Of a stretch of DNA of 64,000 bases, positions 1 through 64,000 are shown piece after piece. Position 1 is the stretch's first letter. Every line of letters begins with the position of its first letter. The stretch lies in NCBI RefSeq assembly GCF_024500045.1, contig NZ_JTEO01000004.1, positions 744,001 through 808,000 of the forward strand, read 5' to 3'. This stretch comes from Methanolobus chelungpuianus. Its GTDB lineage: Archaea > Halobacteriota > Methanosarcinia > Methanosarcinales > Methanosarcinaceae. The position numbers and the translations under genes are program-made. Under the pieces are notes generated by a model that did not search any database, was not told the origin of the DNA, and saw nothing but the letters and a program-made list of their open reading frames with translations.

Positions 1-354
1 GTCAATATCGTTCTTCTCGGCAAAACCTATGATCTCAGAACCAGGATGACCTTCAAGCAGTACAGTTTCTATCTGTACACCTGCCCTGTCCCCCATTTCT
101 TTTACGGCTCCAAGTGCCTTCCTGCCATCCTCTTCAAGTTGATCATGCAAATCATGCTCAGCCGGAGACACATTTCTGGATGGCTCTATAGGTACTCCGA
201 AGTAAGAAAGGTGTGGTATCGTTGGCATCACATTCACTGCATAAAGTTTAGCCCCGCTCAGCCTTGTGATCTCGATCCCCGAAAGAGCTGCGTTGTTAGC
301 ATTTTCAGAACCGTCAGTTGCAACCATTATTTTCCTGTACATTTTGCTTTCCAT
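1..354 (-). CDS. Universal stress protein (UspA family), C-terminus cut by window edge
   Basis: The minus strand reads open from an ATG at 354 to the window edge (118 codons). The protein begins MESKMYRKIMVATDGSENA, the usual first beta strand of the UspA fold (hydrophobic strand, then a D-G-S element), and has the second-half strand ending in LLEGHPGSEIIGFAEKNDID. In ATP-binding members the G-2x-G-9x-G(S/T) loop lies further downstream, outside the window, so ATP binding cannot be judged. An alternative start is the internal ATG at 342 (MYRK). Universal stress proteins are small cytosolic proteins induced under stress; the target process is unknown. Upstream is a long non-coding stretch. Confidence 0.9.
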   Translation of the reverse strand, partial: MESKMYRKIMVATDGSENANNAALSGIEITRLSGAKLYAVNVMPTIPHLSYFGVPIEPSRNVSPAEHDLHDQLEEDGRKALGAVKEMGDRAGVQIETVLLEGHPGSEIIGFAEKNDID

Positions 355-961
355 ATTACACACCCTATAACCGTATCTTAGCGTCTAGCCAATTAATGCC
401 TTATTCAAATGACCTAAAACTAGTCGCTTGAAGATGCGTTATTTTATAGATCGTTACTGCAAATCCAGATTTGTCTGAAAATACATAACACAAACCATGG
501 TGAACTGTCAACAACCACGGTACATGGCTCCCTGGTAATTACTTCTACAAAGGTATGCATATATCAGTATCTTATGGATTTTGAAAGAAAGCTGTGATTT
601 GCAGAAGTCTTGCGATTTGCCACATCCCTTGTGACATGCGAAAATCGATCGGCATGCATGTTTGAAAGCGTGATCTTTCTGGTGCAACAGGCTTTATCAA
701 CAAACAAAAGTAATTACTATCTAAAGCAGCTATCTTCTCTTTTAGCATCAGAAAGACCTTAAGAAAAACTAAATATAACCCTTTTACCCCGGAATGCTAA
801 CTTAATCAAGAGCTTAATAATGTTAAGAGTTAGCCACTAATATTTAAATTTTATTTATAATACGTGAAAAATAAAAAGGCATCTATTTAATTTAATATAA
901 GTAGAATATCAGCATAATCATTTTTGCTAGCTCCAATTACAACTTATTGGGATGCGTCTCT
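355..961. other. Non-coding, AT-rich intergenic region
   Basis: I see no gene on either strand. The stretch separates the divergent universal stress protein gene from the first FilR1-type regulator. The A+T-rich segment around 840-905 (containing TATTTAAATTTTATTTATAA) is the likely promoter of the regulator at 962, because a nearly identical block precedes its paralog at 2986. Confidence 0.6.
841..868 (+). promoter_or_regulatory. Putative TATA-region of regulator 1, shared with regulator 3
   Basis: The block TATTTAAATTTTATTTATAA followed by TACG recurs, slightly shortened, at about 2908-2931 upstream of the paralog at 2986. The shared sequence points to a shared promoter or operator, or to recent duplication of gene plus promoter. 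It lies roughly 100 nt before the start codon, so a leader of several tens of nucleotides is implied. Confidence 0.4.
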
Positions 962-1747
962 ATGAAAAAGCCATTAATCGAAGTGATATTTGCATCAGAG
1001 AAGCGAAAGGACGTTCTCCTTCTTTTGCAGGATGGATCAAGGGAGATGGAATATCTTCTCAATTCTCTGGACACAACAAGGACCGCATTACTTCCTCAGA
1101 TGAAGATACTGGAAGAACATCAGCTTGTATCCCACGATAGAGACACTTACGAACTGACGCCTATAGGGAAACTCATAGTTAACCGGATGAGCCCCTTGTT
1201 AAGGACAGTCGATGCATTAGGAGCAGACATTGATTACTGGGGAAGCCATATTCTTGACTTCATCCCGTCTCATCTATTGGAACGAATAGGTGAGATCGGG
1301 AAGTGCAATACTATAATTCCTACTGTTCCGGAAACACATTACATACTTAGAAAGTTCCACGAAAGTTCAAAGGATTCTGGTATTCTTTATAGCATAAACA
1401 CGTTTTTTCACCCGAACTTTGTCGAACTATTTGCTGACCTGCTTCAGAATGATGTTGAAATACACTTTATCCTTTCCCAGGACTTATTGACCGATATGAC
1501 AGACAACTATAACAAAATATTTAACAGTCTGATCGATACAAATAAATTCCACTTCTATTTACATCCTAAAGATCTAGGTTTCATGTCTTTAGGAGTAAGT
1601 AAACATTACTTAATGCTGACTTCATTACGGACAGATGGTTTTTTTGATAACAGCCGTATCCTGTGCAATAGCCGGACTGCTGTTGAATGGGGAATAGAGC
1701 TTTTTAACCACTATCTGAAGGACTCCACACGAATAAATGAAGTTTAG
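962..1747 (+). CDS. FilR1/Msr-type transcriptional regulator (winged helix + DUF1724), paralog 1
   Basis: The 261-residue product has an N-terminal winged-helix domain (residues 1-75, with EMEYLLNSLDTTRTALLPQM as the recognition region) and the FilR1/DUF1724 middle domain. Family knowledge: Methanosarcina Msr proteins of this family control methanol and methyl-sulfide methyltransferase genes, and FilR1 regulates methanogenesis in Methanosaeta. No methyltransferase gene lies nearby, so the target here is unknown. I place the start at the ATG of MKKPLIEV rather than the upstream TTG at 947 because paralogs at 1842 and 2986 start at the same place and the leader GGGATG-CGTCTCT matches that of the gene at 2627. 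It faces the paralog at 1842-2627 tail to tail. Confidence 0.9.
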   Translation: MKKPLIEVIFASEKRKDVLLLLQDGSREMEYLLNSLDTTRTALLPQMKILEEHQLVSHDRDTYELTPIGKLIVNRMSPLLRTVDALGADIDYWGSHILDFIPSHLLERIGEIGKCNTIIPTVPETHYILRKFHESSKDSGILYSINTFFHPNFVELFADLLQNDVEIHFILSQDLLTDMTDNYNKIFNSLIDTNKFHFYLHPKDLGFMSLGVSKHYLMLTSLRTDGFFDNSRILCNSRTAVEWGIELFNHYLKDSTRINEV

Positions 1748-1841
1748 ATCGATCTTGAACCAGCGATATTTTGAACTGGGCATATCACAAAATACTATTT
1801 CAGAAAAATGGAATTAACCGAGAGATAAATTATAATAACGG

Positions 1842-2627
1842 TCATACCTCAGTGATCGGTATGGAACCTCCCAGGTAATGATCAAAAAGGTCCCTGCTCC
1901 ACTGATAGGACCGAGGGTCATTGCATAATAATTGCTTGTAACTGAAATCCTTGTTCTTTGAAAGCAGCCTCAGGATAAAACAAGAATCCGTTATTGACAG
2001 TGTTGTTACTCTCAAATCTCCCTGATATATGAAAAACCTGACTCCGCCGTGAGCAATAAATCCTTTAAACGAGTCATAAAGTTCCTGTGTGAACCTGGCA
2101 TATAATTCCCTGGTTACTATCATCGTAACTTTCCTATTGTCCTTGATGAACTCTGAGAGAAGGGAAGGAAACTCCGGATGCATTATCGTGGTCAATAAGT
2201 AAATGTGACTTGATTTGGAAGCGCTTTTCACAAAGTCCTTATTGATCTCGAACAGTTCTGCTATAGTGGGACTAAGAACTTTACAACTTCTGAGTTCATC
2301 GATTCTTTCTAGGAAAGAATGAGGGATGAACTCCAGGTCATGCGACTCCCAGTAATCAATATCCATATCCAGGACTTCAATAGTGTTTATAAGAGGGGAC
2401 ATATCGTTAACGATAAGCCTTCCGACAGTTGTCAGCTGATATATGTCCTTTTTGTGAGAAACAAGATAATGATCCTCCAGGACCTTTATCTGAGGAAGTA
2501 ATGCTGTTCTTGTTGTGTCCAGAGAATTGAGAAGATATTCCATCTCCTTTGGGCCATCTTGCAATAATAGCAAGGTATTCTTTCTTTTCTCGGACATAAA
2601 GATAACATCAACCATCGTTTTTTTCAT
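1842..2627 (-). CDS. FilR1/Msr-type transcriptional regulator, paralog 2
   Basis: The product has 261 residues, the same length as paralog 1, and its DNA-binding half is almost the same (EMEYLLNSLDTTRTALLPQI), while the C-terminal sensor half has drifted much more. This suggests the two proteins bind related DNA sites but read different signals. The start ATG is preceded by GAGGATG about eight bases upstream. It is convergent with paralog 1 and divergent from paralog 3 across a 358-bp promoter region. DUF1724 proteins are methanogen regulators; the ligand is not known for this protein. Confidence 0.9.
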   Translation of the reverse strand: MKKTMVDVIFMSEKRKNTLLLLQDGPKEMEYLLNSLDTTRTALLPQIKVLEDHYLVSHKKDIYQLTTVGRLIVNDMSPLINTIEVLDMDIDYWESHDLEFIPHSFLERIDELRSCKVLSPTIAELFEINKDFVKSASKSSHIYLLTTIMHPEFPSLLSEFIKDNRKVTMIVTRELYARFTQELYDSFKGFIAHGGVRFFIYQGDLRVTTLSITDSCFILRLLSKNKDFSYKQLLCNDPRSYQWSRDLFDHYLGGSIPITEV

Positions 2628-2985
2628 AGATATGCATCCTCAGGTACACATGTAATTAAGTTTAACTCCACTCCACGTTGAAATTACATCCTACTGCTAT
2701 TTATACAAATTTAATCCTGGACATAACAATTAATACAAAGTCTGATCCAAGTTTGAATAGTATTCATCTGCCCTGCATTCTAATCTTTCTTTTATACAGG
2801 AGTGCTTTGAACGACTCTAACAAAAAAAGTAAAGAAAGGGTGTTTGGGCTTTAAGGTAAAGGGTGTCAAGAAAGTAGCTGCTCTTTTGAATTAATATCGC
2901 AACTTTTATTTAAATTTTTATAAATACGAGGAGCCATATAGTTTAATCCTATCCGGAATGACATTGCTTGACGGGGACGGTCTGA
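2628..2985. promoter_or_regulatory. Divergent promoter region of regulators 2 and 3
   Basis: No gene is visible. For the plus-strand gene the block TATTTAAATTTTTATAAATACG at about 2908 resembles the promoter block of regulator 1. Minus-strand TATA-like sequence (ACAATTAATAC, ATTTATACAAATTTAA near 2699-2715) could serve regulator 2. Confidence 0.4.
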
Positions 2986-3819
2986 ATGAAGAAACCACTG
3001 CTTGATGTGATATATGCGTCAGAGAAGAGGAAAGGGTCTCTCCTATTGCTAAAAGATGGCCCGAAGGAAATGGAATTTCTCCTCAGATCCCTTAGCACCA
3101 CGAGACAGGCGCTACTCCCGCAACTAAAGGTACTTGAAGGGCACCATCTTATTTCCCATTCCAGAGATACATATTGCTTAACCACTATCGGGAAGCTAAT
3201 AGTCGTTAAAATGTCTTCCTTATTAAATACAGTAAACACTTTTGATACTGATATTGATTATTGGGGAACGCATAATCTTAGCTTTATTCCATCTCCTCTC
3301 TTAGAAAAAATCAATGAGCTTAAAAAATGTGCATTGATAACTCCTTCAATCACTGAATTCTTTGATGCTGTCGAAAACATTCATCCTATTACTATTACTT
3401 CGCCTGGGATATTTGATACCTTTAATAAAGCTACCATGGAATCAAAGTTTTACGGGACATTTACAACCTTTCTGAATCCTACTGTCCAAAGTGTGATTTC
3501 CCAAATGCTTGATAACGGAGTGAATGTAAATTTCATTATTACCAAAAGTCTGTTTGATATAATTCAGACTAAAGAATATGAATTCTTTGCAGAATTCCTT
3601 AGAAGCCATTTGTTCCATTTTTATATATATCCTGAAGGTATAGACGTGCTCTCTTTTGCATACAATAATCATTACTTCATCCTACGCCTGCTAAAACAAA
3701 CTGGTGAGTACGAGAGTAAGTATATTTTTTGCTCTGACCCGCGTTCAATTGAATGGGCGAAAGAACTTTTTAATTATTATCTGGAGAGATCAAAACCAGT
3801 AACTGAAGGCTGGTTTTAA
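2986..3819 (+). CDS. FilR1/Msr-type transcriptional regulator, paralog 3
   Basis: The 277-residue product shares the N-terminal winged helix (MKKPLLDVIYASEKRKG, then EMEFLLRSLSTTRQALLPQL) with paralogs 1 and 2. It is about 16 residues longer because of an insertion in the middle domain around residues 128-150 (ITITSPGIFDTFNKATMES). The C-terminal ending (SDPRSIEWAKELFNYYLERS) matches the shared CNSRTAVEWGIELFNHYL / CNDPRSYQWSRDLFDHYL motif of the family. Role as for the other paralogs: DNA-binding regulator, effector unknown. Downstream lies a 550-bp stretch without recognisable genes. Confidence 0.9.
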   Translation: MKKPLLDVIYASEKRKGSLLLLKDGPKEMEFLLRSLSTTRQALLPQLKVLEGHHLISHSRDTYCLTTIGKLIVVKMSSLLNTVNTFDTDIDYWGTHNLSFIPSPLLEKINELKKCALITPSITEFFDAVENIHPITITSPGIFDTFNKATMESKFYGTFTTFLNPTVQSVISQMLDNGVNVNFIITKSLFDIIQTKEYEFFAEFLRSHLFHFYIYPEGIDVLSFAYNNHYFILRLLKQTGEYESKYIFCSDPRSIEWAKELFNYYLERSKPVTEGWF

Positions 3820-4375
3820 GCCTCCTGGATTGCATTGATATTCATGTCAGACCTTGCAATAAAGTACTCCTATCCTTAATATGTATTAATCTCGCATCTT
3901 TTGGCAATAACCCGGGTACTCATACCTGAAACTTCTTGAAATCAATGTATGCTTCAACTCTAGTGCCCCCTGAATACTGTTTTAGACCTTGCTGGCTTCT
4001 TTTCCGATGCATACGCATCCTTCAGGTTTGCGAGATGTTATTTTCAAATACCGATACGCATGAAAGAATAGGTTCTCTCTAAGGTTACTTTGCCTTATCC
4101 GGATAAGGATGCTGCAACTGATTAGTCGTTTACTCTTAACGCCCATGTGAGGCAAAGGCTGGAGATATGGGAAGTGTAAGGTGAGAGAAGAACAGTTTAA
4201 TCAAATAACTAAGGATAGAAAGTAAATGCCGGAACATGTTCGCTGGATCCGGCAGATTATACTTAGAATTATTGTTAAGTTTGCTAATAATCCGAATAGC
4301 AAGGATTTATGGAAAACCTTATAACTGATCATAAATGAGTCTATTATAGAATAAAGGATAGCAGGGGGAGTTATT
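3820..4375. other. Intergenic region, possibly with decayed coding remnants
   Basis: I recognise no intact gene. On the minus strand about 54 codons read open from an ATG near 4146 to a stop near 3986; the peptide (containing RENLFFHAYRYLKITSRK) is not one I can assign. A small inverted repeat GCCGGA...TCCGGC lies near 4230-4250. The region borders a cas1 remnant 1 kb downstream, so it may hold further decayed accessory genes. Confidence 0.3.
4363..4370 (+). promoter_or_regulatory. Strong Shine-Dalgarno preceding an ATA codon
   Basis: The run AGGGGGAG ends six bases before ATA 4376. This ribosome-binding site decides the start of the FMN-binding protein because no canonical start codon is in frame nearby. 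Confidence 0.6.
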
Positions 4376-4762
4376 ATAGTACGGATTGAAGGAAAATGCC
4401 AGGAAGTTCTAGATAATACGGAATGGGTCGCTATTGCAACCTGTGGGGATAATGGTCCGCACCTGGTTGCAACATGGGGTGGCTATATCAGAGCATTTAA
4501 AACAGAAGAAAGCGGAATAATCCTTATTCCTGCCGGATATTATAATGTTACCGAGGAGAACCTCAAGAAGAACAACCGCGTGGAATTGCTCTTTGCTTCA
4601 AGAAAAGTTGAAGGTACCAACAGCACCGGACAGGGATGTTGCATCTCTGGAACAGGTGAAATCCAAACTTCAGGTAAATATGCAGATCTGGCAACATCAA
4701 AGTTCTCATGGGCAAGAGGAGCACTGGTTATAACCATAGAAAGAATTAACACGCAACTGTAA
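4376..4762 (+). CDS. Pyridoxamine 5'-phosphate oxidase-like FMN-binding protein, ATA start
   Basis: The reading frame encodes about 128 residues of a split-barrel flavin-binding protein: after VRIEGKCQEVLDNTEWVAIAT comes GDNGPHLVATWGGYI, the typical first hairpin of the family, then an ILIPAGYYN strand and a C-terminal barrel strand. Such proteins bind FMN or F420-like cofactors and reduce small substrates; the substrate here is unknown. The frame is closed upstream by a TAA at 4353 and contains no ATG, GTG or TTG before GTG 4577, which would remove half the fold. The most likely start is ATA at 4376, six bases behind a strong GGGGGAG; ATA followed by GTA fits an ATG-to-ATA change. It could instead be a gene disabled by loss of its start codon. 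Confidence 0.7.
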   Translation: MVRIEGKCQEVLDNTEWVAIATCGDNGPHLVATWGGYIRAFKTEESGIILIPAGYYNVTEENLKKNNRVELLFASRKVEGTNSTGQGCCISGTGEIQTSGKYADLATSKFSWARGALVITIERINTQL

Positions 4763-5231
4763 ATACAATCTCTGGACATCATTTCTGTAAGATATATCAT
4801 AACATTTACAGTAGACATTTCTATATGTATTAATTAAGCCTTAAGAAAATAGCTTACTCTTTTTGGAGTTGTATATAATCCCAAAGATCACATGCCAGGA
4901 ATATATACAACTGAATATCTGGCAACACTTTTATGGATCCCATATTAAAATAATTTAAAGATCTTGTAATAAAGATCTATAAGAAAAATTACTGATATTC
5001 TCTGCAACCTGGTCTAAAGTATATTATAGCTTTATCAGATTGCAATAAAAATATTACTTGTCATGAATCATGGTATTTTTACTATAAACAACTGTAAAAA
5101 CGGAAACAATCATCCGGGCTTTGATGCGGTTAGTTTTAGGAAGCTGCTTGAAAGTGATTATATGCCGATAACTTTCCTGATACGTTTTATTTACTTACCA
5201 TTTGCAGCTTCTGCACAAGTTTATCTTCAAC
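4763..5231. other. AT-rich intergenic region
   Basis: No intact gene is seen. The right end may continue the cas1 remnant described next (its minus-strand frame carries stops after 5232), but I cannot align residues there with confidence. Confidence 0.4.
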
Positions 5232-5399
5232 TCACGGAAGAAGATCAACAAGGAACCTGAAAGGTTCTTGCAGGTCATGGGCCAGACTGTGCTTGCTTAG
5301 AGCTGCCTCCTGCAGGAGATCAACATGAGACTCTGGACCAACAGTATTGACGGCTCTTGGAAACTGTGATATCGGACAATTGCTTCCAAGAATATATAA
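5232..5399 (-). pseudogene. cas1: Decayed fragment of CRISPR integrase Cas1
   Basis: On the minus strand one frame reads ...RAVNTVGPESHVDLLQEAALSK then SLAHDLQEPFRFLVDL before a TGA at 5234-5232. This matches the conserved core of Cas1, where A-[IV]-N-x-V-G-L-[DE]-x-x-[VF]-G-F-L-H-E is followed by S-L-A-x-D-L-Q-E-P-F-R-F-L-V-D. Family knowledge: the metal ligands in this stretch are the histidine of GFLHE and acidic residues of DLQE/VD; here GFLHE has become DLLQE, so the histidine is lost. A second frame upstream gives FLEAIVR, like the Cas1 (S)xLE-A-x-x-R helix, implying a frameshift near 5370. The N-terminus would lie where the DUF5996 gene now stands. No repeat array or other cas gene is present. 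Confidence 0.65.
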
Positions 5400-5414
5400 A
5401 ACGCAAAGCAAGAT

Positions 5415-6338
5415 ATGATAAGTATGAAAGACAGGAACAAAGAAATTTGGCCTGAGTTATTGTTCAAAGAAGGAAAAGAAACTTACCAGACCATCCACTT
5501 GTGGACACAGGTTGTAGGAAAAATAAAACTGGCAAAGATGCCCTGGATCAATCATTCGTGGCATGTTGCCCTAATGGTTACGCCTGTTGGTCTCACTACT
5601 GGCGATCTTCCTTCGGATGGAAAACATTTTCAAATAGACTTTGATTTTCTTAATCACCAGTTGGAAATAAAAACCAGCCGGAATGAAGTAAGAAGATTTG
5701 ATTTGCCGTCTCTTTCAGTAGGCGCTTTTTACAGGGATATTCTGGATTCATTAAAGGAGATGAATATAGAAGTAAAGATCAATCCTGTGCCAAGTGAAAT
5801 GGAAAGTCCCGTTCCTTTAGATAAGGATGAGCGGGACTCTTATGTACCTGAAGTGGCCACTGCTCTGCATTGCGCCCTGCTTCAGTCCAATCAGGTCTTT
5901 ACAGAATTCAGGGCGGGCTTTATAGGAAAATGCAGTCCTGTCCATTTCTTTTGGGGAAGCTTTGATCTGGCTGTTTCCAGGTTTTCCGGACGCAAAGCTC
6001 CGCTACATCCCGGAGGCATACCTAATTTTCCGGATTGGGTAGCCATAGATGCTTATTCCCATGAAGTGAGCAGCTGTGGGTTTTGGCCGGGAAATGATGC
6101 AGTACCTTTTGCAGCTTTTTACAGCTATATTTATCCTGAACCCCAAGGCTTTAAATCTGCCGGCATAAAACCTGAGAGCGCTTACTATCATAACGATCTA
6201 GGTGAATTCATTCTTCCATATAAGGAGGTGCAACAATCCAATGACCCATCTCAGACATTACTGGACTTCCTTAATACGACTTACGAAGCTGCAGCAGATT
6301 CAGCTCACTGGGACAGGGAAAATTTAGAAAGACGTTAA
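5415..6338 (+). CDS. DUF5996 family protein
   Basis: The 307-residue soluble protein begins ...IWPELLFKEGKETYQTIHLWTQVVGKIKL, the signature start of the DUF5996 family (W-P-x-L followed by T-x-x-x-L-H-x-W-x-Q-[IV]-V-G-K), and contains HFFWGSFDLAVSRFSGR and the tail motif ILPYKEV. The family is uncharacterised and is common in bacteria, so transfer from bacteria is plausible. The start may be the ATG at 5415 or the in-frame ATG at 5424 (MKDRN). It stands alone between a cas1 remnant and a FilR1-type regulator and starts only 15 bases from the remnant, which suggests that the gene, or the segment carrying it, replaced the cas1 5' part. Function unknown. Confidence 0.85.
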   Translation: MISMKDRNKEIWPELLFKEGKETYQTIHLWTQVVGKIKLAKMPWINHSWHVALMVTPVGLTTGDLPSDGKHFQIDFDFLNHQLEIKTSRNEVRRFDLPSLSVGAFYRDILDSLKEMNIEVKINPVPSEMESPVPLDKDERDSYVPEVATALHCALLQSNQVFTEFRAGFIGKCSPVHFFWGSFDLAVSRFSGRKAPLHPGGIPNFPDWVAIDAYSHEVSSCGFWPGNDAVPFAAFYSYIYPEPQGFKSAGIKPESAYYHNDLGEFILPYKEVQQSNDPSQTLLDFLNTTYEAAADSAHWDRENLERR

Positions 6339-6582
6339 ATGGACTGAACTACAGTTTCGATTGAGGAGCCCATGCCTTTCATAAGCCTATTAAATCCTTG
6401 TTACATCCATGCCCTGGACGCATGTGCCCGTCTGGTTAACAATAATGTTGATATTTACATCATCTCTTTTTCAGAATTTCCTCATTTAGTTCATAACAAG
6501 ATACAATTTTCATGCTGCGTAAAACCTATTAAACATTATTCTCTAATATAGCAGCATAGGTATGTTAACTGGGAGTGCTGTA

Positions 6583-7365
6583 GTGGAAAACAAAAAGATG
6601 CTTATGTCTATCTTTTGCTCGATGGAAAAAATAAATATGCTTTTATTATTGCAGGATAGTCCTAAGGAAAAACGAGAAATGCTTAAAGAACTGGAAATGT
6701 CACCACAGAAACTATCCCCGCAGCTTATAGAGTTAACTAAAAGTAAAATTGTTAAACATCAGGATGACAATTATGAGTTGACGGCTATGGGCCATCTATT
6801 GGTTGCTGAGATTAGTTCAATGATAGAGACAATGAAGTTTTTCCATGGGGACTATTGGTGGAATCACAACTTTAATTTTATCCCCTCACATCTCTTAAAG
6901 AGACTGCTTAAGATCAGGGGTTGGACTAAGTATGATCCTGCTATTTCTGAAATATATGAATACAATAAAGCTTTTTATGAAAAAACCTTACTATCAGATT
7001 CTGTCAGTTTATTGAGCGTTGTTCAGCCACCTTTTTTCTTTAAATGGGCCTCTGAGATTCTGGACCGTGGAGGAAATTTATCGGTTATCTTTGAGTTGAA
7101 TCTTTTCAATAAAATCAAAGAGGATAATCCTGAAGCACTGCAGAAGCTTATTAATAGCAAGCATTTTAGACTTTACACGTATTCAGAGTTGAGAGGCCTG
7201 TTTTATTTTGTGCAATGTGATACATGTATTTTATTGAGGCCGTTAACGAACGATGACTCATACGACCATACACACTTGATAAACAGCAGTATGGAAGCAG
7301 TACAATGGGGAAGGGAGATCTTTGAATACTATGTTAGGGACTCAGCACTTATAACTGAGATCTAA
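6583..7365 (+). CDS. FilR1/Msr-type transcriptional regulator, divergent paralog 4
   Basis: The 260-residue product aligns end to end with the three regulators at 1-4 kb (winged helix, then WWNHNFNFIPSHLLKRLLKI in the middle domain and QWGREIFEYYVRDSALITEI at the end), but its recognition helix region (MLKELEMSPQKLSPQLIEL) differs strongly from the EMEYLLNSLDTTRTALLPQ type, so it should bind a different site. I prefer GTG 6583 as start because GGGAG lies seven bases upstream and the resulting MENKKMLMSIF aligns with MKKTMVDVIF of paralog 2; an upstream ATG at 6562 is possible. No target gene is adjacent; tRNA-Leu follows on the other strand. Confidence 0.88.
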   Translation: MENKKMLMSIFCSMEKINMLLLLQDSPKEKREMLKELEMSPQKLSPQLIELTKSKIVKHQDDNYELTAMGHLLVAEISSMIETMKFFHGDYWWNHNFNFIPSHLLKRLLKIRGWTKYDPAISEIYEYNKAFYEKTLLSDSVSLLSVVQPPFFFKWASEILDRGGNLSVIFELNLFNKIKEDNPEALQKLINSKHFRLYTYSELRGLFYFVQCDTCILLRPLTNDDSYDHTHLINSSMEAVQWGREIFEYYVRDSALITEI

Positions 7366-7517
7366 ACAATTGTTCCACTTCTTCTATTTGCTTATTATAA
7401 GAAAATTAAATCCAGGGCTTAGCTAACAGTTCGATTTTTCCTTTCTCTTTTAACCAATAAAATTGCAAATTTGAAGTGGAATTTGCATTCCTTTCTGTTA
7501 ACTCTTCAAAAATCGCA

Positions 7518-7602
7518 TGCGGGGGGTGCGATTCGAACGCACGAATTCCTACGAAAATGGGTCCTAAGCCCATCGCCTTTGGCCTGGCTGGGCAACCCCC
7601 GC
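7518..7602 (-). tRNA. tRNA-Leu (anticodon UAG)
   Basis: An 85-nt gene folds into a cloverleaf with acceptor GCGGGGG/CCCCCGC, T arm GUGCG-loop UUCGAAU-CGCAC and a long variable arm as expected for leucine tRNA. The anticodon loop reads CUUAGGA, giving UAG. The 3' CCA is not encoded (discriminator A followed by TGC). It is on the strand opposite to the flanking regulator. Confidence 0.95.
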
Positions 7603-7936
7603 TTTAAGGAACAACACTGCTAACTGTAGCTTTTCATTTATTAATATTGCCGTTCCGGGAAAGAAACATGCTTACAGTGGCAGATGGTATAAATGCGCTC
7701 TGCTAATTAAAGTTATGCATGGGCGGTGCCAGGGGGTGAACGGGGAGGAGAGCAGGGGCGATAGCCGGGATCTGTATATAGTTATTGCATATGATTAAAT
7801 AATGAGGCTGGTCTATCCTGTATGGATAGGTCTTTCCCGCTGATTGGGCTATGGAAGAATGGAGCGGCGGGAAGTATATTATCAGATGTGATAACAAACT
7901 GATCAATACAAGATAGGGCCAAGAGGAGGTACAGGC
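7603..7936. other. Intergenic region upstream of the DUF3267 gene
   Basis: No gene is supported. The only clear element is a strong ribosome-binding site GAGGAGGT at 7923-7930, which belongs to the next gene. Confidence 0.5.
7923..7930 (+). promoter_or_regulatory. Consensus Shine-Dalgarno in front of an ATA start
   Basis: GAGGAGGT is followed by six bases and then ATA AAG. This near-perfect match to the 16S rRNA 3' end fixes the start of the DUF3267 protein although the codon is ATA. Confidence 0.7.
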
Positions 7937-8545
7937 ATAAAGATCGTCAGCAGGATTCCGGCGACAGGCAAGCAGAGGCATGAGGAACTGACAGGGGACG
8001 GATGGGTGGCTTTGAAAGAGCCGCAGAGGCTGATGACTGCAGTGGCGGTTTCGATCCAGTTGATGGTTCTCAATGTCCTGTTGACTGTGGGGATATTCAG
8101 CCTGTTCCGGCCTGTCTCACCGTCAGACTTTGGTTTCGGCCAGGACGGGTTCAGCAGAACGGTCAGCCTTGAGGCTGTTGTGGGCTTGTCCTTGCTTTTG
8201 ATAGTTCACGAGATGCTGCACCTGGTGATGATCCCCGGCTTCGCTTCATCGGACAGGACATGCGCGGGCATCACCTATGCGGGAGGATTCGTTTACACCG
8301 AGGAAGAGATCCCGAAAGCTAGATATCTGCTGGTCACAGCACTGCCCTTTGTCATCATCTCGGTACTGCTGCCACTTGTGCTGGGAAACGCAGGCCTGCT
8401 GACAGCAGGTTCAATGGCCCTGATCCTGTTCAACTCAATGGCGTCCTCGGTGGATGTGCTGTCAATGTTCCTCATATTAACGCAGGCATCGGCAGGGTCA
8501 CGTCTGACAGGTAACGGCACGAGGACTTACTGGAAACAGATGTAA
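7937..8545 (+). CDS. DUF3267 zincin-like membrane protein, ATA start
   Basis: The 202-residue protein has a DUF3267-type N-terminus ((M)KIVSRIPATGKQRHEELTGDGW then VALKEPQRLM), a first membrane segment (about residues 33-54), a second helix carrying HEMLH (H91, E92, H95, the HExxH zinc site of zincins), and two further hydrophobic helices (about 120-145 and 150-170). It is likely an integral membrane metalloprotease-like protein of unknown substrate. The conserved N-terminal residues lie upstream of the first canonical start (GTG 8006), and no ATG, GTG or TTG precedes them before a TAA, so translation apparently begins at ATA 7937. It is followed tail to tail by the MATE transporter gene. Confidence 0.8.
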   Translation: MKIVSRIPATGKQRHEELTGDGWVALKEPQRLMTAVAVSIQLMVLNVLLTVGIFSLFRPVSPSDFGFGQDGFSRTVSLEAVVGLSLLLIVHEMLHLVMIPGFASSDRTCAGITYAGGFVYTEEEIPKARYLLVTALPFVIISVLLPLVLGNAGLLTAGSMALILFNSMASSVDVLSMFLILTQASAGSRLTGNGTRTYWKQM

Positions 8546-8570
8546 TGTGGGCAGGCAGTGCGGGACGCAT

Positions 8571-9926
8571 TTAGGGTCTCCTGCATTTCTCTCCCCTGAG
8601 CACCTTCAGCTCATCGTACAGCATCACCATCACCACAGCGAACATAAGGTAATCTGCCAGAGGGGTCGCGAACCACACGCCGTGCAGGCCGAAGAACATT
8701 GGAAGGGCCAGCAGCAGCGGGAACATGAACACGAATATCTTTCCCAGGTGGATGAACAGGGCATAGCCCACCCTGTTGACTGACTGGTAATAGGTAGCGT
8801 TCACGACCACGATACCCTGGACCAGCAGCGATGCCACTATTATCCTCATGCCGGTCACAGTGGTCTCGAGGATCTCCTCGGTATCAGGATTGAACATGCC
8901 GGCAACCATCTCAGGCACCAGGTAGACTATGATGACGCCAATGCTCCCTATCGCCACACAGGCGGCCATGGCAAGCTGCAGTGTCCTGCACACCCTGTCA
9001 TACAGGCCAGCTCCGTAATTGAAGCCGATTATCGGCTGTACACCGACGGCAATACCCTCGAACATCATATAGAACACGGCAAATGAATAGCCGATTATCC
9101 CGTATGCTGAGACCGCCCCCTCGTCACCGTACCGGAGCAGCACGAAATTATGTGCAAGGAACAGCACCGCCACCGAGAACTGCATCGCAAAGGACGGCAG
9201 GCCGCTCTCCACAATCCTCAGTACTTCCCCCGGATGGAATCCCATGGTCCCGAGGCTGACCTTAAGTCCTGTCCTGCTGCCGAAGAAGTGCATGGAAAGT
9301 ATGATTGCGCTCAGTGCAAAGGCCATCACTGTGGCGAGAGCCGCCCCGAAGAGCTGCATATCCATCCTCATCACGAACAGATAGTCAAGCACAAGGTTTG
9401 CCAGCACGGCAAGTATCATTGTCCTCATGGCAAGCAAAGGGAACCCGTCGTTCCTTACAAGAGGGTCCAGGGTAAGCGGAAGGAGCAGGAGGACCGATCC
9501 CGCAAAGATCACACTCATGTAATCTCCTGCCATCGACCTGACAAGATCGCTCGCCTCGAACATGCCGATCAGCGGATCAACAAGGACCAGGCCCAGTATA
9601 GTGATCACAAGTCCTGCCACAGCCACAAGAGGGAACACATTGGACATGATCCTCATGGCCCTGTCCCTGTGCGAGCTCCCAAGTTCAAGAGCAATGAGGC
9701 TTGCAGAGCCCATGCCCATCATTATTCCGGCCGCTACGATGAACATGACAAAGGGAAAAGCAAGCGTGACACCCGCAAGCCCCTGGCTGCCCACGCCGTT
9801 ACCTATGAAAAAGCCATCAATTATTGTCTGTATCCCTGCAACCAGTATTCCTGCGACCGCGGGGAAGGTGAATCTTCTAAAAAGGCTCCATACACTATCC
9901 GACAGCATTTCTTCATCGCTTACCAT
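8571..9926 (-). CDS. MATE family efflux transporter
   Basis: The 451-residue protein has about twelve hydrophobic helices in two homologous halves, beginning FRRFTFPAVAGILVAGIQTIIDGFFIGNGVG, the typical TM1-TM2 of MepA/DinF-type MATE proteins (P in TM1, D near IIDGFFIG), and repeats the pattern in the second half (SGLPSFAMQFSVAVLFLAHNFVLLRYGD). MATE proteins export cationic drugs or metabolites with Na+ or H+ exchange in the cell membrane. The start ATG at 9926 is the longest; ATG at 9908 (MLSDS) is an alternative. It is monocistronic between the DUF3267 gene and the photolyase gene. Confidence 0.93.
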   Translation of the reverse strand: MVSDEEMLSDSVWSLFRRFTFPAVAGILVAGIQTIIDGFFIGNGVGSQGLAGVTLAFPFVMFIVAAGIMMGMGSASLIALELGSSHRDRAMRIMSNVFPLVAVAGLVITILGLVLVDPLIGMFEASDLVRSMAGDYMSVIFAGSVLLLLPLTLDPLVRNDGFPLLAMRTMILAVLANLVLDYLFVMRMDMQLFGAALATVMAFALSAIILSMHFFGSRTGLKVSLGTMGFHPGEVLRIVESGLPSFAMQFSVAVLFLAHNFVLLRYGDEGAVSAYGIIGYSFAVFYMMFEGIAVGVQPIIGFNYGAGLYDRVCRTLQLAMAACVAIGSIGVIIVYLVPEMVAGMFNPDTEEILETTVTGMRIIVASLLVQGIVVVNATYYQSVNRVGYALFIHLGKIFVFMFPLLLALPMFFGLHGVWFATPLADYLMFAVVMVMLYDELKVLRGEKCRRP

Positions 9927-10047
9927 TATATCCCTGTGTCTCTGCTGAAACTTAACACTTAGTCACAGGAATTATTTAAACCTGTCCGGATATGGCTGAA
10001 TTCCCGGCCAGGGTCTCCCGCAGGGAAAAGTGTCTTCTTGCTTCGGG

Positions 10048-11427
10048 TCACAAAGAACCGAATATAGCCAATGTCCTGTCCCTTTCTTTCTTATGGTCGA
10101 CTATTGCAGAAGGATACCCCGAGGAAGCAGGGGGCTTACTTCTCTCAAGACCGTGGATATCTGCTGCACTCATTTCCCTCAATTCAGGAATCCACTGCCG
10201 GATATATTCGCATTCCGGATCGTACTTCCTCTGCTGGAGCCATGGATTGAAAACGCGGAAGTACGGCTGCGAGTCCGCACCTGTGGATGCAGACCACTGC
10301 CAGTTGCCGTTGTTCACACATGGGTCATAGTCCACAAGCATGCTTGCGAAATATCGCTCGCCGAGGTACCAGTCCATATGCAGGTCCTTTACAAGGAATG
10401 ATGCAGTGATCATCCTTACCCTGTTGTGCATGAAGCCTGTCTCGTTCAGCTGCCTCATGCCTGCATCAACTATCGGGAAACCGGTATTCCCGGAACACCA
10501 TGCATGGAAGTGTGGATTGTCATAGTCCCAGTCGATGCTGCGGAACTTTTCCCTGAAGGACTGGATGAATACATCAGGAAAATGGTATGCTGTATGAGTG
10601 AAGAAATCACGCCAGTACAATTGCCGCAGGAGTGGATGTTCTTCCCCTAGCTCCTCCTTCACACTGTGATAGAATTCCCGAATGGATATGGTCCCAAGCT
10701 TATTATGTGCCGAGAGAGCCGTCGTTCCGTGAGTGGAAGGATAGTTGCGTTCGGTATCGTATCTCTCAAAGCCTGGGAGGTCTCCCAGTATACTTAAGGC
10801 ATTTTCCCTCCCGCCCCTGGAAAAGAGACGCCCGTTCCTGGAAGGCAGCAGCGTTTCGAAAGAGTGGAACTCCTCAATTCCCGGCTTCCCTGTATAGAAA
10901 CTCTTTCCGGGAAGCGTTATGGGGAGGGGTACTTCTCTTCTGAAGCCGGCACGGAAGAACTGTGAGAACACAAGGTAAGGCTTTCCCTGTTTTGTCAGGA
11001 CTGATCCCGGCTCATGCAGCAGGCAGTCATGGAACTGCATGAACTTCACATCTGAACCAATACAGGCTCTCTTTATGGCTTCATCCCTTCGCCTGCTCAA
11101 GGGGGTGTAATCATGATTGACAAACACGGCATTAATATCCAGCTTTCCGGCCAGCCGGCTGACGACATCCTCAGCGGTCCCGTAAAATAGGTAAAGCCTG
11201 CCTCCTCTTGAGTGCAATTGCTCACTGAGGTCATCCAGTGACTCCAGCAGGAACTGGAAGGCGTGCGGATTGAAACCGAGCCTTTCTCTGTCTGAGAGCC
11301 TCGGGTCGAATATGAAGCACGGAATGACCTCTTCTGACAATTCCATAGCTGCCCTGAGGCCCGTATTATCCTCAATGCGCAGGTCCCTCCTGAAAATAAA
11401 TAGCGATCTTCCAAAATGCGGCATCAT
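10048..11427 (-). CDS. phr: Deoxyribodipyrimidine photolyase (class I-like, cryptochrome/photolyase family)
   Basis: The 459-residue protein has the N-terminal alpha/beta domain (RSLFIFRRDLRIEDNTGL) and the C-terminal FAD-binding helical domain with LLRQLYWRDFF, TGFPIVDAGMRQL, GFMHNRVRM, DYDPCVNNGNWQWSASTG and FRVFNPWLQ, all diagnostic of class I enzymes. It repairs UV-induced cyclobutane pyrimidine dimers with blue light and FADH-. Other characterised Methanosarcina enzymes are class II, so a class I enzyme here is notable. The start overlaps the stop of the SOUL gene upstream as ATGA, so the two are translationally coupled. Confidence 0.93.
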   Translation of the reverse strand: MMPHFGRSLFIFRRDLRIEDNTGLRAAMELSEEVIPCFIFDPRLSDRERLGFNPHAFQFLLESLDDLSEQLHSRGGRLYLFYGTAEDVVSRLAGKLDINAVFVNHDYTPLSRRRDEAIKRACIGSDVKFMQFHDCLLHEPGSVLTKQGKPYLVFSQFFRAGFRREVPLPITLPGKSFYTGKPGIEEFHSFETLLPSRNGRLFSRGGRENALSILGDLPGFERYDTERNYPSTHGTTALSAHNKLGTISIREFYHSVKEELGEEHPLLRQLYWRDFFTHTAYHFPDVFIQSFREKFRSIDWDYDNPHFHAWCSGNTGFPIVDAGMRQLNETGFMHNRVRMITASFLVKDLHMDWYLGERYFASMLVDYDPCVNNGNWQWSASTGADSQPYFRVFNPWLQQRKYDPECEYIRQWIPELREMSAADIHGLERSKPPASSGYPSAIVDHKKERDRTLAIFGSL

Positions 11428-12008
11428 GCAACCTCAACTGCCACTTCGTTCTTCATAAGAACAGGAGGTGAGCGGGGAGGTGCATAACTGAACAGGAAAT
11501 AATCACTCTGCGTCTGCACCCTGTGCTCCCTGAGAGAACTCTCAAGCCTTCCCCGGTGTTCCTCGTAAGCAGAATCGCCTGCGTATCCTGAAAATCCCAG
11601 GACGGCCACTTTCCTTGAGGGAATCTCGCTGATGGCAATATCGCTGTTCAGAGGCTGCGGCGCATTATCCACCCGGTACCCTTCAGGCAGTATGAAGGAC
11701 ATATTCACACGCTCTCCTTCGCTCCGGGATATCAGGGGCAGTACCATATCCATCCTGGCATTGTCCCTGTTATTCCCTATGATGTAGCGGGAGAGGGCGG
11801 TGAAGGCACTGTCCAGGCTGTCGGAACTCATGGAAGCAAGGGTCAGGTTGCTGTATTGCCTTACCTCTACTTCCTGGCCTATTGTTCCGACCACGCTGTA
11901 ATCCACCATTACGGCATCCCTGACGATAGCTACGCTTGCAAGATACCAGCCTGCCACAAGCACTACGGCAACAGTGAACAGCCCAAAAGCGATCCCCGAC
12001 TTTCCCAT
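11424..12008 (-). CDS. SOUL family heme-binding protein, membrane anchored
   Basis: The 194-residue product starts with a hydrophobic anchor (residues 4-25, GIAFGLFTVAVVLVAGWYLA) and continues with the SOUL/HBP fold: EVEVRQYSNLTLAS, FTALSRYIIGNN, MDMVLPLISR, MSFILPEGY, and VAVLGFSGYAGD. SOUL proteins bind heme or other tetrapyrroles. I chose ATG 12008 because it places a typical signal anchor at the N-terminus; an in-frame start at 12095 would add 29 residues of unlike composition. It overlaps the photolyase gene by four bases, which links a tetrapyrrole-binding protein with light-driven DNA repair; whether this is functional is inference. Confidence 0.88.
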   Translation of the reverse strand: MGKSGIAFGLFTVAVVLVAGWYLASVAIVRDAVMVDYSVVGTIGQEVEVRQYSNLTLASMSSDSLDSAFTALSRYIIGNNRDNARMDMVLPLISRSEGERVNMSFILPEGYRVDNAPQPLNSDIAISEIPSRKVAVLGFSGYAGDSAYEEHRGRLESSLREHRVQTQSDYFLFSYAPPRSPPVLMKNEVAVEVA

Positions 12009-12095
12009 GATCAATAATAGTACTGCAAAGTTAAAGGCTTTACAGGCAGGATGCTCCTGAAACTGGATAAGGATTGCCACCTCCTGTAAACGCAT

Positions 12096-12305
12096 TGATC
12101 AACGACGCCGGGACAGGGATCGTACGGGAGCAGGGCGATGTCAGCAACATCTATTATCCCTCATCTAAAACTGCACAGGTAAATAGGCCACAGAACTACT
12201 ATATATTAAGTAACTAAATTACGTATCTAAAAGATATAGTTATATATTATTGTGTTTCAGTGGGTACACCTTATAACCACCACCCACTAACCCCGCTGTG
12301 ATAAC
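12096..12305. promoter_or_regulatory. Promoter region with inverted repeat upstream of the PHP gene
   Basis: AT-rich segments (TATATATTAAGT, GTTATATATTATTG) could serve both the minus-strand SOUL gene and the plus-strand PHP gene. At 12259-12288 an inverted repeat AGTGGGT...ACCCACT flanks CCTTATAACC, so a regulator could cover the TATA element. Confidence 0.4.
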
Positions 12306-13295
12306 TTGTTCCAGGCCTCAGAGATTAAAAATAGGATAATTAATTCTGAAAAGGCAGCCGGACTTCTGGAGGATGGATGGTGCAAAGCTGATCTGCATGT
12401 ACACACATGCTGCTCTCACGATGTCCCACCCGCCTGGCAGACACACCCTGCGCACCTTCTCGAGAAAGCAAAGAATACAGGACTTGACTTTGTCACCTTT
12501 ACAGACCATGATACTGTAAAGGCTTACGACCTGCTTGGATGGGACAGGGAGAACCTGGTCCCCGGTGTAGAGATATCTATCAAGGACACTGAGAATGTAG
12601 GACATACCGTGCATGTGAATACGTATACATTCGACAGGGAGCAGTTCATGGAGATGGAACATCTGGCAAGGGAAAGAAGGGATATTTACAGCCTTATTGA
12701 TTATCTAAGGGACAACGACCTGCCCCATACCTATAACCATCCTTTCTGGTTCAAGTTCGGTGAGAAGCCCAATATGTTTGCAGTTCCTGAGCTTGTGAGG
12801 CAGTTCCCTGTAATAGAGTATAACGCCCAGGATCTGAAACAGAAGAATTTCTTCTCCATGATGCTGGCGCAGCGCCACAACAAAGGAACGGTGGTAACCA
12901 CTGATAGCCATACAGGCGGTATTGGAAGGGTCTACACGGTCGCAAAAGGCGACACCTTCGAAGAGTACTTCAGCAATATCGTTAAAGGGCGTTCCTATAT
13001 GGTAATGGAGGAGCCTTCATGGAAACACTTCGCCAGTGAAGTGGGCGGCCTTATGGAGCTCCTATTCAGCATTGACAAAGAGATATGGGAGGAGACCGGA
13101 TTCTCCACCGGGGTTGGCGCCTTTGACAAAGTCCTGAGTGCTCTGGCAATGGACACTCCGTGGAAGAGCACAGGACTGAATAAAGCGACATCCGGCGTGG
13201 CCAGGCAGATATCAGGCTCGCGCCTGCCGGTGCTCCTGCACATGCTCACCAAAAGGTCACAGGTCACAAAGATAGAGAGAATGATCAATGCCTGA
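12306..13295 (+). CDS. PHP-domain metal-dependent phosphoesterase, paralog A
   Basis: The 329-residue protein carries the PHP motifs: KADLHVHTCCSHD (motif I, metal-binding H-x-H), VTFTDHDTVKA (motif II), LVPGVEIS (E ligand), an H in the VGHTVHV loop, YNHPFW and TTDSHTGGIG (last D-x-H). These fit a trinuclear-metal phosphoesterase such as the YciV/3',5'-nucleoside bisphosphatase group, but the substrate is unknown. The start is a TTG at 12306, chosen as the only in-frame candidate near the conserved part. A paralog follows 265 bp downstream with about 60% similar residues over the full length. Confidence 0.85.
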   Translation: MFQASEIKNRIINSEKAAGLLEDGWCKADLHVHTCCSHDVPPAWQTHPAHLLEKAKNTGLDFVTFTDHDTVKAYDLLGWDRENLVPGVEISIKDTENVGHTVHVNTYTFDREQFMEMEHLARERRDIYSLIDYLRDNDLPHTYNHPFWFKFGEKPNMFAVPELVRQFPVIEYNAQDLKQKNFFSMMLAQRHNKGTVVTTDSHTGGIGRVYTVAKGDTFEEYFSNIVKGRSYMVMEEPSWKHFASEVGGLMELLFSIDKEIWEETGFSTGVGAFDKVLSALAMDTPWKSTGLNKATSGVARQISGSRLPVLLHMLTKRSQVTKIERMINA

Positions 13296-13560
13296 AATCC
13301 CTCAGGAATAAATCCTAACGACAGGATACAGGAAAAAGCGAGATTATGAGTGCTATTCTCCTGATATCCCTTCGTGGCCTTTGTCCTGATATCTCTGCCT
13401 TCATTGCCTTCTTGTATTTCTCATATTTCTCTAATGTAATAAATTTGATATTAACTGAGCTTATGTTCATAAAGTATTTACTTCTCTCCCGTCATATTAA
13501 CTATATATCTTAGATCATCTGGGATCAGCTGCGGCCTCCGCGGATCCGGGAAGTGATATC

Positions 13561-14553
13561 TTGGGGAGTGGAACATACACAGGCGGACTGAAGGTTATCT
13601 CTTCCGACAGGGCTGCCGGACTCATGGAAAACGGGTGGCATAAAGCAGACCTGCATGTTCATACCTGCTGCTCGTTTGATGTGCTGTCTGCTGCATCGAT
13701 GCATCCTGAGAGCCTTTTTCGCAAAGGCAGAAGAAATGGTCTCGATATCGTAACCTTCACGGATCATGATACTGTCAAGGCCAACGATATTATCGGGTGG
13801 AAGCGTGAGGGGTTCGTACCCGGCGTGGAACTGTCCGTCAGAGATCCTGTCAATGTGGGGCATACCGTACATATCAACGTTTTCGGATTTGACAGGGAGC
13901 AGTTCCTTGAGTTCGATCATCTGGCGAGGGAAAAAAAGGATATTTACAGCCTGATCGACTATTTCAGGAGCAATGACCTCCCATATGTATACAATCACCC
14001 GTTCTGGTTCCCCAGGGGTGACAGGCCGAATTTCCCTGCAGTCCCCGAACTTGTCAGGCATTTCCCTGTGACGGAGTACAATATGCAGGACCTGCGGCAG
14101 AAGAATCTCTTCGTGATGGCTCTTGCACAGAGGTTTGGAAAGGGAATGGTGGCCACAAGCGACAGCCATACAGGTAATATCGGGAGTGTGTACACGATTG
14201 CCAGGGGAGACACTTTCCATGAATATTTCTCTAATATAAGCAAGGGACGCTCCTGGATGGTTATCGACGAGCCTTTCTGTAAATACCTTACAGGAGAACT
14301 GAATTCCTGGATAGAGCTTGCCTTCAGCAGAAGAAAGAACATCAGGGAAGAGGTCGGCTTCACGACTGGCATGGGACAGCTTGACAAATTTATAAGTCTT
14401 CTGGGTAGTGACTCACTGGAAAAGAGTCCGCGCATGAGCTGCACGGCGAAGAATATCCTGAAACAAATATCAGGTTCAGGCGTACCTGCATTAATATATA
14501 TGATCTCCAAACAGCCCCAGGTCTCAAGGATCGGGCGCGTGATCAATGCCTGA
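13561..14553 (+). CDS. PHP-domain metal-dependent phosphoesterase, paralog B
   Basis: The 330-residue protein repeats all PHP motifs of its upstream neighbour (KADLHVHTCCSFD, VTFTDHDTVKA, VPGVELS, YNHPFWFPRGDRPN, TSDSHTGNIG) and also the unusual C-terminal tail after the PHP core (KGRSWMVIDEPF..., ending with VSRIGRVINA versus VTKIERMINA). The tandem pair therefore arose by duplication. Like paralog A, the best start is a TTG (13561). The genes have separate upstream regions, so they may be expressed independently. Substrate unknown. Confidence 0.85.
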   Translation: MGSGTYTGGLKVISSDRAAGLMENGWHKADLHVHTCCSFDVLSAASMHPESLFRKGRRNGLDIVTFTDHDTVKANDIIGWKREGFVPGVELSVRDPVNVGHTVHINVFGFDREQFLEFDHLAREKKDIYSLIDYFRSNDLPYVYNHPFWFPRGDRPNFPAVPELVRHFPVTEYNMQDLRQKNLFVMALAQRFGKGMVATSDSHTGNIGSVYTIARGDTFHEYFSNISKGRSWMVIDEPFCKYLTGELNSWIELAFSRRKNIREEVGFTTGMGQLDKFISLLGSDSLEKSPRMSCTAKNILKQISGSGVPALIYMISKQPQVSRIGRVINA

Positions 14554-14761
14554 AGCCGCCTTGAGAGGGACATGATTCCTGTATATTCCCGGTCAGGTCA
14601 TTATAGCAGGCTGACAGTTATAGATATAAAGCCATAGATGAATATTTCACTGTCTGATAAGATTATCCTTGTCTTCTTGCACACTCGGAGGCGGCATGGA
14701 TCTAGGGTCTCACGGCCCTTAAAACGGTCTTCGAACAAATGGAAATCATCAGGGGGATTAA

Positions 14762-16489
14762 ATGAACTTGGATCTTACTATAAAGATAGGTGGAGCTGCA
14801 GGCCAGGGACTGGAAACTATCGGTAATGTGCTTTCCAAGAGCCTGCTCAGGAGCGGATTCTTTGTGTTCAGCACTCAGTATTACCTCTCCAGGATACGGG
14901 GTGGTCATAACACATTCCAGATACGCATCAGTGATGCTGAGGTCAGAGCAATGGATGAGAATGTGGACATACTGATCGCTCTTGACCGTACTTCCGTTGA
15001 CAGGCACCTGGACGAGATGACGGACGGTGTAGTTATCGTTGACAGGGATGTGGTCGAGCTTGGATCGGATCACGACTCCATATTCCATGTGCCAATGCTG
15101 AAGATCGCAAAGGAAGTCGGCGGTAACAAGATATACGCTAATACGGTAGCAGCAGGTGCAGCTATAGGACTGCTTTGCCTGGGCCTGGACCCTCTCAATG
15201 AGGTGCTTAAGGGGATGTTCCTCAAGAAGGGACAGGAGATAATCGATAGTAATCTCAGGGTGGCAAAGGCGGGCTATGATTATGTGAGGGAGAACTATCC
15301 TCACGGCTGCAAGTTCAATGTATCCGCACCAGAGGCGAAAGGGGACAGGATGCTCATTGCAGGCAGTGAGGCTGCCGGACTCGGAGCACTTGCCGCGGGG
15401 GTCCAGTTCATGTCAGCTTATCCCATGACACCTTCCACCGGCGTGCTGAACTACGTCGCAGGCCATGCCGGGGAGTTCGGTGTGGTTGTTGAGCAGGCCG
15501 AGGATGAGATCGCAGCTCTCAACATGGCGCTTGGCGCTTCCTTTACAGGTGCGCGTTCCATGGTCACTACGGCTGGCGGCGGTTTTTCCCTCATGGTCGA
15601 GGCCCTTGGCCTTGCAGGGATAACTGAGACGCCGGTGCTGATCTTCCTTGCCCAGCGTCCGGGACCGGCTACCGGTCTTCCTACGATGACGGAACAGGGT
15701 GACCTGCTGTTTGCGCTCCATGCTGCGCAGGGAGAATTCCCGAGGTGTATCCTTGCGCCGGGCACCCCCGACGAGTGCTTCTACATGGTAGCTGACGCTT
15801 TCAATATTGCAGAGAAGTACCAGATACCTGTCTTTGTCATGAGCGATCAGTACCTTGCCGATTCTTTGTTCACCTGCGACCGGTTCGATACATCAAGGAT
15901 AACGATCGAAAGGCATCTGTTATCCGATCAGGAACTCAGGACCAAGCACGGGGATTACAGGCGCTATAAGCTCACCCCCAACGGCATATCCCCCCGGGCA
16001 CTCCCGGGACAGGAAGGAATGCTGGTTTGCGCTGACAGTGACGAGCATGATGAGTTCGGCCGCATTGATGAATCACAGGAGAACCGTATAAGGATGGTGG
16101 ATAAGAGAATGAGAAAACTTGAGATGCTGAGAGAAGAAATGAACCCTCCAAGCCTCTACGGTCCCAGGGACGCAAAGCTGACCCTCATTGGCTGGGGCTC
16201 CACTTACGGGCCGCTGGCCGAAGCCGTGGATATGCTGAACGAGGACGGTCATCCGACAAACCTGCTGCATTTCAATCATATCTATCCAATGCCAGCGGAG
16301 AAAGTGAAGGAGACCCTTGCACGGTCGAAGAAGAGGATATGCGTTGAGAATAACTACACGGGACAGTTTGCCCGGCTGCTGCGTGCCGAAACTGGTATCG
16401 AGGTGTCTGACAGGGTATTGAGATATGACGGACTGCCTTTCACTCCGATGTCCATTATTGAAGCTCTCCGTGAAAAGCAGGTGATCTGA
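14762..16489 (+). CDS. korA: 2-oxoacid:ferredoxin oxidoreductase, fused gamma-alpha subunit
   Basis: The 575-residue protein joins a gamma domain (1-185, beginning LTIKIGGAAGQGLETIGNVLSKS) to an alpha domain (about 195-575, with AYPMTPSTGVLNYV and the VVVEQAEDEIAALNMALGASFTGARSMVTTAGGGFSLM region). The fused gamma-alpha plus separate beta arrangement is typical of KorAB-type enzymes that oxidise 2-oxoglutarate or related 2-oxoacids to acyl-CoA with ferredoxin reduction. No ferredoxin-like delta subunit is present. GGGGGATTAA precedes the ATG. The beta subunit starts directly after the stop codon, so this is an operon. Substrate specificity cannot be read from sequence. Confidence 0.9.
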   Translation: MNLDLTIKIGGAAGQGLETIGNVLSKSLLRSGFFVFSTQYYLSRIRGGHNTFQIRISDAEVRAMDENVDILIALDRTSVDRHLDEMTDGVVIVDRDVVELGSDHDSIFHVPMLKIAKEVGGNKIYANTVAAGAAIGLLCLGLDPLNEVLKGMFLKKGQEIIDSNLRVAKAGYDYVRENYPHGCKFNVSAPEAKGDRMLIAGSEAAGLGALAAGVQFMSAYPMTPSTGVLNYVAGHAGEFGVVVEQAEDEIAALNMALGASFTGARSMVTTAGGGFSLMVEALGLAGITETPVLIFLAQRPGPATGLPTMTEQGDLLFALHAAQGEFPRCILAPGTPDECFYMVADAFNIAEKYQIPVFVMSDQYLADSLFTCDRFDTSRITIERHLLSDQELRTKHGDYRRYKLTPNGISPRALPGQEGMLVCADSDEHDEFGRIDESQENRIRMVDKRMRKLEMLREEMNPPSLYGPRDAKLTLIGWGSTYGPLAEAVDMLNEDGHPTNLLHFNHIYPMPAEKVKETLARSKKRICVENNYTGQFARLLRAETGIEVSDRVLRYDGLPFTPMSIIEALREKQVI

Positions 16490-17344
16490 ATGGTGAGCGT
16501 AGAGGATTATGGTGAATATGAGACTGCATGGTGTCCGGGATGCGGTGATTTCAATATACTTAAGGCAGTTAAGGCAGCTCTTGCAAATCTTGCCATGCCT
16601 CCTTCCGAAGTGCTGATGGTCTCAGGCATCGGTCAGGCAGGAAAGCTTCCCCAGTATCTGAACTGCAACTTCTTCAACGGCCTTCATGGACGTACTCTTC
16701 CTCCAGCAACTGCGGCAAAGCTGGCAAACCACGAACTGACGGTGATTGCGGTAGCAGGGGACGGGGACTGCTACGGCGAAGGAGGCAATCATCTGATACA
16801 CGCCGTCAGAAGAAATCCCGACATTACTGTGATTGTGCATAACAACCAGATATACGGCCTTACAAAGGGACAGGCTTCACCTACCAGCGAGCGCGGCATG
16901 GTCTCCAAGATACAGAAGCAGGGTGTGTTCAACAATCCGTTCAACCCCATCGCATTTGCTATCTCCCAGGACTGTTCCTTTGTGGGCAGGGGATATGCGG
17001 GGGATGTCCAGCACCTCACAGAACTGCTGATGAAAGCTATCCAGCACCGGGGTCTCTCTCTGGTTGACGTGCTCCAGCCCTGTGTCACCTTTAACAAACT
17101 GAACACGTTCAAATGGTACTCCAACAGGGTCTACAAGATGGAGGAAGGTGAGTATGCTCTTGATGACAGGGTGAAAGCCTTTGAAAGGTCCCTCGAATGG
17201 GGTGACAGGATACCCCTTGGGATATTCTACACCAATGAGAGGCCGATCCTGGAGGATAATCACGAGATCCTGAAAGAAGCTCCCCTGATAAGACACAAGC
17301 CGGAGACTGGGAGAGTTAACAGGCTGATCGAAGGGTTCACATAA
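16490..17344 (+). CDS. korB: 2-oxoacid:ferredoxin oxidoreductase, beta subunit
   Basis: The 284-residue protein has WCPGCGDFNILKA at the N-terminus, cysteines at LNCNFFNGLHGRTLPPATAAKL, and the thiamine diphosphate motif GDGDCYGEGGNHLIHAVRRNPDITVIVHNNQIYGLTKGQASPTS (G-D-G-D ... N-N). It binds TPP and one [4Fe-4S] cluster and forms the catalytic core with the gamma-alpha subunit encoded immediately upstream (the ATG follows the TGA with no gap). The length fits the KorB family. It ends seven bases from the stop of the convergent hemK2 gene. Confidence 0.92.
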   Translation: MVSVEDYGEYETAWCPGCGDFNILKAVKAALANLAMPPSEVLMVSGIGQAGKLPQYLNCNFFNGLHGRTLPPATAAKLANHELTVIAVAGDGDCYGEGGNHLIHAVRRNPDITVIVHNNQIYGLTKGQASPTSERGMVSKIQKQGVFNNPFNPIAFAISQDCSFVGRGYAGDVQHLTELLMKAIQHRGLSLVDVLQPCVTFNKLNTFKWYSNRVYKMEEGEYALDDRVKAFERSLEWGDRIPLGIFYTNERPILEDNHEILKEAPLIRHKPETGRVNRLIEGFT

Positions 17345-17351
17345 CCCTCGA

Positions 17352-17963
17352 TCACTTTTGCTCGCCCGGGCACGAATGCCCAGTTGCCTTGATGACGACC
17401 AGTTCCTCAAAGGAGCATTTCACGCTGGCTACTATCTTTGTCTTCAATCCGTAAGCTTGCATCCGCTCGCTTACCTCTTTTATGCCCGTCAGGGACGAAA
17501 CTAACAAAAGGATTGTTCCTCCGGGTGCAAGGTAGCCGGAGACTTCTTCTGAGAAATACCTGATAGAGGTACGTCCATCAATACCGCCGTCAAAAGCATA
17601 GTTCAGCCATCCCGGTACTTTCTCATCTTCAGATGTTGGAAGATAGGGGGGATTGAATACGATAAGGTCGAACTGCCTGTCTTTTCTGATGCCTGCGAAC
17701 ATGTCTGTCCTGATGACCTCTATGCCGTTGGAGCGTGCGCATGCGGCTGCATAAGGGTTGATCTCAGTTGCGATGAGCTTTACCTTCCTGTTCGCCTGTA
17801 CGACAGCGGACACAAAGCCCGTGCCTGTCCCTATTTCAAGGACCCGCATGCCATCTTCTGCATGCCCGACCGCAGCATCAGCAAGCAGGTATGAGTCCTC
17901 CGCCGGGTCATATACGCTCTCTGCCAGCTTTATTTCCGCACTCCTGTAGTTGATGGTGACCAT
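17352..17963 (-). CDS. HemK2/MTQ2-type protein methyltransferase
   Basis: The 203-residue SAM-dependent methyltransferase shows VLEIGTGTGFVSAVV (motif I), IATEINPYAAACA, and FNPPYLPT (the N-P-P-Y motif for amide or amine methylation). Archaeal members methylate the release factor aRF1 at the GGQ glutamine, as HemK2/Mtq2 do in eukaryotes. I place the start at ATG 17963 (MVTINYRSAEIKL), four bases after the ksgA stop; a longer in-frame reading into ksgA has no family support. It is the last gene of the L21e-rpoF-DUF655-ksgA-hemK2 cluster, conserved in euryarchaea. Confidence 0.9.
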   Translation of the reverse strand: MVTINYRSAEIKLAESVYDPAEDSYLLADAAVGHAEDGMRVLEIGTGTGFVSAVVQANRKVKLIATEINPYAAACARSNGIEVIRTDMFAGIRKDRQFDLIVFNPPYLPTSEDEKVPGWLNYAFDGGIDGRTSIRYFSEEVSGYLAPGGTILLLVSSLTGIKEVSERMQAYGLKTKIVASVKCSFEELVVIKATGHSCPGEQK

Positions 17964-17967
17964 AAGC

Positions 17968-18777
17968 CTAGGTATTCTGTTTGTGTGCGTACAGGATGTT
18001 TGCAAGGCGGGCAAGCTCTTCAGGTTCCAGGTTCTCAGGTCTCCTGTCAAGCATTTCCTGGGGAATCTCATCGACGAAATCCCTGATGTCGATACCAAGC
18101 AGCTGCTTGTTCCTTATAATGGAGTTGCGGATCTTCTTGCGTCGCTGGCCGAAGACAGCCGTGACGAAGTGCAGGAAGTATTCCCTGTCTGCAACCTCAA
18201 AGGGCGCGGGTCTTGGCTCGAGCCTGACCACCGCGGAGAGGACTTCAGGAGGTGGTGAGAAGGCACCCCTGGGGATTTTCATGATGATGGATGCATCTGC
18301 AAAGTAATGTGCATTGACGGATAGCCTGCTGTAATCCTCTGAATTTGCGTGGGCTACCATCCTTTGTGCGAACTCGTACTGGTACATGAGTATGCCCAGC
18401 CTGAAATCATGCCTGAACAACTTGAATGTTATTTCGGAGGAAATGGAATAAGGAAGATTGGAAACCACTTTATCGAAGGCCGGGAACTCCACTTCCAGGA
18501 CATCTCCGGGAATGATCTCGAGCCTGCCGTCATCTCCGAAACGGTCACGGAGCACGTCCACAAGGGCAGGGTCACGTTCTATGGCGACCACCTTTTTAGC
18601 ACGCTTCATCAGCCTCTCGGTGAGGTTGCCTATGCCGGCCCCGATTTCCAGTATGGTCTCATGGGGCTGGATATCCGCAGCTTCAACTATCCTGTCAAGT
18701 ATGCGCTCGTCCACGAGGAAATGCTGGTCGTGGTCACCGCCACGTATGCCATATTTCCTGAGAATGTTGTGAACCAA
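17968..18777 (-). CDS. ksgA: 16S rRNA N6,N6-adenine dimethyltransferase KsgA/Dim1
   Basis: The 269-residue protein has DQHFLVDERILDRIV, LEIGAGIGNLTERL (SAM motif I), IERDPALV, IPGDVLEVEFP and SNLPYSISSEI (N-L-P-Y motif IV) followed by FAQRMVA and the C-terminal helical domain. It dimethylates two adjacent adenosines in the helix 45 loop at the 3' end of 16S rRNA. It lies 16 bp after the DUF655 gene and four bases before hemK2 in one transcription unit. Confidence 0.95.
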   Translation of the reverse strand: MVHNILRKYGIRGGDHDQHFLVDERILDRIVEAADIQPHETILEIGAGIGNLTERLMKRAKKVVAIERDPALVDVLRDRFGDDGRLEIIPGDVLEVEFPAFDKVVSNLPYSISSEITFKLFRHDFRLGILMYQYEFAQRMVAHANSEDYSRLSVNAHYFADASIIMKIPRGAFSPPPEVLSAVVRLEPRPAPFEVADREYFLHFVTAVFGQRRKKIRNSIIRNKQLLGIDIRDFVDEIPQEMLDRRPENLEPEELARLANILYAHKQNT

Positions 18778-18793
18778 GAAAAGAACACCCTGC

Positions 18794-19390
18794 TTATTCT
18801 TTTGGACGCTTCGGAGGCAGGGTGAAGAGCCTGTACTTGATGGCCTCGTCCCTGAGTTCTTCGATTATCCTGTTGGCGATGACTTTCTGGGGGGAGTGCA
18901 CTCCGCCTACCCTTGTGTGGAGGTCATCAAGGCTCTTAAATGCTCCTTTCTTCCTTTCGTCTATGATGGCCCACATAAGTTTCTTGCCGATGCCAGGCAG
19001 CAACTCAAGCATATGCAGCCTGTTTGTGATAGGGTGTGCATCGTTGAAGAACTTGACAAAACGCTCTTCATCGTTCTTGACATTCATCTCCAGGATGAAG
19101 GGCAGTTCCAGCTGGGCACCGTGGCTGAGATTGGTATAGCCTATCCTGTGCTTGACATGGTCGATCTCATCCCTGTCGCCTTCTCCAATGTAAACGCGCG
19201 ATTGGATGCTCGGACTTTTACCTTCCTTTGGTATCAGTTCCATCAGCACGAAATTCCTCTCGCCGATGGCCTGGACCACCGGTTTTTTCTGGTAGGATGG
19301 CCTCTTATCCTCATTGCTGCCATAAGGCAGATAATCGAGGACCCATGCGTATTCTTCTTTTTCAGGTGGCTTTCCCCTAATTTGTGTCAT
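18794..19390 (-). CDS. DUF655 family protein (OB-fold plus helix-hairpin-helix)
   Basis: The 198-residue protein belongs to the archaeal DUF655 family: N-terminal WVLDYLPYG with a beta-rich segment (VQAIGERNFVLMELIPKEG, RVYIGEGDRDEIDHVKHRIGY) and a C-terminal helix-hairpin-helix region (MLELLPGIGKKLMWAIIDERKKGAF, then FKSLDDLHTRVGGVHSP). Such folds bind nucleic acid. The gene is always found between rpoF and ksgA in many euryarchaea, which suggests a role in transcription or ribosome biogenesis; no function is established. Confidence 0.9.
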   Translation of the reverse strand: MTQIRGKPPEKEEYAWVLDYLPYGSNEDKRPSYQKKPVVQAIGERNFVLMELIPKEGKSPSIQSRVYIGEGDRDEIDHVKHRIGYTNLSHGAQLELPFILEMNVKNDEERFVKFFNDAHPITNRLHMLELLPGIGKKLMWAIIDERKKGAFKSLDDLHTRVGGVHSPQKVIANRIIEELRDEAIKYRLFTLPPKRPKE

Positions 19391-19461
19391 GTTCCCTCCG
19401 GTATACCCACTGGTAATGTTTACGTATCTCTCTTGAAAAAAAGGATGTATCGGATATAAAT

Positions 19462-19815
19462 TTAATCCATTGCCTCTTCGACCATTTCCAGCATCTGGTC
19501 CAGTTCCACATCACTTAGGGTGAATCTTTCCTTGGCGTACAGGGACCTGAGCTCGTCCCTGGTCATAGGCATTATGTCCGCTATCCTGATGGCTATATCA
19601 GGTTTCATTTTTTCCAGTGTCATAAGCTTGTTCACAAGCTCCCTTGACTTTTCCGGAGATGACTTTGAGAACGTATCTGCATGATTGATAGCCTTACGCA
19701 GCTCATATCCCAGCTCTTCTTCATTTTGCATGCGCTCTTCCATGATCTGGTGTAAGATGCCTTTCACTTCAGACAGGGTCAGCAACTCTTCGCTCAGAAT
19801 TTCCTTAACAATCAT
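19462..19815 (-). CDS. rpoF: DNA-directed RNA polymerase subunit F (Rpb4)
   Basis: The 117-residue helical protein matches archaeal RpoF: MIVKEILSEELLTLSEVKGIL, then KAINHADTFSKSSPEKSRELVNKL and the HRDC-like C-terminal part (PDIAIRIADIMPMTRDELRSLYAKERFTLSDVELDQML). It forms the RNA polymerase stalk with RpoE. It sits between L21e and DUF655 in a conserved cluster. Confidence 0.95.
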   Translation of the reverse strand: MIVKEILSEELLTLSEVKGILHQIMEERMQNEEELGYELRKAINHADTFSKSSPEKSRELVNKLMTLEKMKPDIAIRIADIMPMTRDELRSLYAKERFTLSDVELDQMLEMVEEAMD

Positions 19816-19950
19816 TGGTATACACTCTTGAATATTATATCATGATCTCTATGCGACATCAACTAAAATATTGCAATATATCCTCATTGTTGCCAACAAA
19901 GATATATCTAACGTTGTGTCGCCCGCTTATGTGATACAGCTACCCGTATC

Positions 19951-20244
19951 TTAATACTTCTGTGGTTTCAGGTGCTGTGGGAGGGATATGAGTTCCTTTG
20001 TAGCATTACCGTCCCTGATGTGGAGCAGGTAGGCGCGGCCACGCTGACCTACGATCTTGCCGGTCCTTCCCTGGAACCTTGGGTTTGGCATTCCCTTCTG
20101 TACGCTGGGGTCGATATCGATGTGGACCATCTGGCCCTCCTCGAATTCCTGGATGGCCTTGCTTACAGGGGAGATCCCTCTCTCTCTTACAGTCTTCTTC
20201 AGTTTGTAACGTGTACAGCATTTTTCACCGTGTGATGTTGGCAT
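19951..20244 (-). CDS. rpl21e: 50S ribosomal protein L21e
   Basis: The 97-residue protein shows the L21e pattern: [52 protein letters not shown] and [10 protein letters not shown]. It is a basic large-subunit protein. It precedes rpoF by 135 bp and follows pus10, as in related methanogens. Confidence 0.96.
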
Positions 20245-20331
20245 TTTCTTCCTCCGTATATCAACTTGATTCTAGATTCTGTTAATGAGTTATAATATCT
20301 CAATGATGTGAACTCAGCCAGGAAAACGCAG

Positions 20332-21624
20332 TCATATATCCACATTGATCACATCGAGCTCGGTAACCTTTGCCTGAATGCCCAGCAGTCCTGTAAGGCT
20401 CGGCTGTGTCCTTCCGTCGTCACCGGATACCAGCTCCTTGACATACAGACCGCCGTCGCAGTGTACCTGCATAATGGCGTACTCATCCGTCAGCTCCGTA
20501 AGCTGCATGTCATGCACGTTCCTCTTACGAACCAGGTCGGCCCTTCTGTGGGATACGCGCTGCGGTGTCCTCTGTGATATCTCGGCTCCGATAAGATTAT
20601 CGATTGCAGATATAAGCATTTCCTTGGAAACTGGCTCTTTGAATGTAACTTTAAGGTTATAAACCTTATCCGCCTTTGATGATTTAAGTGCCTCTATAAC
20701 TTCCTTCTGCACCATCTCCAGGCCTTCGACCTCCACCTTGCCGGCAGCATAGGCATTAATCCTTTTTTCAAGTTCCCCCACATCAAATGTGCGTATCGGG
20801 GAATTGAGTATCTCCACGACAAAGGGCCTTCCTGTACCGCCCATCAGGGCATCTATATCTTCCCTTCCTGCTCCATGGAAGGTGGTATCGCTGGCACCCG
20901 TGACCTTCAGAACCTCTTCCCTTATGAGTTCGTCAACTGACTCATGATACTGCTTACCGGTGAAGGCGCATTTCTCACATCCCCTGCCTCCGCAGCTCCT
21001 GCATGGCCATCTCGTCTGCGGGATACCCCTGACAAGTTTCCTGTACCTGCCCTGTATGTAGAGAGAACGCACCTGGATACTGACAGTATCCTCGGCAAGG
21101 TCGAGGGTCACAAGCACATCCGGCCTGTTGAATTCGACTTCCTTGCCAGTGCGTGAGGCTATGAGCTTACCGACTTCCCTGTTCAGTTCGGTCTTGAGCT
21201 GCTCTGCATAAGTTATACCGCACTCGCTCCAGAGTATCTCCTCATTCTCGCTCAGCAATCCGCTGACCTTTGTTCCTACAAGGAATGTCGAGTACTCGAT
21301 GTTCCCTATGGCTTCTACGGCCCGGTCGGCCCAGCTATCCAGATTGTCATATAGTCCAAGGCACACCCAGCATTTGCTGCCTTCATCCTTGAGTCCCAGC
21401 GTCTTCCTTGCAAAAGGACTGCTTGGTGCGAGCTGTTTCAGGACAATGTCGTCCCCGGATGCCTTATGCAGCAGGTCCCCTTCCATGGCAAGGGCAAGCT
21501 TTACGGCCCTTCCTCTTTCTACATTGGTAAGGCCCGTGGACAGTTTCGCAAATTGCCTGCCCATGCAGTTATCGCAGATCGGCCCCTCATTGATTATCCT
21601 CTTAGCAGTTTCAAGTATGCTCAT
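20332..21624 (-). CDS. pus10: tRNA pseudouridine synthase Pus10
   Basis: The 430-residue protein begins with zinc-binding cysteine pairs (CDNCMGRQFA, CWVCLG), a THUMP-like region, a further Cys set (PCRSCGGRGCEKC) and the catalytic GREDIDALMGGTGRPFVVEI, where the aspartate of R-E-D-x-D is the pseudouridylating nucleophile. Archaeal Pus10 makes pseudouridine 54 and 55 in the T loop of tRNAs. It stands next to trmY, which methylates pseudouridine 54, so substrate and next enzyme are encoded side by side. Confidence 0.95.
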   Translation of the reverse strand: MSILETAKRIINEGPICDNCMGRQFAKLSTGLTNVERGRAVKLALAMEGDLLHKASGDDIVLKQLAPSSPFARKTLGLKDEGSKCWVCLGLYDNLDSWADRAVEAIGNIEYSTFLVGTKVSGLLSENEEILWSECGITYAEQLKTELNREVGKLIASRTGKEVEFNRPDVLVTLDLAEDTVSIQVRSLYIQGRYRKLVRGIPQTRWPCRSCGGRGCEKCAFTGKQYHESVDELIREEVLKVTGASDTTFHGAGREDIDALMGGTGRPFVVEILNSPIRTFDVGELEKRINAYAAGKVEVEGLEMVQKEVIEALKSSKADKVYNLKVTFKEPVSKEMLISAIDNLIGAEISQRTPQRVSHRRADLVRKRNVHDMQLTELTDEYAIMQVHCDGGLYVKELVSGDDGRTQPSLTGLLGIQAKVTELDVINVDI

Positions 21625-21676
21625 CCTATTCCTCTTATAGTGTCCTTGTTCTGTGAGTTACTGTAAATCCTTTTAC

Positions 21677-22282
21677 CTATTCCTGGTGTCCGCTCCTTCT
21701 GTCCAGCTCGTTGAGAATGATTATTATGCAATGGTCCGAGTGGAGTGACAGGGGTCCTATGGAAAGGGTTCCTGCAGACACGGCTTTGATCCGGCTTTCT
21801 TCCTCTTCCGTGACTCCCATATGGTCGCCCAGTATAAATACGGCATCATCAGGAAGGTCCTGCATGACCCGCATGTCCTTCCCTTCCTCGTGCAGGTAGT
21901 AAATGCTCCTGTTCTTCCCCGCGAACTCTGCCAGCAGTTTCTCAAGCCCGCCGCGGCGTATCCATACTCCCGGGGTGGACTGTGACTCGAATTCAGTGGC
22001 ATCTTTCTCCAGTGCTTTCTTTATAAGGGAGCCGCTGCTCCTTTCATCAGGGCTCAGGTACCTGAGCTGCTCCCCGTTGAAGCGCACGATCTTCCCGGGG
22101 TCAGGTTCCCCGAGCAATACTAGGTGCACGTTTACGTCCCTTCTCATTCCGTGGGACAGGAACAGGGCTGAATTTATGCATCTGCAGAGTATGTCCATGC
22201 GCCCTGCAGAACCTGGCAGGTCATTCAGTGAGAAATCACCAGTGGTGAGTGCCTTATGGCCTATGATAACAAAATCCTTCAT
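21677..22282 (-). CDS. trmY: tRNA (pseudouridine54-N1)-methyltransferase TrmY
   Basis: The 201-residue SPOUT protein matches TrmY (former DUF358): MKDFVIIGHKALTTGDFSLNDLPGSAGRMD, HLVLLGEPDPGKIVRF, FILGDHMGVTEEEE and LSIGPLSLHSDHCIIIILNELDR (trefoil knot with the SAM site). It converts pseudouridine 54 to N1-methylpseudouridine in tRNAs. Pus10 makes the substrate and its gene follows 52 bp downstream; the DEAD helicase gene is 28 bp upstream, so all three may be cotranscribed. Confidence 0.95.
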   Translation of the reverse strand: MKDFVIIGHKALTTGDFSLNDLPGSAGRMDILCRCINSALFLSHGMRRDVNVHLVLLGEPDPGKIVRFNGEQLRYLSPDERSSGSLIKKALEKDATEFESQSTPGVWIRRGGLEKLLAEFAGKNRSIYYLHEEGKDMRVMQDLPDDAVFILGDHMGVTEEEESRIKAVSAGTLSIGPLSLHSDHCIIIILNELDRRSGHQE

Positions 22283-22310
22283 TTAGAACTCTCCTTTTAA
22301 CGGGTCCTGC

Positions 22311-23627
22311 TCAGTTCTTTCCTTCCTTCAGCACCATCTTTGCAAGAGCCGCAGCTATCTGCCTGTAGTCCCGGCCTTCGGTTGCCAGCTTACTGACCCA
22401 TTCATCGTATTTATCAAGGTTTCCACTGCGGATGCTCATTCTGACCTTGTCGGCAATCTGTGTCTCCCTGGCCTTATCGGCATCTCTTATGCTGGGCAGT
22501 TCCTTTTTGACTATCTCTGTCTTTGTGTATCTCTGGATAGCTGTCAGTTTTCCCAGCTCGTTCTTCGTGACAAAGGAGTATGCAACCCCGGGCCTTCCAG
22601 CCCTCGCAGTCCTGCCTATCCTGTGTACGTAGGTCTCTATTTCCAGGGGAAGGTCGTAATTGAAGACCACTTCGATGTTCTCTATGTCAAGGCCTCTTGC
22701 GGCAACGTCAGTGGCAATGAGTATGTTGATATCTTCGTCCCTCAGCTTCCCGACGGTGCGTTCCCTGAGGTTCTGCCTGATGTCGCCATGAAGGACTTCC
22801 GCGGAATGGCCGTGTGACCTCAGTTTCACCAGCACCTTATCCACTTCCTTCTTGGTGTTGCAGAACACCAGGGCCGACCTGATATTCTCCACATCGATGA
22901 GTCGATGAAGCGCTTCTACCTTCGAGTTCTCCTTCAGCTCAAAGTAGAACTGCTTTACCTCAGGCACTGTCATCTCCTTCCGGACTACTTTTATGTGCTC
23001 GGGTTCATGCATGTACTCTTCAGTCAGCTTCAGTATGGGTTTTGGCATGGTTGCAGAAAAGAGCAGGGTCTGTCTGTCCTGCGGGGTGAGCAGCAGTATC
23101 TTCTCAATATCTTCCCTGAAGCCCATGTCCAGCATTTCATCAGCCTCGTCAAGCACCACTATCCTGACGGTGTCGGGATTGAGGCTTCCCCTTTCAATGT
23201 GGTCGATTATCCTTCCCGGCGTCCCCACCACGATCTGTGCACCGCCTTCCAGCTCCTGGGTCTGCTGTCCCATGGCCCTGCCGCCGTAAGCGGCCGCTAT
23301 GCCCAGTCCTTCGGTAAGCAGGGATATCCTCTTAAGCTCGTCAGCGATCTGGCTGGCCAGTTCCCTTGTAGGGCACAGGACCATAACCTGCAGCACCTTC
23401 TTTTTCTTATCGGTGAGCTCTACAAGCGGTATCCCGAATGCTGCTGTCTTCCCCGTACCTGTCCGTGCCTGTCCTATTATGTCCTTTCCCTGCATGATGA
23501 GGGGGATGGCCTGTGCCTGGATCTCGGTAGGTTCTATATAACCCATGACCTTGATACTTTTCAGCACGCCTTTGGAAAGGCTGAGGTCCTTGAATGCAAC
23601 TGATTCTGTAACTGATTCTAAGTCCAT
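22311..23627 (-). CDS. DEAD-box ATP-dependent RNA helicase
   Basis: The 438-residue protein has all DEAD-box motifs: Q motif (GYIEPTEIQAQAIP), ARTGTGKT (I), PTRELASQ (Ia), TPGRIIDHI (Ib), VLDEADEML (II), SATMP (III), and in the second domain IATDVAARGLDIE (V) and HRIGRTARAG (VI). Length and short tails resemble CsdA/DeaD-like archaeal helicases that act in RNA folding or ribosome assembly. I prefer ATG 23627 (MDLESVTES) over the GTG at 23636 because GAGTGA precedes it at a normal distance. It leads the cluster with trmY and pus10. Confidence 0.94.
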   Translation of the reverse strand: MDLESVTESVAFKDLSLSKGVLKSIKVMGYIEPTEIQAQAIPLIMQGKDIIGQARTGTGKTAAFGIPLVELTDKKKKVLQVMVLCPTRELASQIADELKRISLLTEGLGIAAAYGGRAMGQQTQELEGGAQIVVGTPGRIIDHIERGSLNPDTVRIVVLDEADEMLDMGFREDIEKILLLTPQDRQTLLFSATMPKPILKLTEEYMHEPEHIKVVRKEMTVPEVKQFYFELKENSKVEALHRLIDVENIRSALVFCNTKKEVDKVLVKLRSHGHSAEVLHGDIRQNLRERTVGKLRDEDINILIATDVAARGLDIENIEVVFNYDLPLEIETYVHRIGRTARAGRPGVAYSFVTKNELGKLTAIQRYTKTEIVKKELPSIRDADKARETQIADKVRMSIRSGNLDKYDEWVSKLATEGRDYRQIAAALAKMVLKEGKN

Positions 23628-23757
23628 GATTGTCACTCTTTATTCTGATGATTGGCGTAAAGATTACTGTGCTTACTATGATTATTGTTCACTAAAAAGA
23701 TACTGGGATAGTGGCTTAACTTCTCCTGTCCGGGAGTATAAAGTACAAATAAAAAGT

Positions 23758-25110
23758 TCATTGATTGAACTTCACTGCATAATAGCCTGCAATACTGTCT
23801 GCTATCCTTGCAACCTCTATGGCGCTCCTGCCAAGGATCCTGATCATAGGTTCTTTTCCCATGGCACCCCTGTCAAAGATAATGTCAGGAACGTTCCCTG
23901 ATCTTACGATGGCATCGGATGTGCCCCATTCTCCCGCATACCCAGTGCAGGCATTCGCCGGCTCTTCCGAACGTTCGAAGGATGCAATTCCCAAGCCCAT
24001 GGCTTTACATACGCTGAGTATCTCCTCGGAATACCTTACGTTCACAGCAGCCCTCACCCTTGGGTCGTGTTCCATTGCTGCGAGGACAGTGCGGGCAACA
24101 TGCCCGCTTACTCCGAAACCTACCTCGCCCACGGGCCGGGGGGAATTCCTGAGCTTGACGATCCTTCCGGCAACGGCTGCGACATCGTCCGTTCCTCTTG
24201 CCTGGGGCAGGGCCATGGCTATGTTACTGCCTGTCTCTGGTATGATCTTTGCAAAATGGGCAGAGGCTGAAATGATGCTGACTGCCTGCTTTACGTCCTC
24301 AAGGACATTGCAGGCTTCTGCATCCCTCCGGATTCCTGCAAGCGGGTTCACAGGCCCGGCTCCTTTGCCGACCAACTGGCTGCCGATAATGGCTCCTACA
24401 ACGAATTCCTTGGCCCTGCGGGCTGCCTCCACAACTGTCAGTCCCTGGGCCAGACCGCATGTAAGGGCAGCTGCATAAGTGCATCCGGAGCCGTGCGTAC
24501 CTCCTCTGACAAACTCCCCGCGGATTATCGTGAACCTGTCCTCCTCTGCTTCGTAGATGACATCCGAGGCATCGAGGTGCCCTCCGGTAACGATCACTGC
24601 CTTGACGCCGGTCCCGGCTATAATCCTGGCCGCTTGTTTTGCGTCCTCCACACTGGCTATGGGCATGCCTGAAAGGGCTGTAGCCTCACTGATGTTCGGG
24701 GTCACGACCTGGCTTATGGGCAGCAATTCCTCTTTAAGTGTCCTGACGGCATCTTTCCTCAGAAGGCTGCCTCCAGCCTCGGCTGCCATTACAGGGTCCA
24801 CCACAAGCCTGATGCTATACTTGCGCACCAGGGAGGCAACGGTGGAGATTATATCCGAGGATGCCAGCATTCCGGATTTGGCCCATCTCACTTCCATGTC
24901 GGTGCATACCGCGTCCGCCTGGCTGGCAACCACTTCAGTCGGCAGGTCAAAAGCGCTCAGTACGCCGGTCGTATTCTGGGATGTCACTGATGTAATGGCG
25001 CATGTGCCATGAAGCCCAAGGGCTGCAATGGTCTTTATATCTGCCTCTATTCCTGCGCCTCCTCCGGAGTCCGATCCTGCTATGGTCATTACAACAGTTG
25101 CCTTTGCCAT
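23758..25110 (-). CDS. thiDN: Bifunctional HMP-P kinase / thiamine-phosphate synthase (ThiD-ThiN)
   Basis: The 450-residue fusion has a ribokinase-like ThiD domain (1-260: TIAGSDSGGGAGIEADIKT, VDPVMAAEAGGSLL, TPNISEATALSG, GGTHGSGCTYAAAL with the anion hole GSGC) and a ThiN domain (about 275-450: PETGSNIAMALPQARG, FGVSGHVARTVLAAM, PDIIFDRGAMGKEPMIRI). It phosphorylates hydroxymethylpyrimidine phosphate and joins it with thiazole phosphate. ATG 25110 is chosen because AAGGAGAG lies nine bases upstream; the in-frame start at 25143 lies in the promoter. Confidence 0.95.
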   Translation of the reverse strand: MAKATVVMTIAGSDSGGGAGIEADIKTIAALGLHGTCAITSVTSQNTTGVLSAFDLPTEVVASQADAVCTDMEVRWAKSGMLASSDIISTVASLVRKYSIRLVVDPVMAAEAGGSLLRKDAVRTLKEELLPISQVVTPNISEATALSGMPIASVEDAKQAARIIAGTGVKAVIVTGGHLDASDVIYEAEEDRFTIIRGEFVRGGTHGSGCTYAAALTCGLAQGLTVVEAARRAKEFVVGAIIGSQLVGKGAGPVNPLAGIRRDAEACNVLEDVKQAVSIISASAHFAKIIPETGSNIAMALPQARGTDDVAAVAGRIVKLRNSPRPVGEVGFGVSGHVARTVLAAMEHDPRVRAAVNVRYSEEILSVCKAMGLGIASFERSEEPANACTGYAGEWGTSDAIVRSGNVPDIIFDRGAMGKEPMIRILGRSAIEVARIADSIAGYYAVKFNQ

Positions 25111-25143
25111 GTATATGCTCTCCTTATATACGTTGTATAACAT

Positions 25144-25583
<440 letters not shown>

Positions 25584-25673
25584 GCGAACGTAACATATAA
25601 GAACTAATACCGTATCTGGGTAATCCACACGATCAACGATCATTTCCAGTTTCAAATAAAAGGTGATTTATAG

Positions 25674-25844
25674 ATGTCAAAAGGTACTCCCTCAATGGGT
25701 AAAAGGCAGAAGCGCACTCATGCAAAATGCAGGCGCTGTGGCAGTGTTTCACTCAACATTCATACAAAACAGTGTACTTGCTGTGGTTTCGGTAAGACCT
25801 CTCGCATGAGAAGTTACCAGTGGCAGGCAAAGTGCAAGTGGTAA
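25674..25844 (+). CDS. rpl37e: 50S ribosomal protein L37e
   Basis: The 56-residue zinc-binding protein reads [20 protein letters not shown], then [19 protein letters not shown] and ends [15 protein letters not shown]. Four cysteines (C19, C22, C34, C37) form the zinc ribbon of L37e. AGGTGAT lies just upstream. It lies between lsm and purF in the same direction. Confidence 0.96.
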
Positions 25845-25877
25845 GCCTGAGCTCTTTCTTTACCCGCCGGGGATAAG

Positions 25878-27296
25878 ATGCGTGAGGAATGCGGTGTTGT
25901 GGGTGTGGTGAAACACGGTACGGAATCACACCCGGTACCTGCTTCGCTGCAGATATACTATGCCCTTTATGCATTGCAGCACCGTGGGCAGGAATCCTCC
26001 GGCATAACCGTTCATAACGGCAAGGATCCCATGACCATTAAGGGCATGGGACTTGTCCCTGAAGTTTTTGATAAGAACGCCCTTCTTGAGCTTAAAGGGC
26101 GGGTCGGCATAGGCCACGTGCGCTATTCAACATGTGGCGACTCTATGATCGAGAACTGCCAGCCCTTCATTGTCAAATACAAGAGCGGCAGTGTTGCCAT
26201 TGCTCATAACGGTAACCTTGTCAACAGCCTTGAACTGAGACGGAAGCTTGAATCCGAAGGTCATCTCTTCGTGGCAAGCTCGGACACTGAGGTTATAGCA
26301 CATCTTCTTGTTAAAGAGCTTTTGAAGAATCCTGTTATTGAAGCCGTCAGCAATGTGATGAAGCAGCTCAATGGCTCATATTCTCTGGCCATCATGATCG
26401 ATGACCTGCTCATGGCAGTGCGGGATCCCATGGGCTTCAAGCCGCTGTGTGTGGGCTCCATCGACTCCGGGTACGTGGTCGCATCAGAGAGCGTAGCCAT
26501 CGATACTCTGAATGGCAAGCTCATCAGGGATGTAAAACCGGGCGAACTGGTCATCTTCCGTGACGGTGGGATCGAGTCCCATCAGCTTTTCCGGGAGCCC
26601 AATTCCGCACACTGTGTTTTCGAATATGTCTATTTTGCGCGCCCGGATTCTATAATCGACGGCAAACTGGTCTACAAGGTAAGGGAGCGTATAGGCGAGA
26701 GACTGGCAAAGGAGCATCCCGTTGAGGCTGATATGGTATCTCCCGTGCCGGACTCTGGCATCACGTCTGCTATTGGCTATTCACGCCAGTCCGATATCAT
26801 CTATGAAGAGAGCCTCATGAAGAACCGTTATATCGGGCGCACCTTCATCCTGCCAGGCCAGGCAATGCGCGAGACTGCCGTGAGACTCAAGATGAACACC
26901 ATTGGGCAGAACGTCAGGGGCAGAAGGATAGTCCTGATCGATGACAGCATTGTGAGGGGAACTACCTCCCGGCGTATAATCGATATGATAAAGAACGCCG
27001 GTGCCACGGAGGTCCATGCGCGCATAGGCAGTCCCCCGATAGTCGCCCCCTGCTATCTTGGAATAGACATGGCTTCAAGGGATGAACTGATAGCTGCCCA
27101 CAAGACCATAAAAGGCGTGGAAGCTGTGATCAATGCAGATTCCCTGGGATACCTGAGCATTGAAGGTCTCGTTGAATCCATAGGGATCAACCGCGACGAC
27201 CTCTGCCTGGGTTGCCTCACTGGTGCCTATCCCGTGGATATCCCCGGAGAGAAGATATGCCAGCGAAGACAGCTGAAACTGCATGAGTTCCAGTAA
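25878..27296 (+). CDS. purF: Amidophosphoribosyltransferase PurF
   Basis: The 472-residue enzyme starts MREECGVVGVV; Cys5 becomes the catalytic N-terminal nucleophile after removal of four residues. The glutaminase domain (HRGQESSGI, HVRYSTCGD, AHNGNLVN) is followed by the phosphoribosyltransferase domain with the PRPP loop IVLIDDSIVRGTTSRR. C-terminal cysteines (CLGCLTGAYP ... KIC) fit the iron-sulfur-containing Bacillus-type enzyme. It catalyses the first committed step of purine synthesis. It is 33 bp downstream of L37e and probably cotranscribed with it. Confidence 0.96.
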   Translation: MREECGVVGVVKHGTESHPVPASLQIYYALYALQHRGQESSGITVHNGKDPMTIKGMGLVPEVFDKNALLELKGRVGIGHVRYSTCGDSMIENCQPFIVKYKSGSVAIAHNGNLVNSLELRRKLESEGHLFVASSDTEVIAHLLVKELLKNPVIEAVSNVMKQLNGSYSLAIMIDDLLMAVRDPMGFKPLCVGSIDSGYVVASESVAIDTLNGKLIRDVKPGELVIFRDGGIESHQLFREPNSAHCVFEYVYFARPDSIIDGKLVYKVRERIGERLAKEHPVEADMVSPVPDSGITSAIGYSRQSDIIYEESLMKNRYIGRTFILPGQAMRETAVRLKMNTIGQNVRGRRIVLIDDSIVRGTTSRRIIDMIKNAGATEVHARIGSPPIVAPCYLGIDMASRDELIAAHKTIKGVEAVINADSLGYLSIEGLVESIGINRDDLCLGCLTGAYPVDIPGEKICQRRQLKLHEFQ

Positions 27297-27526
27297 AGTC
27301 CTGCAGGCTTTTTATATCAGGTTCCGATTATTCTCTTTTTTAACACTTTCGTGTAATAGTCACGTAGTCCTTTGATGATATGCGCTTGCCATAACAATAA
27401 AGTCCAAGCTTTTCGCATGCTGCCAGTTACTCCCGATCAGGACGAGCCTGTAGGGCTATAGTAAATCTTTGAAGACAGCAACATGTGTCAGTCTGGATCT
27501 GTAGCATAATTGAAAAAGTAGTATGG

Positions 27527-27598
27527 GGCCGGGATCGAGAATCGAACTCGAATCGTAGCCTCCACAGGGCCACAGGATAACCGCTACCCCACCCCGGC
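27527..27598 (-). tRNA. tRNA-His (anticodon GUG)
   Basis: The cloverleaf has acceptor GCCGGGG/UCCCGGC, anticodon stem UGGCC/GGCUA with loop CUGUGGA (anticodon GUG), T arm UCGAG-UUCGAUU-CUCGA and the archaeal histidine discriminator C73. The next three bases on this strand are CCA (27526-27524), so the 3' end may be encoded, unlike the other tRNAs in the window. G-1 is not encoded (a T precedes G1). Confidence 0.95.
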
Positions 27599-27699
27599 AC
27601 GAGTAAGGTGTTTTGCTTGAAAGCACCCTATAGATGTCCGTTTCTTAGATAAAGTTTTCCTTTGAAAATGCCTTTCTAAGACTGCACATCAGAAATATA

Positions 27700-29979
27700 T
27701 CACTGCAGTAGGGACTGCCTCTTCGCAGGTGCACCTGGAGTGCAGCCGGCATTTTCATCAAGGACTAAAGGTGACTGTCCCGGACAGTGATCGCACTTTT
27801 TCAGTTTCACCCAGAATATGCTGCCCTGTCCTGCAGGATTGTTCTCCACGCCGACCTCACCTTCCATGATCTCTGCTATCCTTTTAACTATCGCAAGCCC
27901 GAGGCCGGTCCCTTTGACACCTTTCTTATGCACGCGCTTGAAACGATCGAATACCTGCGTCTTTAGTTCGTCAGGTATACCTTCTCCCAGGTCTGCCACC
28001 TCTACTTTCCACAGCTGCTCACAGTCCTTTACCTCAAGGGTTATGCAGGTGCCCTCAGGACTGTATTTTATTGCATTCGAGATGAAATTGGCAAAGATCT
28101 CTTCCACTATGGGGTTGACAGATGAGTAAAAGGTCCCTTCTGCCATTATCTCCAGACGCATCTGCTTTTCAAGGAGCTTGTGCTCGAACTGTTCGGAGCA
28201 GTTCCTCAGGATGGCGCCAAGGTCTAATATATCCAGCTGGATATCCCTGACCGATTCAAGCTTTGCGAACTTGGCAGCCGTCTCTATCATTTCTATCAGC
28301 TTGTCATTGTTACGGCTTATCCCGTCCATCAGTAACTTTTGCTTTGGGGTGGCCTCGCTCTCCATAAGGAGGTCGGAATATCCTTTAATGTTGCCTGCCG
28401 GATTCAGCAGATCATGCCTCATTATATCCGTGAACAGATCCTTGAGCTCATTGGACTTACGAAGTTCCTCTTCAAACTGTTTTCTTTCACTGATGTCCAT
28501 GGTTGTGCCTGCAAGTCTGAGCGGTTCATCCGAACTGTCATACTCTACCAGTTTGCCGCGTGCCTGTATCCATCTGAATGATGTGTCCTTATGCTGCATC
28601 CTGAACTCCGATTCAAAGGAAGGCCTGTCTCCCTTGATGTGAAGTGCGATATCATCCATGACCCGGTCAGTATCTTCGGGGTGTATGAGCTTCTTCCAGG
28701 AATTAAAGTTTGGCTTTATATCTGCTGGCCTGTAGTCCAGCATTTCCGCCCATCTCTCGTTAAAGATCATCTCATTGGTCCTGATATTCCAGTCCCACAT
28801 GCCAAGGTCTGCACCCATCAGGGCAAGCTCCATTCTTTCCTGGGTCCTGCGGAGTATTTCCTCAACTTCCTTCCGCTCTGTGACATCGCGAGCCACTGCC
28901 AGCACATACCTGTTGTTCTCATGTGCCGCGAAGGTGACATTCATTTCCACAGGGGCGATCGTCTTATCCTTCCTGATGATGACCCTGTCGATATCGAGGA
29001 ACCGGTTACCGCATATTTCCCTCATGTCCTGTTCCCAGAAGCGCCCGCCGAACACATGCTCAATGTTCCCTTTTCCCATTCTCAGAAACTCCTCCCTTGA
29101 ATATCCCAGCTCCTTGCAGGCAGTCTCGTTGACATCGATGATGGTCTCGGTGAGGGGGTCGATCACAAAGATAAAGTCACTGGACTCATTGATGAGATTC
29201 TTGAACAGGCTGAGGTTCTCGAGGAACAGCTTGTGCTGTATTGCCATTCCGATAAGTTCAGAAAGGATCCTCAACGCAGGTAATTGTTCCCTGTAACCTG
29301 CTTCAGCGAAGGAGGGGTTTTCGATGGCTATGAACCCGACAAGTGCCGTGTCTATTTTCGTAGGGACAATCACCATGGAGCTAACAGCTCTTACATTCAT
29401 TATCTCTCTCTCCCGTGTTGCGGCTTTTGGAAGCGCTGCACTCTCCACCAGATGCGGGCGGGTATCGTTCCGTATCTGTTCCATGAGCCATGGAAAATTG
29501 GATTCGCTGAGGTTCTCAAACACTGCCTTCCTTCCTGTCCCGCATACCGCATCCCATCTGTGGTTAATTGTGAAGGGATGCCTGTCTTTGCCAAGCAGGA
29601 CCAGGTAATTGCATGCAGAATTGCAGAACTGCCCTGTTCTCTCCAGGGTCTCGGCAATAGCCCTGTCGACGTCCCTGGGGGCGATAAACAGCGATATAAG
29701 GGAATTGAGAGAGCTTTCCATTTCCAGGCTTCTCTCCATCAGTTCTTCAACCAGCTTCTTCTCTTCATTGAGTCCTTTTATCTTGAGCTCAAGTTCCCTG
29801 TTCATGCGGTCTATGCGCACACTTGCATAGATAATGGCTGCAAAGGTTGTCAATATCAGTGCGGAGCTGAAGATGGTGGCCGTCTTTTCTCCCGATACGA
29901 TAAAAGGCGACAGCACCACTATCCCTAGGACGCAAACGATCAGAAGGAATACGCCGTTGACAAGATTTGGTATCTTCAT
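27700..29979 (-). CDS. Membrane-anchored sensor histidine kinase with GAF and two PAS domains
   Basis: The 759-residue protein has two membrane helices (about residues 6-28 and 34-53), a coiled coil (57-95), a GAF-like domain (100-255), PAS domain 1 with PAC (270-385, SSDFIFVIDPLTETIIDVNETACKELGY), PAS domain 2 (395-510, MWDWNIRTNEMIFNERW) and a histidine kinase core: H522 in MRHDLLNP, N box (SNAIKYS, N635), G1 (ADLGEGIP, D663) and G2 (KGTGLGLAIV). The H box lacks the common E after H-[DE] of HisKA but fits HDLLNP-type kinases of methanogens. ATG 29979 follows GAGG; TTG 30021 is less likely. No response regulator gene is adjacent. Confidence 0.92.
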   Translation of the reverse strand: MKIPNLVNGVFLLIVCVLGIVVLSPFIVSGEKTATIFSSALILTTFAAIIYASVRIDRMNRELELKIKGLNEEKKLVEELMERSLEMESSLNSLISLFIAPRDVDRAIAETLERTGQFCNSACNYLVLLGKDRHPFTINHRWDAVCGTGRKAVFENLSESNFPWLMEQIRNDTRPHLVESAALPKAATREREIMNVRAVSSMVIVPTKIDTALVGFIAIENPSFAEAGYREQLPALRILSELIGMAIQHKLFLENLSLFKNLINESSDFIFVIDPLTETIIDVNETACKELGYSREEFLRMGKGNIEHVFGGRFWEQDMREICGNRFLDIDRVIIRKDKTIAPVEMNVTFAAHENNRYVLAVARDVTERKEVEEILRRTQERMELALMGADLGMWDWNIRTNEMIFNERWAEMLDYRPADIKPNFNSWKKLIHPEDTDRVMDDIALHIKGDRPSFESEFRMQHKDTSFRWIQARGKLVEYDSSDEPLRLAGTTMDISERKQFEEELRKSNELKDLFTDIMRHDLLNPAGNIKGYSDLLMESEATPKQKLLMDGISRNNDKLIEMIETAAKFAKLESVRDIQLDILDLGAILRNCSEQFEHKLLEKQMRLEIMAEGTFYSSVNPIVEEIFANFISNAIKYSPEGTCITLEVKDCEQLWKVEVADLGEGIPDELKTQVFDRFKRVHKKGVKGTGLGLAIVKRIAEIMEGEVGVENNPAGQGSIFWVKLKKCDHCPGQSPLVLDENAGCTPGAPAKRQSLLQ

Positions 29980-30149
29980 TTCCAATTGCCTCGGAGGATA
30001 TCGAAAAGAGAAATTGTCCAATTGATCAAGAATATATAATATATTTATTTGCTATTAATATTTATCTGGGCTGCGGTGCAGGCCGAAAAGTTTAAGGGTT
30101 AATTTTAACTATTTGTTGAATTCAAATTACATATTATAGCAACAAAGAG

Positions 30150-31277
30150 ATGATATTCATCGCAAGGACTTTCCAGAAAACCAATCCCGTAACAAACAGG
30201 GACATTGCAGTGGACCCTGTTGAAAGCAAGGCAGAATATCTTGTGCTTGAGCCCGCGGGCTATCCTATGACCAGCATCCTGGAGGAGTACCCGGAGATCG
30301 AGGATTCAGGGGTGTTCGAGCACTATGCCAGGGAACAGTGGAAGGGTGTCGTCGCTGTCAAGGGAGAATACCTTTTTGACAAGCGCATGTACCCTGATTT
30401 TGCATATAAGGTAAAAGAAGTTGAGCCTCCTGAATCCGTTATTGGCCCCGATACGTGCATAATTGTAAGGGACCTTACAGATGCCGTTATCCCAAAGATG
30501 GAATTCCGAAGCAAGATAAGCTTTGATGATGTCATCGGGCAGCCAAGCGCGCGCCAGAAGTGCAGGCTTATAGAACGCTTCCTTGAAGAACCTGAAAGAT
30601 TCGGTAAGTGGGCGCCCAGGAACATACTGTTCTACGGCCCCTCGGGGACAGGCAAGACCATGTTTGCCAAGGCGATAGCCAACAAGGCGGAAGTTCCTAT
30701 ACTTCCTGTGAAAGCAACCGAGCTGATAGGAGAGTTCGTAGGCGAGGGTGCCCGCCAGATACACCAGCTCTACGAGAGGGCCCAGGAAATGGCGCCATGC
30801 ATTATATTCATCGATGAACTGGACGCCATCGCCCTTGACCGAAGGCATCAGGAGCTGCGCGGCGACGTCGCGGAAATCGTCAACGCCCTGCTCACCGAGA
30901 TGGATGGCATTGTAGAGCGTCCCGGCATCTGTACCATAGGTGCCACCAACAGGACCGATACGCTTGATCCGGCTGTGCGCAGCAGGTTCGAGGAAGAGAT
31001 CGAGTTCGTACTGCCCAACGAGAAGGAACGCTACCAGATACTGGAATCCAATATTGCCACCTTCCCCCTGGAAGTCGCTGACGTTGACCTTGGTTCCCTT
31101 GCCAGGATGACGGAAGGCCTTTCTGGACGCGATATCGTGGAGAAGGTTCTCAAGACCGCCCTTCATAGGGCCATTATAGATGATCGGGAGAGTGTCACTC
31201 AGGAAGACTTTGAGATCTCTGTGAAAAAGATCAAAAAGGTCAACGAGACCCTTAATCCCGAGAAGATGTACATTTAA
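30150..31277 (+). CDS. AAA ATPase with non-PAN N-terminus
   Basis: The 375-residue protein has one AAA module: Walker A GPSGTGKT (163-170), Walker B IIFIDELDAIA (218-228), second region of homology GATNRTDTLDPAVRSRFEEEIEF with the arginine finger, and a C-terminal helical lid. The AAA core is like proteasome-activating nucleotidase and Cdc48, but the 118-residue N-terminal part (starting FIARTFQKTNPVTNRDIAV) has neither the coiled coil of PAN nor the Cdc48 N domain. It probably remodels a specific protein substrate; which one is unknown. It is divergent from the histidine kinase gene and ends at a hairpin terminator. Confidence 0.9.
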   Translation: MIFIARTFQKTNPVTNRDIAVDPVESKAEYLVLEPAGYPMTSILEEYPEIEDSGVFEHYAREQWKGVVAVKGEYLFDKRMYPDFAYKVKEVEPPESVIGPDTCIIVRDLTDAVIPKMEFRSKISFDDVIGQPSARQKCRLIERFLEEPERFGKWAPRNILFYGPSGTGKTMFAKAIANKAEVPILPVKATELIGEFVGEGARQIHQLYERAQEMAPCIIFIDELDAIALDRRHQELRGDVAEIVNALLTEMDGIVERPGICTIGATNRTDTLDPAVRSRFEEEIEFVLPNEKERYQILESNIATFPLEVADVDLGSLARMTEGLSGRDIVEKVLKTALHRAIIDDRESVTQEDFEISVKKIKKVNETLNPEKMYI

Positions 31278-31312
31278 GACGCTTATATCAGACATGCCTG
31301 ATATCTGTTCCG

Positions 31313-31335
31313 GACCCTTTCAGGGTCATCTTTTT
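31313..31335 (+). terminator. Hairpin with T-run after the AAA ATPase gene
   Basis: GACCC-TTTCA-GGGTC followed by ATCTTTTT. A second inverted repeat (ATATCAG...CTGATAT, 31285-31304) precedes it. The T-run also forms part of the TATA-like sequence for the next gene. Confidence 0.55.
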
Positions 31336-31361
31336 AAATTTAGCATCTATATCGTGACTCC

Positions 31362-31628
31362 ATGGCAGAGGTAAACGAGTCCGACAGGTTTGAATGCGTA
31401 ATAGTGAACGTTTTTGACAAAGGCATGTGGAAAGGCGTTGTCGTGGAAGAAGTAAGGTCCGGAGGCCGTGTCTATTTCGGCAGGACAAAAGCCGAGGGTT
31501 TCAACTACGAACCGGGGGACAGTCTGTTCATAGGCATCAGGCCACTTGCATATCCCATGGAAGAGCGCACGATGGAAGTGATCCTCTATGACGGGGATGA
31601 CAATAAGCTTGACTGGACATATCTATGA
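31362..31628 (+). CDS. Conserved small hypothetical protein, likely leaderless
   Basis: The 88-residue protein (MAEVNESDRFECVIVNVFDK...) alternates beta strands (FECVIVNVF, WKGVVVEEV, GRVYFGRT, SLFIGIRPLAY, TMEVILYDG) and could be a small beta barrel. I do not recognise the family. TTTTTAAATTTAG at 31331-31343 lies about 25 nt before the ATG, so the mRNA probably starts at or near the start codon. It is followed tail to tail by RNase Z. Base composition and codon use look like those of its neighbours, which supports a real gene. Confidence 0.8.
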   Translation: MAEVNESDRFECVIVNVFDKGMWKGVVVEEVRSGGRVYFGRTKAEGFNYEPGDSLFIGIRPLAYPMEERTMEVILYDGDDNKLDWTYL

Positions 31629-31673
31629 TCCCGGCAGTTTTAGTTTAAGCGGGCTTTATCAGTTCCTGCCTTT

Positions 31674-32609
31674 TTATTTCTGTGAAGCGCCTATCTCATC
31701 CCGCAGCACCACCTCAGTTTCCAGAAGGTCCTGGGCTATTGTGACATTGCCAAATACCTTTTTTGCTTCCGTGAGCAGCGGTTCTGCATTTTCCGAATAC
31801 CTGGCGCTGATGTGTGTCAGTATGAGTCTGGATACATTTGCTTCCTTTGCAAGGCGCGCAGCCTCTTCTGCAGTGGAGTGCATGGATTCCAGCGCCCATT
31901 CCTGCTGATCGTTTGCAAGGGTAGCATCATGGATGAGCAGGTCAGCATCACGGCTTGCTTCCAGTACTTCCTGGCAGGGTCTTGTGTCTCCGCTGTATAC
32001 TATCTTCCTTCCGGGGCGTGGTTCGCCGACAACCTCTTCCGGCAGGATGATCCTGCCTTTGACTTCCACCTGTTCACCCCTGTGGAGCTTTGAGAAGAGA
32101 GGCCCGGGCGGGACACCAAGCTCAATGGCTCTCTCCCTGTTGAACCTCCCCACGCGCTCATCCTCTATGAGTGCATATCCGATGCTTGGCACGCTGTGGT
32201 GGGTCTTCAGGGCATGGATGGAGTATCCGTCCCTCTTGACAACGTCTCCTGGCTCAAGGTCCACTGCATCTATTTCGAAACGGAGCTTATAGTATCCCAG
32301 GGCGCTGAGTATCCTTGCGAATTCGTGCACATGATGGGGCCCGTAGATCTTAAGGGGTTCTGTCCTTCCCTGGAATGACATTGTCTGTATCAGTCCGGGT
32401 ATTCCCAGGATGTGGTCTGCATGGAAATGGGTGATGAATATTGAGCTTAGCGATTTCATCCCTGTCTTTGCCCGCATCATCTGCTGCTGTGTCCCTTCCC
32501 CGCAGTCGAATAGCAGTAATTCCCCTTCACGGTTGATCATGATGGCTGCAGGATTGCGTTCAGGTGTCGGAAGGGAGCCACCTGTCCCAAGGAAGATTAC
32601 GCGAAGCAT
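31674..32609 (-). CDS. rnz: Ribonuclease Z (tRNA 3' endonuclease)
   Basis: The 311-residue metallo-beta-lactamase protein has FLGTGGSLPTPERNP, the zinc site THFHADHILGIPGL, the flexible exosite region (GVPPGPLFSKLHRGE, with GPLxxKL), KIVYSGDTRPC, LIHDATL and LILTHISARY, all typical of RNase Z. It cleaves the 3' trailer of tRNA precursors, which is needed here because most tRNAs lack an encoded CCA. It is divergent from the S8e gene. Confidence 0.95.
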   Translation of the reverse strand: MLRVIFLGTGGSLPTPERNPAAIMINREGELLLFDCGEGTQQQMMRAKTGMKSLSSIFITHFHADHILGIPGLIQTMSFQGRTEPLKIYGPHHVHEFARILSALGYYKLRFEIDAVDLEPGDVVKRDGYSIHALKTHHSVPSIGYALIEDERVGRFNRERAIELGVPPGPLFSKLHRGEQVEVKGRIILPEEVVGEPRPGRKIVYSGDTRPCQEVLEASRDADLLIHDATLANDQQEWALESMHSTAEEAARLAKEANVSRLILTHISARYSENAEPLLTEAKKVFGNVTIAQDLLETEVVLRDEIGASQK

Positions 32610-32835
32610 GTAGCCATATTACGTGTTATGGTTATTTATGAATTGCTTCTCATAAAGGCAGCTTGTACGGGGAGTATCCTATTTTGTTCTGTGCCGGTAG
32701 TGTTATTATTTATGAACGGCTTGCTGCCCATTCGAAAAGTTCATATAGAATCTTATTATTAATGGTACGTCCATAAGTCATATTTTGATTATACTATCAT
32801 AATCAATTTCTTATATACTGATCAAGAGGATTATC

Positions 32836-33210
32836 ATGAAATGGCAAGGCAGATCCAGAAGAAGTTACACCGGTGCCAAGGTTAAGGCATTCCGCAGCAA
32901 GAGAAAGTTCGAACTGGGACGCGAGTCCGCTGACACCCGCATAGCTGAGACCAAGAGAAAGAACGTCTCAACTACCGGAGGAAACAGGAAGGTAAGGCTC
33001 CTGCAGTGTGATGTCGTAAATGTGACCGATGCACAGGGCAAGACCCAGAAGACAACCATCAGCACAGTGGTCGGGAACACCGCAAACGAGCACTACGTCA
33101 GGCGTAATATACTCACAAAGGGCTCAGTCATCAAGACCGCTCTGGGTAACGCAAAGATAACAAGCCGTCCTGGACAGGATGGAGTTGTCAATGCAGTACT
33201 CGTTGAGTAA
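32836..33210 (+). CDS. rps8e: 30S ribosomal protein S8e
   Basis: The 124-residue protein begins [17 protein letters not shown] and contains [12 protein letters not shown] and [26 protein letters not shown], the S8e signature. TTCTTATATACTG at 32809-32820 would be the TATA box and GAGGATTATC precedes the ATG. Downstream there is a T-rich stretch (CATTTTTTCCTTTTG, 33243-33258) that may end transcription. Confidence 0.96.
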
Positions 33211-33277
33211 ACATATCTCTCAGATATAAAACTATCAAACCTTCATTTTTTCCTTTTGTTGCAGGAGTTTGCCAGAT

Positions 33278-33769
33278 ATGGATGAAAAAACCCGTCATAT
33301 ACTCGAATGCCTCGAAGAGGATGCAAGGATGACCCATGACCAGATAGCAGCCCTTACAGGTCTGCCTGTGCAGGAAGTCGACAAAAGGATAAGGGAAATG
33401 GAAGGCAATGGCATCATCCGCAAGTACAAGACAGTCATTGACTGGGACCTTGCGGGTGATGAGAACGTTTATGCTATCATTGAGCTGAAGGTGAGCCTTG
33501 AACGCAGGCTTGGCTACCAGGCACTGGTGGAACGCCTCTACAAGTTCCCTGAGGTGCGCTCAGTGAGATTGCTTTCAGGGCAATATGACCTCTCACTTAC
33601 TGTGAGCGGCCAGTCCATGAAAGAAGTAGCTTTCTTTGTTGCAGAGAAGATATCCACTCTTGACCAGGTGCAGCACACAACAACCCATTTCGTGCTCAAG
33701 ACCTACAAAGAGGATGGTATAATCCTGTATGAGGAAGATCGTGTTGCACGTTTGCCTGTAACACCGTAA
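33278..33769 (+). CDS. Lrp/AsnC family transcriptional regulator
   Basis: The 163-residue protein has an N-terminal helix-turn-helix (ILECLEEDARMTHDQIAALTGLPVQEVDKRIREMEGNGIIRKYKTVIDW) and a C-terminal RAM/AsnC ligand-binding domain (YAIIELKVS..., VRSVRLLSGQYDLSLTVSG). GGAG ends 10 nt before ATG 33278; the TTG at 33269 is too close to it. The gene is 40 bp upstream of an aminotransferase gene; this Lrp-aminotransferase pair recurs in methanogens, and the regulator probably senses an amino acid and controls its partner. Confidence 0.92.
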   Translation: MDEKTRHILECLEEDARMTHDQIAALTGLPVQEVDKRIREMEGNGIIRKYKTVIDWDLAGDENVYAIIELKVSLERRLGYQALVERLYKFPEVRSVRLLSGQYDLSLTVSGQSMKEVAFFVAEKISTLDQVQHTTTHFVLKTYKEDGIILYEEDRVARLPVTP

Positions 33770-33809
33770 TCATTATTCATGTCGATCCAATTTGCAGGAA
33801 GTGATGTTT

Positions 33810-34985
33810 ATGCGAAAAACATGCCGCCCCTCCAGATTTGTTGCGGATGTGACTAAGAAGGTCCCTCCATCCGGTATACGCCGCTATTTCGATCTTGCGT
33901 CGGAGATAGATGATGTCATATCCCTTGGCGTAGGTGAGCCTGATTTCGTGACTCCCTGGCATATAAGGGAAGCATGCATCCACTCCCTGGAATGTGGTGA
34001 GACATCTTATACTTCCAACTATGGCCTGCTTGAGCTTCGCGAGGAGATATCCGGGTTCTTTACTGATAAGTTCACGACCACCTACGATCCTAAATCAGAG
34101 ATCCTTGTAACATCGGGTGTAAGTGAGGCATTGGATCTGGCCATACGTGCGATCACAAATCCCGGGGATGAGATAATAATTCCCCAGCCCTCTTATGTCG
34201 CATACACGCCTTCGGTAATGTTTGCCGGAGGAGTTCCTGTTCCTGCGGACACCTGCCTGGAGAACGAGTTCAAGCTGCATGCGGAGGACCTTGAGGACGT
34301 CATAACGGAAAAGACGAAGGCCCTGATCCTTAACTATCCGAACAACCCTACCGGCGCCACCATGGGCAGAAAGGATCTGGAGGCTATCGCCGATGTGGTG
34401 GCCGAGCATGACATCATGGTGATATCCGATGAGGTGTATGATTGTCTTACTTACAACGGGAAACACACCTGTTTTGCTTCACTCGACGGCATGAAGGACA
34501 GGACAATATTGCTCAACGGCTTCTCTAAAGCCTATGCAATGACCGGTTTCAGGATGGCATATGCACTGGCCCCCCGCGAGATCATAGCCTCCATGATGCT
34601 CATTCATCAATATTCCATGCTGTGCGCCCCGATCCTGGCCCAGATAGGAGCCATCGAAGCCCTCCGCAACGGCACCCGTGAAATGGAGCGCATGGTCCGT
34701 GACTACGACCGCCGCCGAAACCTTATCGTCAGCGGCCTCAACAGGATAGGCCTTGATTGCTTCGTGCCCACAGGTGCATTCTATGCCTTCCCGAGCGTCG
34801 AGAGCACAGGCCTCACTTCCGAGGAGTTCGCCGAGAGGCTGCTCTTTGAACAGAAGGTCGTCACGATTCCCGGCAACGTGTTCGGCAAGGCCGGAGACGG
34901 CTTCCTGCGCTGCTCCTATGCGACCTCAAGGGAAGAGATTGAGAAGGCGCTGGCGAGACTCGAGGAATTTGTGGAAGGGCTGTGA
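33810..34985 (+). CDS. Pyridoxal phosphate-dependent aminotransferase, class I
   Basis: The 391-residue protein has fold-type I motifs: SLGVGEPDFVTPWHIREA, YTSNYGLLELREEI, LNYPNNPTGATM, ISDEVYDCLTYNG, NGFSKAYAMTGFRMAY (Schiff-base lysine in FSKAYAMTG) and FLRCSYATSREEI (substrate-carboxylate arginine). It resembles archaeal broad-specificity or aspartate/aromatic aminotransferases; the substrate is not clear. Of three possible starts (TTG 33792, ATG 33804, ATG 33810) the last has the best spacing from AGGAAGTG. It is probably cotranscribed with the Lrp-type gene. Confidence 0.93.
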   Translation: MRKTCRPSRFVADVTKKVPPSGIRRYFDLASEIDDVISLGVGEPDFVTPWHIREACIHSLECGETSYTSNYGLLELREEISGFFTDKFTTTYDPKSEILVTSGVSEALDLAIRAITNPGDEIIIPQPSYVAYTPSVMFAGGVPVPADTCLENEFKLHAEDLEDVITEKTKALILNYPNNPTGATMGRKDLEAIADVVAEHDIMVISDEVYDCLTYNGKHTCFASLDGMKDRTILLNGFSKAYAMTGFRMAYALAPREIIASMMLIHQYSMLCAPILAQIGAIEALRNGTREMERMVRDYDRRRNLIVSGLNRIGLDCFVPTGAFYAFPSVESTGLTSEEFAERLLFEQKVVTIPGNVFGKAGDGFLRCSYATSREEIEKALARLEEFVEGL

Positions 34986-35028
34986 TTTAGTCCGTCACTC
35001 GGATTCCATGCCCTAAACTTTGATTCCC

Positions 35029-35047
35029 GCTCTTTACAGAGCTTTTT
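35029..35047 (+). terminator. Short hairpin with T-run after the aminotransferase gene
   Basis: GCTCT-TTAC-AGAGC followed by TTTTTC. Confidence 0.5.
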
Positions 35048-35184
35048 CAGGCGGGTTGAATTATTTTATAATTGGCGTTTTTGCTTTTACTCGTATAATA
35101 TAAATATTATCCCTTGCTATCTGTCTGTAGTCCAGACTGCAGTATGCCTGCTGGACCAGTTAATACCCTTCCGGTCGAAAAACA

Positions 35185-37563
35185 ATGCTCAATATAACTG
35201 TTCTAAACTGTAGCCCGGAATATCCGGAAGAACTCATGACTATTCTGGCCGAAAGAGATTACTCTCCGTCACTCTGTTACTCCGATAACAGAATTCCGGC
35301 GGAGTATATTGCCGAGCAGAAACCTGACCTTATAATCTGCCCGTCTGTCAATACGTATTCAGAGGAGTTCTTCAGCTCCCTGGAAAGGATCATGATTAAG
35401 ATCCACGTTCCTGTGCTTTTTATAATTGAGAAGCCGGATGAACGTTTTTTCCACTGGCTTGCCGGGACAGGCCATACTGCTTATATTAAAGAACCTTTCA
35501 CAGAAAGTGAACTGGTGTACTCGGTCGTGTCCCTTGTCAGCTCATGCAAGATGCAACCGCAATCAGAAAGTCACAACAGGACTAACATTAATGCTGCTAA
35601 TGTCCTAGGGGAAGAAACTTTCCGGGAAGGGGTTGAGGAAAAGCTCCGCATGATCATTGAAAGTATCGACGACGTTATATGGATCCTAGATAAGGAAGGC
35701 AGGTTTCTTTACCTAAGCCCTTCCGAAAGAAAAATGACAGGATATTCTCCTGAGGAAGTAATGCAGAAACCCCTGCATGAAATACTGACGCCCGCTTCCC
35801 TTGAAGTAGTCCGGGAACGCATGAGGGCCTTTTTTACAGATATGAAGCAAGGAGTTCCGCCCTATTCTACCCGTATGCTGGAGCTGGAACAATTCCGGAA
35901 AGATGGCTCCACCGTATGGGTCGATGTAACGGTATCTCCTGTTTTTGATAACTATGGGAACTTCAGGTTCTTCCTTGGTGTCTCCCGCAATATAGGTGAA
36001 AGAAAGGAACTAGAGGCTGAACTGCAGAAGCAAAAGCATTTGCTCGGGGCTATATTCGATCATGCACCTATAGCCATGGTGCTTGTCAATAGTGAAGGCA
36101 GGGTCCAGAACATAAACCATGCAGGTATTGAATCGATTGAAAGGCAAAGGGAAGATGTTCTTGGAGTGCTCGGAGGTGCAGCTCTTTGCTGCGTCAACTC
36201 TTTCAGGGAAGGAGGTTGCGGGGCGACCGAAAACTGTGTGCGATGTGACATTCGCACCATTTTCACAGAGACCTTCACCACTGGTAAGGCCTACCACAAG
36301 GTAGAAGGCACTCTCAATGTGGTGCATGGGGGAGAACTGTCCACACGCCACCTGCTCATATCAACTGCCCGCATCGGTTTGAATGGTGATTCCCATGTGA
36401 TGCTCAGCCTGGACGATATCACTGAGAGCAAGAAAGCCCAAATGATCCTGCAGGAAAGCGAGGAGCGGCTGGCGACACTCTACGAGAACATGCCCGGCGG
36501 GACTCTGATAATAGGTCAGGATTATATCATTGAAGATGTAAATTCCAGAACCTGTGAGCTCACAGGCTATAAAAGGGAGGAGCTCATAGGCCAGCTTTGC
36601 GATATATTGTGTCCCAAGGGTTCCTCTTCAATGAAGTGTCCCATATGGGAGGAAGGCCTGGAATGCTTTCAGGGAATGGACACTACCATCAAATGCAAGG
36701 ACGGAAGGAGGAACCCTATCCTCAAGAACGCCACAAGGATCACTATGGAAGGGAAGATCTATATCCTTGAGAACTTCCAGGATATTTCCAGGCAGAAAGA
36801 AGCTGAAGAAGCACTCACAAATGCAAAACTCAGCGCAGAGACTGCCAACAGGACTAAAAGCGAGTTCCTTGCCAGTATGAGCCATGAACTCAGGACTCCG
36901 CTCAATGCGGTCATCGGTTATTCTGACATGTTGATGGAGGGTGCTTTCGGAGAGATAAATGACCGTCAGAGGAGATCCCTGGGCCACATACTATCCAGCG
37001 GGAAGCACCTTCTGGAAGTGATCAATGATATCCTGGATCTGTCTAAAGTGGAATCAGGAAAGATGGAGCTTTATTACGAGAATTTCCATATACTTGAATT
37101 GCTCAGGAACGTAAACAATATTGTCTCCCTGCTGGCAAAAAGGAAGAATATCTCTCTTTTCATATCGGCCCGGCCGGAGTCCCTTATTGTTAGTGCTGAT
37201 AAGATACGTGTAAAACAGATACTGTATAATCTTATAAGCAACGCAATAAAGTTCACTCCTGAGAACGGCTACGTACGCATAGATGCATATGAGGCGGATG
37301 GCATGCTTGAGCTCTGTGTAAGTGACAATGGCATCGGGATATCTGAAGAAGATCAGAAAAAACTGTTCATCCCCTTCTCACAGGTATATTCAGAGACATC
37401 CCGGCACTATGACGGGACCGGTCTCGGGCTTTCTCTTGTCAGGAAGTTCGTGGAGATGCATGGAGGCAGCATCACCCTTGAGAGCATTGAGAACAAGGGC
37501 ACGACCTTTACTATAAGGATCCCTTTAGAGGGAATTGAAAACCGGGGCAATAAGGATATCTGA
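35185..37563 (+). CDS. Soluble sensor histidine kinase with degenerate receiver and three PAS domains
   Basis: The 792-residue protein has no membrane helix. It begins with a receiver-like fold (1-118: ITVLNCSPEYPEELMTILAERDY, DLIICPS, HVPVLFIIEKPDE, AYIKEPF) that lacks the phospho-acceptor pattern, since the DD pair and central D are absent. PAS 1 with PAC (about 150-280), PAS 2 (285-420) and PAS 3 (425-545) follow, then HisKA (H567 in MSHELRTPLNAVIGYSDML) and HATPase (N686, DNGIG at 714, GTGLGLSLV). PAS 2 carries LCCVNSF..GGCGATENCVRCD and PAS 3 QLCDILCPKG..KCPIW..GLECF; such cysteines may bind heme, a cluster or a metal. The PAS-Cys pattern suggests a redox sensor. No response regulator is adjacent. 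Confidence 0.92.
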   Translation: MLNITVLNCSPEYPEELMTILAERDYSPSLCYSDNRIPAEYIAEQKPDLIICPSVNTYSEEFFSSLERIMIKIHVPVLFIIEKPDERFFHWLAGTGHTAYIKEPFTESELVYSVVSLVSSCKMQPQSESHNRTNINAANVLGEETFREGVEEKLRMIIESIDDVIWILDKEGRFLYLSPSERKMTGYSPEEVMQKPLHEILTPASLEVVRERMRAFFTDMKQGVPPYSTRMLELEQFRKDGSTVWVDVTVSPVFDNYGNFRFFLGVSRNIGERKELEAELQKQKHLLGAIFDHAPIAMVLVNSEGRVQNINHAGIESIERQREDVLGVLGGAALCCVNSFREGGCGATENCVRCDIRTIFTETFTTGKAYHKVEGTLNVVHGGELSTRHLLISTARIGLNGDSHVMLSLDDITESKKAQMILQESEERLATLYENMPGGTLIIGQDYIIEDVNSRTCELTGYKREELIGQLCDILCPKGSSSMKCPIWEEGLECFQGMDTTIKCKDGRRNPILKNATRITMEGKIYILENFQDISRQKEAEEALTNAKLSAETANRTKSEFLASMSHELRTPLNAVIGYSDMLMEGAFGEINDRQRRSLGHILSSGKHLLEVINDILDLSKVESGKMELYYENFHILELLRNVNNIVSLLAKRKNISLFISARPESLIVSADKIRVKQILYNLISNAIKFTPENGYVRIDAYEADGMLELCVSDNGIGISEEDQKKLFIPFSQVYSETSRHYDGTGLGLSLVRKFVEMHGGSITLESIENKGTTFTIRIPLEGIENRGNKDI

Positions 37564-37568
37564 CCATT

Positions 37569-38597
37569 TCAGGCCATGTATTCCTCACTGAACATCCTGG
37601 CCGTAAGCAGCGTGTATGACACAAGCAGCGGTCCTATTATAATGCCAAGAAGCCCGAAGAGCTTAAGGCCGATGATGACTCCTATAACGGATATCAGCGG
37701 ATGGAGGCGGCCAACTTTCTGATTGATGGCAGGACGTATAAGGTTATCCACGGAACTCACGATAATGCCTCCGAAAAATACGCCTGCAGCAGCGAAATAG
37801 TCATGTTCTAGCAGCTGGAAGGCTGCCGCAGGTATCCATACAAGGGGAGGTCCCAGTGCCGGGATAAAGGACAGGATCATCGTGACAAATCCCCAGAGGA
37901 AGGCACCCTCAATCCCGAAGAGAAGGAATGTGACAGTAAGGAGCGCACCCTGTATAATGGCAATAGCACCCGTACTTATGAGGATGGTCCTGACCACTGA
38001 CCTGAACTCTTCCAGAAGCTTCCGGGTATTGTCCCCATTGAAAGGAACTGAGTTCTGCAGGCTATGGGCGAACTTTGATCTGTCTCCTATAAGCAGGTAG
38101 AACAGCAGGAAGTACATAATGATGAGTTCCAGGAGTCTTTTTCCTGCAATCTGGGCAGCGCTCACAAGCATCGGACTAAGGAACCCTCCGCCGGCAGCCA
38201 CAATTCCTGCTATGCTTTCCTGCAGGCTTGCTCCTGATGGCATATAATGCGGGATGAGCCTTATGATAAACATGCTGCTTGTCTCCAGCAGGTAGATGAA
38301 CTGCTCCAGACTCTCGGCATTTGCTATCATCTGCTGTAGCTCGGTGGCAATTATTGCGAAGAGAACATACAATGGTAACATGACCGTAAGTATGGTAGCA
38401 GTGATCACTAGGAGTGCTGCAAGGCCGGGCCTGATGTTTGCTCTTTCTGTGAGGAACATGTACATTGGCCTGAAGGTCACATACAGGATGAGAGCCCCGA
38501 AGAACGCATTAATGTAGGGGTGCAGCAGGCGCACAAGCAGTGCTGCCAGGAGTAGAAGGAGCATTGCTGACAATATCCTGTTATAAGGGCTTTCCAT
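37569..38597 (-). CDS. AI-2E family transporter, paralog A
   Basis: The 342-residue protein has about eight membrane helices and the AI-2E (former UPF0118) features: a first pair of helices with HPYINAFFGALILYVTFRPMY, a cytosolic region, IIMYFLLFYLLIGDRSKFA, GAIAIIQGALLTVTFLLFGIEGAFLWGFVTMILSFIPALGPPLVWIPAA, and LFGLLGIIIGPLLVSY at the end. Members include TqsA-like exporters and sodium/proton antiporters; the substrate here is unknown. ATG 38597 follows AAGGAGAAGG. A close paralog lies 84 bp upstream on the same strand. Confidence 0.9.
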   Translation of the reverse strand: MESPYNRILSAMLLLLLAALLVRLLHPYINAFFGALILYVTFRPMYMFLTERANIRPGLAALLVITATILTVMLPLYVLFAIIATELQQMIANAESLEQFIYLLETSSMFIIRLIPHYMPSGASLQESIAGIVAAGGGFLSPMLVSAAQIAGKRLLELIIMYFLLFYLLIGDRSKFAHSLQNSVPFNGDNTRKLLEEFRSVVRTILISTGAIAIIQGALLTVTFLLFGIEGAFLWGFVTMILSFIPALGPPLVWIPAAAFQLLEHDYFAAAGVFFGGIIVSSVDNLIRPAINQKVGRLHPLISVIGVIIGLKLFGLLGIIIGPLLVSYTLLTARMFSEEYMA

Positions 38598-38681
38598 TGA
38601 TTTCCCTTCTCCTTTATGTTGTTTTCTCTGATCCTGCCTTGTACCTGAACCTTTCAATTTTCTGGAACACAGCTGTAGCGG

Positions 38682-39761
38682 TCATGCCAGACCATCTTCC
38701 ACAATCTCTGTTGAAATCTCTCTGTATTGGCCGTCTTCCTGCCCGGTAAGATACTCATCATGGAACATCGCTGCTACAAGCAGCACGTATGATATCAGGA
38801 GAGGCCCGATGATTATTCCCAGCAGCCCGAAGAACTTCACTCCGGTTACAACCCCTACCAGTGTCACCAGTGGATGGACATGACCGACTCTTTTCTGGAC
38901 AAAAGGCCTGAGGACTTCATCTACGAGGGTATGGATAATTCCTCCCGCAAGTACTCCCGCTGCAGTAAACATATCTCCCTGTATTATCTGGAATGCGAGA
39001 GTGGGCACCCATATGATGGGAGGCCCCACCACAGGAAGAAAAGCCAGTATCATTGTAACAAATCCCCAGAGGAAGGCACCTTTAATGTCTAGCAGAAGAA
39101 ATGTGACCATGAGTATGAATCCCTGCAGGATCGCAATAATACTTGAGCTTACAAGAATGGTCTTTACAAGCCTGGGGAACTGGCCCAGCAGCTTGTTCCT
39201 GTTCTTTTCACTGAAAGGGATTGCTTTTTCAAGGCTCTGAGCAAACTCTGATCTGTCTCCCACCAGTAAATAAAAGAGTACAAAATACATTATGATGAAT
39301 TCGATAATCCTTTGGCCAATAGTTGATATGGCTCCGACTGCCATAATACTGACAGAGTTGGCCACGCTCGCCGCAATATCCATCAGTCTCTCTCTCAGCG
39401 CTATCTCCATGGGCAACATATTGTTGCTCATGTGATCTATATAGTTCAATGCTGAATCAATATTGGAATATATGCCGTTGATATCTTCAAGTAAGGTCTG
39501 CACCTGAATGAAGACCACAGAAAGGAGCGCATACAGGGGGATGAGGATAATAAGTATCGACATGATAATGATTGAAAATGCAGCTATGCTAGGTTTGATC
39601 TTCAGCCTTGAAGTCATGAAGCTATAAATTGGCTTAAATACTGCATAGAGTATGAATGCTCCAAAGAAGGCACTGATATATGGGTATAATGAATATGCAA
39701 GCACGATTACCAGAAGTGCAAGCAGGACCAGTGCCTGCCACATTTTGTCAGAGCGTTCCAT
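38682..39761 (-). CDS. AI-2E family transporter, paralog B
   Basis: The 359-residue protein repeats the layout of paralog A (YPYISAFFGAFILYAVFKPIY, IIMYFVLFYLLVGDRSEFA, AILQGFILMVTFLLLDIKGAFLWGFVTMILAFLPVVGPPIIWVPTLA, KFFGLLGIIIGPLLISY) and has a 17-residue longer, acidic C-terminal tail. The tandem pair arose by duplication. ATG 39761 is chosen to match the start of paralog A; an in-frame start at 39821 is possible. The convergent histidine kinase and the transporters may belong together, but no regulatory link can be seen. Confidence 0.9.
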   Translation of the reverse strand: MERSDKMWQALVLLALLVIVLAYSLYPYISAFFGAFILYAVFKPIYSFMTSRLKIKPSIAAFSIIIMSILIILIPLYALLSVVFIQVQTLLEDINGIYSNIDSALNYIDHMSNNMLPMEIALRERLMDIAASVANSVSIMAVGAISTIGQRIIEFIIMYFVLFYLLVGDRSEFAQSLEKAIPFSEKNRNKLLGQFPRLVKTILVSSSIIAILQGFILMVTFLLLDIKGAFLWGFVTMILAFLPVVGPPIIWVPTLAFQIIQGDMFTAAGVLAGGIIHTLVDEVLRPFVQKRVGHVHPLVTLVGVVTGVKFFGLLGIIIGPLLISYVLLVAAMFHDEYLTGQEDGQYREISTEIVEDGLA

Positions 39762-39953
39762 TATATACAAGATTCTTCCTAAGATATAATAGGTTTTACT
39801 TATGGAATCCCGATGTGTCAACCCTTGTTCGCTGCAGCCCGCAGGTTACTGCTAATGGAAGCTTTTGCTTTTAAGTGATACTTATTCTCGATATAAAGGA
39901 AGCCTTTTCTAAGTTCCTTTGTTCGCTCTGGGTATATGGGTTATATTCGAAAT

Positions 39954-39998
39954 ATGAACTGTATGAACCGTATGAATAATATGAACTGTATGCCCGTT
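39954..39998 (+). repeat. Tandem 9-nt repeat, five units
   Basis: Units are ATGAACTGT, ATGAACCGT, ATGAATAAT, ATGAACTGT and a degenerate ATGCCCGTT. The repeated codons would give a Met-Asn-Cys peptide in one frame, but nothing else supports translation. Iterated sites of this size can be binding sites for a DNA-binding protein. Confidence 0.7.
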
Positions 39999-40019
39999 AT
40001 AGTTTTTTTATATAACGGG
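39993..40019 (+). repeat. Perfect 9-bp inverted repeat (hairpin)
   Basis: CCCGTTATA - nine-base loop GTTTTTTTA - TATAACGGG. It directly abuts the 9-nt tandem repeats. It could act as a terminator-like hairpin or protein-binding site. Confidence 0.6.
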
Positions 40020-40180
40020 GGTATGAGATTACTTATACCGTACGAAAGACAAGGTGTGAAACTTAAGAATATCGTGATCTTATTGCATTGGCTTCCGGCC
40101 TCATCTAGGTCTTTCTCTTAGGCCCTGCCGATAGTTTCCATAATCATTATGATTATGATTATATTGTATGGTATAGATAT

Positions 40181-40189
40181 ATTTATATA
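40181..40189 (+). promoter_or_regulatory. TATA box of the candidate RNA gene
   Basis: ATTTATATA lies 22-26 bases before the first hairpin of the candidate RNA at 40207, the normal archaeal TATA-to-start distance. Confidence 0.5.
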
Positions 40190-40206
40190 TTCGGATTGTA
40201 TATTAG

Positions 40207-40440
40207 GGCTTGTACTCAGATAAGCCGGGTACAAGCCTGGCTGCGCAAAACAGCTGGATGATGTCGTTCGGTGGTACGATATGCCATCATCAAGAAAAAC
40301 TGAAAACAGTTTACTTCCAAGGAACGTGGATTATGTACAATCCCCTCTTCATCTCGTCAAAAATGTTTCCACGTTCCCGTTCAGCTTCCATCGGAGTATG
40401 AGCAGGGCCGGGGGTTATTGTCAATGTCCTCTTTTGATCC
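40207..40440 (+). ncRNA. Candidate structured non-coding RNA
   Basis: Directly after the TATA box begins a perfect 9-bp hairpin (GGCTTGTAC 40207-40215 with GTACAAGCC 40229-40237). It is followed by a small hairpin AACTG-AAAA-CAGTT near 40297-40311, a perfect 10-bp pairing GGAACGTGGA (40320-40329) with TCCACGTTCC (40370-40379), and a 6-bp pairing GGCCGG with CCGGCC around 40406-40440. The last part holds GGAGTATGAGC and GGGGGTTATTGTCAA, both also found at 61106-61143. A 60-codon reading frame exists in the stretch but resembles nothing. The 3' end is not defined; pyrimidine-rich sequence follows at 40438-40470. Confidence 0.45.
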
Positions 40441-40581
40441 GGCCTTTCCCATCCTTTATTTCCAATCCTTTAAATAGTACCGGTAACACAGATTAAACAG
40501 GTGAAGTGGAGGTATTGGCCGCAGTGTGAGACCTACGGTCCTGATGGTGTTACAAATTGATCGATCAATGGTGACTGTGTC

Positions 40582-41046
40582 ATGGAAATATACTCTTATG
40601 CCGGTTTCTGGAAAAGATTAATGGCAGCTATACTGGACATCCTGTTTGTGGCAGTTGTCGGTGGCCCGGTCTCTATAGTCCTTGGCCTGCTTCTCGGAGC
40701 CGCCATAGGCACAATAGAGGGCCTGCAGGATAACAATGCCTTCCTTCCAGCGTTTATGTCTGCCATGATCTTTTTCATAGCTGGTACCTTCCTGGTGCTC
40801 AGGTTCCTGTATTTTGCCATAATGGAAAGTTCCCCGTACCAGGCGACCTTTGGCAAGAAGCTCATTGGTATAAAGGTCACGGACATGTACGGAAGAAGGA
40901 TTTCCTTCCGGAGGGCTGCACTCAGGAATCTTGCCAAGGTCCTCTCCTCAATGGTCTACTATCTGGGATATCTGATGATAGGATTCACCCGGAAGAAGCA
41001 GGGCTTACATGACCTGATAGCGGGGTGCCTTGTAGTGGATAACTGA
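40582..41046 (+). CDS. RDD family membrane protein
   Basis: The 154-residue protein begins YAGFWKRLMAAILDILFVAVVGG, with the R and D that give the RDD family its name, has three to four membrane helices (about 15-40, 55-80, 120-140) and the motif SPYQATFGKKLIGIKVTDMYGRRISFRRAALRNL. RDD proteins are small membrane proteins; some act in transport or Na+/H+ exchange, and the function here is unknown. Convergent with the regulator at 41064. Confidence 0.9.
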   Translation: MEIYSYAGFWKRLMAAILDILFVAVVGGPVSIVLGLLLGAAIGTIEGLQDNNAFLPAFMSAMIFFIAGTFLVLRFLYFAIMESSPYQATFGKKLIGIKVTDMYGRRISFRRAALRNLAKVLSSMVYYLGYLMIGFTRKKQGLHDLIAGCLVVDN

Positions 41047-41063
41047 TGGGGAGCCGGGATTGT

Positions 41064-41438
41064 TTATTCTCTCAGAAGCTCGCGATCGAAATTCTCTATG
41101 AGCTCGCTGACTTTCCTGTACCAGTCGTCTATGGTACCTCTCAGCATCTCCTTTACCTGCGCAGGTTCAATAGCGGCATATTCATAGTAGTATCCCCCTA
41201 TATCTATCGATTTCGTTTCCCTGTATACAAGACCTGCAGCAGTAAGGTTTTGCAATGAGCGGTAAGCAGTGCTGCGCTCCCTGCCAAGCATCTGGCCGAG
41301 CTGTTCGGCGGTCATAGGACCACTCTCAAGCAGTTTCTTATAGGTACTGATGTCAAGTTCTTTCAGGCCCAGTACACACTTTGCCATATCTTCGCATTTA
41401 CATTCCGCTCTTAACATTTCGGGGATCGAACTTGCCAT
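41064..41438 (-). CDS. TrmB-like winged-helix regulator with N-terminal cysteine cluster
   Basis: The 124-residue protein has a winged helix-turn-helix (MTAEQLGQMLGRERSTAYRSLQNLTAAGLV, residues 44-73), a beta wing (YYYEYAAIEP) and a C-terminal helix for dimerisation. The N-terminus carries C13, C15 and C21 (RAECKCEDMAKC), a possible metal or cluster site, so it may be a redox or metal sensor; this is inference. ATG 41438 follows AGAGGACAGATC; an in-frame start at 41507 would run into the operator-like palindromes. It is divergent from the ArcS-like gene with a 125-bp shared promoter region. Confidence 0.88.
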   Translation of the reverse strand: MASSIPEMLRAECKCEDMAKCVLGLKELDISTYKKLLESGPMTAEQLGQMLGRERSTAYRSLQNLTAAGLVYRETKSIDIGGYYYEYAAIEPAQVKEMLRGTIDDWYRKVSELIENFDRELLRE

Positions 41439-41461
41439 GATCTGTCCTCTTAAAGAAGGTA

Positions 41462-41509
41462 TTTTGCGTGCAAAATTGCATGGAACGTCAGTGTATATTT
41501 TGCACAAAA
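41462..41509. promoter_or_regulatory. Two palindromes in the divergent promoter (putative operators)
   Basis: TTTTGC-GT-GCAAAA (41462-41475) and TTTTG-CA-CAAAA (41498-41509) share the half-site TTTTG(C), with centres 35 bases apart. They lie just upstream of the Cys-bearing regulator gene and 54-88 bases before the ArcS-like gene, so autoregulation and control of the neighbour are likely. Confidence 0.55.
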
Positions 41510-41562
41510 CCGTATAGTGTTTGCGTCACTTATATATATACTTTCCTTGATATTGCTATTCC

Positions 41563-42246
41563 TTGACACCAATCATACCTGAGGACGAGCGCTCCGGCAT
41601 ACCGCTGGACACAGATGAGCTGATCTACCACCCAGACATGATACGCGCAAATGAATGGGTGCTCAGTGAATACGAGGCTCCGGTGAGGGATATTTGCATC
41701 TTCGTTCCCTGCTCCAAGAAGAAACCATACCATGAGAGCCCTTCACACAGGATTTTCGACAGTATAATCTTCAGCCTCCTCAAACCTGAAGAGGTGCATG
41801 TGGTCGTTTTCGGTACATGTGGCATCACCCCCAGGGAGGTAGACACCGAGTATCCCTTCATGGACTACCAGTTCATCATGGGCAAATGCAATGTCGCCAA
41901 GGTGAAGCGCGACTTCCTTAGGATGGAAAGCGAGCGTCTTGCAGCTTACCTTGAGAAGACCCGTGATAACTATAAGCACCGCATTGCTTATTGCATCGGG
42001 GATTTCAGGACCGCCATGCAAAAGGCCCTTGAAATGACTGATGTAAGGGTGACCATTGTCCCGAAGGAGGAGACTATTATGCAAAACCTGCAGCTTCAGC
42101 GCAAGTTCATATATGGAAGCCTCAATCAGAAAAAATACCTGCGTGACTTTTATGACGCTATAGCTTCAGCCACAGGAAAACCGCCGATGGACATGGATAT
42201 TGGGGACGAGGATGGCATCGAGGATGACGACTGGTTCCAGCTCTGA
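41563..42246 (+). CDS. Stand-alone archaeosine synthase (ArcS)-type catalytic domain, DUF5591
   Basis: The 227-residue protein contains PCSKKKPYHESPSHRIF (residues 49-65), the signature P-C-x3-K-P-Y-x2-S-x2-H of archaeosine synthase ArcS, with C50 as the likely thioester or nucleophile position. Known ArcS enzymes convert preQ0 at position 15 of tRNA to archaeosine and are larger, with TGT-like and PUA domains; here only the DUF5591 domain stands alone, with an acidic C-terminal tail (DIGDEDGIEDDDWF). The start is TTG 41563. ACTTATATATA lies about 30 nt before it, so the mRNA is probably leaderless. It may act with a separate tgtA-type protein encoded elsewhere. Confidence 0.85.
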   Translation: MTPIIPEDERSGIPLDTDELIYHPDMIRANEWVLSEYEAPVRDICIFVPCSKKKPYHESPSHRIFDSIIFSLLKPEEVHVVVFGTCGITPREVDTEYPFMDYQFIMGKCNVAKVKRDFLRMESERLAAYLEKTRDNYKHRIAYCIGDFRTAMQKALEMTDVRVTIVPKEETIMQNLQLQRKFIYGSLNQKKYLRDFYDAIASATGKPPMDMDIGDEDGIEDDDWFQL

Positions 42247-42333
42247 GGGCAGCGTTCTATTTCTAAGAGCAAACTCCTGAAATACAAATCCCTATATGCA
42301 AAAATAGTAACGGGGTGGCATAGGTGCCACTCT

Positions 42334-43071
42334 TCATTCAAGGTATGGGGACTGTGCAAGCACTGACATGCCGTTGTCTGATATATTGAGCACGCGCACT
42401 TCGTTGATGGTGCCCGAACCTCTCATTTTCATAATATAGATGGACCTCTGGAGGTTGTTGCCCGCAATGATGCGTCCCAGCTTGATGACCGAGTCCGCGC
42501 CATATTCGACCATGTTGTCAAGATTGTACATAGCCCCTACGGTTATGACGGAAGTTACCTGATGCTTACGGAACACGCTGAATACATCATCTATGAGTGT
42601 CCTTAACTTGTAATTGGATTCTATTGCGAGGAAAAGTGCCTCAATGGAGTCGATGAATATGCGGGTGGGCTTGACTTCCTCTATCTTGCTTTCCACTAGT
42701 TTCTTGAAACTCTTTATAAGCTCTGATGGTGCGATCTCCACGCTTTTCTGAAGACGGAGGCTTGGATCTGTGATGTCCACAAAGGTGAGTTTTCCCTGTC
42801 GGACGTATTCTTCAAGGTCCCAGTTGAAGGAGGTCTTCATTTCCCGCACAATGGACTTTGACTCTTCTGAAGTGATAATGCACATGACATTCTCACCTTT
42901 CTTTGCTCCCTCTACAATGAACTGGGTCCCAAAGATAGTCTTACCTGTACCGGAATCACCCGAGACGACATTTGCTGTTCCCACAAAGTAACCTCCGCGG
43001 AGCATCTCATCCAATCCCGGTATTCCTGTCCCGATCCTTTCTGATAAATATGCCTCTGACACGTATACCAC
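42334..43071 (-). CDS. KaiC-like/RadA-superfamily ATPase (single domain)
   Basis: The 245-residue protein begins ERIGTGIPGLDEMLRGGYFVGTANVVSGDSGTGKTIFGTQFI (Walker A GDSGTGKT) and has TRIFIDSIEALF (Walker B), with a catalytic EE in ITSEESKS. It has one KaiC domain and no second domain or C-terminal autophosphorylation motif. Archaeal single-domain KaiC-like proteins often work in signalling, motility (FlaH) or gas-vesicle regulation; no such genes are adjacent, so the role is open. Confidence 0.9.
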   Translation of the reverse strand: MVYVSEAYLSERIGTGIPGLDEMLRGGYFVGTANVVSGDSGTGKTIFGTQFIVEGAKKGENVMCIITSEESKSIVREMKTSFNWDLEEYVRQGKLTFVDITDPSLRLQKSVEIAPSELIKSFKKLVESKIEEVKPTRIFIDSIEALFLAIESNYKLRTLIDDVFSVFRKHQVTSVITVGAMYNLDNMVEYGADSVIKLGRIIAGNNLQRSIYIMKMRGSGTINEVRVLNISDNGMSVLAQSPYLE

Positions 43072-43382
43072 CTATATCTCTAAAGTAGTTCTGATCTTAT
43101 TCCCAAACTGAATAAATGTACTATTTTAATAAAAGGTTACTTATACCTTCCCGAGGTTCTCGTATCCTTTGCTCTATTAATAACGAATTGAGCATAGTTT
43201 ATTATGTTATCCTAATATAAAAAAGCGCGTATTTTATTTATAAGCGCTTGCAGGATGCTTCCGATTACTGAAAAGATAAGCCTGCAAAAGCGTGAAGTAT
43301 TTGTATTATCGTGCTCAATCCCTTATAATTTAAGGATGATATGCTTCAGCCTCATGTGGCTGCTCGTTCCCGGGGATATTAC
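43072..43382. promoter_or_regulatory. Divergent promoter region KaiC-like gene / hmgA
   Basis: At about 43224-43251, AAGCGC and GCGCTT flank GTATTTTATTTATAA, so a TATA-like element sits in the loop of a short palindrome. It is a candidate operator. The leader to the hmgA start would be about 100-140 nt. Confidence 0.35.
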
Positions 43383-44627
43383 ATGACAATAAGAGATGAT
43401 CTTAACGATAATGAAAAGGATATTCTGGAAAAGGTGATCAAAGGAGATATCTCTTTCCACAGGATAGATTCGCTGACGGACAAAGAGACTGCTGTAAAGA
43501 TCAGAAGGTATGCGCTGGAAGAGGGCAGCGGGATTGAACTTGAGCACATCAGGACATGTTCTCTCAGTATTGAGGATGCAACAAAACGAAATATAGAGAA
43601 CATGATAGGTACTGTCCAGGTGCCCCTGGGAGTTGCAGGTCCTCTCAAGGTAAAGGGCGAGTTCGCAGAAGGTTCCTATCACATCCCTCTGGCTACCACC
43701 GAAGGTGCCCTTGTTGCCAGCGTGAACAGGGGATGCTCCGTAATAACCGGATCCGATGGCGCAAATGTGCGCATCTTCCAGGATGTGATGACAAGAGCTC
43801 CCGTCTTCAGGCTCGACAACGTTGTGAAGGCGAGGGATTTCGCAGACTGGGTAAAGGACCCGGGCGTGTTTGCCAGGATGAAGGACAAGGCAGCACAGAC
43901 CACCCGATTCGGGGAGCTTATCAGTGTTGAACCCTATGTCACCGGGAACACTGTCTATCTGCGCTTTTCCTATGACACCAAGGATGCCATGGGCATGAAC
44001 ATGGTTACGATCGCTACGGAATCCCTGATGTCTCTCATAGAGGACGAGTTTGGGGCCATCCCTGTGTCCCTTTCAGGCAATATGTGCATCGACAAGAAAC
44101 CTGCTGCAATAAACACCATTCTTGGCAGGGGTAAAACTGTTGCTGCAGATGTTGTGATCCCTAAAGGGCTTGTGGAGGAACGTCTCAAGTGCACGCCTGA
44201 GAGCATGGTGGATGTCAACTACCGGAAGAACCTGCTTGGATCTGCACGTGCCGGTGCGCTTGGTTTTAATGCACATGCTGCAAACATCATAGCTGCAATG
44301 TTCATCGCCTGCGGGCAGGATGCGGCTCATGTTGTGGAGGGCAGCACTGCCATTACCACCATGGAACTGACAAAGTACGGTGATCTCTATTGTGCTGTCA
44401 CTCTTCCGGCCCTTCCGGTGGGTACTGTAGGAGGTGGCACCGGCCTCGGGCCCCAGAGCGACTGTCTGAGGCTTTTAGGTGTAAAGGGATCGGGAACTCC
44501 TCCGGGCACAAATTCCAGGAAACTGGCAGAGATCGTGGCTTCAGCTGTGCTCGCAGGAGAGATATCCCTGATAGGAGCCCAGGCTGCGGGACACCTCGCC
44601 AGGGCTCACGCAGAGCTAGGGCGTTGA
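43383..44627 (+). CDS. hmgA: 3-hydroxy-3-methylglutaryl-CoA reductase (class I)
   Basis: The 414-residue enzyme has ENMIGTVQVPLGVAGPL (substrate loop), LATTEGALVASVNRGC (catalytic E), the NADPH motif DAMGMNM, DKKPAAINTILGRGK (catalytic K in CIDKKP), VEGSTAITTMELTKYGDLY and GTVGGGTGLGPQ, and ends GAQAAGHLARAHAELGR with the catalytic histidine. It makes mevalonate, the precursor of archaeal isoprenoid lipids. ATG 43383 gives a length close to other archaeal enzymes; ATG 43341, with AAGGATGAT right before it, is the alternative (428 residues). Confidence 0.96.
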   Translation: MTIRDDLNDNEKDILEKVIKGDISFHRIDSLTDKETAVKIRRYALEEGSGIELEHIRTCSLSIEDATKRNIENMIGTVQVPLGVAGPLKVKGEFAEGSYHIPLATTEGALVASVNRGCSVITGSDGANVRIFQDVMTRAPVFRLDNVVKARDFADWVKDPGVFARMKDKAAQTTRFGELISVEPYVTGNTVYLRFSYDTKDAMGMNMVTIATESLMSLIEDEFGAIPVSLSGNMCIDKKPAAINTILGRGKTVAADVVIPKGLVEERLKCTPESMVDVNYRKNLLGSARAGALGFNAHAANIIAAMFIACGQDAAHVVEGSTAITTMELTKYGDLYCAVTLPALPVGTVGGGTGLGPQSDCLRLLGVKGSGTPPGTNSRKLAEIVASAVLAGEISLIGAQAAGHLARAHAELGR

Positions 44628-44646
44628 GAGGGAATAAAATACACTT

Positions 44647-44682
44647 GTGGCTTGAAGACGGAATTTCCACCTCCAAAGCCAC
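44647..44682 (+). terminator. Inverted repeat after hmgA
   Basis: GTGGCTT (44647-44653) pairs with AAGCCAC (44676-44682), followed by CTCATTTTAC. Confidence 0.4.
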
Positions 44683-44754
44683 CTCATTTTACTAAAAAGG
44701 GAAGCGTAATAAAATAATTAACAGTTAAGCTGAAACAAAGGTGTTTAATAATTG

Positions 44755-44961
44755 TCAGCACTTGTCCCTGGCTTTTCTCAGCAGGTCCGAGCATTCACTC
44801 ATTTTCTTTTCTGCCTGCAGGATGTCATCGGCCAGTTCTGTGTAGCCTGCATCCCGTACCTTTTCGGCCCATTCCTTGAAGCTCTTGCTGTGGTTCTCAT
44901 TGTGCTCGACCCAGTGCTCAAGAAGGTGGGCCAGCTTTGATCTGTTGATTTCCTTTGTCAT
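44755..44961 (-). CDS. Small helical protein with His-rich motif
   Basis: The 68-residue protein is two amphipathic helices: SKLAHLLEHWVEHNENHSKSFKEWAEKVRDAG and DDILQAEKKMSECSDLLRKARDKC. The H-W-[VI]-E-H-N-x-x-H pattern is one I recall from small proteins and C-terminal extensions in methanogens linked to cobalt or nickel metabolism; the link is weak here because no cobalamin gene is adjacent. The His cluster and two cysteines could bind metal. It precedes nothing on its strand except the hmgA terminator and lies 49 bp downstream of the aconitase-family gene, so it may be cotranscribed with it. Confidence 0.8.
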   Translation of the reverse strand: MTKEINRSKLAHLLEHWVEHNENHSKSFKEWAEKVRDAGYTELADDILQAEKKMSECSDLLRKARDKC

Positions 44962-45009
44962 TTATTCACCTGCTATTTCATTATTTTCTTTGTTTGAAGG
45001 TTAGGTACT

Positions 45010-46251
45010 TCAGATATCTGCCGGGCTGGTGATCTCTCCCGTGATCGCCGATGCAGCAGCTGTAGCCGGGGATGCGAGATATATGAAGCCTCCTGTGCCC
45101 ATGCGGCCTTTGAAATTCCTGTTAGCAGTTGATATGCATACCTCGTCCTTGGCGATCACACCCATATGGCCTCCGAGACAAGGTCCGCAGCCTGGTGTGC
45201 CTATGGTCGCACCTGCCTCAAGAAGCGTTTCGATAACGCCCTTGCGGGCAGCTTCAAGGAACACCTCTCTGGAAGCAGGAATAACAAGTGTCCTTACAGC
45301 GACCTTTTCCCCTTTGAGGATACTGGCGGCCACCTCAAGGTCTTCGAGCCTGCCATTGGTGCAGGTCCCTATGAAGGCCTGGTCTATCTTCGTAGGCGAC
45401 AGTTCTGAGATCCCGCGTACGTTATCCACATTATGGGGGCATGCAACCTGCGGTTCCAGTTCACTTGCAGCAAAATGGTATTCCTGTGCGTAGTGAGCAT
45501 CCTCGTCAGCGTATACGGGCTCATATGTCTCCTCAGTGCGCCCCTTTAGGTAATCAAAGGTCTTTTTGTCCGGGGGCACTATGCCTGCCTTTGCGCCCAT
45601 CTCTATTGCCATGTTGCACAGGGTCATGCGACCGGAGACCGAAAGGCTTTCGATTGTGCTGCCATAGAACTCAGCAGCTTTATACGTGGCTCCTGCAACA
45701 CCAAGGGTACCTATTATCCTGAGCGTGAGGTCCTTTGCGTAGACATGCTTACCCAGTTTTCCTTCTGCTGTTATGCTGATGCTTTCCGGGACCTTGAACC
45801 AGAGCTTTCCAGTTGAGAATATCTCTGCCATGTCCGTGGCTCCCACGCCGGTGCCGAAAGCCCCGAAGGCCCCATAGGTGCAGGAGTGGGAATCAGCACC
45901 CACGATAAGCTTGCCTGGCAGTGCAAACCCTTTCTCAGGAAGCAGCTGGTGGCATATGCCTTCCCCTACATCATAGAAGTTCTTTATTCCCTGCGCATGC
46001 AGCCACTCCCTGATGTCCTTCTGCAGGGCTGCGGTTGTATCTGTGTTTGCAGGTGTGAGGTGATCGAAAGGAACAACAATCCTGTCAGGGTTCCATACCT
46101 TTTCGGTCCCCATTTCCCTGAATGATCTTACCGCAAGGATGCTTGTCCCGTCATGTGCCATGGCATAGTCTACATCCGCTATGACAAAATCGTTTGCTTT
46201 GGCCCTGGTCCCTGATGCGCGGCTGAATATTTTTTCACTAATGGTGCTCAA
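45010..46251 (-). CDS. 3-isopropylmalate dehydratase / homoaconitase large subunit
   Basis: The 413-residue aconitase-superfamily protein has [46 protein letters not shown] (cluster Cys) and [12 protein letters not shown] (two cluster Cys), with R in FKGRMGTGG. Methanogens carry two such large subunits, one for leucine and 2-oxobutyrate synthesis (LeuC type) and one for homoaconitase in coenzyme B synthesis (AksD/HacA type). Substrate choice depends on the small subunit, which is not in the window, so I do not assign either. The start is TTG 46251, behind GGGAG at seven bases. Confidence 0.93.
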
Positions 46252-46431
46252 AAGAATAACTCCCTTTATTGCAATTCATCTGTTGCAGTGTATGGGTATG
46301 AGAACGGATATCCTGATATAATACCTGCGCTTGAAGAAACTGTCGGTTAGCACATTAATAACTCTGGATAAAGAAAAAGGTGTTTGCTTTCCTGTGAGAC
46401 TGGCCGCAGGCAAGCTTGGATATGTTTGCTC

Positions 46432-46806
46432 TCAGGTGAGGCTTTTGAGTTTCTCTATATTCTCAAGTACTGATCTGCTCTCATAGAGCACTTTTTCTTC
46501 GATCGAGCTGACGATCTCTTCCAGGGGAATGACCAGCCTGTACAGTTTAACCGGCCTGCCTTTACCTTCGTTCTTCTTTTCTTCCCTTATCTCTACCCAG
46601 TTATTATCCTTAAGGTACTTCATGGCAATACTTACTTCAGGCTGGCGCAGGTCTGAAGTTGCTTCGATCTCGCGGGAAGTTATTTCATCCCCACTTGCTA
46701 GGGTTGCAATCGTCAGTGCGACAGGCCTGTTTATATCCAGTTTCCTGAGCAACTCAACCATCTCATAATCCTTTTCATTCATATTGTGGGGTTTCTTTTC
46801 TCTCAT
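46432..46806 (-). CDS. ArsR/TrmB-like winged-helix transcriptional regulator
   Basis: The 124-residue protein has a winged helix (INRPVALTIATLASGDEITSREIEATSDLRQPEVSIAMKYLKDNNWVEIREEKKNEGKGRPVKLYRL, residues 25-90) and a C-terminal helical dimerisation tail (VSSIEEKVLYESRSVLENIEKL). The wing motif K-G-R-P-x-K is typical of methanogen regulators of this type. Start at ATG 46806 or 46782 (MNEKDYE). Targets unknown; the aconitase-family gene lies downstream by 180 bp on the same strand. Confidence 0.9.
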   Translation of the reverse strand: MREKKPHNMNEKDYEMVELLRKLDINRPVALTIATLASGDEITSREIEATSDLRQPEVSIAMKYLKDNNWVEIREEKKNEGKGRPVKLYRLVIPLEEIVSSIEEKVLYESRSVLENIEKLKSLT

Positions 46807-47171
46807 GGATTATCACCGAATGATGTTATCTCGTTTTGTCTGAAGGCTTGGGTATCTAAGACACTTTTCCTCGTTGTCCGAAAGGACATTTGTCTGTTAA
46901 ACAGGTAGCTCCTCAACAGTTCTCTTATTACCTTATACGTGATTTTGATGCGGTGTGAGCGCACTACTATTATAAGTATTTATTATATATTAATCCATAT
47001 TACACCAAAATAGTGAGTCCGCAACGTATATTTCATAGAATAGATTATGTGCTGTAATATAGCCTATATAATCTATCAGCGGGATAAGAGCATAAAGTGC
47101 AATCACTGCTCTTATATCGGGATAATTGCAGAAACTAATTCGGTCAAATATCTACTAAAAGAGTAATAATA
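46807..47171. other. Intergenic region with a 9-bp inverted repeat
   Basis: AT-rich promoter-like stretches (ATTATAAGTATTTATTATATATTAATCC near 46968-46993) may serve the minus-strand regulator. At 47084-47115, ATAAGAGCA and TGCTCTTAT form a perfect 9-bp inverted repeat around a 14-base loop. CCTATATAATC lies 20 bases before it, so a short plus-strand RNA could start here. Confidence 0.4.
47084..47115. repeat. Perfect 9-bp inverted repeat
   Basis: ATAAGAGCA (47084-47092) with TGCTCTTAT (47107-47115), located downstream of tRNA-Ile on the minus strand. It could be a terminator for tRNA-Ile or an operator. Confidence 0.55.
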
Positions 47172-47245
47172 TGGGCCCGCTGAGATTCGAACTCAGGACC
47201 TCACGGTTATCAGCCGTGCGCTCCACCGAGCTAAGCTACGGGCCC
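47172..47245 (-). tRNA. tRNA-Ile (anticodon GAU)
   Basis: The 74-nt gene has acceptor GGGCCCG/CGGGCCC, D arm AGCUUAGCUCGGU, anticodon stem-loop ACGGCUGAUAACCGU with anticodon GAU, T arm CUGAG-UUCGAAU-CUCAG and discriminator A. CCA is not encoded. Confidence 0.96.
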
Positions 47246-47425
47246 ATCTGGGTCTGTCTCTTGAATCTTGTGTTATTCAAGCGACACTCCAAATACGCAC
47301 ACAGGTACTTTAATATTTCGCTCCGATCCTCATTAACTCGCATATTTTATTTGTGCTGTTTGTTTTTCAGGCTGATTTCTAGCGATAACTTTATTTGACA
47401 TAATGTCTGTATGTGGTCAATTACT

Positions 47426-47497
47426 GGGCTGGTAGATCAGGGGAAGATCGCTACCTTGGCATGGTAGAGGCCTCGGGTTCAATTCCCGACCAGTCCA
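47426..47497 (+). tRNA. tRNA-Ala (anticodon GGC)
   Basis: The 72-nt gene has acceptor GGGCUGG/CCAGUCC (one G-U pair), anticodon loop UUGGCAU with anticodon GGC, T arm UCGGG-UUCAAUU-CCCGA and discriminator A. CCA is not encoded. It is divergent from tRNA-Ile. Confidence 0.95.
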
Positions 47498-48068
47498 CTT
47501 CCAATTTTTAAAAATCCCGTGCACCAAAAAAACATCGATCTGCGATATACTAACAAACCATCTTTTGCATGCTGAGCATTAGATTTCCTGAAAACAGTCT
47601 TGCGGAGGTATAAGGCACCCTTTGCCACCATGCTTCAGGGTGCCTTGTCTTTCTTTTCTACGATGTTCCCCAACATCTAAGGGTGATTTCTGTTGATTGC
47701 CCGGCGCGTACTCCCAACGCCCACAATTAATTGTTAGTCTTTTTCTTACTTAACTTAAACCCGAATTAATTTAATAAACGGCGTTAACTTCAAACGGTAT
47801 TATAATATCTATGTTAAGACAGGCAGATCTGATTGAACTTTGTTCCTATACTAGTGATGCTATCCTGCTAGAAAAGAACACATGTTGGAACTCCTATATG
47901 AGCGCCTCTTTTCTCATGTCTCTCTATAAATAGTTTGGAAATTAATATTGTAATCCTCAAATTGAATTAATTTATATTCATTTGTGATTTTTAAAGATGT
48001 ATGGATAAGCTTCATATTTTAGCATGCAGATGTGCCATACAGCTAGTTATGTTATCTTGGGTGATTGA
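47498..48068. other. Intergenic region downstream of tRNA-Ala
   Basis: No protein gene is supported. A strong hairpin with a following T-rich run lies at 47612-47646. The rest is AT-rich and would hold the promoter of the FKBP gene. Confidence 0.5.
47612..47646 (+). terminator. 10-bp perfect hairpin followed by T-rich sequence
   Basis: AAGGCACCCT pairs with AGGGTGCCTT around a 15-base loop and is followed by GTCTTTCTTTTC. It is the strongest terminator-like structure of the window, 115 bp after tRNA-Ala, and could end the tRNA transcript or a small RNA. Confidence 0.6.
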
Positions 48069-48590
48069 ATGAAGATGATAGTATTCTTATTTCTGATTTC
48101 TCTGGTAGTAGTAAGCGGATGTGTGTCTCAGGACACTGTCGAATCAGGAGATTATGTGACCGTCGATTATACCGGCAGGTATGAGAATGGCAGCGTGTTC
48201 GATACTTCCATAGAGCAGGTGGCAGTAGACTCAGGACTGTATAATCCTGCAAGGAACTATGAGCCAATGTCTATTGTTGTGGGTGATGGCAAGCGGATAG
48301 AAGGTTTTGATGAGGCTATCATAGGTATGGCTGTGGGCGAGGAAAAGTCAGTCACCATTCCACCGGAAAAGGCCTACGGAAACTACTCTCCCGATAGAGT
48401 GTTTTCGATCCCTTCCGAAGAGTTCATTAATGCCAATATCACTCCGGAGGTTGGGTTAAAGGTTCCCACGATGCTAGGTACATGTACCGTGACAACCGTC
48501 ACCGAAGGCAACGTCACCCTTGACTGCAATCACCAGCTTGCCGGCGAGACTCTGGTCTTTACGATACAGGTGATTTCCATCGGTGAGTGA
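48069..48590 (+). CDS. FKBP-type peptidyl-prolyl isomerase, lipoprotein
   Basis: The 173-residue protein has a signal peptide with lipobox VVVSGC (lipidated C18) and an FKBP domain of the short archaeal type: DYVTVDYTGRYENGSVFDTS, ILVGDGK-like IVVGDGKRIEGFDEAIIGMAVGEEKSVTIPPEKAYG, and the IF-domain insertion (PSEEFINANITPEVGLKVP). It would assist folding of exported proteins outside the membrane. GGGTGATTGA precedes the ATG. A small OB-fold protein gene follows 20 bp downstream, probably in one operon. Confidence 0.93.
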   Translation: MKMIVFLFLISLVVVSGCVSQDTVESGDYVTVDYTGRYENGSVFDTSIEQVAVDSGLYNPARNYEPMSIVVGDGKRIEGFDEAIIGMAVGEEKSVTIPPEKAYGNYSPDRVFSIPSEEFINANITPEVGLKVPTMLGTCTVTTVTEGNVTLDCNHQLAGETLVFTIQVISIGE

Positions 48591-48610
48591 TTCCCGGGCA
48601 GGAGCTAAAA

Positions 48611-48997
48611 ATGGAAAAAGAAGAGAAGATCGTAGTCATCCTGCTTGCAATGGTGTTTCTCTCACTTTCAATAGCTTACGTAAGTTTCTTCAATGACGGA
48701 AGCTCTGATGCAGCCGAGTTCTCAGCCTTCTCAGAAACAGGTGAGAGGGTATATGTGCAGGGAGACATAGTATCCAAGCGCTTTACCAATACGGGTAATC
48801 ATCTGCTCATGACCGTGAACTCCGGCTCAGGGCCTGTCAAGGTATTCGTTCCATCGGCAAACGGCGCAAAGGATATTGGTGTAATGGTGAATGAGGACGA
48901 CGTGGTCAGAGTCACCGGGAATCTGGAAGAGTACCAGGGAGAGCCGGAGATCGTAGTTCAGCACAAGAATGATGTTGTTCTCGTCAGAGCTGCATGA
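48611..48997 (+). CDS. Membrane-anchored OB-fold protein
   Basis: The 128-residue protein has an N-terminal anchor (KIVVILLAMVFLSLSIAYVSFF, residues 6-27) and an OB-fold domain (GERVYVQGDIVSKRFTNTGNHLLMTVNSGSGPVKVFVPSANG, DDVVRVTGNLEEYQGEPEIVV), similar to tRNA_anti-like domains. The OB part faces outside. Ligand unknown. ATG 48611 has CAGGAGCTAAAA upstream and is preferred over the in-frame start at 48587, which overlaps the FKBP stop. Probably cotranscribed with FKBP. Confidence 0.85.
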   Translation: MEKEEKIVVILLAMVFLSLSIAYVSFFNDGSSDAAEFSAFSETGERVYVQGDIVSKRFTNTGNHLLMTVNSGSGPVKVFVPSANGAKDIGVMVNEDDVVRVTGNLEEYQGEPEIVVQHKNDVVLVRAA

Positions 48998-49057
48998 TTA
49001 TCAAACAAGGGCAATTAATCGCTAAAGATTTAAACGAACACGGCGTCATAATCAAGC

Positions 49058-50218
49058 ATGAAGGCCTGTATAATGTGCGGAGGGGAGGGGACCAGGCTAC
49101 GTCCATTGACATTTGAGAGACCAAAGCCGAGTATACCGATACTTAACAAACCCTCCGTTGTGCATCTGATCGAACACCTGTGCAAAGAAGGTTTTAACTC
49201 CATAGTCATTACCCTGGGATACATGGCGGAGAACATCGAGGAACAGCTCGGAGACGGCCGTATCTTCGGAGTCCATATCGATTACGTTTATGAGAAAGAG
49301 AAACTCGGCACTGCCGGGGGAGTGAAGAACGCAGAGAAGTATCTTAAGGGCGAACCGTTCATTGTACTTGGCGGGGACCACGTACTGAATCTCAATCTGA
49401 GGGAAATGTACCGTTTCTATGAAATGAACGATGCGCTGGTAACCATAGGGCTCCTTTCCATAGACGATCCGCGGGAGTTCGGTATCGCTGATATGGATGT
49501 TAATAACAGGATAAGGCGCTTCCTGGAAAAACCCGGGCCCGGAGAAATATTCAGCAACCTGGCAAGTACTGGCATATACATGTGCGATCCGCATATCTTC
49601 GACTGGATACCTGCAAACACAAAATATGATTTCGCCAAGGACCTTTTCCCTGCAATGCTTGAGAAGAATTACAAGATAAACGGCATGCTGGCACGCGGCA
49701 AATGGACAGATGTCGGGAATGCTGCAGCTTACAGGCAGGCCCAGAGATGGATGCTGGAGGCCTTGCCCGGTACAAGCATAGTCGGACAGTTCACCACCAA
49801 GGATGCCCGCCTGACAGGGCCACTGCAGTTTGGTCATAATGTCTCGGTGGGCTCCAACTCAGCCATCGTGGGCCCCGTGGTCATAGGGGAGAACACAAGG
49901 ATCGGCGATAATGTGCTTATAGGGCCATATACGACCATCGGGTCCAACTGTGTCATAAACGATGAGTCCCGTATCCTTTCCTCTTACATATTCAACAATA
50001 TCACCATTGGGAGCAACTGCAATGTATCCGGCTCCATCATTGACAACGGAGCAAAGGTATCTGATAATTCCTGTCTTGAGAATGGCACCGTGATAGGGCC
50101 CAATGTAGTCATAGGGAACAACACCACCGTGCACTCCAATACCAAGATATGGCCTGACATTGTGGTGCCTGAGAACACCAATGTAAAAAAGGATATGATC
50201 AATGAATCTTACATGTAG
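49058..50218 (+). CDS. Sugar-phosphate nucleotidyltransferase with hexapeptide-repeat domain
   Basis: The 386-residue protein has the nucleotidyltransferase signature GGEGTRLRPLTFERPKPSIPI, the sugar-binding VLGGDHVLNLNLREM and a C-terminal left-handed beta helix of hexapeptide repeats (SVGSNSAIVGPVVIGENTRIGDNVLIGPYTTIGSNCVI). It makes an NDP-sugar (mannose-1-phosphate guanylyl- or glucose-1-phosphate thymidylyl-type; specificity open). TAAAGATTTAAAC lies about 27 nt before the ATG and no ribosome-binding site is visible, so the mRNA may be leaderless. A flippase-like membrane protein follows, pointing to surface glycan or glycolipid synthesis. Confidence 0.92.
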   Translation: MKACIMCGGEGTRLRPLTFERPKPSIPILNKPSVVHLIEHLCKEGFNSIVITLGYMAENIEEQLGDGRIFGVHIDYVYEKEKLGTAGGVKNAEKYLKGEPFIVLGGDHVLNLNLREMYRFYEMNDALVTIGLLSIDDPREFGIADMDVNNRIRRFLEKPGPGEIFSNLASTGIYMCDPHIFDWIPANTKYDFAKDLFPAMLEKNYKINGMLARGKWTDVGNAAAYRQAQRWMLEALPGTSIVGQFTTKDARLTGPLQFGHNVSVGSNSAIVGPVVIGENTRIGDNVLIGPYTTIGSNCVINDESRILSSYIFNNITIGSNCNVSGSIIDNGAKVSDNSCLENGTVIGPNVVIGNNTTVHSNTKIWPDIVVPENTNVKKDMINESYM

Positions 50219-50268
50219 GTTCAGGCATCTGGGTTTGCGCTGATCTTTTTAGTTGTAGGTTGGTCTGC

Positions 50269-51300
50269 ATGAACAAGTTAAAGAAATGGCTTATGATATC
50301 CTTGCTCATAAGCCTTGTATCAGGTCTTGTTGTTGTAGTCCTTACCTTTGATACCGGTACGATCCATGGCCTGCTCAGCATAAGGATTGAATATATACTT
50401 GCAGCAGCCGGTATCCATGCCCTGTCATATGTGGTGTGGGGCATCCGCATGCGTGGCCTGTGCAGGACCCTTGGTTACAAGGTCAGCGTCCCAAGATCTG
50501 TCGAAATAGTCACCTCCAGCACTCTTGCAGCGGCTGTCACCCCTTCCTCTATGGGGGGGGAACCTATCAGGATACATCTCCTGCATGTGGACCGGATACC
50601 TCTCGGAAAAGCATCTGCTGTAGTGCTTGGCGAAAGGCTGCTGGATGGCATTATCATACTGTCCCTTGCTCCTGTTTCGCTCTATATTCTCAGGGGCTTC
50701 ATGGAAGACCCGTCCATGGATGCTATGCTCATAGCAGCAGCGTTCTTCCTCCTGGGGATTTTGCTGCTGGTACTGTACGCGGTATGGAAGCCGGAGGCTA
50801 CAAGGAAGCTGACGATGTTCTTTGTAAAAAGAATAGCACCGTTCTTTGGTGCCAGGACTGATGCCCGGCTTGAGCATATAGTGGCAAAGGTGGATTCCGA
50901 ACTTGAGAATTTTCATGACAGCATTTTCCTCTTCCTGAAAAAAGAACAGAGGCCAGGTCTTTTGCGGGGAGTGTTCAACACTTTCCTTTTCTGGGCCGTG
51001 GAGTTCTCAATGCTCTATGTGATACTCATAGGCCTGAATCAGTATCCTGATCCTCTTGTGGTCATTGCTTCCCAGATACTTGTACTGATCCTGATGGCAA
51101 TACCGGCAACACCTGGAGCCAGCGGAGTTGCAGAGTTCGGCGCAACGACCATATTCTCGGTATTTGTGAGCTCTTCGCTGCTGGGTATAACTGTGGTGGT
51201 GTGGAGGGCCCTAACATTCTACATGAATCTGTTAGTTGGCGGTTTTGTGAGCTTCAGGATACTCAAGGACACTGAAATAATAAAGAAGTTCCTGCGCTGA
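50269..51300 (+). CDS. Flippase-like membrane protein (LPG synthase TM domain family, UPF0104)
   Basis: The 343-residue protein has about eight membrane helices and the family motifs VTSSTLAAAVTPSSMGGEPIRIHLLH (P-x-x-x-G-G-E), SAVVLGERLLDGIII and IPATPGASGVAEFGATTIF (P-G-x-x-G-x-x-E). Family members are lipid flippase-like or transfer aminoacyl groups to lipids. ATG 50269 (MNKLKKW) is preferred over the TTG at 50260. It follows the nucleotidyltransferase gene by 50 bp, so it may handle the lipid-linked product of that enzyme. It ends six bases from the convergent radical SAM gene. Confidence 0.9.
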   Translation: MNKLKKWLMISLLISLVSGLVVVVLTFDTGTIHGLLSIRIEYILAAAGIHALSYVVWGIRMRGLCRTLGYKVSVPRSVEIVTSSTLAAAVTPSSMGGEPIRIHLLHVDRIPLGKASAVVLGERLLDGIIILSLAPVSLYILRGFMEDPSMDAMLIAAAFFLLGILLLVLYAVWKPEATRKLTMFFVKRIAPFFGARTDARLEHIVAKVDSELENFHDSIFLFLKKEQRPGLLRGVFNTFLFWAVEFSMLYVILIGLNQYPDPLVVIASQILVLILMAIPATPGASGVAEFGATTIFSVFVSSSLLGITVVVWRALTFYMNLLVGGFVSFRILKDTEIIKKFLR

Positions 51301-51306
51301 GTTCTC

Positions 51307-53025
51307 CTATTTCCCGGAGAAAGCAAGGTAATCCTTCAATGTTCCTGCAATATCCAGCTTCATACTATCCGTCCTTTTCAGGAACTCCTCCATATCTGAG
51401 AATGGTGCAAGATTTTTGATGGCCGCTGCCTGGTTCTTTCCAATCCCCGGTAATTCCCTGATGAGCGATACAGATGCTCTGTTGATATCGAGCGGGAAGG
51501 GTATTCCTGTGACAGACCTGTGTCCATGTCCTGTCACAAGTATGTCGATGAAGTTGCCCAGGGGCATATTGTCAGGAATGCCCACCAGCAGAGGATACGA
51601 TCCCAGCTGCCGTGCAAAGCATATATTCCCGTCATTCACCTCGCACAGTACATCCTTCAGGATCGTGCCTGCAGGTACGAGCTTCCTTAGCATGGGCAGG
51701 TCGATATCCTTGCGCACGTTTTCCTTATAGTTCAGGAAGAGCCTCTTGTTCTTTGCAACCAGTTCGTCATTACCATACATCCTGGTCCCGGGGAATGCCA
51801 TGACCTGCCGGATGTTAATCCTTCTGACGAGCAGGTCCGCATCAATCACCTTTTTCAGGAAATCATAGTTCAGTTGAAATGTCCTTTTAGTCTCACCTTT
51901 GATACCGTGCACGAAATTGAGCCCCGGCAGCAGTTCGGGCATTCCATTAACTCCTCTTTTCTTCCCTACCTCATTGATAAGTCTGATGGCCTCGAAAACC
52001 TCTTCCGGCATGGCCTTCAGGTCGTTGGCACGGATGACTGCAGGATCGGCGCTTTCCATGCCAAGGGCGGCAACGTCCCCGGGTGTATGGTACTGCACAA
52101 TGGTCCTGAATATCTCCCTGCACTGGTCAGGATATGCAGCTATCGTGCCGGGGTTTGCATTGTCCATATGCAGAAGCTTAAGTTCGGGGGCCACCCTGCG
52201 GATACCCTGATAGAGTGACAGCAGCACATCTGGATCCGGTTCAGGAATATCGCTACCAGTATCCTTTGCATGATAACTGAGGATATCCGGCTGGCGCCCG
52301 ATCCTGAAAAAGCGGGCACCCTGGCCGTACAGGCTCGCAACCTCCCCGATGACCTCCTCAACAGGCCTGTAGTCCGAGGGGCCGTAGAAAGGCTCCGTGC
52401 AGAAAGAACAGTGCACCTTGCGCCCGCACCCCCTGTATGTTTCAAGCTCACAGACCACCCTGGGATAATCAGGATGTTCTTTGATCACGAATGCCCCTCT
52501 TGTTCCCCACCTGCCAATTTCCTCCACGGTCCTGAAGCGATGGATGCAGTTCTCAGCATTTCTGATTGTGCTGCTGTCTTCAAGAAGATCAAAGACAAAA
52601 GCCTCAATATCCGCTTCCGAAATGTGTACATTCTCTGCCCGTATGCCCAGTGACCGGGCTGTTTTGCCACCCTCGTAACTGAACCCTAATCTGATGGGCC
52701 CCCCCAGGATCTTCAGTCCCGGAGCTGCGCTGAATATGCTCTCGATCTCTCCCGGGCTGATGGGTGTTGACCTGAGGTATTTTCCGGGAACTGTCATCCC
52801 GGCTATGATGATCACGATGTCTGCTCTTCTGATCAGTTCTGCGGCGCTGCGGGGATCTGCCCTGACGGAGTCGATTGTGAAGTACCTGATCCCCCTCTCT
52901 TCAAGTCTCCGTTCCCGGAGAGCTCCTGCTATATATCTGATATACGGGGAAATGTAGGGAGGAACCCCGAAGCATGCAGGCTCGTCCACATACCCGTCAA
53001 TGATCACTGCGTTGGTTATTGTCAT
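51307..53025 (-). CDS. Radical SAM protein (COG1031-type) with helix-hairpin-helix
   Basis: The 572-residue protein has an N-terminal B12-binding-like region (1-150: VIIIAGMTVPGKYLRSTPIS), a radical SAM core with the Cys motif GCGRKVHCSFCTEP (C200, C206, C209; spacing C-x5-C-x2-C instead of the usual C-x3-C-x2-C), and a C-terminal helix-hairpin-helix (about 515-545, INRASVSLIRELPGIGKNQAAAI), then a second one (FSDMEEFLKRTDS). The family is an uncharacterised Fe-S oxidoreductase group of archaea. The HhH suggests a nucleic-acid substrate. Monocistronic; no close partner. Confidence 0.9.
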   Translation of the reverse strand: MTITNAVIIDGYVDEPACFGVPPYISPYIRYIAGALRERRLEERGIRYFTIDSVRADPRSAAELIRRADIVIIIAGMTVPGKYLRSTPISPGEIESIFSAAPGLKILGGPIRLGFSYEGGKTARSLGIRAENVHISEADIEAFVFDLLEDSSTIRNAENCIHRFRTVEEIGRWGTRGAFVIKEHPDYPRVVCELETYRGCGRKVHCSFCTEPFYGPSDYRPVEEVIGEVASLYGQGARFFRIGRQPDILSYHAKDTGSDIPEPDPDVLLSLYQGIRRVAPELKLLHMDNANPGTIAAYPDQCREIFRTIVQYHTPGDVAALGMESADPAVIRANDLKAMPEEVFEAIRLINEVGKKRGVNGMPELLPGLNFVHGIKGETKRTFQLNYDFLKKVIDADLLVRRINIRQVMAFPGTRMYGNDELVAKNKRLFLNYKENVRKDIDLPMLRKLVPAGTILKDVLCEVNDGNICFARQLGSYPLLVGIPDNMPLGNFIDILVTGHGHRSVTGIPFPLDINRASVSLIRELPGIGKNQAAAIKNLAPFSDMEEFLKRTDSMKLDIAGTLKDYLAFSGK

Positions 53026-53508
53026 GTTTTCCCTGATGGCCGGATAGTTAAAAATATAGGCGATTATCTATATTTCTATGTATATCTTCTATAGGTTCTG
53101 CAATATCATTCTGCAGTATTATCCTGTCAAGACTTTATGCCGATTGTCCTTTGCTTTGATCATATTTAGATTATTAAGCCTTGCCCCGGCTTCTGTAGAT
53201 CCTGATAGTTAATTGGCCTTATCTATTGTTCACAGCCGGATAATGATGCATGTTGTCTTACTTTTCATGCTGTTGTGTGCATATGATATCATGTATGAAT
53301 GTTTCTTACTCAGCAGTTCATGCATAACTGTATGAGTTCTTCATATTCCTCTGCTTGCAAAGGGATTTTATGATATGTATGTTCCCTGCATCAACAGCCC
53401 ATATGTATCCTATGTGACACGGCAGGATGCGGGTGTGCACATACTTGTTATATATTCCCTTTCCTATTACTATAATATTTCAGATACCATGCAAAAAGAG
53501 GTTTTCCA
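53026..53508. promoter_or_regulatory. Promoter region radical SAM gene / ilvD
   Basis: No gene is seen in these 483 bp. GTTATATATTCC at 53446-53457 is the likely TATA box of ilvD, and GAGGTTTTCCA lies before its ATG. An A+T-rich segment near 53060 (TATCTATATTTCTATG) may serve the radical SAM gene. Confidence 0.5.
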
Positions 53509-55170
53509 ATGAGAAGTGACAAGACTAAGAAAGGATTCGAGCGTGCGCCAAACCGCTCACTTTTGAAAGCCACCGGACTGACCGATTCTGAAATGGAGAA
53601 ACCGTTCATAGCAGTGGTCAACTCCTGGAATGAGCTGATCCCGGGGCACATCCACCTTGATAAGGTTGCAGAAGCTGTGAAGGCAGGTATAAGAACTGCC
53701 GGAGGCGTTCCTTTCGAGTTCCACACCATTGGCATATGCGATGGGATAGCAATGGGCCATGAGGGGATGAAATACTCCCTGCCAAGCCGTGAGGCCATTG
53801 AGGATTCCATAGAGCTTGTCCTTCAGGGGCACCAGCTTGACGGCATGGTAATGATAACTGCGTGTGACAAGATAACTCCTGGTCACCTCATGGCGGCAGG
53901 CAATCTCAACATCCCTGCCATAGTGGTGACCGGCGGGCCCATGGCCCCCGGCTATGTTGATGACGGGTACAGGGACCTTATCTCGGTTTTCGAAGGCGTG
54001 GGCGAGTGCCAGGCATCCAAGCTTTCCGAGGAAAAGCTGAAACTGCTGGAGGACTGCTCATGCTCAGGCGCAGGTTCCTGCGCTGGCATGTACACTGCCA
54101 ATACCATGGCCTGCATGACGGAGGCCCTGGGCCTGAGCCTGCCCGGATGTGCCACCGCCCATGCTGTCGATGCGAAGAAGATCCGTATTGCAAAAGAATC
54201 CGGTGAGCGCATTGTCTCAATGGTGCATGAGAACCTCACTCCGAGGAAGCTGGTCACTCCTGAGTCCTTCGAGAATGCCATCATGGTCGACCTGGCAATA
54301 GGCGGCAGTACGAACACAACCCTTCACCTGCCCGCAGTTGCACATGCCTTCGGTCTTCAACTAACCCTGGATACTTTCGACAGACTGAGCAGGACTACGC
54401 CACATATAATCTCCCTCAAGCCCGGGGGCGTGCACTACATGCTTGACTTTGAGCGTGCAGGTGGCATACAGGCTATCATGCAGCGCCTGAGGTCAAAGCT
54501 GCACCTTGACCAGATGACAGTCAATGGCAAGACCGTTGGTGAGAACATCGATGAGCTCTGTATCGTGAACCCTAAGCTCCATGCGGAGGTCATAAGCACA
54601 CTTGAAGCACCTATCCATAAGGAGGGTGGTATTGCGGTACTGAAAGGCAGCCTTGCTCCTGATGGCGCGGTTGTCAAGCAGGCAGCTGTGAGTCCCAAGA
54701 TGCTAAAACACAGGGGTCCGGCCCGGGTGTTCAACAGTGAAGAGGACGCGATGCAGGCTATCCTTAAAGGTAATATCGTCTCAGGTGATGTTGTTGTCAT
54801 AAGGTACGAGGGTCCCAAGGGTGGTCCGGGAATGCGCGAGATGCTGTCCCCGACATCAGCCATAGCTGGCATGGGGCTTATCGAGTCTGTTGCGCTGGTG
54901 ACCGACGGCAGGTTCTCCGGAGGCACGAGAGGGCCATGTATAGGACATGTTTCCCCTGAGGCACAGGAAGGTGGCCCAATAGGCCTTGTACATGAAGGTG
55001 ACATCATAGAGATAGACATCCCGGAAAGAAAGCTTGACCTGAAAGTATCTCCTGAAGAGCTTGCCAGGAGAAAGGCAACATTCGTACCACTGGAAAAACC
55101 CGTTACCGGCTATCTCGCAAGGTACAGAAGGTTTGTAAGTTCCGCAAGCAAGGGTGCCATAATCGAATAA
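53509..55170 (+). CDS. ilvD: Dihydroxy-acid dehydratase
   Basis: The 553-residue enzyme has [17 protein letters not shown], the Cys sites [14 protein letters not shown] and [34 protein letters not shown] and the C-terminal [22 protein letters not shown]. It binds an iron-sulfur cluster and Mg2+ and dehydrates dihydroxy acids in valine and isoleucine synthesis. ATG 53509 follows GAGG at eight bases. A perfect 8-bp hairpin follows the stop. Gene is single. Confidence 0.97.
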
Positions 55171-55173
55171 GCC

Positions 55174-55193
55174 GAAAGGACTGATGTCCTTTC
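55174..55193 (+). terminator. Hairpin after ilvD
   Basis: GAAAGGAC-TGAT-GTCCTTTC, three bases after the stop codon, followed by ACTTTCC. Confidence 0.55.
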
Positions 55194-55255
55194 ACTTTCC
55201 AGCACATATGCTGTCTGGAATAATTATTTTTAATTTGACCGGCTAAATTACTCTT

Positions 55256-55429
55256 ATGGAAAGAACAGGCTTATGCTCTATATGCGGCAGGCCGGCGCAG
55301 ATGCATACCTGCATGCTGTGCGGACGGTTGGTCTGTGCCCGATGTTATGACCACTCGCGCAATGAGTGCATCAGATGTATGACGGTGCCGGTGTCCTCCA
55401 GGGAATTCATGGAACGAACCTGCCTTTGA
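55256..55429 (+). CDS. Small zinc-finger (HIT/B-box-like) protein
   Basis: The 57-residue protein (MERTGLCSICGRPA...) has eight cysteines plus histidines spaced as two interleaved zinc sites: C7-x2-C10, C19-x2-C22, C27-x2-C30, and C38-x2-C41 with H33. The pattern matches zf-HIT/B-box type cross-brace fingers, which bind proteins. TATTTTTAATTTGACC lies about 30 bases before the ATG and no ribosome-binding site is seen, so it may be leaderless. It is too short for many gene finders. It ends three bases from the stop of the convergent 601-residue repeat protein. Confidence 0.82.
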   Translation: MERTGLCSICGRPAQMHTCMLCGRLVCARCYDHSRNECIRCMTVPVSSREFMERTCL

Positions 55430-55431
55430 GC

Positions 55432-57237
55432 TCACGGACGTACGAGATATTGCTCTCCGCTATCCGCATTTACCACAAGTACTCCTGCTGACACAAGTTC
55501 ACTTATCTTCGCCTCTATCTCATTGTCAGAGAACTGTTTTGATACGAGGCTCTTGATTATGCTTCTCTTGACCTTCGCACCGCGCGGCATATACATGAGT
55601 ATATTGCCCTCGAGCTTTCCGGGTTTTGCGTTCTTCCCGGAGGGCTGGTTAATGGGGCTGTCCACCACAGGCTGCCTTTGCTGCTGCTGGAAAGGTGGCA
55701 CTGCAGCAGGCTGGATCTGCTTAAAGGGAGGGACCTGTGCATTTGTCACTGTTTCAGGTATCGGAGGTGCAATGAAAGGCGGCATCTTCTCTGTTTTTGC
55801 CGGCCCGGGCATATCGTGCAGTCTGAATAAGGGCTGGCCTGCTCCAGTGGGATCAGCTGCCTGTCCTGGAATATTGAACGCAGGCATTGCCAGCATCATC
55901 TCTTCGGCGTCTTCTGGAAGCCCCGGTCGGCTTCCGGGTTTTTCCGTGATTAACTCCCTTCGTTCATTCGTGAAATTATCGCCAGGAGCTTCGAACTCCG
56001 GCATCACGAATCCTGTTTCAGGGCCCGGCATTGGCTGTGGATTGATTTCCGGGATGATGAAGCCTGTTACGCTTTCAGGGCTTGCATGTTGCTTGAACTG
56101 CGGCATTACCAGCTCTTGCTCCTTTGTCGGGTGCTGTCCGAACGCAGGCATCACCAAGGCATGTTCAGCCATCTTTTTCTCCTGCCGGTCAAATAAGGGC
56201 ATTTGTGGAACCTGTTCGTCTATCCCGTTAATATCATTGTTGAAGGAGGGAGTCGCCTGGCTATGTTCGCTGACAGGAACTACATGCTGGTTGGGATCAC
56301 GCATTACCAGATCATGATTATTTGCAGCCATGGGCTGTTGCCCGAAAGCTGGCGGTGCGGATGCACTTTTACCCAGGGGGATCACATGCAGATTAGAATC
56401 CGGTATGAATGGCACTGCCTCACTATCATGGGCCTTATGCAGCTCGGGATCCTGCACAATTGAACTTGGTCCGCTTTGCGGGGTCCCATGCCTGTCGGGC
56501 TGCGGTCTTGCCTGGGCCGGCTCACTAAGATCAGCGGGCTGCCGGTCTGGTTCAGGTGTCATGGCCGGCTGGCTTTGGGGCATGTTCTGTTCTTTCATAT
56601 CATTTGCCGGTGTATGTGATCCGGTTGAGTGATCGGCCTGCAGGTCGCATTCAAAGGCCTCCCGGACGATATAGCCAGCCGGAGTTTCGTGGGCCATATA
56701 GTCGGGAATTATGATGTTCTCACAGACAGAAGGCATTGGCTCCTGCCGGAGTTCCGGTGTTTCCACGGGCAAGTTTGTCGGTACCTGCACAGAAGAGTGC
56801 AAAGACGACCGTGTGTCCATTTCCACATGCAGGAGCTCAGGTGCAGTTACACGGGTGATCTCCGTTGTGCATTTTTCCGCATCCAGGGGAATTATTATGG
56901 GGCATGCGGCTTCGTTTGCAACCTGTGCGAGGGGCCTGTCCTTATAGGAGATCAGTGAACCCGATGCAAGGAGCTCTGCTGTTGATTCAGGGCCGGAGCA
57001 CGCAACTACTTTTCCATTTAGATGCTTCTCTATCTCGCCTAGTTTTAAGAATAGCTCGTCCACGCTTCCTTTAAGTACATTGATGTCCGGTACCCATGGT
57101 CCGGTTGTGGCATTCGGTGCATCTTCAAGCATCTCCAATTCTCTTTCCAGCAATTTTCTGATGAACAGGCTCTTATTGTCTATCCTGTCCAGTTTCTCGA
57201 AAAGCTCATCAGACATGCTAATGGTCAGGCGTTTCAT
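55432..57237 (-). CDS. Ribbon-helix-helix protein with [MV]PxF repeats and C-terminal winged-helix-like domain
   Basis: The 601-residue protein has three parts. Residues 1-40 (MKRLTISMSDELFEKLDRID, then NKSLFIRKLLERELEML) are a ribbon-helix-helix DNA-binding domain, with a coiled-coil-like segment to about 75. Residues about 150-540 are low-complexity and rich in P, Q, M and H, with a recurring short motif [MVQI]-P-x-F: MPLF 346, MPAF 363, MPQF 378, MPEF 412, MPAF 451, QPLF 468, MPPF 485, VPPF 502, VPPF 513, with APPAF 295 and TPSF 329 as weaker copies. Residues 541-601 (EGNILMYMPRGAKVKRSIIKSLVSKQFSDNEIEAKISELVSAGVLVVN) look like a small winged helix. I know no family with this layout. GGGAG precedes the ATG. 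Function is probably gene regulation or nucleoid organisation. Confidence 0.85.
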   Translation of the reverse strand: MKRLTISMSDELFEKLDRIDNKSLFIRKLLERELEMLEDAPNATTGPWVPDINVLKGSVDELFLKLGEIEKHLNGKVVACSGPESTAELLASGSLISYKDRPLAQVANEAACPIIIPLDAEKCTTEITRVTAPELLHVEMDTRSSLHSSVQVPTNLPVETPELRQEPMPSVCENIIIPDYMAHETPAGYIVREAFECDLQADHSTGSHTPANDMKEQNMPQSQPAMTPEPDRQPADLSEPAQARPQPDRHGTPQSGPSSIVQDPELHKAHDSEAVPFIPDSNLHVIPLGKSASAPPAFGQQPMAANNHDLVMRDPNQHVVPVSEHSQATPSFNNDINGIDEQVPQMPLFDRQEKKMAEHALVMPAFGQHPTKEQELVMPQFKQHASPESVTGFIIPEINPQPMPGPETGFVMPEFEAPGDNFTNERRELITEKPGSRPGLPEDAEEMMLAMPAFNIPGQAADPTGAGQPLFRLHDMPGPAKTEKMPPFIAPPIPETVTNAQVPPFKQIQPAAVPPFQQQQRQPVVDSPINQPSGKNAKPGKLEGNILMYMPRGAKVKRSIIKSLVSKQFSDNEIEAKISELVSAGVLVVNADSGEQYLVRP

Positions 57238-57439
57238 TGCAATCTCCCGGTGTGTTACGTATATGTGGAATCATATCTTTGTATGCAAACATCATACATA
57301 TATAGGTAACGAAAATATATTTTAGAAGAATCGGAGAATGTAACATTTGCTGTATGTTGTATATTTAAAAATGAGAATAATAGAAAATGTCTATTTAAAT
57401 ATAGATAACTGCATGCTTGTCCGGATGATCGGGCCTGCA

Positions 57440-58213
57440 TCACATTTTCTTCTTGCAGTCCGGGCATGCTCTTCCCCGGGTAGTCTGGATAAAGGAATGC
57501 TTTGGCGTGATACACCTGCACAGGGGACAGAGTTCGTTCGTCCTGAATATTTTCTCCACTGCCTGCAGGTCTGCCTCATAGATGTGCGTGTCCCAGCCGG
57601 TGGCGATAAGGGAACTTATCTCATAGGGAAGGTTCTGCTCCCTGAACACTTTCTTGAAGCCCTCCACTATTGCCGGTATATTTGCGGGGAAACCTCCGAA
57701 GGCGTCCCAGGAACGGTACAGGATATATAACCTGACCTGCTTTTCATCGAGCAGCTCCACCTTATAGGCTATCCAGCAGGGCTGGTCCTCGAACTTGGGA
57801 ATATGGACCTCATTTTCCCAGAGCACTCCCACATGCCTCCTGGAACCCGGGCGCATGTTGGCAACGTTTGTGTTCAGGGTATCATAAGCTGCCTTCCCAT
57901 ACCTGAAAAGTTGCTTTGCATAGCAGTAATCGAACTTCCTCTTGTCGTCCTCAGGAAGTGAGATATACCAGTCAGCATACTCCTCAGTCAGTTCTTCCTT
58001 GTACTTGGTGATAAGATTCTCGCCGAAAGGAACTGCCTGATTCACCTGGTTGTTGTTCACGTCCTCTATGTATATGGTTGCATGGACCCTTTTCGTAGTG
58101 GATTTGTAATCCGGTTTGTGTAGCTCTCCTTTCTGATATATCTCGTATATGAGTTGCGACCATGCGGAAGAAATGCTTTTTGCCTTTATCAGTACAGCTT
58201 CCATTTTCATCAT
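57440..58213 (-). CDS. Thymidylate synthase-like protein with C-terminal zinc ribbon
   Basis: The 257-residue protein keeps the landmarks of ThyA: RPGSRRHVGVLW, the catalytic Cys in EDQPCWIAYKVEL (C146, where ThyA has P-C-H), LYILYRSWDAFGGFPANI (phosphate R167 and D170, N178 as in R-S-x-D-x-x-x-G-x-P-x-N-I) and TGWDTHIYEADL (H-x-Y of the dUMP site). The P-C-H histidine is W here. A zinc ribbon follows (CPLCRCITPKHS ... ACPDCKKK, residues 229-253), absent from usual ThyA. It may methylate or hydroxymethylate a pyrimidine nucleotide with a tetrahydrosarcinapterin C1 donor. Starts at 58213 and 58204 are both possible. It is 203 bp upstream of the repeat protein. Confidence 0.8.
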   Translation of the reverse strand: MMKMEAVLIKAKSISSAWSQLIYEIYQKGELHKPDYKSTTKRVHATIYIEDVNNNQVNQAVPFGENLITKYKEELTEEYADWYISLPEDDKRKFDYCYAKQLFRYGKAAYDTLNTNVANMRPGSRRHVGVLWENEVHIPKFEDQPCWIAYKVELLDEKQVRLYILYRSWDAFGGFPANIPAIVEGFKKVFREQNLPYEISSLIATGWDTHIYEADLQAVEKIFRTNELCPLCRCITPKHSFIQTTRGRACPDCKKKM

Positions 58214-58352
58214 TCCATGTATGCGGGCTTGCCTTGCGGTGAAGAACCTGAATTGACTCTGAAATGTGGTTCCCTAATCACAAGGCATTCAGGGTTAATA
58301 TAATTATCACTGTGGCAAAGAGAGTGCACGCTCAGTTCTGCTTTACAGCTGT

Positions 58353-59186
58353 CTAATTCCTGCCCACGAGCGCACTGGCAAGCATTATGGCCTTTGTGTA
58401 GTGTCCTCCTACCCTGGAAGTATCCACGAACACATGCCTGTCCATGAGAACGGGCGCTCCCATGCCATCTCCGCCTCCGAGGAAGACCAGTGTCCTGAAT
58501 ATGAGGTTACCGGATATGCCGTCCGGCGCAAGGATGAAATTCGCCTCCTTTATGGCGTCCTCGATAAGTATGGTGTAGTGCTTTGCACTGATACCTTCTT
58601 CCCTTATCCTGTTCACGATGAAATCGCCCTCTGCAAGGGTTTGGTCTACACGGGGATCTCTTCCGAGGTCGCCCATCCTGCCACCGGAAAGTACGCCCAC
58701 CACCGGCTCGATCCCGAACCTGCGTATATGCTCGACCCCTAGACGGATAAATGCTATCTTGTCCGCCAGGTCGTTCCCTTCATCTATTCCTACGGGTGCT
58801 ATGAAGAAAGGTTTTCCTTCGCTAGTCTTGAGCAGTGCTATACGATGGAGCTTATCCTGATCGAGTATCCTTTTGAGATGGGAGAGGGTGCCGGAAGCTT
58901 TTGCAGTGCCTCTTACCGCAGCATCAACGTATCCGGACTTCAAAAGGTCTCCAAGCACTATCTCCGGCTCGTTGGTGCCGACGATCTCGAGGTCCGTGCC
59001 AATTGATTCGATCTCTCTCTTGTCCCCTACGAGGACCACATGGGCATATCCTGCATCATGGGCGTCCTTTGCGCTCTTCAGCATTTTTGAGGTGGGGTCT
59101 CTGACGCCTATGGCAACCCGTGCTCTGTTCTGCAGAGCCCTTTGCTCTATGACTCCCAGCAGGTCTCCTGTTTTTTCCGGTCCCAT
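58353..59186 (-). CDS. mtxX: Methanogenesis marker protein Mmp4/MtxX
   Basis: The 277-residue protein has phosphate acetyltransferase-like sequence (RVAIGVRDPTSKMLKSAKDAHDAGYAHVVLVGDKREIESIG) and the typical tail DGISGNLIFRTLVFLGGGDGMGAPVLMDRHVFVDTSRVGG. MtxX is encoded in all methanogens and is named for a putative role in methyltransferase activation, with no proven biochemical role. ATG 59186 follows TAGGTATTTAGAC; an in-frame start at 59276 would overlap the divergent rfcL promoter. It is head to head with rfcL. Confidence 0.93.
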   Translation of the reverse strand: MGPEKTGDLLGVIEQRALQNRARVAIGVRDPTSKMLKSAKDAHDAGYAHVVLVGDKREIESIGTDLEIVGTNEPEIVLGDLLKSGYVDAAVRGTAKASGTLSHLKRILDQDKLHRIALLKTSEGKPFFIAPVGIDEGNDLADKIAFIRLGVEHIRRFGIEPVVGVLSGGRMGDLGRDPRVDQTLAEGDFIVNRIREEGISAKHYTILIEDAIKEANFILAPDGISGNLIFRTLVFLGGGDGMGAPVLMDRHVFVDTSRVGGHYTKAIMLASALVGRN

Positions 59187-59278
59187 GTCTAAATACCTAC
59201 CATTAGTGATATCAATCAGAACAGACAAAGATGTGCAAACCTTAATTAGTTTTCCCGGATATCCGGTGATGATCATCT

Positions 59279-60871
59279 ATGACTGTGCAGATGGAATGGG
59301 CAGAAAAATACAGGCCAGGAACACTCTCTGACGTGGTGGGCCATAAGAAACCGATCGAAGACTTGCGTAAGTGGGGTGACAGCTGGGTACATGGTACTCC
59401 TGAAGTAAAGGCTGTTATCCTTCACGGCCAGGCAGGCATCGGTAAGACTTCGTCAGCTCATGCCATGGCTGCGGATTACGGCTGGGAGGTCATAGAGCTT
59501 AACGCCAGTGACCAGAGGACCGCAGGGGTGATCGAGAAGGTCGCAGGCTCGGCATCTCAGATGCGCACACTGACCGGTATGTCGGGAAGAAGACTCATCA
59601 TCCTTGACGAAGCTGACAACCTGCACGGCACCAGTGACAGCGGAGGAGCACGCGCGATCATCGATGTGATAAAGAACACCAGCCAGCCTATCATACTCAT
59701 AGCCAATGACATCTACGGGATATCCTCTACCCTGCGCGCACTCTGTCTTGAGATTAAGTTCCCGGCCATCCAGGCGCGTTCCATGATCCCTGCGCTCAGG
59801 GAGATAGCAAAAGCCGAAGGGCTCGTGTGCGGAGTAGGTATGCTGGAGAAGATCGCTGAGAATGCAGATGGTGATTTCAGGAGTGCTGTCAACGACCTGC
59901 AGGCAGTGTCCATGGGTCGCACTGAGATCCGTCTTGAGGATATTTCCACCGCTGAGCGCGATAACAAGGAATCTGTCTTCAGGGTGGTGGGAAAGATCTT
60001 CAGAGGCAAGAGCGTCAAGTCTGCTCTGGAAGCCAGTTACACCCTGGATGAGACCCCTGAGGATCTCATCCAGTGGATAGACGAGAACCTGCCGCAGCAA
60101 TATAAGGACAAGGATGAGGAAAAGATCACTCCTGATATTGTGGAGGCCTATGGATATCTATCCCGGGCTGACCGTTTCCTTGGGCGTGTGCGCAGGCGGC
60201 AGAACTACAGGATGTGGCGCTACGCCAGCATGCTTATGACCGGCGGGACCGTGGTATCCAAGTCCCGGCTAAGGGGTGGCGGCTTTGAGAAATATCAGCC
60301 TCCTTCCCTGTGGAGGAGAATGGGGCAGATCCGTTCCAGGCGTAACATGAGGGACAACATCGCCTCCAAGATCGGGGCACACAGCCATGAGTCCATGCGC
60401 TATTCCCGTACCGAGCTTGCATTCGTCTATTCCCGCCTGCTGGAAGACGATGATTATGCAGCTCAGGTTGTTGCAATTCTTGATCTTGATCCGGATGAGC
60501 TCGTGCAGCTTACGGGTAACAAGAAGCTGACAAAGAGATTGCAGGAGGTCTATGACCGCTCCCGCAGCCTGCGCCCTGAGTCAGATGAAGGTCCTGCCTT
60601 TTTCACTCCTCCTGCTGAAAAGGCCAGAATATCCAAAAAAGGGCCTGATCAGTTAAGCCTTGATTCCCTGATGAGTGTAAAGCCTGCTGTGAAAGAGCCT
60701 GTTTCTCCGAATGAGGACAGTTCAGGATATGATCCGGACCTCAGTTCGGTTTCTGATACCGGTGCAGCCCCCGCTTGTGACTCTAACTCCGGCACTGCTT
60801 CAGGATCCGGTGTCAATTCCAGCAGGAAATCTGTCCAGAGGAAGCCTCAAAAAACGCTTTTTGATTTCTAG
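59279..60871 (+). CDS. rfcL: Replication factor C large subunit
   Basis: The 530-residue clamp-loader subunit has WAEKYRPGTLSDVVGHKKPIEDL, Walker A HGQAGIGKTSS, Walker B LIILDEADNLHG, and a C-terminal PIP box QKTLFDF at the very end, for PCNA binding. The region 440-520 is a disordered linker rich in S, P and G. It loads PCNA together with RfcS. The start could be ATG 59279 or 59291 (MEWAEKYRP). The divergent mtxX gene starts 92 bp away. Confidence 0.96.
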   Translation: MTVQMEWAEKYRPGTLSDVVGHKKPIEDLRKWGDSWVHGTPEVKAVILHGQAGIGKTSSAHAMAADYGWEVIELNASDQRTAGVIEKVAGSASQMRTLTGMSGRRLIILDEADNLHGTSDSGGARAIIDVIKNTSQPIILIANDIYGISSTLRALCLEIKFPAIQARSMIPALREIAKAEGLVCGVGMLEKIAENADGDFRSAVNDLQAVSMGRTEIRLEDISTAERDNKESVFRVVGKIFRGKSVKSALEASYTLDETPEDLIQWIDENLPQQYKDKDEEKITPDIVEAYGYLSRADRFLGRVRRRQNYRMWRYASMLMTGGTVVSKSRLRGGGFEKYQPPSLWRRMGQIRSRRNMRDNIASKIGAHSHESMRYSRTELAFVYSRLLEDDDYAAQVVAILDLDPDELVQLTGNKKLTKRLQEVYDRSRSLRPESDEGPAFFTPPAEKARISKKGPDQLSLDSLMSVKPAVKEPVSPNEDSSGYDPDLSSVSDTGAAPACDSNSGTASGSGVNSSRKSVQRKPQKTLFDF

Positions 60872-61380
60872 TCCTTACTTTTTTATTTATTCGGTAGTTT
60901 GCCGGCCTGTTTGCTGAATGATCTTCGATCGTTGGTAGCATGCATTCTAATGCATATTTACTAATATACAGATTATAACGGATATTCTCCATTAGTTATA
61001 TTATACTGGTTGCTTTTGGTTCTGATCTGCATGCGCTCATAAGAAAACCGGGCTGATGGAAAACTACTGTCTATTTAATTCATCAGTACAGGACAGTCTT
61101 AAAGTGGAGTATGAGCGGGTCGGGGAGTGGGGGTTATTGTCAAAAAGAAGATACCCCGCTCATCTAAATCTTGTATATGTTTTGTTGGTATTTATATTTA
61201 GTGGTGTTCATCATCATAATGATAATAATCACATTTGGGTACGTATGAGTTGTATGGAACTGGAAGTATAGAAACTTTTCCTGTTTTTCTGGTAATGTGG
61301 CGCGGGACATGGCAATTATTCGTTCCAGGATCAAAGAAAACTGCTAAATATCATGTATCCCTCTCCTATGTGGTGATCAA
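60872..61380. other. Intergenic region with structured-RNA candidate
   Basis: No protein gene is supported. A 71-codon reading frame (61056-61271) has no family resemblance. The region carries a hairpin with two sequence boxes shared with the intergenic candidate at 40.4 kb and a short palindrome ATCATAATGAT near 61207. Confidence 0.5.
61053..61163 (+). ncRNA. Candidate structured RNA related to the 40.4-kb element
   Basis: ATGAGCGGG (61111-61119) pairs perfectly with CCCGCTCAT (61155-61163) around the box GGGGGTTATTGTCAA (61129-61143). The 5' side has two interleaved pairings, CTGATG (61053-61058) with CATCAG (61081-61086), and ACTGTC (61066-61071) with GACAGT (61092-61097), whose order 1-2-1'-2' would be a pseudoknot. 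Shared boxes with 40393-40424 argue for a common element. No TATA box is clear. Confidence 0.35.
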
Positions 61381-61614
61381 ATGGTAATCGGAGTCACGAT
61401 GGTAAACGTTCTGCCCGGTAAGGAGCGGGCTGCCTACAATGAACTTCACAGGATAGAAGGGATCAAGGATATCTATCATGTGTTTGGAGAATATGATTTT
61501 GTGGTTATCATCGAGGTGGAGGACCTCGGTCATCTTAATTACATCGTGGACCTGATACGTGAGACCGAGGATGTGACTGCGACCCAGACCATTGTTGGAG
61601 CCGAACTCAAGTGA
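61381..61614 (+). CDS. Stand-alone Lrp/AsnC-type ligand-binding (RAM) domain protein
   Basis: The 77-residue protein ([21 protein letters not shown]...) is one RAM domain ([12 protein letters not shown], and the last strand [11 protein letters not shown]) without a DNA-binding domain. Such proteins bind amino acids or interact with Lrp-family regulators. GGTGATCAA precedes the ATG. It lies 136 bp upstream of top6B, in the same direction. The full-length Lrp-type protein at 33278 is a possible partner. Confidence 0.9.
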
Positions 61615-61750
61615 GTATCCGGGTCCCTGTCTTTACATTTTTCATTTCCTGCACTTCTCAAAAAGATTCAATATTCTTTATATTTTCTACGTTATTTATT
61701 TATTACATTACTCTGATGTTCTTACCAACATTGAAAAAGGAAGACATTTT

Positions 61751-63619
61751 ATGGCAACTCCCATTGCAGAAGAACTTGCGAAGAACCAGAAGTCCATTAG
61801 TGTTGCAGAATTCTTTGAGAAGAACCGGCAGATACTTGGATTCGATTCCGCTCCCCGCAGCCTGATAACAACGGTCAAGGAGGCTGTGGACAACTCCCTG
61901 GATGCCTGTGAAGAGTCCCAGATACTGCCTGATATCCTGCTTCACATAGAAAGGTCCGGGAAAGATAACGTTGTTGTTATCGTGGAGGATAACGGACCCG
62001 GCATAGTCAAGGAGCAGATCCCGAAGGTGTTTGCAAAGCTCCTGTACGGTTCAAGGTTCCATGCCCTCAAGCAAAGCCGCGGACAGCAGGGCATTGGTAT
62101 CTCCGCATCTGTTCTCTATGCACAGCTCACTTCCGGTCATCCTGCAAAGATCATTTCCAAGATCGGGCCCGGAAAGCCTGCCCATTATTACGAGCTCATG
62201 ATTAACACCAGCACCAACGAGCCTGAGATCCTCAGGGACGAGGTCGTTGACTGGGACCGTCCCCATGGCACCCGTATAGAGCTGGAGATGGAAGCAGCCT
62301 ACGTCAAGGGCAGAAGGCAGTCCATCTATGAATATCTCAAAGCCACCGCAATTGTGAACCCTCATGCGAGGGTCACTCTTTTCGAACCGGACGGAAATGA
62401 GGTGATCTTTGAGAGGGCAACCGACAAGATGCCTGTTCTTGCAAACGAGATACTTCCGCATCCACATGGAATCGAGCTAGGGACCCTTATGAAGATGCTG
62501 CGCTACACCGAACGCCAGAAGCTCTCTCCTTTCCTGCGTTATTCCTTCTCAAAGATAGGCCACCTCACCGCGGAAGAGATATGCAAGGCCTCGGGACTTG
62601 ACCCGGAACTGGACCCTCATGAACTTAACCGTGACCAGGCGAAGAAGCTGCTGGATGCATTCTCCAGGGTGAAGATCATGGCACCTCCGACGGATTGCCT
62701 CTCTCCGATCGGCGAGGATCTCATCTACAAGGGGCTTGAGAAAGAGTTCAGCGTGGATTTCATCGCCACGACCACGCGTGCGCCCTCTGTCTTTTCCGGT
62801 AACCCGTTTGTGGTGGAGGTAGGCATCGCATACGGCGGCGATCTCCATAAGGACGACCGCATAGAGATAATGCGCTTTGCCAACAGGGTCCCCCTGCTCT
62901 ACCAGCAGGGTGGGTGCGTCACTACGCATGCGATCGAATCCATTAAATGGAAGCAGTACGGTCTGAACCAGCCGGGAGGGGGTCTTCCCAGCGGCCCTGT
63001 GGTTATACTCATCCACGTGGCATCCACCAATGTTCCCTTCACATCCGAATCCAAGGATGCCATAGCCGATATTCCTGAGATCCAGGAGGAGATCGGGCTT
63101 GCTGTGAAAGAAGTGTCAAGAAAGCTCAGCAGGTATCTCAGCAAGCAGGACACCCTTAAGAAACGCCGCGAGAAGGAGATAATCATCACCAAGGTCCTGC
63201 CCAAGATGGCCCAGAAACTTGCACAGACCCTCAACAGGGAAACCCCTGACATAGGCCCGGTTGTTGCAAAGGTAATGGGCAACCTCCTGGTTCACAGGGT
63301 AGTGGAAAGCGATGGCAACGGCGGCGTGAATGTCGCGATCAAGGTGAAGAATTTCTCTGCAAGGAAATATGATTTCAAGGTGCATGACATGCTCCCTTTT
63401 AAAATAGAAGGCCCGGTACCCCAGCCTAAAGTAATAACTATGGGAAACGATTACGATTACATATGGGATGTAAGCATCGCCCCGGGAGCTTCCAAGGTAC
63501 TAAAATATTCCGTGGCAACCCTGGGTGAAAAAGAAGTCTCCAAGCTGCCCGTGCTTATCGTGGAGGGTCTTGACGAGGAACTTGTAACGGGTTCAAAGGC
63601 CATAAGGGGGGTGAACTGA
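61751..63619 (+). CDS. top6B: DNA topoisomerase VI subunit B
   Basis: The 622-residue GHKL ATPase has [15 protein letters not shown] (N box), [15 protein letters not shown] (G1), [21 protein letters not shown] (G2), and the transducer domain with a C-terminal Ig-like part ([18 protein letters not shown]...). ATG 61751 (MATPIAEEL) follows AAAGGAAG and matches family starts; the frame is open for another 53 codons upstream without support. It forms a heterotetramer with Top6A, whose gene starts directly after its stop codon. Confidence 0.96.
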
Positions 63620-64000
63620 ATGGCTGAACAAAGGTCCGAACAGAAAAAAGAATACGATGCTATAGCAAGTAATCGCCTGCTGGGGCTTGCCGAGGAGCTC
63701 TACAACCAGTTCCTTGACGAGACCATTCCCAACGTGAACTTGCCAACACGTACCAAAAAGAATATTGAGTACAGCGATGAGAGCGATGTATGGGTATACG
63801 GGGACCGTGAGACCGAAAGGAGCGCCAAGACCGTCAAAGGGGCTTTCCAGCTTCTCAAGACCACGCATGTGGTGGACTTCCTTGTGAACAACCACCTGAA
63901 GGAAAATCGCGGGTCCACATTAAGAGAATTATATTACATCTCCGAGAACTGGGACATCGCAAAGTTCCGCGAACAGCCGGAGAGTGACAGGCTTATCGAA
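63620..64000 (+). CDS. top6A: DNA topoisomerase VI subunit A (Spo11-like), 3' end outside window
   Basis: The first 127 codons are present (MAEQRSEQKKEYDAIASNRL...). They cover the N-terminal extension and winged-helix start with STLRELYYISENWDIAKF; in Top6A the catalytic tyrosine is one of the Y-Y pair in R-E-x-Y-Y, which is visible here (RELYY). The ATG follows the top6B TGA with no gap, so the two are cotranscribed. The Toprim domain lies beyond the window. Confidence 0.96.
   Translation, partial: MAEQRSEQKKEYDAIASNRLLGLAEELYNQFLDETIPNVNLPTRTKKNIEYSDESDVWVYGDRETERSAKTVKGAFQLLKTTHVVDFLVNNHLKENRGSTLRELYYISENWDIAKFREQPESDRLIE

Follow-up and report, generated by a model that had tools for sequence, protein, structure and literature searches.

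A methanogen protein family joining a predicted ribbon-helix-helix domain, a variable motif array and a winged helix, with a candidate operator over its own promoter

A 601-residue protein encoded by Methanolobus chelungpuianus belongs to an unannotated, previously unnamed family of probable DNA-binding proteins of methanogens, in which a predicted N-terminal ribbon-helix-helix (RHH) domain is joined through a disordered, motif-bearing middle to a C-terminal winged helix. The array has a regular repeat period, the repeated peptide is under selection, and a single conserved element lies upstream of the gene. The best joint reading of these features is that the protein autoregulates through its RHH domain and uses its tail to dock several copies of a putative partner, and we put the chance of this being right at about even. 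The window, here and below, is the whole 64,000-nucleotide stretch of DNA that was analysed; its features are collected in Table 1. Genera other than Methanolobus are cited by code (g3, g4 and so on), and f7 denotes another family.

According to this model, an RHH dimer would bind a set of GTATG half-sites, arranged as a palindrome across its own promoter, and would repress transcription of its own gene, so that the protein level would be held steady. The rest of the protein would do the work. It has a long disordered stretch with a selected putative docking motif, FxMP[ED][LF], in an array amplified by duplication of a 51-bp unit. This tether would capture several copies of one putative partner protein, and the winged helix at its end would more probably contact a protein than read a DNA site.

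Table 1. Positions in the window of the gene, its domains, the upstream sequences and two neighbours
Feature	Position	Strand	Basis or remark
Gene for 601-residue RHH/motif-array/winged-helix protein	55432..57237	minus	Stop codon 55432-55434
Predicted ribbon-helix-helix domain, residues 1-38	57124..57237	minus	Alignment; AlphaFold2 helices; weak Pfam RHH_1 and weak NikR profile matches
Predicted coiled coil, residues 49-74	57016..57093	minus	Helix in AlphaFold2 model; profile matches here mostly coiled coils
Disordered middle, residues 75-537	55627..57015	minus	pLDDT <50 nearly throughout (AlphaFold2)
Decayed 17-residue repeat array, residues ~295-517	55687..56355	minus	Nine [MVQ]PxF and two further PxF (296, 330)
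Winged-helix domain, residues 538-601	55435..55626	minus	Model pLDDT 92; VIA-align Z up to 10.2
Operator-like element GTATG-N7-CATAC-N4-[GA]TATG	57272..57297	minus	Phylogenetic footprint; only genome copy
Weak fourth half-site CCTAT	57302-57306	minus	Beside operator-like element
TATA-box-like stretch (AAAATATA)	57312..57325	minus	Conserved just upstream of element (upstream-region alignment)
Thymidylate-synthase-like neighbour with C-terminal zinc-ribbon pattern	57440..58213	minus	Context
mtxX/methanogenesis marker 4 neighbour	58353..59276	minus	TIGR03270 above cut-off; context

Protein architecture

The gene was first picked out by a sequence-only reading, which proposed the three-part layout and called the protein unrecognised. 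Both statements stand. The open reading frame is present, on the minus strand, which that reading had left unnamed, and the full-length AlphaFold2 model has helices at residues 10-17 and 22-38 (RHH), a further helix at 49-74, pLDDT below 50 across most of residues 75-537, and a winged helix at residues 539-600 with pLDDT of about 92; the disordered part comes to about 460 residues. Searches of Pfam, NCBIfam and PADLOC with the whole protein found no family covering its 601 residues, and PHROGs returned one weak, unnamed match. Separate searches of the two ends against profiles of solved structures, which the same reading had recommended, returned mainly coiled coils for the N-terminal part, and for the C-terminal part no significant match.

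Assignment to the RHH (MetJ/Arc/CopG) superfamily is a prediction that rests on a sequence pattern and two modelled helices, since the match to Pfam RHH_1 (residues 3-21) reaches 13.4 bits, below the cut-off of 20.5. The alignment of homologs has a conserved N-terminal pattern, MKRLTISMSDELF..NKSLFIRKLIERELD, and 12 invariant columns within the first 34 residues; the RHH beta strand is absent from the AlphaFold2 model, which is a monomer model. That RHH proteins bind DNA as dimers was given as established in the earlier reading, and the strand residues R3, T5 and S7 are predicted to read DNA. Proteins of this superfamily bind half-sites that are repeated or palindromic, and a conserved palindromic element of matching form is present upstream of the gene (see below).

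The C-terminal domain, modelled alone, has a pLDDT of 92.0 (AlphaFold2) and the winged-helix topology H1-S1-H2-H3-S2-S3 (helices at 4-11, 21-28 and 34-46, strands at 18-20, 51-55 and 58-62), and the homologs share seven invariant columns in their last 64 residues. The best VIA-align matches are the winged helices of Pyrococcus abyssi Rpa2 (Z 10.2; structure determined in complex with primase and PolD) and Mcm5 (Z 10.1), which share with this domain the fold and also a terminal position beyond a flexible linker. However, identity to Rpa2 and MCM winged helices is only 13-18%, many unrelated winged helices lie within one Z unit, and the present protein, which has a disordered middle and no Pfam match, has neither an OB fold nor an AAA+ domain. 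Because DNA-binding repressors are among those following within one Z unit, the fold is compatible with more than one function. Helix 3 is the usual DNA-reading helix of winged helices; here it is acidic in 13 of 15 aligned homologs, and the H2 region is basic. Given this acidic helix, and with the protein-binding Rpa2 among the best structural matches, the domain need not bind DNA, and we lean towards one that would contact a protein rather than read a DNA site. A match to MCM5_C (E 0.002, below threshold) was set aside as a sign of homology, since similarity of that order is seen between winged helices in general.

The upstream element

The operator-like element, TATATATGTATGATGTTTGCATACAAAGATATG, is found about 60 bp ahead of the start codon; its half-sites are conserved in an alignment with 24 relatives while the flanks drift. 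Of 29 upstream regions taken from Methanolobus and its close relatives, 24 score 12-15 of 15 for the pattern GTATG-N7-CATAC-N4-GTATG, and three more have the element with a 6-base spacer. Exact copies in ten genomes of the genus each lie just upstream of this gene, and the other matches with one mismatch are at the level of a reversed-pattern control. In the 2.6 Mb genome from which the window comes there is one occurrence even of the two-half-site form GTATG-N7-CATAC, and a search for a regulon with the element found no target beyond the gene's own promoter. The outer fourth half-site, weak in Methanolobus, is perfect in g4, where the element fits the full palindrome at 20 of 20 positions and is again found at this gene only.

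None of the eight homologs with the RHH strand MKELKIS, MKELKVS, MKELTIY, MRQLKID or MKKISVN has the element. The homologs of g23 and g6 keep the strand MKRLTIS, yet have no clear element, and the correspondence of strand and element does not amount to a set of independent events, because the homologs are related. Nonetheless, a unique, conserved element that is absent where the RHH strand has changed points to autorepression through the RHH domain, and since it lies just downstream of a TATA-like sequence, a protein bound there would be expected to block transcription. On these comparisons we consider it probable that the protein represses its own gene. The element, which the sequence-only reading had missed, would give the RHH domain a concrete role. 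The g3 upstream regions (L079, L081, L085, L091, L092) have instead a conserved TATG-N13-CATA, which may be either an operator re-spaced to suit the altered RHH strand or simply a TATA box.

The repeat array

All nine [MVQ]PxF motifs reported for the window protein are present, at residues 346, 363, 378, 412, 451, 468, 485, 502 and 513. When residues 81-535 are shuffled, the mean count is 0.41, and none of 20,000 shuffles reaches nine. The reported near-regular spacing is likewise real, lags 17 and 34 being the two highest in the autocorrelation of the protein, as one or other of them is in nearly all Methanolobus homologs. The repeat holds as described, but the phenylalanine in the motif does not, since relatives have L or F at that position. 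Across 219 units the repeat is 17 residues long with the consensus FxMP[ED][LF]KPPEQ, and the nine window motifs appear to be the decayed remains of a tandem repeat with a strict 17-residue unit. The window array is among the weakest, with a lag-17 identity of 0.13 compared with up to 0.58 (L022). In a tree of four neighbouring genes the window genome is nested inside Methanolobus, a position that would fit decay of the array without being proof of it.

Between units of the same protein, pN is lower than pS in 23 of 23 arrays, with a synonymous excess of about fourfold in several (L013, L022, L024, L025, L026), and the core FxMP[ED][LF]K is the most conserved part of the unit. As synonymous differences exceed amino-acid differences in every array, the repeat peptide has been selected and kept after duplication. 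In the window clade selection on the motif is weak (pN/pS 0.14/0.36 in the core, 0.18/0.34 in the rest of the tail).

The sequence-only reading had proposed a survey of motif number among homologs, and had named as its refutation homologs with both end domains and no PxF motifs. The motif recurs, but its number is far from constant: Methanolobus homologs have between 1 and about 20 copies and the homologs overall 0 to 20, while the length of the tail ranges from about 60 to more than 550 residues. The core, as [FLI]x[MIF]P[ED][LF], is also found in g4, g24 and two other members of the family, with unit lengths of 16-18, and g3 (TLSFPELKIPPELL) and one g23 species each keep a single copy. Homologs of the refuting kind do occur: those of g6, g8, f7 and one g23 species retain both end domains and have no motif. 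The array is thus a lineage-specific elaboration rather than a defining feature of the family, which, since homologs persist without motifs, must have a core function other than docking. When the genome was searched for the coding pattern of the consensus MP[ED][LF]KPP, which might have revealed other motif proteins, it matched this gene only, and no partner for the motif was found.

The earlier proposal of multivalent docking must accordingly be narrowed. A repeated motif under purifying selection is better accounted for by a docking peptide than by neutral filler; as a family-wide property, docking fails on the motif-less homologs. That the tail is a multivalent docking region, its motif binding a partner, is a reading to which we would give slightly less than an even chance, and bridging of DNA by the protein, also proposed earlier, seems improbable.

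Several further features of the tail were observed. Many Methanolobus homologs (e.g. L013-L019, L022, L024-L026) have a second conserved short motif, KLSE[LIM]VAEK, in single copy before the array, in place of which the window clade shares [QE]P[LI]F[RK][LI]H after the array. In g3, the gene at L085 5746-7692 has an independent 18-residue array of different sequence (SPSLPDPLDSPLISDSVI-like) in the same tail, beside the single TLSFPELKIPPELL motif. In three drafts the two ends of the gene are on different contigs (G008 C69/C73, G018 C144/C26, G020 C172/C102), the assemblies probably breaking inside the array, and gene callers will consequently report two partial genes.

Distribution and gene neighbourhood

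Each of the 26 further genomes of the genus has a homolog, as do several more genera of Methanosarcinaceae, and f7 has a distant homolog of 165 residues without a tail. No homolog was found in the Methanosarcina-like g7 and g11 or in g5, and a profile search of 393 genomes of the phylum returned no convincing relative outside the class.

The conserved neighbours are mtxX, mtxAH or a thyA-like gene, ilvD and rfcL. The genes mtxA and mtxH encode soluble homologs of MtrA and MtrH and are known to lie in one operon with mtxX (PMC4632066, PMC3087415), and in g3, g4, g6, g8 and f7 the gene considered here directly follows them. In Methanolobus and g23 their place is taken by the thymidylate-synthase-like gene, the window copy of which scores 78.7 bits, below the cut-off of 174.6 bits for methanogen ThyA. 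One MtrH-type match is left in each of G000, G026 and G016 (Methanolobus) and G096 (g23), which keep mtxX and seem to have lost mtxA/mtxH. In f7 (L089, 2298-8543), mtxA-mtxH and the RHH/winged-helix gene lie between archaellum genes (an ArlH match, ArlI/ArlJ-like) and a trp operon.

Alternative explanations and known systems

It may be that the tail is a passive spacer, in which 51-bp repeats expand and shrink by slippage and conservation keeps the chain soluble and extended, the protein then being no more than an autoregulator of the RHH type to which a winged helix is tethered. The wide range in tail length and motif number, the motif-less homologs, the decay of the window's own array and the g3 genome with an 18-residue array of different sequence would all suit such a spacer. 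However, it would need no FxMP[ED][LF]K core, and is weakened by the selection on that core and by its recurrence in g1, g4, g24 and other family members despite different unit lengths, or as a single copy in g3; we regard it as possible but unlikely. A regulator of the mtxX-mtxA-mtxH one-carbon methyltransferase operon, in which the gene is usually last, is a quite doubtful alternative. The gene's position after the mtrA-like and mtrH-like genes would suggest it, but a dedicated methyltransferase role is made unlikely by the survival of the gene where mtxAH has been swapped (Methanolobus and g23) and by the Methanosarcina-like g7 and g11, which keep mtxXAH without it. The g4 element, moreover, lies between mtxH and this gene rather than before mtxX.

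The upstream element could instead be bound by another factor, such as NikR, itself an RHH protein, although the chance of this appears slight. The strand of E. coli NikR, MQRVTIT, is similar to that found here, and both proteins have the RHH at the N-terminus. E. coli NikR binds GTATGA-N16-TCATAC, so that the half-site GTATGA is shared (PMC7055735), and one NikR is encoded in the window genome, elsewhere than at this gene. Its strand, MRIGVSL, is not of the RxTxS form. In the element, the inverted GTATG and CATAC are 6-7 bases apart and are accompanied by more half-sites, an arrangement that differs from that of the NikR operator, and NikR was rejected as the owner of the element. Furthermore, NikR is present in g3 and g8, which are without the element, the element occurs at this gene only, and the nickel-binding C-terminal domain of NikR, PF08753, is absent from the present protein, in which no Pfam family was found. 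A role in chromosome organisation or segregation, with RHH foci and self-associating repeats bridging DNA, would resemble SegB and is a distant prospect. The SegB of Sulfolobales has an RHH and binds palindromic sites that lie upstream of the operon encoding it; in Metallosphaera it has lineage-specific 14-residue tandem repeats in variable number (PMC12284271). SegB, however, is accompanied by the ParA-type SegA, whereas no SegA/ParA gene recurs beside the present gene, where other genes are conserved. Its RHH is C-terminal rather than N-terminal, its repeats are predicted to form a beta-helix rather than to be disordered, it lacks a winged helix, and it binds many chromosomal sites, whereas the high-scoring site here is unique in the genome.

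Two other systems offer partial likenesses. In PutA, an RHH domain controls the protein's own gene and the remainder is an enzyme. The present protein would be a comparable autogenous fusion, in which the remainder does another job, but that remainder is a disordered motif array and a winged helix. Borg genomes have in-frame tandem repeats in archaeal genes that encode disordered, selected regions; those repeats are extrachromosomal, recent and near perfect (PMC9879509), whereas this array is chromosomal, in a conserved gene and partly decayed. The gene is not Borg-encoded, because it sits on an 879-kb contig beside the core genes rfcL and ilvD and is syntenic across the genus.

Implications

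Taking the RHH autoregulator with a docking tail further, the protein could be a self-limiting scaffold with a single target: the only strong genomic site would be its own promoter, the disordered tail would gather copies of the partner, and the valence would be set in each species by 51-bp duplication. This extension is a tentative one, and we hold it to be less than likely. To our knowledge, few multivalent disordered scaffolds are known in archaea. The present family adds an unannotated group of methanogen proteins with a clear candidate DNA site that can be tested cheaply. Its homologs form a natural series differing mainly in the count of one selected motif (0 to ~20), and are thus a ready system for the effects of motif valence in archaea.
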